Positions 1 to 34,441 of a DNA stretch of 34,441 nt are shown here, piece by piece. Source of the DNA: Clostridiaceae bacterium (GTDB lineage: Bacteria; Bacillota; Clostridia; DSM-8532); contig JAAYNA010000094.1 of assembly GCA_012521105.1 (NCBI GenBank), forward strand, positions 1 through 34,441. Reading direction: 5' to 3'. Under the pieces are notes generated by a model, which worked only from the letters and a program-made list of their open reading frames with translations, did not search any database and had not been told where the DNA came from. The position numbers and the translations under genes are program-made. How positions within the stretch are numbered: the first letter of the stretch is position 1; every line of letters starts with the position of its first letter.

Positions 1-88
1 GTTTAGAGTCTACCTATAAGGAATTGAAACTTGTTCTGATAAACCCGGCAACCCCGGGACTATTCGTTTAGAGTCTACCTATAAGGAA
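1..88 (+). CRISPR. Trailer end of a CRISPR array, repeat family A
   Basis: A complete 30-nt repeat at 1-30 begins GTTTAGAGTC and ends GGAATTGAAAC. It is followed by a 35-nt spacer (31-65) and a second repeat copy from 66. That copy is identical for 23 bases (66-88) and then diverges, losing the ATTGAAAC 3' handle. Decay of the last repeat marks the distal (trailer) end, so the array is read on the plus strand with its leader and most spacers left of the window. No cas genes flank it here. The repeat is unrelated in sequence to the one at the right edge of the window, so the genome carries at least two repeat families. Confidence 0.85.
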
Positions 89-204
89 AAACAGTATATA
101 ATAAGCGGCATGCAAGAAGGCAGGCTGTAGGAGATTTTTGAGCTCATACATGGAAGAATTTGGGTTAGCGATTTAATATTCCAGTCTGCAGGGGTATATA
201 CACC

Positions 205-396
205 TCAATCAAGCCCATGCTTTTTGCTTTCTTTATGTTTTTTGCGTTGCTTTACGCACTCGGTCAGCAAATACTCAATTTGTCCATTTAATGAACGAAA
301 ATCGTCCTGAGCCCAGGCAACCAACTCCTCCCAAAGGGAAGAAGATATCCGTAAAATCAATTGTTTCCTTGACTTCTTATTATCTTCCATCATCAT
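205..396 (-). CDS. Small ribbon-helix-helix (Arc/MetJ-type) protein
   Basis: A 63-residue basic protein with the layout of a ribbon-helix-helix DNA-binding fold: a short beta strand (KQLILRIS), helix A (SSLWEELVAWAQDDF) and helix B (SLNGQIEYLLTECVKQ), then a Lys/Arg-rich tail. It sits directly downstream of the SPFH gene on the same strand and is surely co-transcribed. Three consecutive ATG codons lie at 396-388, and an in-frame TTG at 411 would begin 2 nt after the SPFH stop. No start has a strong ribosome-binding site; I chose the first ATG. The fold suggests a small DNA-binding regulator, possibly of its own operon, but the target is unknown. Some databases label such proteins as antitoxins; no toxin gene is present beside it. 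Confidence 0.72.
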   Translation of the reverse strand: MMMEDNKKSRKQLILRISSSLWEELVAWAQDDFRSLNGQIEYLLTECVKQRKKHKESKKHGLD

Positions 397-413
397 CCCG
401 TCTTCTGACAATG

Positions 414-1454
414 CTAGTATAAAGAGCCACTGTTAACGATTGGCTGAGCATCCCTGTTTCCACAGAGAACAACCAATAAATTACTGACCATTGCTGCTTT
501 TCTTTCTTCATCAAGGTCTACAACATTGTTTTCACTTAGTTTGGCAAGAGCCATTTCCACCATTCCAACTGCTCCCTCAACAATCATCTGTCTTGCGTCA
601 ATTATAGCTGAGGCCTGCTGTCTCTGAAGCATTGCAGAAGCAATCTCAGGAGCGTATGCAAGATGGGTAATTCGGGCTTCTATAATTTCAAGACCTGCAA
701 TATCTACTCTTGCTTGAAGTTCATCTTTTATCTTTTCTGCAACTTCATTGCTGCTACCGCGTAGAGATTTTTCATTTTGGTCTTCAGACGATGTATCGTA
801 AGGGTAAAGTCGGACAATATTTCTCAATGCGGCGTCGCACTGAATGGACAGGTATTCCTTATAGTTGTCCACGTTAAAGACTGCTTTTACTGTGTTAACA
901 ACCCTCCAGATAACAACAACTCCGACAATTACAGGATTCCCTAACCGATCATTGATCTTCTGCTTCTCGTTGTTTAGTGTCATAGTTTTAAGTGATATTT
1001 TTTTAGATAATGTGGGTATAGTGATTGACTGAGACATTATGTTAGAAGCTACTGCTGCCTTTTCATCAACAATAGTACCTGAAGATAAATTAGTACCTGC
1101 TGCAGGATTTACAGCAGTTACAAAGGGGTTTACAAAGAAAAATCCTTCATCCTTAAGAGTACCATAGTATTTGCCAAAAAGAGTTAACACAAGAGCCTCA
1201 TTGGGCTTAAGTACCTTAAGTCCTGCAAACATGATCGGACCCATGAGAAAACCATATAGAGCTCCTGCTATAATTAGTACTACGCCCAAAGCAATATTTG
1301 AGTTATTATTGGTGATTATAATGCCACAGATAAAAATTGCTATGGACGCAAATATCAAAACAGTATTCAATAAAAGCATTGCCATGCCATTTCTGCTTTT
1401 TGCAGGAATTTCTTCATATTGCATATTATTATCATTCGGTATATTTTTTGGCAT
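414..1454 (-). CDS. SPFH/band 7 (stomatin-like) membrane protein
   Basis: A 346-residue protein with two adjacent hydrophobic segments near the N-terminus (about residues 25-47 and 53-76), followed by an SPFH domain beginning near residue 80 (KPNEALVLTLFGKYYGTL, then GFFFVNPF) and a helical region containing RQQASAIIDARQMIVEGAVGM, which is typical of flotillin/stomatin-like scaffold proteins. Such proteins oligomerise in the membrane and organise other membrane proteins; the specific partner here is unknown. The start ATG has a strong ribosome-binding site (AAAGGAGGT, 6 nt spacing). The ribbon-helix-helix gene follows after 2-20 nt, depending on its start. A good sigma-A promoter lies about 70 nt upstream. 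Confidence 0.85.
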   Translation of the reverse strand: MPKNIPNDNNMQYEEIPAKSRNGMAMLLLNTVLIFASIAIFICGIIITNNNSNIALGVVLIIAGALYGFLMGPIMFAGLKVLKPNEALVLTLFGKYYGTLKDEGFFFVNPFVTAVNPAAGTNLSSGTIVDEKAAVASNIMSQSITIPTLSKKISLKTMTLNNEKQKINDRLGNPVIVGVVVIWRVVNTVKAVFNVDNYKEYLSIQCDAALRNIVRLYPYDTSSEDQNEKSLRGSSNEVAEKIKDELQARVDIAGLEIIEARITHLAYAPEIASAMLQRQQASAIIDARQMIVEGAVGMVEMALAKLSENNVVDLDEERKAAMVSNLLVVLCGNRDAQPIVNSGSLY

Positions 1455-1499
1455 ACAAAGACCTCCTTTTATTGGTTAATATATTTATGATATCAATTA

Positions 1500-1516
1500 G
1501 ATACTACTATAGTATC
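1500..1516. promoter_or_regulatory. Operator-like palindrome at the SPFH transcription start
   Basis: A perfect inverted repeat, GATACTA-CTA-TAGTATC, lies immediately downstream of the predicted -10 box, where a bound repressor would block initiation. The regulator is unknown; the co-transcribed ribbon-helix-helix protein is one candidate (inference). Confidence 0.45.
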
Positions 1517-1522
1517 ATTTAT

Positions 1523-1551
1523 ATAATAATCAATTCACCAAAATATGTCAA
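1523..1551 (-). promoter_or_regulatory. Promoter of the SPFH operon
   Basis: On the minus strand TTGACA (1551-1546) is followed after 17 nt by TATTAT (1528-1523), a near-consensus sigma-A promoter. Transcription should start near 1516, giving a leader of about 60 nt. Confidence 0.7.
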
Positions 1552-1688
1552 CATATGTTAATAAAAAACTAATTTGAAGCATTCTTCTAAGATTTCCAGT
1601 GGCTATCATTAATTGCTTTTATGTCTTACCTGGGAGTAATTGAATAATTTTTTAATATATCCTGCGAAGAAATTATTTTATCTCTTCT

Positions 1689-1720
1689 TTTAGAGAAGCT
1701 TACCTTAAAGGAATTGAAAC
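1689..1720 (+). repeat. Solitary degenerate CRISPR repeat, family A
   Basis: The block contains TTTAGAG, then five unrelated bases where the array repeat has two, then TACCTTAAAGGAATTGAAAC. Those last 20 bases match the final 20 of the 1-30 array repeat except for an AT-to-TA swap inside the loop. The small CCT/AGG stem and the 3' handle ATTGAAAC are intact. No second repeat lies within spacer distance. A hairpin with 8-bp arms TTCCTGAA/TTCAGGAA (1732-1750) begins 12 nt downstream. It is either a relic of the nearby array or a crRNA-like RNA gene. Confidence 0.7.
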
Positions 1721-1855
1721 TGTTTATTGACTTCCTGAATTTTTCAGGAATAGAAAAACAGGTTATCCCGAAAAATAAGTATGAAACATGAGTTTTGCAC
1801 AAAAAAATGTGCTTATTTACCTGAAAGATTGTAAAAAAAACAAAATAAAATTTTA

Positions 1856-1884
1856 TTGATAAATATTTAACAATGTGGTAATAT
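1856..1884 (+). promoter_or_regulatory. Promoter of the SDR gene
   Basis: TTGATA (1856-1861), 17-nt spacer, TAATAT (1879-1884). The start is expected near 1891, about 45 nt before the ATG. Confidence 0.7.
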
Positions 1885-1898
1885 TAAAATAACATAAA

Positions 1899-1916
1899 GT
1901 GTTAATAATTTAACAA
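1899..1916. promoter_or_regulatory. Rex-like operator upstream of the SDR gene
   Basis: The sequence GTGTTAA-TAAT-TTAACAA matches 13 of the 14 fixed positions of the clostridial Rex consensus TTGTTAANNNNTTAACAA. Rex is the NADH-sensing redox repressor of Gram-positive bacteria. The site lies just downstream of the predicted transcription start and upstream of the ribosome-binding site, a repressing position. Confidence 0.65.
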
Positions 1917-1935
1917 ACTTAGGGGGGCTATAAAT

Positions 1936-2709
1936 ATGGCAAATATAAATATTTTTGATTTAACAGGCAGGGTAGCAGTAGTTACAGGAGCATCATCGGG
2001 TCTTGGGGCTCAAATGGCTAAAGCTTTTGCTAGACAGGGAGCAGACGTAGTTATTATGGCAAGACGCCTTGAAAGATTAGAAAAACTTGCCGAAGAAATT
2101 AGGGCGTTAGGTGTAAAATGTCTGCCTGTTCGTTGCGATGTAACAGACACAGAAGCTATTAAGAAGGCTGCTGAAACTGTAGAAAAAGAATTTGGTAAAG
2201 TAGACATATTGGTAAACAATGCCGGCGGCGGACATGTAGGTCCTGCAGAAGAAACCACAGATGAGCAATGGGCCGGTGTTGTAGAACTTGATTTGAACGG
2301 TGTGTTTAAAGTTGCTCGTGAATTTGGAAAAATTATGATTAAAAATAAATATGGACGCATTATTAACATTTCTTCGATGTATGGGCTTGTTGGAAATACT
2401 GCTCTTCCAAGCGCAGGCTATCATGCAGCAAAGGGCGGGGTTGTAAACTTTACCAGGGCTCTTGCAGCAGAGTGGGCAAAGTATGGAATTAACGTTAACT
2501 GCATTTGTCCCGGATATTTTGCAACCGAGTTAACAATTGATACTCTTAACACCGAATCTTTTACAAATTATATGAAAGCCACCGTGCCACTTGGACGTTA
2601 CGGTAAGGAAGGGGAATTGGATTCAACTGCAATATATCTTGCATCCGATGCTTCAAGTTATGTAACCGGAGTTATTATTCCCGTTGATGGAGGATATACC
2701 TGCGTATAA
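1936..2709 (+). CDS. Short-chain dehydrogenase/reductase (SDR family)
   Basis: A 257-residue classical SDR, the usual length. Visible motifs are the cofactor loop TGASSGLG (17-24), NNAG (94-97), catalytic Ser in ISS (146-147), and YHAAK with Tyr162 and Lys166. The C-terminus ends SYVTGVIIPVDGG, as in NAD(P)-dependent sugar/polyol and 3-oxoacyl reductases. It resembles the gluconate 5-dehydrogenase and related branch, but the substrate cannot be read from sequence. It is monocistronic: strong AGGGGGG ribosome-binding site, own promoter, and an intrinsic terminator after the gene. The Rex-like operator suggests repression at high NAD+/NADH, fitting a role in re-oxidising NADH; this is inference. 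Confidence 0.85.
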   Translation: MANINIFDLTGRVAVVTGASSGLGAQMAKAFARQGADVVIMARRLERLEKLAEEIRALGVKCLPVRCDVTDTEAIKKAAETVEKEFGKVDILVNNAGGGHVGPAEETTDEQWAGVVELDLNGVFKVAREFGKIMIKNKYGRIINISSMYGLVGNTALPSAGYHAAKGGVVNFTRALAAEWAKYGINVNCICPGYFATELTIDTLNTESFTNYMKATVPLGRYGKEGELDSTAIYLASDASSYVTGVIIPVDGGYTCV

Positions 2710-2714
2710 AACAA

Positions 2715-2744
2715 ATAGTATAAAGGTTTTTAACTTTATACTAT
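2715..2744 (+). repeat. AT-rich hairpin after the SDR gene
   Basis: Inverted repeat with 11-bp arms ATAGTATAAAG / CTTTATACTAT and an 8-nt loop, just after the SDR stop codon. No T-tract follows. It may stabilise the mRNA 3' end or assist termination. Confidence 0.4.
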
Positions 2745-2775
2745 ATTATGTTCATATATTTCTGCTTTTACTAAG

Positions 2776-2813
2776 AGCAAAAAGCTCACCGTCAGGTGAG
2801 CTTTTTGCTTGGA
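2776..2813. terminator. Bidirectional intrinsic terminator between SDR and dinB
   Basis: A perfect 15-bp stem (2776-2790 with 2795-2809; arm core GCAAAAAGCTCACC) with the loop GTCA. Runs of A on the left and T on the right serve as U-tracts for both strands, so it can end the SDR transcript (plus) and the dinB transcript (minus). Confidence 0.85.
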
Positions 2814-2815
2814 TT

Positions 2816-4060
2816 TTACAGAATGGAAGACATCATCTTAAAATCTTCGATGACTCCACCGGTGATTGGAGACAGGCCGGAATTAATAAAAACAGATCTG
2901 ATTACCGACTTTGGGCCATATTTCATTCGTATTTCATCTATAGATTGATCCAAACGTCTTCTTCGCTCGTTCATAACATCAAACATCGACATTTGAAGCA
3001 AGTTATTCGGAACCAGCTCTGAAACGTGAACACCCATTCCACGTAGTGCTTCTCCTGCCCACATTTCTTCCATCAATTGCAAAGCACGGTTAAAAATTTG
3101 ATATGTGTCGTCGGTAGCCACAGTATATTTTCTTTGGTGGGATCTTCCGCTTAAATTTGTATTTCTGAGATATACCGAGACCAGTTTTGCACAGTAACCT
3201 GCCTGGCGAAGCCTCATACCAACCATTTCACATAATGATAGAAGCACTTTCCTGGCCTCGTCCATTGAATCCACATCAAAGGGGATTGTGGTTGAATTTC
3301 CAATGCCTTTAATTGGGGGACGGGCATCCTCGGAAACAGGACTGCTTTCCATACCGTTTGCATAATCCTGGATTAGCTTACCCCAACTTTTAAGATGGTA
3401 TTTTAATAAATCGGGATTAGCCCGTGCCAAATCACCAATCGTGAAAATATTAAGGCGGTATAACTTCGGCGCAGTAGCAGGGCCTACCATAAAAAGCTCA
3501 CGAACAGGTAAGGGCCACATTTTTTCTTTTATTTCATCGGGGAAAAGAGTATGGACCAGATCAGGCTTTTTCAACTCACTTGCCATTTTAGCCAGAAGCT
3601 TGTTGCTGGATATGCCTACATTAACGGTAAACCCCAGTTCCTTTTTTATTTTGTTTTTCAGCTTATGGGCTGCTTCTACAGGCTCACCGTGAACGGCCTC
3701 CATGCCTGTATAGTCGAGGAAGGCCTCATCGATACTATATACCTGTATTTTGGGCGAGAAATCACGCATAATGTTTATCATAGCGTTATGACACATCATG
3801 TAAAGCTCGTACCGTACAGGAACCACAACCAGGTTAGGACATTTCTTGCGGGCAGTATACAAGGCTTCTCCGGTTTTTATTGAATATTTTTTTGCGGGAA
3901 TACTTCTGGCCAGTACAATGCCATGACGGCTTTGTTCGTCTCCGCCAACAACCGATGGTATATTACGTAAGTCAACAGTATCGCCTTTTTGAAGGCGATA
4001 CGCAGCTTCCCAGCTTAAATAGGCACTATTGGCATCAATATGCATTATAATTCTATTCAT
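2816..4060 (-). CDS. dinB: Y-family DNA polymerase (DinB/UmuC-like, Pol IV)
   Basis: A 414-residue Y-family translesion polymerase of usual length. The N-terminal palm begins MHIDANSAYLSWEAA (Asp9 binds metal), with the second catalytic pair in YSIDEAFLDYTG (Asp111, Glu112). A helix-hairpin-helix-like region (LFMVGPATAPKLYRLNIFTI) and a little-finger domain follow. I started at the ATG at 4060 because it is preceded by GGGGGGAGA at proper spacing and begins the conserved MNRIIMHID; an ATG 51 nt upstream lacks both. An SOS box lies about 35 nt upstream, so the gene is expected to be LexA-repressed and induced by DNA damage. It could equally be called a UvrX/UmuC-type Gram-positive polymerase. 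Confidence 0.9.
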   Translation of the reverse strand: MNRIIMHIDANSAYLSWEAAYRLQKGDTVDLRNIPSVVGGDEQSRHGIVLARSIPAKKYSIKTGEALYTARKKCPNLVVVPVRYELYMMCHNAMINIMRDFSPKIQVYSIDEAFLDYTGMEAVHGEPVEAAHKLKNKIKKELGFTVNVGISSNKLLAKMASELKKPDLVHTLFPDEIKEKMWPLPVRELFMVGPATAPKLYRLNIFTIGDLARANPDLLKYHLKSWGKLIQDYANGMESSPVSEDARPPIKGIGNSTTIPFDVDSMDEARKVLLSLCEMVGMRLRQAGYCAKLVSVYLRNTNLSGRSHQRKYTVATDDTYQIFNRALQLMEEMWAGEALRGMGVHVSELVPNNLLQMSMFDVMNERRRRLDQSIDEIRMKYGPKSVIRSVFINSGLSPITGGVIEDFKMMSSIL

Positions 4061-4092
4061 ATTTTGGTCTCCCCCCAATATTATTTTAAAAC

Positions 4093-4106
4093 AGAACATA
4101 TGTTCT
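4093..4106. promoter_or_regulatory. SOS (LexA/DinR) box upstream of dinB
   Basis: Perfect palindrome AGAACATATGTTCT, containing the Gram-positive LexA core GAAC-N4-GTTC. A TATAAT -10 box for the minus strand lies at 4122-4117, so the box sits at the predicted transcription start. Confidence 0.85.
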
Positions 4107-4291
4107 TTCAAATATTATTATATGGTAAAGCGGGTATTTCTATTCCAATTCTGCTGATAGGCTTAAAATATCATGTTAAAAGACGTGTAAGTCTTGAAAT
4201 ATACCGAAATGGTATTATATAATTACATAAATATCTGCAGGTTTAAATCATTATGTAAATAGACAATGCTACCAAAACTGTTACATAATTA

Positions 4292-4300
4292 TGATATAAT
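4292..4300 (+). promoter_or_regulatory. Extended -10 promoter of trpS
   Basis: TGATATAAT combines an extended -10 (TGn) with TATAAT at 4295-4300; the -35 is poor. The resulting leader is only about 30 nt, too short for the T-box riboswitch seen before trpS in some Firmicutes. Confidence 0.55.
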
Positions 4301-4337
4301 AAAGCTGATTTGTATGATTATGGAGGCATGAAAAATA

Positions 4338-5423
4338 ATGAAAAAAGTAATTTTAACGGGTGATAGACCAACCGGAAAACTGCATCTTGGTCATTATGTA
4401 GGTTCACTGAGGCAAAGGGTTGAACTGCAGAATTCCGGAGAATATGATGAAATCTTTATTATGATAGCTGACGCCCAGGCACTTACCGACAATGCCGAAA
4501 ATCCCGAAAAGATACGTCAAAATATTGTGGAAGTGGCATTGGATTATTTGTCCTGCGGGCTGGATCCTGAAAAATCTGTTATTCACATTCAGTCTCAGAT
4601 ACCCGAGCTGTTTGAATTGACTGTTTATTATATGAATCTGGTCACAGTTTCAAGGCTTCAGCGAAATCCTACAGTTAAGTCGGAAATCCAGCTAAGAAAT
4701 TTTGAAGCAAGTATTCCTGTTGGTTTCTTAGCATATCCAATCAGCCAGGCTGCAGATATAACTGCTTTTAAAGCCACCGCAGTACCTTGTGGTGAGGATC
4801 AGCAGCCAATGCTGGAGCAAACAAGGGAAATTGTGAGAAAGTTCAATTCAATATACGGCGAAACATTGATTGAGCCTGAAATTCTTTTACCCGATAACAA
4901 GGCTTGCCTGAGACTGCCGGGTACCGATGGTAAGGCCAAAATGAGCAAGTCATTGAATAACTGTATTTATTTATCAGATACGGCAGATGAAGTAAGGAAA
5001 AAGGTTATGGGGATGTATACCGATCCTAATCACCTGAGGGTATCGGATCCGGGCCAGGTTGAAGGTAATCCGGTATTCACTTATCTTGATGCTTTTTGCA
5101 GGGACGAGCAGTTTGAAAGGTACCTTCCCGAATATCAAAACCTGGACGAAATGAAGGCACATTATAGAAGGGGAGGCCTTGGCGATGTTAAAGTTAAGAA
5201 GTTCCTGAATTCCGTTTTGCAGGAAGAGCTGGAACCTATACGAAACAGAAGAAAGGAATTTGAGAAAGACATACCATATGTCTATGAAGTTCTCAAAAAG
5301 GGCACCGAGGCAGCCAGGGAAGTTGCGGCAGGTACACTAGCCGATGTAAAGAAGGCAATGAAAATTAACTATTTTGATGATTTAGAGTTGATTAATGAAC
5401 ATATAAGGAAATTTTCCAAATAG
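4338..5423 (+). CDS. trpS: Tryptophanyl-tRNA synthetase
   Basis: A 361-residue class I aminoacyl-tRNA synthetase that charges tRNA-Trp with tryptophan using ATP. The HIGH-type signature is [13 protein letters not shown] (HLGH at 16-19). GEDQQPML is the Trp-binding-region motif, and KMSKS is at 201-205. The C-terminal helical anticodon-binding part ends in [13 protein letters not shown]. It is slightly longer than Bacillus-type TrpRS and resembles the second bacterial TrpRS subgroup; whether the genome has another copy cannot be seen. Ribosome-binding site GGAGG. It is flanked by its own promoter and appears monocistronic. Confidence 0.93.
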
Positions 5424-5447
5424 TATATATCTTCGGGAAAAGAAAAC

Positions 5448-5467
5448 AAAAGATATTTTTATCTTTT
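5448..5467 (+). terminator. Weak AT-rich hairpin after trpS
   Basis: Seven-bp arms AAAAGAT / ATCTTTT around a T-rich loop, with no GC-rich core and only a few following T residues. It is at best a weak terminator of trpS. Confidence 0.3.
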
Positions 5468-5474
5468 ATATTAT

Positions 5475-5492
5475 TTGTTAAAATGTTAACAT
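5475..5492. promoter_or_regulatory. Second Rex-like operator, upstream of the acyl-CoA ligase
   Basis: TTGTTAA-AATG-TTAACAT matches 13 of the 14 fixed positions of TTGTTAANNNNTTAACAA. It sits immediately upstream of a TATAAT (5495-5500), so a bound repressor would cover a promoter. It lies 176 nt before the ligase start codon, ahead of a second promoter. Confidence 0.55.
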
Positions 5493-5530
5493 AATATAAT
5501 CTACGGTGCCTTTGAAAATATAGGGCAAAA

Positions 5531-5563
5531 GTGCATAAATAAAAGGAAATGGTCATTATGCAC
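5531..5563. promoter_or_regulatory. Widely spaced inverted repeat just upstream of the ligase -35 box
   Basis: Perfect 8-bp arms GTGCATAA (5531-5538) and TTATGCAC (5556-5563), with centres 25 bp apart, end 2 nt before the -35 element of the promoter at 5566-5594. The placement suits a dimeric activator; its identity is unknown. Confidence 0.45.
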
Positions 5564-5565
5564 TA

Positions 5566-5594
5566 TTGATTAACTGTAACAATTGTCCTATAAT
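5566..5594 (+). promoter_or_regulatory. Promoter of the acyl-CoA ligase gene
   Basis: TTGATT (5566-5571), 17-nt spacer, TATAAT (5589-5594); predicted leader of about 65 nt. Confidence 0.7.
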
Positions 5595-5667
5595 GTTATT
5601 TAAATTGTAGTATTGAAGCACGGTAGAAAGAACAAATCATAAACGGGTAGAACGGGAGGATGGTAGA

Positions 5668-7302
5668 ATGCCTATTACTGAATTTTTAGAGCGCAATGCC
5701 AGGCTTTATGGTAATGAAAAATGCCTGACCGAAATAAATATGGACCTTCAGGAAAGGGATAATGTTACCTGGCTTGATTATGAGCTTATAGAGAACAATC
5801 CTGCCGGTGAATACCGCAGAGACATGACGTGGCGTGTATTTGATGAAAAGGCTAACAGGCTTGCCAATTTATTAATAAAAAGAGGAATAAAAAAAGGAGA
5901 TAAGGTGGCCATCCTGTTAATGAATTGTCTTGAATGGCTCCCTATCTATTTCGGTATATTAAAAGCCGGTGCAATAGCGGTGCCATTAAATTTCAGGTAT
6001 ACAGCTGAGGAAATAAAATATTGTCTTAATTTATCAGATACTGTTGCATTAATTTTTGGTCCTGAATTTATTGGACGTATGGAAGCAATTTATCATGATA
6101 TACCGAACGTAAAAATGCTTTTTTATGCGGGGGAAAACAGGCCATCCTTCGCTGAAAGTTATGACAGGCTTACAGCTAATTGCCCGTCAGAAGCCCCGGG
6201 TGTGGAAATTACAGATGATGACGATGCTGTTATTTATTATTCTTCGGGTACAACAGGGTTTCCAAAAGCAATATTACATACGCACAGAAGCCTTATGTCG
6301 GCATGTTACACCGAGCAAAAACATCATGGCCAAACACGTGAAGATAATTTCCTTTGTATACCTCCGCTTTACCATACCGGCGCAAAAATGCACTGGTTTG
6401 GCAGCCTTATATCGGGAAGTAAGGCGGTGCTGCTTCGCGGTGTAAAGCCCGAATGGATCCTGAAAACTGTGTCTGAAGAGAAAATCACTATTGTGTGGCT
6501 TTTGGTTCCATGGGCTCAGGACATACTTGACGCCATTGAGCGGGGGGATGTAAACTTAAAGGATTACGACCTGTCTCATTGGCGGCTTATGCATATTGGT
6601 GCTCAGCCCGTACCACCCAGTTTAATTCATCGATGGAAGGAGCATTTTCCCAACCACCTTTATGACACAAACTACGGGCTTAGTGAATCAATTGGCCCGG
6701 GATGTGTGCATTTGGGTGTTGAAAATATACATAAAGTTGGTGCCATAGGAAAGCCTGGATACAATTGGGAAGTGAAAATAATTAATGAAGCCGGGCAACC
6801 GGTGCCTAAGGGTGAAATAGGTGAACTGGCTGTTAAAGGTCCCGGTGTTATGAAATGCTATTACAAGGATCAGAGAGCCACTGAGGCAGTTCTAAAAGAT
6901 GGCTGGCTATTAACCGGTGATATGGCGCGAATGGATGAAGATGGTTTCATTTACCTTGTTGACAGGAAAAAGGATGTTATTATTAGCGGTGGCGAAAATA
7001 TATACCCTGTTCAGGTTGAAGACTATTTACGTTCTCATGAAGGAATTAAGGATGTTGCGGTTATAGGGCTGCCCGATCGAAGGTTGGGAGAAATAGCAGC
7101 TGCGGTAATAGAAGCAAAGCCGGGCGTAACGCTAACCGAGAAGGATATAATAGAGTTTTGCCGGTCACTACCACGTTATAAACGCCCAAGAAAAATAATT
7201 TTTGACAAGGTTCCAAGAAATCCAACAGGTAAGATTGAAAAGCCACGGCTTAGAGAGAAGTATGGGGCAGCATGTTTAGTTGCTACCCAGACTCGAATGT
7301 AG
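5668..7302 (+). CDS. AMP-dependent acyl-CoA synthetase/ligase
   Basis: A 544-residue member of the ANL superfamily, full length. It activates a carboxylic acid as acyl-AMP and transfers it to CoA. Motifs: ATP-binding loop SSGTTGFPK (192-200), A5 motif YGLSES, GDMARMDEDGFIYLVDRKKD with the hinge Asp, ISGGENIYP, and the C-terminal catalytic Lys in NPTGKIEK (Lys522). The N-terminal layout (NRLANLLIKRGIKKGDKVAIL) is that of medium/long-chain or aromatic acyl-CoA ligases; the substrate cannot be fixed. Ribosome-binding site GGGAGGAT. The upstream region holds a Rex-like site and an inverted repeat. It is not in an operon, and a terminator follows. Confidence 0.88.
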   Translation: MPITEFLERNARLYGNEKCLTEINMDLQERDNVTWLDYELIENNPAGEYRRDMTWRVFDEKANRLANLLIKRGIKKGDKVAILLMNCLEWLPIYFGILKAGAIAVPLNFRYTAEEIKYCLNLSDTVALIFGPEFIGRMEAIYHDIPNVKMLFYAGENRPSFAESYDRLTANCPSEAPGVEITDDDDAVIYYSSGTTGFPKAILHTHRSLMSACYTEQKHHGQTREDNFLCIPPLYHTGAKMHWFGSLISGSKAVLLRGVKPEWILKTVSEEKITIVWLLVPWAQDILDAIERGDVNLKDYDLSHWRLMHIGAQPVPPSLIHRWKEHFPNHLYDTNYGLSESIGPGCVHLGVENIHKVGAIGKPGYNWEVKIINEAGQPVPKGEIGELAVKGPGVMKCYYKDQRATEAVLKDGWLLTGDMARMDEDGFIYLVDRKKDVIISGGENIYPVQVEDYLRSHEGIKDVAVIGLPDRRLGEIAAAVIEAKPGVTLTEKDIIEFCRSLPRYKRPRKIIFDKVPRNPTGKIEKPRLREKYGAACLVATQTRM

Positions 7303-7313
7303 TTAAAATAGAA

Positions 7314-7370
7314 AACGGGGTTCTTGCATTCTCCCCCCCCTGTCCAAAAGGACAAGCTGAGAGCCCCGTT
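7314..7370 (-). terminator. Branched stem-loop between convergent ligase and MATE genes
   Basis: The outer stem pairs 7314-7324 with 7360-7370 (core AACGGGG / CCCCGTT, 11 bp with one G-U). It encloses a perfect inner hairpin TGTCC-AAAA-GGACA (7341-7354) and a run of eight C. On the minus strand the outer stem is followed by TTTTCTATTTT, so it can terminate MATE transcripts; on the plus strand the T-tract is absent. Confidence 0.6.
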
Positions 7371-7398
7371 ATCTATTATAGATTTTTATGTAATGCTG

Positions 7399-7437
7399 AC
7401 TTAGGTTGTTATTTATCAATAACAACCTAAGTTTTTT
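7399..7437 (+). terminator. Intrinsic terminator of the acyl-CoA ligase, inside the MATE 3' end
   Basis: Perfect 15-bp stem (7399-7413 with 7418-7432; core TTAGGTTGTTATT), loop TATC, followed by a T-run on the plus strand. Its right half encodes the last residues and stop of the convergent MATE gene, so coding and terminator functions overlap. Confidence 0.8.
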
Positions 7438-8819
7438 ATTTTCAGATTATAAAGGCGCTTAAAAAGAGATATGCTTATGATAAATGAAACGACTTCAGCT
7501 ATTGGGAATGAATACCATACGTAAATCAGTCCGGCTTTACTAAGTACATATGCAACAGGAAGAATTATAACCAGTTGTCTTAGTGCTGATACAATCAAAC
7601 TGTATATACCGGCACCCAATGCCTGGAATAAAGTTGAAAACATAATTCCTAATGCAGCTCCCATGAAACACAGGCTGATTATACGGAGAGCCGGTATTCC
7701 AATTTCTATTAATTCATCGGAGGCATTAAAAATCATCAGGAGATTTTCAGGGAACAGCATAAGAACTGCAGTTCCAATTGCCATGATAATTGATGCAATA
7801 ATGCAGCCAAATTTTAGGGCGTCCAGCAGTCTCTTTTTATTTCTTGCTCCGAAATTATATCCCATAATGGGCATTACACCCTGGGTTAGCCCGAACACCG
7901 GCATAAACACGAAAGACTGAAGCTTGTAATAAACGCCCAGTACCGATACTGCGGCTTCTGAAAAAGTGGCCAGTATTGCGTTCAGAGAACCAACAAGCAG
8001 TGAGCCTATGGACTGCATTATTATGGATGGCAATCCTACAGTATATATTTCTTTTATTGTCCTGCCATTAAACCTAAAGCCTTTTAAAGAGATTTTTACA
8101 CTGTGTTTTTTTGTAACAACGACTATAATACTAAATATCAACGCAAAAATCTGACCAATCACCGTTGCTATAGCTGCACCTTTTACGCCAAGCTCAGGAA
8201 CCCCATATAGACCAAATATTAAAATCGGATCAAGTATAATGTTCGTAATAGCCCCCGTTAACTGAAAGAACATAGGGTAAATCATATTACCGGTAGCCTG
8301 CAGCGTTTTTTCCAAAACAATCTGAATGAAAACGCCAAAAGAGAAAATCATTACTATATAAACGTAGTCGCACCCCATACTTATAACAATAGGTTTATCA
8401 GAAAACATTTCAAAAAACGGTCTTGTCAGGAAAACGCCTAAAATTGCAAAAATGATCCAGCTGAAAAAGGCCAGAACTACACCATGGGTAGCGGCACTGC
8501 TGGCTTCGTCATACCTGCCTTCACCCAGCCTACGTGAAACCAGTGAGTTTACACCAACACCTGTTCCCACAGCAACTGCTATCATTAATGTTTGCAGTGG
8601 AAAAGCAAGTGATATGGCTGTAAGCGCTTCCATACCTATTTGTGATACATAAATGCTGTCTACTATGTTATACATGGATTGTATAAACATAGAAAACATT
8701 GCCGGCAACGACATTGAAAAAATCAGGCGTAAAACCGGAGTGGTACCCATCTTAACGGTTTTATCATAATGAGCATGATCAGCAGTATCAGAGTCTGTCA
8801 GTTTCTGAATATGTTCCAA
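7416..8819 (-). CDS. MATE family multidrug/cation exporter
   Basis: A 467-residue integral membrane protein with about 12 hydrophobic segments, in two halves of the MATE type (GMEALTAISLAFPLQTLMIAV near the N-terminus; FGLTQGVMPIMGYNFGA in the second half), most like the MepA/NorM-type Na+- or H+-coupled drug exporters. The start is TTG, supported by AGGAGG 8 nt upstream; no ATG nearby has such a site. The gene is transcribed alone from a promoter whose spacer is filled by a palindrome, and it has a structured leader of about 140 nt. Both suggest inducible expression, as is common for drug exporters. The exported compound is unknown. Confidence 0.88.
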   Translation of the reverse strand: MEHIQKLTDSDTADHAHYDKTVKMGTTPVLRLIFSMSLPAMFSMFIQSMYNIVDSIYVSQIGMEALTAISLAFPLQTLMIAVAVGTGVGVNSLVSRRLGEGRYDEASSAATHGVVLAFFSWIIFAILGVFLTRPFFEMFSDKPIVISMGCDYVYIVMIFSFGVFIQIVLEKTLQATGNMIYPMFFQLTGAITNIILDPILIFGLYGVPELGVKGAAIATVIGQIFALIFSIIVVVTKKHSVKISLKGFRFNGRTIKEIYTVGLPSIIMQSIGSLLVGSLNAILATFSEAAVSVLGVYYKLQSFVFMPVFGLTQGVMPIMGYNFGARNKKRLLDALKFGCIIASIIMAIGTAVLMLFPENLLMIFNASDELIEIGIPALRIISLCFMGAALGIMFSTLFQALGAGIYSLIVSALRQLVIILPVAYVLSKAGLIYVWYSFPIAEVVSFIISISLFKRLYNLKIKNLGCY

Positions 8820-8887
8820 ATGTAATTCCTCCTGTAAGTATATTTTTAAATGTCGGCATAAGAAAACTAATGATTTTCAGATGAGCA

Positions 8888-8948
8888 TATATTCTCTGCA
8901 ACAGCGGGCGAGCCTGAATCTTTCGCCTTGCTGAAAAGGTGTGCTGTT
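8888..8948 (-). ncRNA. Structured 5' leader of the MATE mRNA (candidate attenuator/riboswitch)
   Basis: On the minus strand AACAGC pairs with GCTGTT as an outer stem, enclosing GGCGA/TCGCC as an inner stem with an 11-nt loop. Within it, TTTTCAG could instead pair with CTGAAAA farther downstream (near 8880), which gives alternative folds. I do not recognise a known riboswitch class. A regulatory role is inference. Confidence 0.35.
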
Positions 8949-8968
8949 TTTATCATATACGGTTAATG

Positions 8969-8997
8969 AGTATAGCATAAACATATATGCTAATCAA
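8969..8997 (-). promoter_or_regulatory. MATE promoter with an operator in the spacer
   Basis: Minus strand TTGATT (8997-8992), 17-nt spacer, TATACT (8974-8969). The palindrome AGCATA-N6-TATGCT (8974-8991) fills the spacer, where a TetR- or MarR-type repressor would exclude RNA polymerase. Confidence 0.6.
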
Positions 8998-9132
8998 TAA
9001 CATTAACTCTCATGATAATACCCGCCCTGAAACATTTTGATAAAATATGCTATGGAGACATGGTGTATATGAAAACTTTCCTGTCAGATATGATATACTA
9101 AACTCTGAAAAAGAGAAATTGGGGGGATTATT

Positions 9133-10374
9133 ATGGCAGATAATAAGGTTATAGTTGTTGGTGGCGGAGCAGCGGGAATGATTGCAGCAATCTCGGCACA
9201 AAGGGCAGGAGCCAATGTTACAATACTTGAAAGAAATCCCCGGGTAGGCAAGAAAATACTTGCCACAGGTAATGGCCGCTGTAACTTTACCAATATTAAC
9301 ACTGATATAAATTGTTATAATGGAAATAACCCTGAATTTGTGCGAGGAGCATTGTCGGCTTTTACCGTTAACGATACCATCCGTTTTTTTGAGCGGTTGG
9401 GGATAGAGCATAAAGTTGAGGATATGGGAAAGGTTTTTCCAATGTCCGACCAGGCTTCCAGTATCCTGGATGTACTTTTATACGAGATAAATGACAAAAA
9501 AATTAATGTGGTTTGCAACTGCCATGTAACCGACATAGCGAAAAAAGGTAATAAATTTTCAGTCAGCGCTGAAAAAGGTGAAAATTACACTGCCAACAGT
9601 GTTATAATAGCAGCCGGCGGTAAAGCTATGCCGTCCACAGGCTCGGACGGAAATGGCTATGATTTGGCAAAAAAACTTGGGCACAGAATCACAAATATAT
9701 TCCCTGCACTGGTCCAGATTATGCTTGAAGGCTCGTTCTTTAAGCGCATAGAGGGGGTTAAGTTTGTTGGTACTGCCGAGATAATACACAATAATAAATC
9801 AGTTGCAAAAGACAGAGGGGATATCCTATTTGGGAATTATGGAGTATCGGGGCCACCAATACTGCAGATAAGCAGAAAAGCGGGGGAGCTTCATCAAGCC
9901 GGAAAAGAAGCGTATATAAAAATTACCATAATGGATATGCCTGAAGAAGGGCTTAGAAATATTTTAAACAGGCGGTTTGAAGAACTGCAAAGCAAACCTT
10001 TAGATTTCAGCTTTGTAGGGTTTATTAATAAAAGGCTTATCCCTGTTATATTGCTTGAGGCCGGAATAGAAAATATTAAAAAACTCGTTTCTGAACTGTC
10101 TGAAAAAGAAAAGGAAAATATAATAAGAATTTTAACCGACTGGAGAATGAAAATACGGGGGACAAAGAGTTGGCCAAGTGCACAGGTAACTGCCGGCGGG
10201 GTTGACACAAAAGATATTGATGAAAACTCAATGGAATCTAAATTAGTTAAAGGCCTGTTTTTTGCGGGTGAAATAATAGATATTGACGGCCAGTGCGGAG
10301 GGTTTAACCTTCAGTGGGCATGGTCGTCGGGGTATATTGCAGGTAAAAATGCAGCATTAAGGAGAATTTCATGA
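9133..10374 (+). CDS. HI0933-like (BaiN/RdsA family) NAD(P)/FAD-dependent oxidoreductase
   Basis: A 413-residue flavoprotein of the HI0933 family. The N-terminal dinucleotide-binding motif is VVGGGAAGMIAA with the family signature GKKILATGNGRCNFTN. The second half contains TAGGVDTKDID and the C-terminal FAD motif GLFFAGEIIDIDGQCGGFNLQWAWSSG (abbreviated here as GLFFAGE then GGFNLQWAW). Members include bile-acid-reducing BaiN; for most, the substrate is unknown. The ribosome-binding site is GGGGGGAT. The next gene overlaps by 4 nt (ATGA), so the two FAD proteins are translationally coupled and probably act together. Confidence 0.87.
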   Translation: MADNKVIVVGGGAAGMIAAISAQRAGANVTILERNPRVGKKILATGNGRCNFTNINTDINCYNGNNPEFVRGALSAFTVNDTIRFFERLGIEHKVEDMGKVFPMSDQASSILDVLLYEINDKKINVVCNCHVTDIAKKGNKFSVSAEKGENYTANSVIIAAGGKAMPSTGSDGNGYDLAKKLGHRITNIFPALVQIMLEGSFFKRIEGVKFVGTAEIIHNNKSVAKDRGDILFGNYGVSGPPILQISRKAGELHQAGKEAYIKITIMDMPEEGLRNILNRRFEELQSKPLDFSFVGFINKRLIPVILLEAGIENIKKLVSELSEKEKENIIRILTDWRMKIRGTKSWPSAQVTAGGVDTKDIDENSMESKLVKGLFFAGEIIDIDGQCGGFNLQWAWSSGYIAGKNAALRRIS

Positions 10375-11981
10375 TAAGGGTTTCAAATATAAAGATTAAA
10401 TTAAGTGAAATTGCCGATCCAAGGGATGAAATACAGGTTTTGAAGCAGAAGCTTTTGTTAAGGTTAAAAATTTCCGAAAAGGAACTGAAACATTTCAAAA
10501 TATCGAAAAAATCGGTTGATGCAAGGAAAAAAGATGATATCTTCCTGGTATACTCTGTGGATGCAGATGTCAATAATGAGTTAAGACTTCTTCGCAGAAG
10601 CGATACTAAAAATATAGTACCGGCTCCTGACATGGTATATAAAATGGTTCGGCATGGCAGCGAGAAGTTAACAGAACGTCCCGTTATTGTTGGTATGGGT
10701 CCGGCAGGGCTTTTTGCCGGGCTGACGCTTTCAAGGTATGGATACAGACCAATCCTTGTTGACAGAGGAGAGGATGTTGATTCAAGAGTTAAGAAAATCA
10801 ACAAATTCTGGAACGAAGGTGTCCTCGATACAGAAAGCAATGTTCAGTTTGGTGAAGGGGGCGCTGGTACTTTTTCCGACGGGAAACTTACCACTTTAAT
10901 TAATGACAAAAGGTGCGCTGTTGTATTGGAAGAGTTTGTAAAAGCAGGTGCCCCAAAAGAAATACTATATTATTACAGGCCTCATATTGGAACCGATCTG
11001 CTAAGAACCATCGTCAAAAATATAAGGCAGGAGATCATAGCGAATGGTGGGGAAGTCAGGTTCAAAACAAAAGTTACTGATATTATAGTGAAAGATGGAA
11101 ATATTCATGCATTAAAGCTGAATAATACCGAAACCCTTTACTGTAATATTGTTTTACTGGCATTGGGGCACAGTGCAAGGGATACCTATGAAATGCTTGA
11201 CAGGCATGGTGTTAAAATGAGCCCGAAATCTTTCTCTGTTGGTGTACGCATTGAACATCCGCAGAATTTAATTAACATAGCCCAGTACGGTGATGCTGCC
11301 GGGCATCCAATGCTGGGGGCAGCAGATTATAAGCTTTCATATCATTCAAAAAGAGGAAGATCGGCTTATACATTTTGTATGTGCCCGGGGGGATATGTTG
11401 TTGCAGCTGCTTCAGAATATAACAGTGTTGTGACAAACGGCATGAGCGAGTATAGAAGGGACGGCAGGAATGCAAATGCAGCACTGCTTGTAGGCGTTAC
11501 ACCATCAGATTTTATGAGCGATGACCCTCTTGCAGGGGTTGAATTTCAAAGAAAGTGGGAAAACCTTGCATTTAAACTGGGCGGTGAAAACTACATGGCT
11601 CCGGCCCAGCTTACCGAAGACTTCCTACATGACCGTAAAAGCACAGGTTTTGGCAGTGTCACTCCAACATATAAACCCGGTGTGGTGTTTTCCGGAATCA
11701 AAAACTGCCTGCCAGATTATGTTATTGAAACTATGAAGGAGGCCATTGTGTATTTTGATAGCAAACTTAAAGGTTTTGCACTGCCCGACAGCGTTTTAAC
11801 GGGTGTTGAAACCAGAAGTTCGTCTCCGTTAAGGATAAACAGGGACGAGAAATTTACAGCCAACATAGAAGGGTTATATCCTGTTGGTGAAGGGGCAGGC
11901 TATGCAGGAGGCATTATGTCATCTGCAGTTGACGGAATAAAAACCGCAGAGAAGGTAATAGAAAGGTATTCCCCTCTCTAA
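10371..11981 (+). CDS. FAD-dependent dehydrogenase, COG2509-like
   Basis: A 536-residue protein. The first ~95 residues form a small alpha/beta domain typical of this family. A FAD/NAD-binding motif (VIVGMGPAGLFAGLTLSRYG) follows, then NVQFGEGGAGTFSDGKL, and at the C-terminus EGLYPVGEGAGYAGGIMSSA, which closes the FAD fold. The family is widespread in Firmicutes and described only as uncharacterised FAD-dependent dehydrogenases. It overlaps the upstream HI0933-like gene by 4 nt. The substrate cannot be predicted. Confidence 0.85.
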   Translation: MIRVSNIKIKLSEIADPRDEIQVLKQKLLLRLKISEKELKHFKISKKSVDARKKDDIFLVYSVDADVNNELRLLRRSDTKNIVPAPDMVYKMVRHGSEKLTERPVIVGMGPAGLFAGLTLSRYGYRPILVDRGEDVDSRVKKINKFWNEGVLDTESNVQFGEGGAGTFSDGKLTTLINDKRCAVVLEEFVKAGAPKEILYYYRPHIGTDLLRTIVKNIRQEIIANGGEVRFKTKVTDIIVKDGNIHALKLNNTETLYCNIVLLALGHSARDTYEMLDRHGVKMSPKSFSVGVRIEHPQNLINIAQYGDAAGHPMLGAADYKLSYHSKRGRSAYTFCMCPGGYVVAAASEYNSVVTNGMSEYRRDGRNANAALLVGVTPSDFMSDDPLAGVEFQRKWENLAFKLGGENYMAPAQLTEDFLHDRKSTGFGSVTPTYKPGVVFSGIKNCLPDYVIETMKEAIVYFDSKLKGFALPDSVLTGVETRSSSPLRINRDEKFTANIEGLYPVGEGAGYAGGIMSSAVDGIKTAEKVIERYSPL

Positions 11982-12021
11982 GCGGTGCAGAAATTAGAAG
12001 TATACTTCGGGATGAAATGTT

Positions 12022-12936
12022 ATGATTGATGTATGCCTGTTAGGTACCGGAGGTGTAATGCCGCTTCCGGGCAGATGGCTGTCATCTGCGTTAATCAGAT
12101 ATAACGGAGGAATGATATTGATAGATTGCGGTGAAGGTACTCAAATTCCCATAAAAATAGCGGGTTGGGGCTTCAAAGCAATTGATGCCATTTTGTTTAC
12201 ACACTACCATGGTGATCATATTGCAGGATTGCCGGGGTTACTTCTTACCATAGGGAATGCAGGGCGTGTTGAACCGTTAACTTTAATGGGCCCACCTGGT
12301 ATAAGGAAAGTGGTAGAAGGTTTGACAGTTATAGCTCCTGAACTGCCTTATAAGCTTCAATTAATTGAGCTGCCGGATAAAGAGGAGGCTGAAACCCATT
12401 TAAATGGTTTGATAATTAAAAGTATCCCTGTGGATCATACCGTTACATGCCTTGGTTACTGTCTGATTCTTAAAAGGCAGGGCAAATTTGATATAGAACG
12501 GGCAAGCAAGCTGAACATTCCGGTTTGGTACTATAAACAATTGCAGAAAGGCTATGAGGTAAAAGTGGGCAGCCAGGTTATAAAACCCGATATGGTTCTT
12601 GGACCTGAAAGAAGAGGATTAAAAATCTGCTATTGTACAGATACGAGGCCAACTTATGAGCTTATTGATTTTGTCCGGGAAGCAGACCTTTTCATATGTG
12701 AAGGCATGTATGTCAATAATGAGGAAAAAGAAAAGGCGGTTAAGAAAAAACACATGACTTTTACAGAAGCTGCTGAAGTGGCAAGGAAGGCAAAGGTTAA
12801 AGCCATGTGGTTAACTCATTACAGCCCGTCTTTAACCGAACCTGGGAAATATATTAAAGAAGCGTCGGAGATTTTTCCGAACACCGAAGCTGGTACCGAT
12901 TTACTTATGAAGACATTAAAATTTACTCCTGAATGA
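12022..12936 (+). CDS. rnz: Ribonuclease Z (tRNA 3'-processing, metallo-beta-lactamase fold)
   Basis: A 304-residue protein, the normal length for short-form RNase Z, the endonuclease that removes 3' trailers from tRNA precursors. The zinc motif is HYHGDH (61-66, after FT). Further metal ligands appear in DHTVTCLGY, CYCTDTRP and LTHYSPS. A middle segment (KPDMVLGPERRG) precedes CTDTRP, as in this family. The start ATG follows a weak site (GGGATG), only 40 nt after the FAD gene, so it may be co-transcribed. The N-terminus GTGGVMPLPGRWLSS matches the clostridial form. Confidence 0.88.
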   Translation: MIDVCLLGTGGVMPLPGRWLSSALIRYNGGMILIDCGEGTQIPIKIAGWGFKAIDAILFTHYHGDHIAGLPGLLLTIGNAGRVEPLTLMGPPGIRKVVEGLTVIAPELPYKLQLIELPDKEEAETHLNGLIIKSIPVDHTVTCLGYCLILKRQGKFDIERASKLNIPVWYYKQLQKGYEVKVGSQVIKPDMVLGPERRGLKICYCTDTRPTYELIDFVREADLFICEGMYVNNEEKEKAVKKKHMTFTEAAEVARKAKVKAMWLTHYSPSLTEPGKYIKEASEIFPNTEAGTDLLMKTLKFTPE

Positions 12937-13081
12937 CAGGTTTGTAATATAAATATGGAACAACAGCGGTATTTATGGTATCATATCAACGGTGAAATTG
13001 AGCTGTAGGGTAAAATATTACAAGCAGCTTTAAAGAAGGTGCAATACCAAATGTCATCTGTTATATTGGAGGAGAATTTAC

Positions 13082-14722
13082 GTGAGTGAAAATAGAAAAA
13101 AATATCCTGGTATTATACTTGTTATTCTGATTGTATGTATCTTTATTGGTGTATCAATTTTTATAATGAATTATGTAAGAGAAAGCCGGGTTGCCGATGT
13201 AATAACAGTTGAAGCAGGTACAATTATGCCTGAGGCTGGTTTTTTTTATAACGGTAAGGCGAAATACGTTACATACGTTACCGATATTTCAACAATCCCA
13301 CTGGATGTTCCCGGTATTTACGATATAGAAATTAATGTTGACGGTAGGGTATACAAATCCAAAGTTGAGGTTAAAGATAGCATTCCTCCTACCGGGGTAG
13401 TTAAAGCTTTGGATTTATTAGAAGGAGAAACCGTTACAGCTGAGGAGTTTTTTGAAAGCATTAGCGATGTTACAGATGTTACTGTGGCTTTCAAGGAAGA
13501 ACCTGACTTTACCAGAAGGAATTCACAGGTTGTTTCGTTAATCCTTACAGATACATCCGGCAATACATCGGAATATGAGACAACTCTATGGATTTCCAGG
13601 CTGAAAGAAGTAGTGCAGGTTGAAGCAACGCTTGAGCTGCTGGATGTCAGCAAATTTCTAAAACCAAATGTAACAGCTCGGAAAATAACCCTTATCAGCG
13701 GTCCAACATCGCTTAATAAAGTTGGTAAGTACCCCGTTCAGATAAGTGTTGATGGCGAAATATATGAATCCACCGTTGAAGTAATAGATACAATTCCTCC
13801 AAAAGGTGTGGCTGAACCTCAGACTGCCTGGGTAGGTGATAAGGTTGAACCTGAAAGCTTCATAACTGAAATTGATGATATCACATCGGTTACTGTAAGG
13901 TATAAGGAAGAGCCTGATTTTAGCTTTGCCGGAGAACAAACGGTAAGCCTTGTTTTGACCGATGAAGGAGGAAATGAGACCATTGTTCAAACTACACTTA
14001 TTACCGAAAATGATACCGAACCGCCGAAAATATATGGTGCTAAAAAAGCAACTGCTTACATTGGAATACCTTTCTCCTATAAAAAAGATGTTTATGCTGA
14101 AGACAACAGAGACGGCGAAGTTCCCGTTACAGTTGACAGCAGCCAGGTAAACTTAAAAGTAGAGGGGGAATATACAGCAATTTACTCTGCCACCGATTCA
14201 TCGGGAAATACCACTACAGAAGAAGTTACCATAACAGTGAAGAAGCAGACTGTTACAATGGAAGAATTGGAAAAACTTGCAGATGAAGTGCTGGCTCAGA
14301 TAACCACCGAGGACATGACACTGAGGGAGAAGGCATGGGAAATTTATCAATATGTAAATACTCATTTGACATACACCGGATACTCTGACAAAACCGACTG
14401 GATGAAAGAGGCTTACAACGGCATTGTGAACGGTGTGGGAGACTGCTTTACGTACTACTCCATGTCGCAGCTTTTATTAAACAGAATTGGGATACAAACC
14501 CTTAGTGTTGAAAGGGCTACAAAGCCAGGTGAAGCAAAGCATTATTGGCATATGGTAAACTATGGCGAAGGATGGTACCATTTTGATGCCTGCATACATA
14601 GACCTCCTTTTGTATCGTTCATGGTAACCGATGCCGAACTGGATGCATATTCAAGAAGACACAAAGACAGTTACTATTACAGGTACGACAGAGAGAACTA
14701 TCCTGCAACACCTGAGAAGTAA
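13082..14722 (+). CDS. Membrane-anchored transglutaminase-like protein with Ig-like repeats
   Basis: A 546-residue surface protein. An N-terminal membrane segment (about 9-30) is followed by beta-rich repeats with a recurring D-x-I-PP-x-GV unit and an SLxLTDxxGN strand, resembling bacterial Ig-like/HYR modules, and a C-terminal transglutaminase-like domain. The probable triad is Cys455 (GVGDCFTYY), His487 (HYWHMVNYGEGW) and Asp502 (HFDAC). Such domains act as peptidases or cross-linkers outside the cell; the target is unknown. GTG start preceded by GGAGGAG at good spacing. Confidence 0.83.
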   Translation: MSENRKKYPGIILVILIVCIFIGVSIFIMNYVRESRVADVITVEAGTIMPEAGFFYNGKAKYVTYVTDISTIPLDVPGIYDIEINVDGRVYKSKVEVKDSIPPTGVVKALDLLEGETVTAEEFFESISDVTDVTVAFKEEPDFTRRNSQVVSLILTDTSGNTSEYETTLWISRLKEVVQVEATLELLDVSKFLKPNVTARKITLISGPTSLNKVGKYPVQISVDGEIYESTVEVIDTIPPKGVAEPQTAWVGDKVEPESFITEIDDITSVTVRYKEEPDFSFAGEQTVSLVLTDEGGNETIVQTTLITENDTEPPKIYGAKKATAYIGIPFSYKKDVYAEDNRDGEVPVTVDSSQVNLKVEGEYTAIYSATDSSGNTTTEEVTITVKKQTVTMEELEKLADEVLAQITTEDMTLREKAWEIYQYVNTHLTYTGYSDKTDWMKEAYNGIVNGVGDCFTYYSMSQLLLNRIGIQTLSVERATKPGEAKHYWHMVNYGEGWYHFDACIHRPPFVSFMVTDAELDAYSRRHKDSYYYRYDRENYPATPEK

Positions 14723-14783
14723 ACGGTAAAATAGCGGAAATATCTGACATCATTATCATATAGGAAAGTTAAAATATAGCGTT

Positions 14784-15527
14784 ATGAGCTTAAGAGAAGG
14801 AGGAAAAATTACGAAAGAGTTAGGAGTAATCGGGGGACTGGGGCCATTAGCAACCGCCTGTTTTATAGAAATGGTGGTCAAAATGACAGATGCTCGGGTT
14901 GATAGAGAGCATATACCAATGATAATATACAATAAACCCTGTATACCCGACAGAACGAATTTTATTCTAGGAAAAAGTAAGGACAACCCGTTTATTGAGA
15001 TAGCTGAAATTGGAAAGGCTTTAGCGGGGCAGGGGGTAGGTTACATAGCTATTCCCTGTGTAACAGCGTATTTTTTTTATGAACAGCTCTGCAAAGAGAT
15101 TGAAGCACCCATTATTGACATGATTGGCGAGACAGCAAGGTATTTAAGGGAAAGCGGGATCGGCAGGGTGGGCATAATGGCCACCGATGGCACTATCGCA
15201 GGAGGTTTTTTTAAAAAAGGCCTTGAAGAACAGGGGATAGAGGTAGTTCTACCATCGGTTAGCCGGCAAAAACTTCTGATGAATATAATATATAACGGTA
15301 TAAAAGCCAATATGCCCTTTGCAATGGAAGATTTCAAGGCTGTTAAGAATGAACTTCTTGATGCAAAGGCTGAAGTTATAATACTGGGATGCACTGAGCT
15401 GTCAATAATCCACCGGGACTATGACATTGGTCCGGGCTTTTTGGATGCAATGGAGGTATTAGCGCAAAAATCTGTATTATTATGCGGCGGGCGTCTTAAA
15501 AAGGAGTTTTTAAGCCTTATAACCTGA
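14784..15527 (+). CDS. Aspartate/glutamate racemase family protein
   Basis: A protein of 247 residues from the ATG given, or 238 if translation begins at ACG 14811. The family signature GVIGGLGPLAT is at the N-terminus. The two catalytic cysteines are in IPCVTAYF and LGCTELS (Cys92 and Cys203 counted from the ATG). The first motif is usually PCNTAH, so this copy carries V for N and Y for H and may have an altered substrate or activity. The ATG at 14784 has no convincing ribosome-binding site, while AAGGAGG at 14797-14803 sits 7 nt before ACG, from which the protein would read MKELGVIGG, exactly the family N-terminus. Not in an obvious operon. Confidence 0.82.
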   Translation: MSLREGGKITKELGVIGGLGPLATACFIEMVVKMTDARVDREHIPMIIYNKPCIPDRTNFILGKSKDNPFIEIAEIGKALAGQGVGYIAIPCVTAYFFYEQLCKEIEAPIIDMIGETARYLRESGIGRVGIMATDGTIAGGFFKKGLEEQGIEVVLPSVSRQKLLMNIIYNGIKANMPFAMEDFKAVKNELLDAKAEVIILGCTELSIIHRDYDIGPGFLDAMEVLAQKSVLLCGGRLKKEFLSLIT

Positions 15528-15604
15528 CGAGCCAATTATTAAAGATATTCCTGTAATTTACTGGAGACGTTCTCTTGGGTATAGATTTATCGAAGCATAC
15601 AATG

Positions 15605-15610
15605 TATAAT
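15605..15610 (+). promoter_or_regulatory. -10 box of the dlt-like operon promoter
   Basis: A TATAAT lies 20 nt before the start codon, with a weak -35 candidate TAGATT (15582-15587) at 17-nt spacing. The leader would be very short, barely holding the ribosome-binding site. Confidence 0.4.
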
Positions 15611-15629
15611 TAGACACGAGGTGCTTAAG

Positions 15630-17162
15630 ATGTCAAGACAAACCAATATTCTTGAATATTTGGAGAACATTGTTAATATATATCCCGACAAAGTTTGCTA
15701 TGCAAACGAGTCGGAAGGGTTTACTTTCAAACAAGTGTATAACAGTGCAAGGGCAATAGGAACATTTTTATACAGCCAGGGGCACTATAAGAAACCTGTG
15801 GTTGTTTTCATGAAAAAACACCCTAAAATGATTATTACTTTTTTAGGAGTTGTTTATGCAGGGGACTATTATGTTCCTATCGACGAAGAAATGCCTGCTC
15901 ACAGAATAGAATTAATATTTAAGAATTTATCACCCGAAGCTGTTATCTGTGATGAATCTACAAAGGATAAAGTTAAAACCTTTAATTATGATAAAAATGT
16001 ATACCTGTATGATGACATAGTAAAAACAACTCCTGATGATACAGTTTTACAGGGTGTTTTTGAAAGGGCCATAGATACCGACCCCATATATGTAGTTTTT
16101 ACATCGGGGTCAACGGGTGTGCCCAAAGGTGTTGTTGCATGCCACCGTTCTGTTATTGATTATATTGAAAGTTTCTCCGAAGTTTTAGGAGTTAACGAGA
16201 ATACAATTTTCGGAAACCAGACTCCGCTTTATGTGGATGCGTCACTGAAGGAAATTTATCCAACGCTGAAATTTGGAGCAACGGCGTATATAATTCCAAA
16301 GGAACTGTTCATGTTTCCAATGAAACTGGTGGAGTTTCTGAACGAAAAGAAAATAAATACAGTATGCTGGGTTGTTCCGGCCTTTACAATGATATCGGGT
16401 CTTGGGGTGCTTGATAAAATAAAACCCGAGTACCTTCACACCATTGCTTTTGGAAGTGAGGTTTTCCCAATGAAGCAGTTTCTGATTTGGAGAAAAGCTC
16501 TGCCCGAGGCAAAGTTTATAAACCTTTACGGACCTACCGAGGCTACCGGAATGTCGTGTTATTATATAGTTGATCGGGAATTTTCTGAAGATGATGTTAT
16601 ACCTATAGGCAGGCCATTTAGAAACACCGATATTATTCTTTTAAATGAGGAAAACAGGCTTGCAGACCCAGGAGAACCCGGAGAAATCTGCATACGCGGA
16701 ACTTCATTAACGCTCGGCTACTACAGGGACTTTGAAAGAACAGGAGAAGCATTCGTGCAGAACCCGTTGAATGACCTTTACCCTGAACTTATATATCGTA
16801 CCGGGGATATTGGAAAGTACAATGAAAGAGGGGAACTGGTTTTTATCTCCAGAAAGGATCATCAGATAAAGCATATGGGGCACAGAATTGAGCTGGGAGA
16901 AATAGAGGCTGCCATTGGCAGGATGAGCGGGATAGTGAACGCTTGCTGTATCTTTGATAATGAAAAGAAAAAAATTGTACTTTATTATGTTGGTGACTGT
17001 TCGAAAGCTGAAGTAGTTAACTTCGCCAGGGAAAAGCTTCCCAGATATATGATCCCGCATGTTGTGGAAAAACTCGATGTCATGCCCTTAACAACAAACG
17101 GGAAAATAAACAGATTACTTTTAAAAGAGAAATATATGAACAGAAAAAAGGAGTCAAAATAA
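15630..17162 (+). CDS. DltA-like adenylating ligase (carrier-protein ligase)
   Basis: A 510-residue stand-alone adenylation enzyme of the ANL superfamily. Core motifs: VVFTSGSTGVPKGVV (A3), NLYGPTEAT (A5), YRTGDIGKY (A7), KHMGHRIELGEIE (A8) and TTNGKINR with the catalytic Lys (A10). Size and gene order match DltA, which loads D-alanine onto the DltC carrier. The start at ATG 15630 is chosen because GAGGTG lies 6 nt upstream; an in-frame GTG at 15621 is part of that site. First gene of a run of five (next genes at +0, +5, +17 and +80 nt). The substrate may be D-Ala or another small acid; the binding pocket cannot be assigned by eye. Confidence 0.85.
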   Translation: MSRQTNILEYLENIVNIYPDKVCYANESEGFTFKQVYNSARAIGTFLYSQGHYKKPVVVFMKKHPKMIITFLGVVYAGDYYVPIDEEMPAHRIELIFKNLSPEAVICDESTKDKVKTFNYDKNVYLYDDIVKTTPDDTVLQGVFERAIDTDPIYVVFTSGSTGVPKGVVACHRSVIDYIESFSEVLGVNENTIFGNQTPLYVDASLKEIYPTLKFGATAYIIPKELFMFPMKLVEFLNEKKINTVCWVVPAFTMISGLGVLDKIKPEYLHTIAFGSEVFPMKQFLIWRKALPEAKFINLYGPTEATGMSCYYIVDREFSEDDVIPIGRPFRNTDIILLNEENRLADPGEPGEICIRGTSLTLGYYRDFERTGEAFVQNPLNDLYPELIYRTGDIGKYNERGELVFISRKDHQIKHMGHRIELGEIEAAIGRMSGIVNACCIFDNEKKKIVLYYVGDCSKAEVVNFAREKLPRYMIPHVVEKLDVMPLTTNGKINRLLLKEKYMNRKKESK

Positions 17163-17393
17163 ATGGAAGCATTATTGAAAATTCTTGAAGAATTACATCC
17201 GGATGTGGATTTTGAAGCAAATAAATCTTTAATAGACGACAAAATACTGGATTCATTCGATATTATTACATTAATTGCAGAGATAAACGAAGAATATGAT
17301 GTCAGGATACCTGTGGAAGAGATAGTACCTGAAAACTTTAATTCGGCAGAGTCTTTGTATAAACTTATTCAGAGATTACAGGATGAGGATTAA
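17163..17393 (+). CDS. DltC-like acyl carrier protein
   Basis: A 76-residue acidic protein of carrier-protein size. ILDSFDIITLIAEI contains the phosphopantetheine-attachment Ser31, although the residue after Ser is Phe rather than the common Leu or Met. It starts directly after the ligase stop codon (TAA-ATG), so translation is probably coupled. It should receive the activated acyl group from the upstream ligase and deliver it to the MBOAT protein downstream. Confidence 0.85.
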   Translation: MEALLKILEELHPDVDFEANKSLIDDKILDSFDIITLIAEINEEYDVRIPVEEIVPENFNSAESLYKLIQRLQDED

Positions 17394-17398
17394 GTACT

Positions 17399-18988
17399 AT
17401 GCTTTTTACATCATATAACTTTATTCTTTTTTTACTGGCACTGTTTATTCTTTACTATTTAATACCAAAAAAATATCAGTGGCTGCTTTTGCTTGTGGCA
17501 AGTTTTTTCTTTTATAGCTTTTCAGGGTGGGACAATGTTGCATATATCACCATAACCATTATTGCCACATATTTTGCTGCCGTTAAGATCGGACAACTGC
17601 ACGAGACGCAACAATCCTATCTTAAGGAAAACAAAGGCAGCCTCACCAGAGAAGACAAAAAGGCGTATAAGGAGAAGGTGAAATCAAAACAGAAAAAATA
17701 CCTGCTTATTTGCCTTCTTTTCGACCTTGGTATTTTGGCTGTGCTGAAATATACCAACTTTGTTATATCGAATGTTAATTCAATATCAAGATTTTTTAAT
17801 GCAGGTGAATTATCCTTTTTGGATATTGCCTTTCCAATGGGTATTTCTTTCTATACCTTTCAGTCAGTGGGTTATCTGGTAGATGTATATCGCGGTAAAT
17901 ACTTACCGGAGAAAAATATAGGGAAGTTTGCCCTTTTCGTATCCTTTTTCCCACAGCTGATACAGGGGCCTATAAGCCGTTTTGATGATTTGGGCAGTCA
18001 GTTATACTCAGGTCACAGCTTTAATTTCAGAAATGTTTCCTTTGGCATTCAGAGGATACTGTGGGGTTTTTTCAAAAAGCTGGTGATAGCCGATCGTATC
18101 CTGCCCGGAGTCAGAACTATAACGCAAAACCCCGAAACATACCAGGGTATTTATGTATTAATTGGGATGGTTTTTTACGCCATTCAGCTTTATGCCGACT
18201 TTACCGGCGGTATTGATATTACCATAGGTATTGCCGAGGTATTAGGCATTAAACTGAAAGAGAATTTTCAAAGGCCCTTCTTCTCAAAATCTACTGCAGA
18301 ATACTGGAGAAGATGGCATATTACTATGGGAACATGGTTCAGGGACTATGTGTTCTATCCTGTTTCTATAAGCGGACCAATGCTCAAGCTTTCAAAATTC
18401 TCAAGAGAGAAATTTGGAGAAAAGATCGGCAAAAGAGTTCCGGTATATATGTCAACCATAATTGTTTGGTTTGCAACGGGTATTTGGCATGGAGCAAGCT
18501 GGAACTTCATCGTCTGGGGACTTTTAAACTGCCTTGTTATTGTCGTGTCCCAGGAATTCGAACCTTTTTATGCCTGGTTTCACAACAAATTTAATATTCG
18601 CGAAAAATTTTTGTTTAAATTATTCCAGGTTGGCAGAACATTTATGCTGATGTCGGCAATAAGAATACTTGACTGTTACAGAAATGTTCGTGTAACCTTC
18701 CGGATGTATGGCTCGATGTTTACGAAATGGAATGTTGATGAAGTGTTTAACGGTGCATTGTTGGAACTGGGGATTGATAAGGCCGACTACATTGTCCTTA
18801 TTTTTGGTATAATTATAATGATTGCTGTAAGTCTTGCTCAAAGAAGCGGAAGCATAAGAGAAAAGCTATCAGCAAGATCGGATATTCTCCGTTATGCAGC
18901 CTATGTTGGTTTGTTTGTCTCAATTATTGTATTTGGAGCTTATGGTATTGGATACGACAGCAACCAGTTTATTTACAATCAATTTTAA
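17399..18988 (+). CDS. MBOAT family acyltransferase (DltB/AlgI-like)
   Basis: A 529-residue polytopic membrane protein. AlgI/DltB-type motifs are visible: MGISFYTFQSVGYLVDVYRG, FFPQLIQGPISR, EYWRRWHITMGTWFRDYVFYP, and ATGIWHGASWNFIVWG with the conserved His364. MBOAT proteins of this branch move an acyl group across the membrane onto extracellular polymers: D-Ala onto teichoic acid by DltB, acetyl onto alginate by AlgI. Here the adjacent carrier protein points to the DltB-type mechanism. It starts 5 nt after the carrier gene. Confidence 0.88.
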   Translation: MLFTSYNFILFLLALFILYYLIPKKYQWLLLLVASFFFYSFSGWDNVAYITITIIATYFAAVKIGQLHETQQSYLKENKGSLTREDKKAYKEKVKSKQKKYLLICLLFDLGILAVLKYTNFVISNVNSISRFFNAGELSFLDIAFPMGISFYTFQSVGYLVDVYRGKYLPEKNIGKFALFVSFFPQLIQGPISRFDDLGSQLYSGHSFNFRNVSFGIQRILWGFFKKLVIADRILPGVRTITQNPETYQGIYVLIGMVFYAIQLYADFTGGIDITIGIAEVLGIKLKENFQRPFFSKSTAEYWRRWHITMGTWFRDYVFYPVSISGPMLKLSKFSREKFGEKIGKRVPVYMSTIIVWFATGIWHGASWNFIVWGLLNCLVIVVSQEFEPFYAWFHNKFNIREKFLFKLFQVGRTFMLMSAIRILDCYRNVRVTFRMYGSMFTKWNVDEVFNGALLELGIDKADYIVLIFGIIIMIAVSLAQRSGSIREKLSARSDILRYAAYVGLFVSIIVFGAYGIGYDSNQFIYNQF

Positions 18989-19005
18989 CGGAAAGTGGTT
19001 GTGCT

Positions 19006-20088
19006 ATGATTAAGTGGAAAAAAGCTTTAAAATTGGCTGTTGTAGCCATAATTACAATTGCAATACTGGCACTGCTTCAGAATTTACTGATGCCCAAGTA
19101 TATGACCGAAATACTTGAAGGGGCATTGATATCCGAATATTATCTTGAAGAAAACAAAGATCACGATGTTATTTTCATTGGTGATTGCGAAGTATATGAA
19201 AACTTCTCACCGGTTACTCTCTGGCAGGAATATGGTATAACCAGCTTTATCCGCGGCAGTGCACAACAGTTAATATGGCACTCCTATTACCTGCTTGAGG
19301 AAACACTTAGGTATGAGAAACCAAAAGTAGTGGTTTTTAATGTGCTGTCCATGAAATATGATAAGCCACAGAAAGAGGCGTATAACCGTATGGCACTGGA
19401 TGGCATGCCACTGTCGCTTTCAAAGCTTAAATCAATAAAGGCTTCAATGCTTGAAGAAGAGAAGTTTATTACTTACCTCTTTCCAATTTTAAGGTACCAC
19501 TCAAGATGGAGTGAACTTTCAGCCGAGGATTTCAAATATTTGTTTAAAAAGGATAAGGTTACACATAACGGATATTTAATGAGAGTTGATGTAAAGCCGG
19601 TTACAACAATACCACAGGCGAGAAAACTTGCTAACTACAAGTTAAGTGACATCTGTTATGAATACCTTGATAAAATAACCGCACTTTGTAAGAAAAATGG
19701 CATTGAGCTTGTTTTAATTAAGGCTCCGACTATTTATCCGCACTGGTACGATGAGTGGGATAAACAAATAGAGGAATATGCCAGGGAAAATGATCTTTTA
19801 TATATAAACTTTTTGAAGTATACTGATGAGATAGGAATAGATTATCAAACAGATACCTATGATGCAGGGTTGCATCTGAACCTGGCAGGAGCTGAAAAGC
19901 TGTCCAGATACTTTGGGAAGATAATACAGGAGAAATTCAGCCTTTCCGACCGCAGAAATGATGAGGAGTTAAGCAGGGTTTGGGCTGTGAAAGAAGCTCT
20001 TTACCTTGAGGAGATGGAAAAGCAGCATGCGGAGCTGGAGGAATTAGGTTATCTAAAAGCTTACAACAGCAGAAGGGGCGAGGACTAG
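19006..20088 (+). CDS. Membrane-anchored SGNH-like protein, DltD-position
   Basis: A 360-residue protein with one N-terminal membrane segment (about 9-28) and an extracellular SGNH-like domain. Block I reads FIGDCEVYENFSP, with Cys61 where the nucleophilic Ser of GDS is expected. Block V appears as YDAGLHLNLAG (Asp286, His290). In dlt operons the fourth gene, dltD, encodes an anchored SGNH-type protein needed for final transfer to the polymer; this gene occupies that position. The Cys could be a real nucleophile or could mark a non-catalytic protein. The C-terminus is a charged helix (about 325-355). Confidence 0.75.
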   Translation: MIKWKKALKLAVVAIITIAILALLQNLLMPKYMTEILEGALISEYYLEENKDHDVIFIGDCEVYENFSPVTLWQEYGITSFIRGSAQQLIWHSYYLLEETLRYEKPKVVVFNVLSMKYDKPQKEAYNRMALDGMPLSLSKLKSIKASMLEEEKFITYLFPILRYHSRWSELSAEDFKYLFKKDKVTHNGYLMRVDVKPVTTIPQARKLANYKLSDICYEYLDKITALCKKNGIELVLIKAPTIYPHWYDEWDKQIEEYARENDLLYINFLKYTDEIGIDYQTDTYDAGLHLNLAGAEKLSRYFGKIIQEKFSLSDRRNDEELSRVWAVKEALYLEEMEKQHAELEELGYLKAYNSRRGED

Positions 20089-20168
20089 GTTTATATTTTA
20101 AACGGGTTTAAGAAACATCGCAGATTAACAGCAAACAAAGCAAAAATACATGAAATGAGGGTTTTAAT

Positions 20169-20777
20169 ATGAAAAACAGTAAAACCATAATTATAATAGC
20201 AGCGGTACTCATAATAGCTGTGGGTGTTGCAGCAGTAGTACTCAGCCGTGACAACAAAAATTTATCTGATGATATTGATAATGCGAATGTCAGTAACAGC
20301 GATAATGTGAACAACAATAACGAAACCGGCGGAAGTGAAAAGCAAGAGGATACTCCCCGGGAAAAGGAAGGGTACTTCTTTGAATACAATGGTGTTCAGA
20401 TAGGTATAAATGATGAAGCAGCTCCGATTCTGGAGGTACTTGGTGAACCAATGCACTATTTTGAAGCACCAAGCTGTGCTTTTGAAGGTATGGATAAAAT
20501 ATACTCATACAGTGGTTTTGAATTTACAACATACACTAAGGATAACGTAGATTACATTGCATCCATTGTTTTTCTTGACGATACTGTAACCACCAGAGAG
20601 GGTATAACATTAAATGCTACCCTGGAAGATATTGTGGCTGCGTATGGAAGTGAATACGAGAACTCCTTTAACCAGTATTCTTACAGAGATGGTAACTGTG
20701 TTCTTTCCTTTATTATTGAAAATGATGAAGTTGTATCTGTTGAGTATGCACTGCCTGAAGATGACCTGGAAGGATAG
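20169..20777 (+). CDS. Small membrane-anchored protein of unknown function
   Basis: A 202-residue protein with an N-terminal membrane segment (TIIIIAAVLIIAVGVAAVVL, about 5-24), a 40-residue Asn/Asp/Glu-rich linker, and a C-terminal globular domain of about 135 residues beginning NGVQIGIND. I do not recognise a named family. It is probably extracellular. It lies 80 nt after the SGNH-like gene on the same strand and may belong to the dlt-like operon. Its stop codon is part of a long hairpin shared with the convergent gene. Confidence 0.68.
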   Translation: MKNSKTIIIIAAVLIIAVGVAAVVLSRDNKNLSDDIDNANVSNSDNVNNNNETGGSEKQEDTPREKEGYFFEYNGVQIGINDEAAPILEVLGEPMHYFEAPSCAFEGMDKIYSYSGFEFTTYTKDNVDYIASIVFLDDTVTTREGITLNATLEDIVAAYGSEYENSFNQYSYRDGNCVLSFIIENDEVVSVEYALPEDDLEG

Positions 20778-20796
20778 TTTAATTACTATCCTCCAG
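20766..20796. terminator. Hairpin spanning both stop codons of convergent genes
   Basis: CTGG plus AGGATAGT (20766-20778, one bulged A) pairs with ACTATCCT plus CCAG (20785-20796) around the loop TTAATT. The two stop codons lie within or beside the loop. No T-tract follows on either strand, so it may protect mRNA 3' ends or cause weak bidirectional termination. Confidence 0.5.
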
Positions 20797-21156
20797 CTTT
20801 GCCCTTACATCGTTGATCTTCTTTATGTTTTCCAGGTAATCCTCTTTCATTATAAATTTATTTTTATAGAACTCTTCAATTTCATATTCAAAGGCATTTA
20901 ATGCCTTTGTTACAGTATCGAATTTTTCGGAATACTCATTGTTAATTCTTTCGACTTGATTCTCATAATCAGCTTTTATCTCGTTAATTTCCTTTCTGTG
21001 TTCCGCTTTAAGTTGATTTATTGTGTCTTCAAGCTCATATATTCTTGTTAATTGTTCATTAAGCTCGAAGGTTTTCCTAACAAAAAACAGATTGGATAAA
21101 ATCAGGCCAAGAAAAATAATACTAAATGTTAAAATAGCAAAAAAGTTTTTGTTCAT
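20779..21156 (-). CDS. Membrane-anchored coiled-coil protein
   Basis: A 125-residue protein with an N-terminal membrane segment (about 5-27) followed by a continuous charged heptad-like helix (about 30-120) with repeated L/I/A spacing, probably an extracellular or periplasm-facing coiled coil. No family recognised. Ribosome-binding site AAAGGAGT precedes the ATG. It is convergent with the upstream gene, with stops one base apart. Confidence 0.65.
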   Translation of the reverse strand: MNKNFFAILTFSIIFLGLILSNLFFVRKTFELNEQLTRIYELEDTINQLKAEHRKEINEIKADYENQVERINNEYSEKFDTVTKALNAFEYEIEEFYKNKFIMKEDYLENIKKINDVRAKLEDSN

Positions 21157-21284
21157 ATATAAAACTCCTTTGAAGCTGTTTATTATTTTTAGATGTACAT
21201 TATATTTTATCGGTAAAATTGGGGAATTTCTATATTTAGAAAGAAAAAATTAAGACTTTTATTTAATAAAATCGTATTATATTT

Positions 21285-21376
21285 CAGCATGGTTGATTTA
21301 CCCGGTTTTTTTAAGTATCATTTATTCCGGGTAAATTAAGGTTGAAGGCTTTACAGCCGCAATTTTCAACATGCTG
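21285..21376 (+). ncRNA. Three-way-junction leader upstream of lemA
   Basis: CAGCATG(G)TTGA (21285-21296) pairs with TCAACATGCTG (21366-21376; one bulge). Inside are a strong hairpin TTTACCCGG / CCGGGTAAA (21297-21305 with 21327-21335) and a small hairpin GGCT-TTAC-AGCC (21347-21358). The element ends 38 nt before the lemA start codon. No known class recognised; a cis-regulatory RNA is inferred. Confidence 0.4.
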
Positions 21377-21414
21377 ATAAAAACAATAGTATATTAGAAC
21401 AGGAGTATGGAAAT

Positions 21415-21978
21415 ATGAAAAAAGGAACAATTGCAATAATCGTACTGGTAGCGGTATTGGCTATTATTGTTTTTCCTGCCATAAGCGCTTATAATAATCT
21501 TGTGGCGCTTAGCGAGGAAGTTGAAACGGCTCTTAGCCAGATTGACAATCAGCTTCAAAGAAGAAACGACCTTATCCCAAATCTGGTTGAAACTGTTAAG
21601 GGATATGCGGCTCACGAGGAGGAAATTTTTATAAGTATAGCTGATGCACGTTCAAGGCTTATTGGGGCAGGTTCTATGGAAGAAAGAGCTGCGGCCAGTG
21701 ACGAATTATCAGGTGCTTTAAGCAGGCTTCTTGCAATAGCAGAGAGCTATCCAGAGCTTAAGGCAAACGAGAATTTTACTCAGTTGTCCGATGAACTGGC
21801 AGGAACCGAAAACAGAATAGCCCGTGCAAGAATGGATTACAATGATGCAGCAAGAAAGTACAATACATCAATAAGAAGGTTTCCCACTGTTATAATTGCT
21901 AATATCTTTGGTTTTGAAAGATATGATTATTTTGAAGCTGATGAGAGTGCCAGACAGGCCCCGGAAGTAAAGTTCTAA
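21415..21978 (+). CDS. lemA: LemA family protein
   Basis: A 187-residue LemA protein of usual length. One N-terminal membrane segment (about 5-24, IAIIVLVAVLAIIVFPAI) is followed by a long helical domain with the family signature ISAYNNLVALSEEVETAL and QIDNQLQRRNDLIPNLVETVKGY, and the C-terminal FPTVIIANIFGFERYDYFEA. Its molecular role is unclear; it is regularly found beside TPM-domain proteins, as here (next gene, 102 nt downstream). Confidence 0.92.
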   Translation: MKKGTIAIIVLVAVLAIIVFPAISAYNNLVALSEEVETALSQIDNQLQRRNDLIPNLVETVKGYAAHEEEIFISIADARSRLIGAGSMEERAAASDELSGALSRLLAIAESYPELKANENFTQLSDELAGTENRIARARMDYNDAARKYNTSIRRFPTVIIANIFGFERYDYFEADESARQAPEVKF

Positions 21979-22080
21979 AGGGGATTTATAATTTCCCTGT
22001 AAACATGAAGTGGCTATTTGCATATTAATATCTTTACCGCAGTGTATTTACAATATTTGAACGGGTAAAGGAAGGTTTGG

Positions 22081-22866
22081 ATGAAGAATAGATTATTAAA
22101 AATCATGTATATAATAACAACTGTCATGATATTAATTATTATGACCTCTCATGTCATGGCCGTTTCCAGTGATTTGCCCAAACCAACCAGTGAGTTTTTT
22201 GTAAACGATTTTGCCGGTGTTATTGATTCAGAATATGAACAGTTAATTCAGAATGAAGCGGTTTCGCTGTATAAGCAGACAGGTGCCCAGATTGTGGTTG
22301 TAACTATTAATAACCTTGACGGTGAATCCCTTGAAGAATATGCCAATGACCTGTTCCGGGAATGGGGAATAGGCTCGGCCGAAGAAGACAACGGTGTTTT
22401 GATTCTTGTATCCGTTGGTGACAGAATGTCCAGGATTGAAGTGGGTTATGGCCTTGAAGGCGCCCTGCCCGACGGCAAAACCGGAAGAATACAGGATAAT
22501 TATATGATTCCCTATTTCAGGGACGGGGAATATGGATTAGGGATTGCAAATGGTTTCCTTGCAATTGTAAAAGAGGTATATAACGAATACGGTATTGAGT
22601 ACGAACCGGCAGAGCATCAATATATTAGTGATTACTCCCGGGAAAAGGATGTTGATACAGGCAATATTATACCTGTAATGTTTGTTATTAGTTTAGTTAT
22701 TATAGACCTTATATTCTTTAGAGGAAGGATAACAAGGTTTTTATTATTAACAGCTTCTTCAGGCCGACGCAGTGGCGGTGGTATGTACAGAGGTGGCCGT
22801 GGTGGAGGCGGATTTTCCGGCGGCGGCGGAAGTAGCGGTGGAGGCGGAAGCTCAAGAAAATGGTAG
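22081..22866 (+). CDS. TPM-domain (YgcG family) membrane protein
   Basis: A 261-residue protein. A signal peptide (about 1-26, ending HVMA) is followed by a TPM domain (about 35-165; FVNDFAGVID, TGAQIVVVTI, DNGVLILVSVGDRMSRIEVG, YGLEGALPDGKTGRI), a membrane segment (about 200-218) and a Gly/Ser/Arg-rich tail that ends GGGGSSRKW. This is the usual YgcG architecture and pairing with LemA. The domain has been linked to photosystem repair in plants and to acid phosphatase activity; the bacterial role is uncertain. Confidence 0.88.
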   Translation: MKNRLLKIMYIITTVMILIIMTSHVMAVSSDLPKPTSEFFVNDFAGVIDSEYEQLIQNEAVSLYKQTGAQIVVVTINNLDGESLEEYANDLFREWGIGSAEEDNGVLILVSVGDRMSRIEVGYGLEGALPDGKTGRIQDNYMIPYFRDGEYGLGIANGFLAIVKEVYNEYGIEYEPAEHQYISDYSREKDVDTGNIIPVMFVISLVIIDLIFFRGRITRFLLLTASSGRRSGGGMYRGGRGGGGFSGGGGSSGGGGSSRKW

Positions 22867-22910
22867 CTTATAAGCTATTTAATAAAATATTGTTTTTTTA
22901 ACATTATCAA

Positions 22911-22939
22911 TTGAAAATTACATATATTTAATTTAGAAT
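22911..22939 (+). promoter_or_regulatory. Promoter of the MgtC-family gene
   Basis: TTGAAA (22911-22916), 17-nt spacer, TAGAAT (22934-22939). The start near 22946 gives a leader of about 110 nt containing an intrinsic terminator. Confidence 0.6.
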
Positions 22940-22968
22940 ATATTATATAAAAATATTCGGAGAGGTGG

Positions 22969-23021
22969 AGTCACATTTCATTTGGGCTTTAAGTGCAGTC
23001 ATACAGGGATGTGACTTTTTT
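22969..23021 (+). promoter_or_regulatory. Intrinsic terminator in the MgtC-gene leader (candidate attenuator)
   Basis: AGTCACAT (22969-22976) pairs with ATGTGACT (23009-23016), followed at once by a T-run. A small inner hairpin is formed by CATTT and AAGTG (one G-U). It lies between the promoter and the start codon, so transcription must read through it. Alternatively it ends the lemA/TPM transcript. Confidence 0.55.
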
Positions 23022-23058
23022 ATATTAAACATTATTAAGCGGAAGGAGGTAAGCTGTT

Positions 23059-23715
23059 TTGTCTTTTGGTGTTGTTGCATTACGTTTACTTGTGGCAGCC
23101 TTGCTTGGTGGAATTGTTGGAATTGAGAGAGAAAACAAAAAGCGGGCCGCAGGTCTTAGAACGCACGTGCTTGTGTCTTTAGGTTCTTCTCTTGTTATGG
23201 TGTTGTCAGAATATTTATTCCACCAATATCATGGTTTAACAAACATTGATCCTGCAAGGCTTGGAGCCCAGGTAATAAGTGGTATTGGTTTTCTTGGTGC
23301 CGGTACTATAATTAAACAAGGTGTTAGTGTAAAAGGGCTAACTACTGCGGCCAGCCTGTGGGCAGTAGCATGTATAGGGCTTGCGGCAGGTTCGGGATTT
23401 TACCTTGCTGCTATAATTGCTTCAGCTATTGTATTTATAACGCTTAGAACTCTTAGTAAGTTTGAAAATGTTTTAATTTACAGGGAGGAAACTTTCACTG
23501 AAATATGTGTAAGGATTGAAAACAGGCCGGGAAAGCTTGGTGAGGTAGCATCATTTATTGGTAGAATGGGTGCTAACATTAACAATGTGGATATTGATGA
23601 TGATGAGGAAGACTTCATGACCGTACGTTTCGCTGTGAAACTTCCGAAGGGTCAGACTCAAAATGATCTCATCTTTCAATTGAGAACACTGAGTGGTGTT
23701 ACTGTTATAGAATAG
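23059..23715 (+). CDS. MgtC/SapB family membrane protein with C-terminal ACT-like domain
   Basis: A 218-residue protein. The N-terminal half has about four membrane segments with the family signatures LLVAALLGGIVGIERE, HVLVSLGSSLVMVLSEY, IGFLGAGTIIK and TTAASLWAVACIGLAAG. The C-terminal ~75 residues (EICVRIENRPGKLGEVASFI) form an ACT-like regulatory domain. MgtC proteins are linked to growth in low magnesium and to ATP-synthase inhibition; a transport role is unproven. The start is TTG, chosen for GGAAGGAGGT 8 nt upstream. The leader contains a terminator, suggesting attenuation. Confidence 0.87.
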   Translation: MSFGVVALRLLVAALLGGIVGIERENKKRAAGLRTHVLVSLGSSLVMVLSEYLFHQYHGLTNIDPARLGAQVISGIGFLGAGTIIKQGVSVKGLTTAASLWAVACIGLAAGSGFYLAAIIASAIVFITLRTLSKFENVLIYREETFTEICVRIENRPGKLGEVASFIGRMGANINNVDIDDDEEDFMTVRFAVKLPKGQTQNDLIFQLRTLSGVTVIE

Positions 23716-23727
23716 GAAAACAAGGGG

Positions 23728-23750
23728 TTTGCATGCTTCTGCAAATTTTT
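23728..23750 (+). terminator. Intrinsic terminator of the MgtC-family gene
   Basis: Six-bp stem TTTGCA / TGCAAA with the loop TGCTTC, followed by five T. Short and AT-containing, so moderate strength. Confidence 0.55.
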
Positions 23751-23814
23751 AATAATATTTGTCTTTCCGAATATTCAAGAGGTTACTTAAATATTGAATG
23801 GACGAGGTTATAAG

Positions 23815-23862
23815 ATGGAAAAGAAAGCCTTATCATTAATTATAGATAGTATACTAAACTGA
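23815..23862 (+). CDS. Possible 15-residue leader peptide upstream of the flavoprotein
   Basis: A short reading frame, MEKKALSLIIDSILN, with GAGGT 6 nt before its ATG ends 19 nt before the flavoprotein start. Its first residues resemble the start of the main protein (MEKKVL). A competing TATACT -10 box inside it (23850-23855) would place transcription start after it, so translation is uncertain. Confidence 0.25.
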   Translation: MEKKALSLIIDSILN

Positions 23863-23881
23863 ACAGGCGGGTGGTTTTACC

Positions 23882-25540
23882 ATGGAAAAAAAAGTACTGA
23901 TTGTTGGAGGTGTAGCAGGAGGTGCTTCTGCTGCTACAAGGCTCAGAAGGCTGGATGAACATGCAGAGATAATAATATTTGAAAGAGATCAATATATTTC
24001 TTATGCCAATTGCGGACTGCCGTATTACATAGGGGAAGTAATAAAAGACAGAGACGACCTTATAGTTCAAACTGCAGAAGATATGAAAATACGGTTCAAT
24101 ATTGATGTACGAACAGAAAGTGAAGTTATGAACATAGCTCCCAAAGAGAAAAGGGTAACTGTAAAAAGTAAATCAAAAGGCGTTTATGAAGAAAATTATG
24201 ATTATCTTATTTTATCGCCGGGTGCAAAGGCGTTTAAGCCTGATATTCCTGGAATAAACAGTGATAAGGTTCTATGTTTAAGGAATATTCCCGATACAGA
24301 TGCAATTAAATCTCTAATAGACGAAAAGAACGCGAAAAGTGCAGTTGTTATAGGCGGAGGATTTATTGGCATTGAAATTGCTGAAAACCTTATACAAAGG
24401 GGAGTGGCTGTATCGCTTGTTGAACTTGCTCCCCATATACTTGCTCAATTTGACGAAGACATGGCAGTGATACTGGAAAATGAGCTGATCCGGAACGGTG
24501 TAAGCCTTGTATTAAATACCTCAGTTACAGCTATTGATGAAAAGGGAGATAAACTTGAGGTTTTATTATCATCCGGCCGAAAGATCAACACCGATTTTGT
24601 TATATCAGCAGCAGGTGTAATTCCTGATACAGATTTTATTAAGGACAGCGGAATTGAGCTTGGGCCAAGGGGACATATAATTGTAAACGAAAGAATGGAG
24701 ACAAATATAAAAGATATTTACGCCGTTGGTGATGCTGTTGAAGTGGTTGATTTCGTGAACGGTAAAAAAACAGCAATACCTTTGGCAGGTCCTGCGAATA
24801 AACAGGGCAGAATAGTGGCCGATAATATTGCAGGGTTATATTCAGTATATAAAGGAACTCAGGGTACCTCTATAATTAAAGTGTTTGAACTTACTGCTGC
24901 GTGCACAGGCAATAATGAAAAAACCTTAAAACGCTTTGATGTACCATATGAAACAATTTACGTTCATCCCATGTCCCATGCTACTTATTACCCCGGTGCA
25001 ACACCTATGACTTTAAAGCTGTTGTTTGATAAACGTGGGAAAATCTTAGGTGCTCAGGGAATAGGCTACGATGGGGTGGATAAAAGAATTGATATTATTG
25101 CTGCAGTAATACGGCTTAATGGAACGGTTAACGACCTGGCAGAGCTGGAACTTTCATATGCGCCTCCATATTCTTCTGCGAAAGACCCCGTTAACATGGC
25201 AGGATTTGTTGCGCAGAACTATTTGGCAGGGTTGTCGCATCTTATAACCTGGAGTGACCTGGAAAAACTTAACAAAGAAGATTACATCCTGGTTGATGTA
25301 AGAACTAAGTCAGAATACAAAAGAGGCCATATAGAAGGGGCTGTTAATATACCCTTGGATGATTTAAGAGGAAGGCTTACAGAACTTGATAAAGAAAAAA
25401 CAATTGTTGTATACTGCCGGGTTGGTGTACGCGGATACATTGCCGACAGAATACTAAGCCAAAACGGCTTTAAAGTATTAAACATAACTGGAGGATACGT
25501 ATCTGAACAGGCAATGCATAATATTAAAGAAAAAGGCTGA
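23882..25540 (+). CDS. CoA-disulfide-reductase-like flavoprotein with rhodanese domain
   Basis: A 552-residue fusion. The N-terminal ~440 residues form a pyridine nucleotide-disulfide oxidoreductase of the CoADR type, with FAD motif VGGVAGGASAATRLRR (8-23), the single active-site Cys44 in SYANCGLPYYIG, NAD(P) motif VIGGGFIGIEIAENL, the FAD-ribityl motif IYAVGDAVEV, and YAPPYSSAKDPVNMAG from the dimer partner. The C-terminal ~95 residues are a rhodanese domain with Cys512 in VVYCRVGVRG. Such CoADR-RHD enzymes reduce CoA disulfide, persulfides or polysulfides with NAD(P)H. The gene has no terminator of its own before the CRISPR-like repeat that follows at 25561. Confidence 0.9.
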   Translation: MEKKVLIVGGVAGGASAATRLRRLDEHAEIIIFERDQYISYANCGLPYYIGEVIKDRDDLIVQTAEDMKIRFNIDVRTESEVMNIAPKEKRVTVKSKSKGVYEENYDYLILSPGAKAFKPDIPGINSDKVLCLRNIPDTDAIKSLIDEKNAKSAVVIGGGFIGIEIAENLIQRGVAVSLVELAPHILAQFDEDMAVILENELIRNGVSLVLNTSVTAIDEKGDKLEVLLSSGRKINTDFVISAAGVIPDTDFIKDSGIELGPRGHIIVNERMETNIKDIYAVGDAVEVVDFVNGKKTAIPLAGPANKQGRIVADNIAGLYSVYKGTQGTSIIKVFELTAACTGNNEKTLKRFDVPYETIYVHPMSHATYYPGATPMTLKLLFDKRGKILGAQGIGYDGVDKRIDIIAAVIRLNGTVNDLAELELSYAPPYSSAKDPVNMAGFVAQNYLAGLSHLITWSDLEKLNKEDYILVDVRTKSEYKRGHIEGAVNIPLDDLRGRLTELDKEKTIVVYCRVGVRGYIADRILSQNGFKVLNITGGYVSEQAMHNIKEKG

Positions 25541-25560
25541 ATTTAGAATATATAAGTCGG

Positions 25561-25678
25561 AGAATAATCTAATCATTAATGGAATGTAAAGATAATAGTT
25601 TTTTATAATCTGCAATTTTGAATCTCTCCAATATGGAAAGCAAATACATTATATTTAGTTGTATTTGCTTTTTTTTTA
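25561..25678 (+). ncRNA. CreR-like Cas-regulating guide RNA (degenerate repeat, guide, terminator)
   Basis: 25561-25591 is a degenerate copy of the array repeat at 34261. Twenty-two of 30 positions match, including AATCTAA and an unbroken AATGGAATGTAAA, with one inserted T. No second repeat follows. The next bases (from 25592, ATAATAGTTTT...) form a guide that matches the cas promoter region beside a CCA PAM. A 12-bp intrinsic terminator ends the unit. A weak promoter may lie at 25524-25552 (TTAAAG, then TAGAAT/ATATAT); read-through from the flavoprotein gene is the alternative source. This matches CreR RNAs, crRNA-like RNAs that direct type I-B effectors to repress cas genes. The function is inferred. 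Confidence 0.75.
25637..25678 (+). terminator. Intrinsic terminator of the CreR-like RNA / flavoprotein transcript
   Basis: Perfect 12-bp stem AAAGCAAATACA / TGTATTTGCTTT (25637-25648 with 25660-25671), 11-nt loop, then a long T-run. Confidence 0.85.
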
Positions 25679-25681
25679 TTT

Positions 25682-25708
25682 ATAGCTGGACATGATTTGT
25701 CCAGCTAT
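25682..25708. promoter_or_regulatory. 11-bp inverted repeat upstream of the cas promoter
   Basis: ATAGCTGGACA / TGTCCAGCTAT with a 5-nt loop, perfect, 37 bp upstream of the cas -35 box. No T-tract follows. It is either an operator for a protein regulator of cas genes or a second transcription barrier behind the terminator. Confidence 0.45.
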
Positions 25709-25745
25709 TATGTTAAAATTTTAGTATAAAATTACATAGAAAATA

Positions 25746-25774
25746 TTGACAAGACATTAAGGAATTTATATAAT
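25746..25774 (+). promoter_or_regulatory. Consensus promoter of the cas operon
   Basis: TTGACA (25746-25751), exactly 17 nt, TATAAT (25769-25774): a perfect sigma-A consensus, so the operon should be strongly expressed unless repressed. The start is expected near 25781. Confidence 0.85.
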
Positions 25775-25805
25775 AATGTCGAGCAGTATATAAAACTATT
25801 ATTGG
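25767..25805 (-). promoter_or_regulatory. Predicted CreR-guided Cascade target in the cas promoter
   Basis: On the minus strand CCA (25805-25803) is followed by ATAATAGTTTT (25802-25792), identical to the first 11 guide bases at 25592-25602. Guide position 12 mismatches, 13-16 match, and 18 matches. A protospacer of about 36 nt would reach 25767 and cover the -10 box and transcription start. Confidence 0.75.
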
Positions 25806-25832
25806 ACTTCACGAAAGGAGGTGAAAGAAAGA

Positions 25833-26546
25833 ATGAGATTAAAACTTAAATTCGAACTGAAAAAAAACGAAATTCCCAGTGACTACAGACCTTTTATTTT
25901 ATCTTTTATGAAGAATTCTGTATACCTCTATGACCAGAAATTATACCGGGATCTTTATGAAAGCGGTGCTATTCCCAAAAAATATACTTTTTCTGTTTGG
26001 CTGGATACACCCAGTTTTTATCCCAAGACTATAAAGCTGGGCAGTAATCGGATGGATGTCCAGTTTTCAACTGGTGATACAGCCCTTGGCATACATATGT
26101 ACAATGCTTTTTTGCAAATGAGAATGAAAGACTTCAGCATACCGCTTGACAACTCAATTCTGCTGAAAGAAATCCAGCTCGTACCTGAAAAAATCATTAC
26201 CGACAGAAAAATTCTTGCCCGGTTTATTTCGCCTCTTGTTGTTCGCTCTCATACAAAACACAGGGATTTTTATTACAGCATTGCCCATCCAGAGTTTAAT
26301 GAAGAACTGATGAGAATACTTCATTACCAGCTTGAAATTCTTAACGATATGCCGTTGTCCTTACTGGAAGACTTCTGCATAGAACCTGTTAAGCCGCAAA
26401 AGACAGTAGTGCAATTTTATGGACAGCACGTTGAAGCCACTTTGGGTACTTTTCGAATGGAAGGTAACCCCGTCTTACTGGATTATTTCTATAAGCAGGG
26501 ACTAGGCTCCAGGCGAAGTAGTGGCTTCGGAATGATATCTGTTTGA
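25833..26546 (+). CDS. cas6: Cas6 crRNA-processing endoribonuclease
   Basis: A 237-residue Cas6, first gene of the type I-B operon. It cuts the pre-crRNA within the repeat, leaving the 8-nt 5' handle (ATGTAAAT for this array). The C-terminus carries the Cas6 glycine-rich loop GLGSRRSSGFGMISV, and the N-terminus the ferredoxin-like strand LKLKFELKKNEIP. The start at ATG 25833 is chosen because AAAGGAGGTGA lies 8 nt upstream; an in-frame GTG at 25821 falls inside that site. The mRNA leader is overlapped by the predicted CreR target. Confidence 0.9.
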   Translation: MRLKLKFELKKNEIPSDYRPFILSFMKNSVYLYDQKLYRDLYESGAIPKKYTFSVWLDTPSFYPKTIKLGSNRMDVQFSTGDTALGIHMYNAFLQMRMKDFSIPLDNSILLKEIQLVPEKIITDRKILARFISPLVVRSHTKHRDFYYSIAHPEFNEELMRILHYQLEILNDMPLSLLEDFCIEPVKPQKTVVQFYGQHVEATLGTFRMEGNPVLLDYFYKQGLGSRRSSGFGMISV

Positions 26547-26562
26547 GAAGGAGGTGATATTT

Positions 26563-28251
26563 TTGACCGGTGAATATGTAACCATTACATTGAAAGATTT
26601 TTTGTTCAATTCAGGTATATGCGGATTTGTAAAGGTTCTTCAGTTGGAAGATTTTGATCTCGAAGAACAGGACGCGGGTAATACCATAAAGGTTCCGATA
26701 TCATTACTTGAGAACTTCCACGATAATTACATAAAAGCAATGCTGAATACTTTCCAGGATGAAACATTATATCAAAGTCTTATTAACCAGTATGAGCAAT
26801 TCGCCGGAAGTAAAGCTGAGAATATATCAGAAAAAGATTACGAGAACTATATTGATAAACTAATAAATAAGCTTAGTAGCGCAAGTTATAAATCCGGATA
26901 TCACATAATTTCAGAGAAAGGTGACAAATTTGATGTCCTCTCACGCGTAAAGGAGTTGAAAAAGGAAAAAGACATCATAAAATCGCTAGATATTTGCCAC
27001 GACTTAATTCAATACATGAAAAAGCATTGTGAAACCCTTTGCATGAAAGATATAATCTACACAAAGATAAATATGTTTTGGCAGGGAATTGCTTTTTTAA
27101 ACAGCTCAAATTCAAAAAAGGATATAAAAGAGTGCTATTATAAAGATTTTGTCAAACCTGCCTTGGAGTATCTGGATAAAAAAAGAAAAGGCACAATGCA
27201 ATGCATTCAGTGTGGAAATCCAATAAATACATCTATAGGCAGGGGTATGTCATGGCTTAACGATGTAGGTATTGACATGGCCAGAAAACGGTCTCATTAC
27301 TGGAATTTCAATCCTGATACCTACATATGTCCTATCTGCGCATTGGTATATTCCTGCGTTCCACTGGGGTTTACCATAATTGGTCAAGAAGCAATCTTCA
27401 TTAACAATAATGATAGTATTCGTAGTCTGGTTGCAGTAAAAGATATTTTTGAACGAGGCGGGGATAAATACAATACAGTGAACCAACCTTACTATAAAGT
27501 GCTGTATTCTTTTGTTGATGATGCAGCTCAGGAACAAACAAAAGAAATACAAAACATACAGATTATCAGGAGAGTTTCACTTGACAGGGATAGCGGGAGG
27601 TATGTTTTCAACACTCTTTCCAAACCGCTTTTGGAAATACTTCATGCATGCAGACATAATTTCAGGCATTTGTTGAATTGGTCGTTTAAAAAAGACAAAG
27701 ATACTTATATTAATGTTTACCAGGAAGTTGCGGATAATTTCTTTTCAGGCAAAAATCAGTATCCACTGGTACATGCAATTTTGCAAAAAGTTTTCAGCGA
27801 GAATGTTAAAGCCCTATATATTAAGGACATTCTGGAAATTCAAAGACTCAGAATGAGAAGATTTAATTCAGATGAAGGAGGTAGTGAGGCAATGTATATA
27901 AGTCAAAAGGAATTCAATGCTGCCTATAATGAGGGTAAAAAAATTCGAGAACAGCATGTCAGGAACATTGCTGAATTGAATGACAAAAACACAAAAGTCA
28001 ATGAAAGTTTACGTTCCTTTGTTTATCCTCTGTTGCTCTCATTAAAAACCAAAGATAAAGCCAGGTTCAACGACACAATGTTCCGCTTCTATGTGGGCAG
28101 AAATGAATCAATTCCCAGGATTCTCATTGATATGCAGCAAAACGACGAGAAATTTCAGATGCTGGGTTATACATTTATAGCAGGGCTCTATGGTGAAAGC
28201 CTGGATTCTAAAAAAAGCACTGAAAATACAATAAATGAGGAGGTTAAATAA
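26563..28251 (+). CDS. cas8b1: Cas8b1 (Cst1-type) large subunit of Cascade
   Basis: A 562-residue protein at the large-subunit position, between cas6 and cas7. It has two CxxC pairs, Cys214/Cys217 (CIQC) and Cys256/Cys259 (CPIC), the zinc-finger hallmark of the Cst1/CXXC-CXXC Cas8b family. Cas8 recognises the PAM and anchors the 5' handle end of the crRNA complex. I chose TTG 26563 as start because GGAGGTGA ends just upstream at normal spacing; a GTG at 26554 belongs to the ribosome-binding site. It begins 16 nt after the cas6 stop and ends just before cas7. Sequence is otherwise poorly conserved, as is normal for Cas8. Confidence 0.87.
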   Translation: MTGEYVTITLKDFLFNSGICGFVKVLQLEDFDLEEQDAGNTIKVPISLLENFHDNYIKAMLNTFQDETLYQSLINQYEQFAGSKAENISEKDYENYIDKLINKLSSASYKSGYHIISEKGDKFDVLSRVKELKKEKDIIKSLDICHDLIQYMKKHCETLCMKDIIYTKINMFWQGIAFLNSSNSKKDIKECYYKDFVKPALEYLDKKRKGTMQCIQCGNPINTSIGRGMSWLNDVGIDMARKRSHYWNFNPDTYICPICALVYSCVPLGFTIIGQEAIFINNNDSIRSLVAVKDIFERGGDKYNTVNQPYYKVLYSFVDDAAQEQTKEIQNIQIIRRVSLDRDSGRYVFNTLSKPLLEILHACRHNFRHLLNWSFKKDKDTYINVYQEVADNFFSGKNQYPLVHAILQKVFSENVKALYIKDILEIQRLRMRRFNSDEGGSEAMYISQKEFNAAYNEGKKIREQHVRNIAELNDKNTKVNESLRSFVYPLLLSLKTKDKARFNDTMFRFYVGRNESIPRILIDMQQNDEKFQMLGYTFIAGLYGESLDSKKSTENTINEEVK

Positions 28252-28252
28252 T

Positions 28253-29880
<1,628 letters not shown>

Positions 29881-29897
29881 AGGAGAGGTGATAGTAT

Positions 29898-32243
29898 ATG
29901 GATAATATGTTCCTGGCTAAATCATATCCCAGCCCGATAACCATTTCGCAGCATACCGAAGAAATGCTGAAGCTTGTAAAGGAATTAAAGCAAGCTTTAC
30001 CTGAAATCCTTACTGGAAAGGAATGGAACATACTGGAACTTGCAATAATTCATCACGACATTGGAAAGATAAATACTACATTTCAGAATAAGATTTATGC
30101 GAAATTAAAGAAAAGTCTTTCATTGCCTGATGTATTTGGTGGTGCATATGAAATACCACACGGGTATTTAAGCACATGCATGATCGATTATGAAAGGGTT
30201 CAAAGGGAATATGGTTTCTCGCAGGATGAAATCATACTCCTTGCCATGTCCATATACTATCACCATCACAGGAAAATTAAATATGACGACAATCAGTTAA
30301 AAAGAACATTGGAGGATAATGTAAAACCATATATCACTAAATTTAAAAAAGATTTTGCTTTTGGATTTATTACTGATGCTCCTGACTTTGAACATGTAAA
30401 TACAAAGGTAAATTTAGACTGTTTGACCAAAAATAAGAAATTATATACTGCATACATAAAAATAAAAGGACTATTGAACCGTATTGATTACACAGCCAGT
30501 GCCGGAATAACCGCAATTGAGAAGAAACCATTTGACAGTGACAACGAATCTGTAGATCAGAAAGTGATTAAAAAATATACAACCGGCGGCAATTCACTGG
30601 CAGATGTACAGAAATATTTATACGAAAACAGCGATAAAAATATTATCCTTACAGCTTCTACAGGAATTGGAAAGACTGAAGGGGCTCTGCTTTGGTTAAG
30701 AGCAAATAAAGGGTTTTATACTTTACCATTAAGAGTAACCATTAACGCGATATATAACCGGATAAAGGGAAGCTCCGGGGAAAATTCACTGAATTATTCA
30801 CCGGTTGCTTTACTGCATTCAGATTCTATAAGCGTATATCTTAAAGAAACAGAATCTTATGAAGCGTCAATATATATGGACAGCGAGGCAAGGCTGTTTA
30901 CCGCGCCATTGACTATTACTACGGTAGATCAGTTATTCCGCTTTGTATTCCGATACCATGGATATGAAATGATACCGGCTACGCTAATGTATTCAAAGGT
31001 AGTTATTGATGAAATTCAGATGTATTCACCGTCCATAATAGCCTGTATCTTATATGGGCTGAGAGAGATTCACAAACTGGGTGGAAAGTTTCTTATCATG
31101 ACAGCAACCATGCCAAAAATATTTATTAAAATTCTTGAGGAAAAGTTAAAAATGAAAGCAAACGTGGCATATGAACTGCCGGAGCCTTTTTTAAGGGACA
31201 GCAACAGAACAGATAAATCCAAGCACTTCGTAAAATTGCATGAATCAGAATTTGATATTCAGCAGATTGAAAATGACAGTTTTAATCATAAGGTTCTGGT
31301 GATAGCAAATACTGTGGCAAGGGCACAGGAGATTTATAATAAACTCAATGTAAAGAATAAATGGCTGTTACACAGTTTATTTACAAGAGAGCACAGAAGT
31401 ATTCTTGAAAACAAGATTCTGAATTTTTCAAAAGACAAAAATGCAAAGGGAGTTTGGGTGGCTACACAGATTGTTGAAGCAAGCCTTGATATTGACTTCG
31501 ATATTTTACATACTGAAATGTGTACTATCGATAGCCTTTTTCAGCGTATGGGAAGAATATTAAGAGGGAAAAACAGTTTCCTTATAGAAAAAACTCCTAA
31601 TATTCATATATATACTGAGGATGTATCAGGGTATGGCCGCGTAATAAATAAAGAGATATATGAATTCTCTTTGAATGCTTTGAAAAAATTTTTAAACTCG
31701 GATAACCAACAGACACTGACAGAAGAGGATAAGCAGAATATAATTCAGAATGTTTATGATCCTGAACTAAATCCCCAAATATTAGAGTCAGACTATTATA
31801 AAGAGATTTTAAATTATATTAGTTATTTACAAAGCATTCAGGAAAAACCCTATCAATTAGAAAAAAATGAAACCAAATTCCGTGATATTTTAAGCGTTTT
31901 AGTTATACCCAGATCCATATATGATGATTTGGACGTTAAAGGCATACTACAGCAGATGGAAGAACAGTTTGAAAAATCCGATTCAGCCGAGAAAAGACAA
32001 ATACTTGACAATATTTTAAAATATACCATTTCGGTTTCTTACTTTTATGACGATGAACTGTTATTCAACATTGATAATGCCTTGTTGAAAGAAGCCGGGA
32101 AACGGGCATTTGCAGAAACAGGCATAAAAATATGTGACTGTCCTTATGATTTTAATGAAGAAGAGGAAAGAGGTTTGGGTCTCCAAAGGAAAATAACCAG
32201 AGGAGAAAGAGACAGAATACAGACACGAAATTCCATGCTATAA
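29898..32243 (+). CDS. cas3: Cas3 nuclease-helicase
   Basis: A 781-residue protein with both modules. The N-terminal HD nuclease has HHDIGK (His52-His53-Asp54) and further His residues (YYHHHRK). The SF2 helicase has Walker A STGIGKT (Lys259), DEIQ box (371-374), LIMTATMP (motif III), and motif VI FQRMGRILRG. It is recruited by Cascade after R-loop formation and degrades the non-target strand. All key residues are present, so interference should be functional. Ribosome-binding site AGGAGAGGTGA. A guide with short complementarity, as proposed for the CreR-like RNA, would be expected to bind without triggering Cas3. Confidence 0.95.
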   Translation: MDNMFLAKSYPSPITISQHTEEMLKLVKELKQALPEILTGKEWNILELAIIHHDIGKINTTFQNKIYAKLKKSLSLPDVFGGAYEIPHGYLSTCMIDYERVQREYGFSQDEIILLAMSIYYHHHRKIKYDDNQLKRTLEDNVKPYITKFKKDFAFGFITDAPDFEHVNTKVNLDCLTKNKKLYTAYIKIKGLLNRIDYTASAGITAIEKKPFDSDNESVDQKVIKKYTTGGNSLADVQKYLYENSDKNIILTASTGIGKTEGALLWLRANKGFYTLPLRVTINAIYNRIKGSSGENSLNYSPVALLHSDSISVYLKETESYEASIYMDSEARLFTAPLTITTVDQLFRFVFRYHGYEMIPATLMYSKVVIDEIQMYSPSIIACILYGLREIHKLGGKFLIMTATMPKIFIKILEEKLKMKANVAYELPEPFLRDSNRTDKSKHFVKLHESEFDIQQIENDSFNHKVLVIANTVARAQEIYNKLNVKNKWLLHSLFTREHRSILENKILNFSKDKNAKGVWVATQIVEASLDIDFDILHTEMCTIDSLFQRMGRILRGKNSFLIEKTPNIHIYTEDVSGYGRVINKEIYEFSLNALKKFLNSDNQQTLTEEDKQNIIQNVYDPELNPQILESDYYKEILNYISYLQSIQEKPYQLEKNETKFRDILSVLVIPRSIYDDLDVKGILQQMEEQFEKSDSAEKRQILDNILKYTISVSYFYDDELLFNIDNALLKEAGKRAFAETGIKICDCPYDFNEEEERGLGLQRKITRGERDRIQTRNSML

Positions 32244-32246
32244 AAA

Positions 32247-32260
32247 TCCTTAATTAAGGA
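32247..32260. repeat. 14-bp palindrome between cas3 and cas4
   Basis: TCCTTAATTAAGGA is a perfect palindrome that includes the AAGGA ribosome-binding site of cas4. As RNA it could form a weak hairpin masking that site. Confidence 0.4.
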
Positions 32261-32269
32261 ATGAGGATA

Positions 32270-32758
32270 ATGAAGATTACAGGAGTTATGGTAGAGTACT
32301 ATTTTGTTTGCAAAAAGAAATTATGGTATTTTACAAATCAGATTCAAATGGAGAATGAGCACGAAAATGTATTGATAGGTAGAATGATAGATGAAAATTC
32401 TTATGCACAAGAAAGAAAAAATATTCTTATTGACGGAACCATAAATATTGATTTTATACGAAAAAACAAACAGATTCACGAAGTTAAAAAGTCAAAAAGT
32501 ATTGAAGAGGCGACTATCTGGCAAGTTAAGTATTATTTATATTACCTCAAAAAGCTTGGATTGGACGGAGTCACGGGCGTAATCGATTATCCACTTTTGC
32601 GACAGAATCTTGTTGTGGAATTAGATGAAAGTGATGAAGAAAAGATTGAAGAGATAATCCGAGATATTGAAAGTATTGTTACTACGCCTTCACCTCCTAC
32701 TTCAAAAAAAATGAGGATATGCAGTAAATGTGCTTATTATGAGCTATGTTTTATTTAG
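32270..32758 (+). CDS. cas4: Cas4 exonuclease (spacer PAM selection)
   Basis: A 162-residue Cas4 with the four iron-sulfur cysteines: Cys14 (YYFVCKKKLWYF) and Cys151, Cys154, Cys160 (CSKCAYYELC). The RecB-like core shows IHEVKKSKS and QVKYYLYYL. Cas4 trims prespacers and ensures that they carry a PAM before integration by Cas1-Cas2. I prefer ATG 32270 (MKITGVM, the usual Cas4 start) with AAGGA 9 nt upstream; ATG 32261 abuts that site. Confidence 0.93.
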   Translation: MKITGVMVEYYFVCKKKLWYFTNQIQMENEHENVLIGRMIDENSYAQERKNILIDGTINIDFIRKNKQIHEVKKSKSIEEATIWQVKYYLYYLKKLGLDGVTGVIDYPLLRQNLVVELDESDEEKIEEIIRDIESIVTTPSPPTSKKMRICSKCAYYELCFI

Positions 32759-32801
32759 GCTACACCTGCTGAAGTATTGGCTTTTAAAGGAGGAATTACT
32801 T

Positions 32802-33794
32802 TTGAAACGAACCTATTACATATTTAACAATGGTGAGTTGAAAAGAAAGGATAACACAATCGAGTTTTATCTTGAAGATGGAGGGAGAAGAACAATTCCC
32901 ATTGAACAGGTAAGGGACATATATTGTTTTGGACAGATAAATATAAATTCTGCATTGATCAGTTTTTTAGCATCCCGCCATATTGCTTTGCATTGGTTTA
33001 ATTATTACGGCTATTATTCAGGTACGTTTTATCCAAGGGAGTATCTTGTATCAGGAAAACTATTGGTTAAGCAAGTTGAACATTATACTAATCCTGATAA
33101 ACGCATTATATTGGCAAAAGCATTTGTTGATGGAGCTTCAGCAAATATTTATCGCAATTTAAGATACTATAAAAACAGAGGTAAGGACCTTTCAGATGTA
33201 ATGGATGAAATAGATTATTTTAGAAATCAAATAAATGTGGCTGATAAGGTAGAATCTCTGATGGGATTAGAGGGTAACATAAGGAAGGTTTACTATTCTG
33301 CCTGGAACGAAATTATAAATCAGGATATTCAGTTTGAGAAACGGGTAAAAAGACCACCGGATAATATGATCAACTCTCTAATATCTTTTCTAAACACCAT
33401 GCTTTACACAAAGACGCTGAGCGAAATTTATAATACACAGTTAAATCCTACCATAAGTTATTTGCATGAACCGGGAACCAGTAGATTTTCGCTTAGTCTT
33501 GATATATCAGAAATATTCAAGCCATTAATTGTTGACAGGTTGATTTTCTCGCTTCTCAATAAAAATCAAATAAATGAGTACAGCTTCCACAAAGAGACAG
33601 AATTTTTACAGCTTAAGGAATCAGCTATTAAAACAATCATTGCTGAACTGGATCTTCGTTTAAAACAGACAATAGGGCATAGAGAGTTAAAACGGTCTGT
33701 TTCGTATTTAAGGCTTATTAGACTTGAAGCATATAAACTTGTGAAACATCTGCTGGGAGAAAAAATGTATGAGCCATTTAAGATCTGGTGGTGA
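32802..33794 (+). CDS. cas1: Cas1 integrase (type I-B)
   Basis: A 330-residue Cas1, the catalytic subunit of the spacer integrase. Metal-binding residues are Glu157 (GLEG), His222 (YLHEPG) and Asp234/Glu237 (LDISEIFKP). The N-terminal beta domain starts KRTYYIFNNGELKRKDNTI. The start is TTG 32802, supported by AAAGGAGG 7-8 nt upstream and the family N-terminus; upstream in-frame ATGs overlap the cas4 coding end and lack a site. Confidence 0.95.
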   Translation: MKRTYYIFNNGELKRKDNTIEFYLEDGGRRTIPIEQVRDIYCFGQININSALISFLASRHIALHWFNYYGYYSGTFYPREYLVSGKLLVKQVEHYTNPDKRIILAKAFVDGASANIYRNLRYYKNRGKDLSDVMDEIDYFRNQINVADKVESLMGLEGNIRKVYYSAWNEIINQDIQFEKRVKRPPDNMINSLISFLNTMLYTKTLSEIYNTQLNPTISYLHEPGTSRFSLSLDISEIFKPLIVDRLIFSLLNKNQINEYSFHKETEFLQLKESAIKTIIAELDLRLKQTIGHRELKRSVSYLRLIRLEAYKLVKHLLGEKMYEPFKIWW

Positions 33795-33802
33795 TAAAAT
33801 AG

Positions 33803-34081
33803 ATGTATATTATACTTGTATACGATATTGTGATGGACGAAGCGGGTCCTAAAGTTTTAAGAAAAGTTTTCAAGGAATGTAAAAAGTACCTTGTCCACAT
33901 TCAAAACTCAGTATTTGAAGGAGAATTGTCGGACGCTCAGCTTTTCAAACTGGAAATGACATTAAAAAAGTTTTTAAGAAAAGACAGGGATTCATTGATT
34001 GTATTTAAAACCAGAAATGAAAAATGGCTTGATAAAGAATTTTGGGGCAAAGAAGACGATGCTACTTCAAACTTCATTTAG
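33803..34081 (+). CDS. cas2: Cas2
   Basis: A 92-residue Cas2 with the N-terminal ferredoxin strand MYIILVYDIV (conserved Asp8) and HIQNSVFEGEL. It forms the central dimer of the Cas1-Cas2 integration complex. It begins 8 nt after the cas1 stop and is the last gene before the array leader. Confidence 0.94.
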   Translation: MYIILVYDIVMDEAGPKVLRKVFKECKKYLVHIQNSVFEGELSDAQLFKLEMTLKKFLRKDRDSLIVFKTRNEKWLDKEFWGKEDDATSNFI

Positions 34082-34260
34082 CAACTGTCGACCATCGGTA
34101 ACAGTAAAAAGATGGGGTACAGACAGATCAGGCGAACCTTGAAAAATGAATACTTTTTGTTTTATCCGTCTGGTTTTATATATATGTTTTATTATAAATG
34201 TCAGTCAAAGACAGATATATTGCTTGTATGCTACAAAATTCAAATACTAAATAGAATCGC
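34082..34260 (+). promoter_or_regulatory. CRISPR leader of the family-B array
   Basis: A 179-nt AT-rich non-coding stretch between cas2 and the first repeat. A promoter candidate TTGCTT (34220-34225), 17 nt, AATACT (34243-34248) would start transcription near 34255, just before the first repeat. New spacers are expected to be added at its right border. Confidence 0.65.
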
Positions 34261-34441
34261 GTTGAAATCTAACCAGAATGGAATGTAAATGATATAAAAG
34301 CATGGCAGCCGACAAATGCATTAGAAAGTTGAAATCTAACCAGAATGGAATGTAAATGTTTTTGAAACCTATCTTTCAAACTCTCGGGAAGCCGTTGAAA
34401 TCTAACCAGAATGGAATGTAAATCTATGAAGGAGTATGTAA
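34261..34441 (+). CRISPR. CRISPR array, repeat family B (leader-proximal end, cut by window end)
   Basis: Three identical 30-nt repeats at 34261-34290, 34328-34357 and 34394-34423 (start GTTGAAATCTAACC, end GGAATGTAAAT). Two complete spacers of 37 and 36 nt, and 18 nt of a third, are present. Leader position and the cas2 neighbour show plus-strand transcription. Cas6 cleavage would leave ATGTAAAT as the 5' handle. The repeat is the intact parent of the degenerate copy at 25561-25591. Confidence 0.97.

Follow-up and report, generated by a model that had tools for sequence, protein, structure and literature searches.

The window analysed here, the whole 34,441-nt contig JAAYNA010000094.1 of a Clostridiaceae bacterium (GCA_012521105.1), carries a full type I-B cas set, in which cas8b1 corresponds to Cst1 and cas7 to Cst2, together with a canonical CRISPR array (Table 1). 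The start of cas6 is likely to be the ATG at 25833 rather than the GTG at 25821 at which the mechanical ORF begins, because the ATG follows an AGGAGG motif; the GTG overlaps this motif, and the ATG aligns with cas6 of relatives. At the other end of the window, positions 1-88 hold the terminal part of another CRISPR array, unrelated to the first (GTTTAGAGTCTACCTATAAGGAATTGAAAC, a 35-nt spacer, and a final copy diverging after GTTTAGAGTCTACCTATAAGGAA).

Table 1. Features of the cas locus and of the CRISPR-like element upstream of cas6 (positions in the window)
Feature	Position	Strand	Remarks
Psi-repeat 1 (degenerate CRISPR repeat)	25562-25591	+	Kept in G001, G003 and L032
24-nt guide (psi-spacer) of predicted crRNA-like RNA	25592-25615	+	Psi-repeats on both sides
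Psi-repeat 2	25616-25645	+	3′ end doubles as 5′ terminator arm
Intrinsic terminator	25637-25680	+	Perfect 12-bp inverted repeat AAAGCAAATACA/TGTATTTGCTTT and T tract; fold computed
cas operon promoter TTGACA-17-TATAAT	25746-25774	+	12/12 consensus match
Guide target in cas leader	25779-25802	-	Paired bases 25787-25802; homologous targets in G001, G003 and L032
CCA PAM	25803-25805	-	Read from sequence
cas6	25821-26546	+	TIGR01877
cas8b1-cas7-cas5-cas3-cas4-cas1-cas2, type I-B	26554-34081	+	NCBIfam matches
Canonical CRISPR array, 30-nt repeat GTTGAAATCTAACCAGAATGGAATGTAAAT	34261-34423	+	Truncated by contig end

Between a CoA-disulfide reductase-type gene (stop codon at 25540) and the cas promoter sits a mini-CRISPR, that is, a single guide (ATAATAGTTTTTTATAATCTGCAA) enclosed by two degenerate repeats. 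Psi-repeat 1 is identical to the array repeat at 18 of 30 positions overall and at 13 of the 14 positions of its 3′ end, with an 8-nt handle reading ATGTAAAG, compared with ATGTAAAT in the array repeat; among relatives the handle is conserved as ATGTAAA[GTA]. The guide can be delimited to 24 nt because the second degenerate repeat bounds it downstream. Guides of relatives measure 25, 25 and 31 nt, and the window guide contrasts with the 34-39-nt spacers found in the real arrays of relatives. Psi-repeat 2 shares 21 of 30 positions with the array repeat, which makes it the top non-array match within the window, and the terminator-type hairpin with its run of Ts is present likewise in G001 and L032. 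An Rfam search gave no match above threshold. The interval between the terminator and the cas promoter also contains a perfect 11-bp inverted repeat (ATAGCTGGACA-TGATT-TGTCCAGCTAT, 25682-25708), which has no T tract and is conserved only partly in L032.

Positions 25805-25779 of the minus strand read CCA ATAATAGTTTTATATACTGCTCGA. Exactly as described in the first-pass annotation, guide bases 1-11 are identical to the minus strand directly 3′ of CCA, base 12 is mismatched, bases 13-16 match, and the similarity then decays, so that pairing spans only about 15 of the 24 guide nucleotides. The same annotation had placed binding over the -10 box and the start site, which does not hold for the pairing itself, located just past the -10 box (25769-25774) at roughly +6 to +22 relative to the expected start site; the bulk of Cascade, beyond the pairing, might nonetheless cover the -10 box. 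Among the 3,092 CCN sites of the window, the one in the cas leader is the only one flanking a run of at least 11 guide bases, and exact CCNATAATNGTTTTNTAT occurs once in the 3.38-Mb genome, in the cas leader. The bare guide 11-mer occurs 20 times in the genome, compared with 16 times for a reversed control. Dinucleotide shuffles of the 191-bp promoter fragment produced the 11-mer in 61 of 20,000 cases and the 11-mer beside CC in none of the 20,000, and the initial estimate of about 1 in 10,000 for a chance match is of the right order when the PAM is counted.

No protospacer was found for the genus (the array spacers of G003 had no phage match, and none of them matched the genus genomes outside arrays), so that the PAM had to be read from arrays of more distant loci, which belong to the same repeat family as that of the window. 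Array spacers matched Dulem virus 35 with a CCT PAM (L065) and a Microviridae genome with CCA (L083); those of L102 hit Enterococcus phage phiFL3A beside CCT and, beside TCT, a diverged relative. The L065 locus itself bears an element of the type discussed below (CreR), flanked by CCA, and the matched targets of relatives are all CCN, in agreement with the CC-type PAM initially proposed. Reported I-B PAMs are CCN in Clostridium, CCT in Ureibacillus and CCA in Moorella (PMC8482600), and YCN/CCW in C. difficile (PMC8406132). The arrays of L084, L069 and L101 were unusable for this purpose, as they gave Clostridioides phage hits only, which resembled repeat-to-array similarity. In L084 (Bacillus sp. 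FJAT-42315, about 6400-7090), the array is located upstream of the cas genes and identical spacers recur in several blocks.

Four genomes were compared within the genus, namely the window, G001 (locus L031, same contig as LFSH01000012.1), G003 and L032 (JAAYTO010000073.1), the last being presumably a congener because its Cas7 is 87% identical. All four contain the psi-repeat, guide, psi-repeat arrangement, together with a target beside CC in the leader of the cas operon. Covariation of guide and target in relatives had been set beforehand as a test, and the outcome speaks in favour of the pairing. That is, the window and G003 carry one extra base before TAATA in guide and target alike, and the variable base, which then falls at guide position 7, co-changes (guide:target G:G in the window, segments ATAATAG/ATAATAG; A:A in G003, segments ATAATAA/ATAATAA). 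In G001 (TAATAG/TAATAA) and L032 (TAATAG/TAATAT), the differences are at position 6, where the variable base disagrees freely (G:A and G:T, respectively), and position 12 is the sole further mismatch within guide bases 1-15. If pairing by Cascade is under selection, changes of just this kind are expected, namely a shift of register made in guide and target alike and a substitution compensated in the partner. The guide-target match is maintained by selection in relatives. No guide-target pair was found at the congener cas locus L020 or at L019, the second I-B locus of G003 (8500-12800; G003:C1 at about 2.07 Mb), and no psi-repeat or guide was present upstream at the latter. L019 possesses cas7 and its own array, and of its cas6 there remains a 132-aa ORF, with similarity confined to the two ends of the gene.

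A Cas7 search of this group returned 80 loci from Clostridia, Bacilli and others, and no relative of Cas7 among viral contigs. Adding the window and G003 gave 82 loci, in which the stretch 2.15-4.5 kb before cas7 was searched for solitary repeat-like handles. Twenty-one solitary degenerate handles were detected. For 14 of them, the guide showed a CC-flanked run at least 12 long in the region upstream of its own cas genes, mismatches at multiples of six being tolerated, compared with 5 of 420 swapped pairs (Fisher p 1e-17, relatedness ignored). Scoring runs in this way is biased towards mismatches at positions 6, 12 and 18; the sites were therefore selected again by CC and bases 1-5 alone. In the 15 pairs then kept by total matches, positions 6 to 15 were matched 8, 15, 15, 14, 15, 12, 5, 15, 15 and 14 times, respectively, and position 18 three times. 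Positions 6 and 12 were thus matched in 13/30 cases against 115/120 for positions 7-11 and 13-15, or in 9/22 against 86/88 when one locus per lineage was taken; the p values take no account of the shared ancestry that remains. This Cascade-typical 6-nt periodicity, in which mismatches cluster at positions 6, 12 and 18, extends to relatives the every-sixth-base rule that had been invoked for the window alone. The element recurs in the three congeners and in about a dozen more distant cas loci, flanked by CCN each time, and behind most guides there are traces of psi-repeat 2, at a distance mostly below normal spacer length. No cas-leader guide-target pair was found for the solitary psi-repeats of L050, L071, L075, L102 and L104, four of which lie upstream of cas genes at L071 1912, L075 7088, L102 7094 and L104 6173. 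These target-less copies may be chance occurrences, decayed elements, or guides for other genes in the manner of CreA, and, together with L020 and L019, the five show that the element is dispensable.

In the window and its genus, the leader of the cas mRNA is complementary to the guide at a site shortly before AGGAGG, as would be expected of an ordinary antisense sRNA that pairs there (25787-25802), next to the ribosome-binding site, and blocks translation without Cascade. This explanation is nevertheless very unlikely. Among the 16 matched loci the target is on the minus strand in 8 and on the plus strand in 8, with the mini-CRISPR oriented either way, and in the 8 loci with an opposite-strand target the guide has the sequence of the mRNA sense strand rather than its complement; half of the guides therefore cannot pair with the cas mRNA, which argues for DNA binding. 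Moreover, nothing about an RNA duplex would call for a CC PAM, for mismatches at 6, 12 and 18 or for conservation of a handle of the Cas6 type. Even less probable is a CreA-type antitoxin guide, the true target of which would be a small toxin gene (CreT), with the cas match being secondary. The anatomy is the same as that of CreA of the type I-B CreTA system, which has two divergent psi-repeats and pairs at bases 1-5 and 7-11 beside a PAM (PMC8501985). However, the transcript that CreA represses in haloarchaea is a toxin RNA and the PAM is TTC (PMC8501985), whereas the window guide is directed at the cas leader with a CCN PAM and no toxin gene is seen between the terminator and the cas promoter, where there are only chance ORFs of 25-26 aa. 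Furthermore, the window contains no other CC-flanked match and the rest of the genome no exact copy of the pattern, and the cas leader itself is targeted in every congener having the element. Least likely of all is a chance similarity of A/T-rich sequences or a decayed repeat left by array remodelling: the region is 76% A+T and the 11-mer is repeated in the genome, but no shuffle gave it with the PAM, the match is kept and covaries in relatives, and swapped pairs seldom match.

With a probability of about 90%, the element is a CreR, that is, a degenerate CRISPR pared down to a single short guide through which Cascade would autorepress the cas operon; it is classed as such because its target is the cas leader. 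CreRs, or cas-regulating RNAs, were reportedly introduced by Liu et al. 2023, Cell Host Microbe 31:1481. The kind is thus already known since 2023, and the present element is a well-supported further member. Repeat-like sequences flank a spacer-like guide adjoining the cas operon, the guide has partial PAM-proximal complementarity to the cas promoter region (the transcribed leader), and beside the target lies CCA, the PAM of the host system according to evidence from the repeat family, beyond this genus. The completeness of the I-B operon, Cas6 and Cascade genes included, is a point in favour of a CreR, and the resemblance of psi-repeat 1 to the array repeat, good only in its last half, is a point against. 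A comparable case is tracr-L of type II-A systems, where Cas9 is used with a tracrRNA-derived single guide. There, too, a CRISPR effector with a short guide represses its own cas promoter, as predicted here, but the parts are unrelated to the window element. Autorepression of SpyCas9 is mentioned in PMC13131331. According to that paper and two others, CreRs are reported for types I-B, I-E and V-A (PMC13131331, PMC12948488, PMC12737573) and share with the window a mini-CRISPR beside the cas genes, a crRNA-like RNA whose complementarity to the cas promoter is limited, and autorepression, which is a prediction in our case. The window differs in that its terminator shares one arm with psi-repeat 2; in addition, the distance from the stop codon of the CoA-disulfide reductase gene to psi-repeat 1 is 7-21 nt in three congeners.

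Judging from the sequence, the CRISPR complex very probably uses the guide to turn down its own cas genes, and we infer transcription, processing, binding, repression and release along the following lines. Cas6 would process the transcript at psi-repeat 1 into a crRNA-like RNA consisting of the 8-nt handle and the guide, which would be loaded into the I-B Cascade. Cascade would then recognize CCA as PAM together with the seed (25787-25805) and form a short R-loop just past the cas promoter, blocking cas transcription without recruiting Cas3. The operon would thereby repress itself when free Cascade is abundant, and repression would be released by crRNAs or anti-CRISPRs that occupy or destroy Cascade. 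The suggestion made at the outset that short pairing avoids Cas3 cleavage is plausible by analogy, as a 24-nt guide fits two type I-B studies in which guides of up to 24-26 nt repress rather than cleave (PMC10989794, PMC10551041). What counts against repression is that Cascade binding via short seeds is often transcriptionally silent in E. coli (PMC5904413). RNA-guided cas autorepression would be extended to clostridial and bacillar type I-B systems, by evolutionary evidence that goes beyond a single match. The guide-target pairs amount to a natural mutagenesis, in which positions 1-5, 7-11 and 13-15 are kept while 6 and 12 drift, and this pattern points to the minimum of pairing needed, under selection, for repression by Cascade. 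The pairs provide, moreover, a sequence rule for locating CreRs, and PAMs, in genomes without mapped spacers, and calls for caution in that over-expression of crRNAs in such hosts may change cas levels.

As to the source of the guide RNA, psi-repeat 1 begins 7, 13 and 21 nt past the upstream stop codon in three genus genomes, and no separate guide-RNA promoter is evident in three of the four congeners. Such a gap leaves no room for a promoter outside the upstream gene, and the guide RNA may therefore be a 3′-UTR product in most of the genus. It is possible, if rather doubtful, that it is specifically the 3′ UTR of the CoA-disulfide reductase/rhodanese gene, with the psi-repeat 2 hairpin as terminator; if so, the level of cas autorepression would be tied to the expression of a thiol-redox gene. 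A TTGA[TC]A-18-TATACT sequence at 25386-25415, inside the upstream gene, was found in all three genomes; it was not retained as an established promoter, its third-position conservation (8/12) being not above the best elsewhere in the gene. In L032, the end of the upstream gene is different and a TTGACA-18-TACCAT promoter-like site is present.
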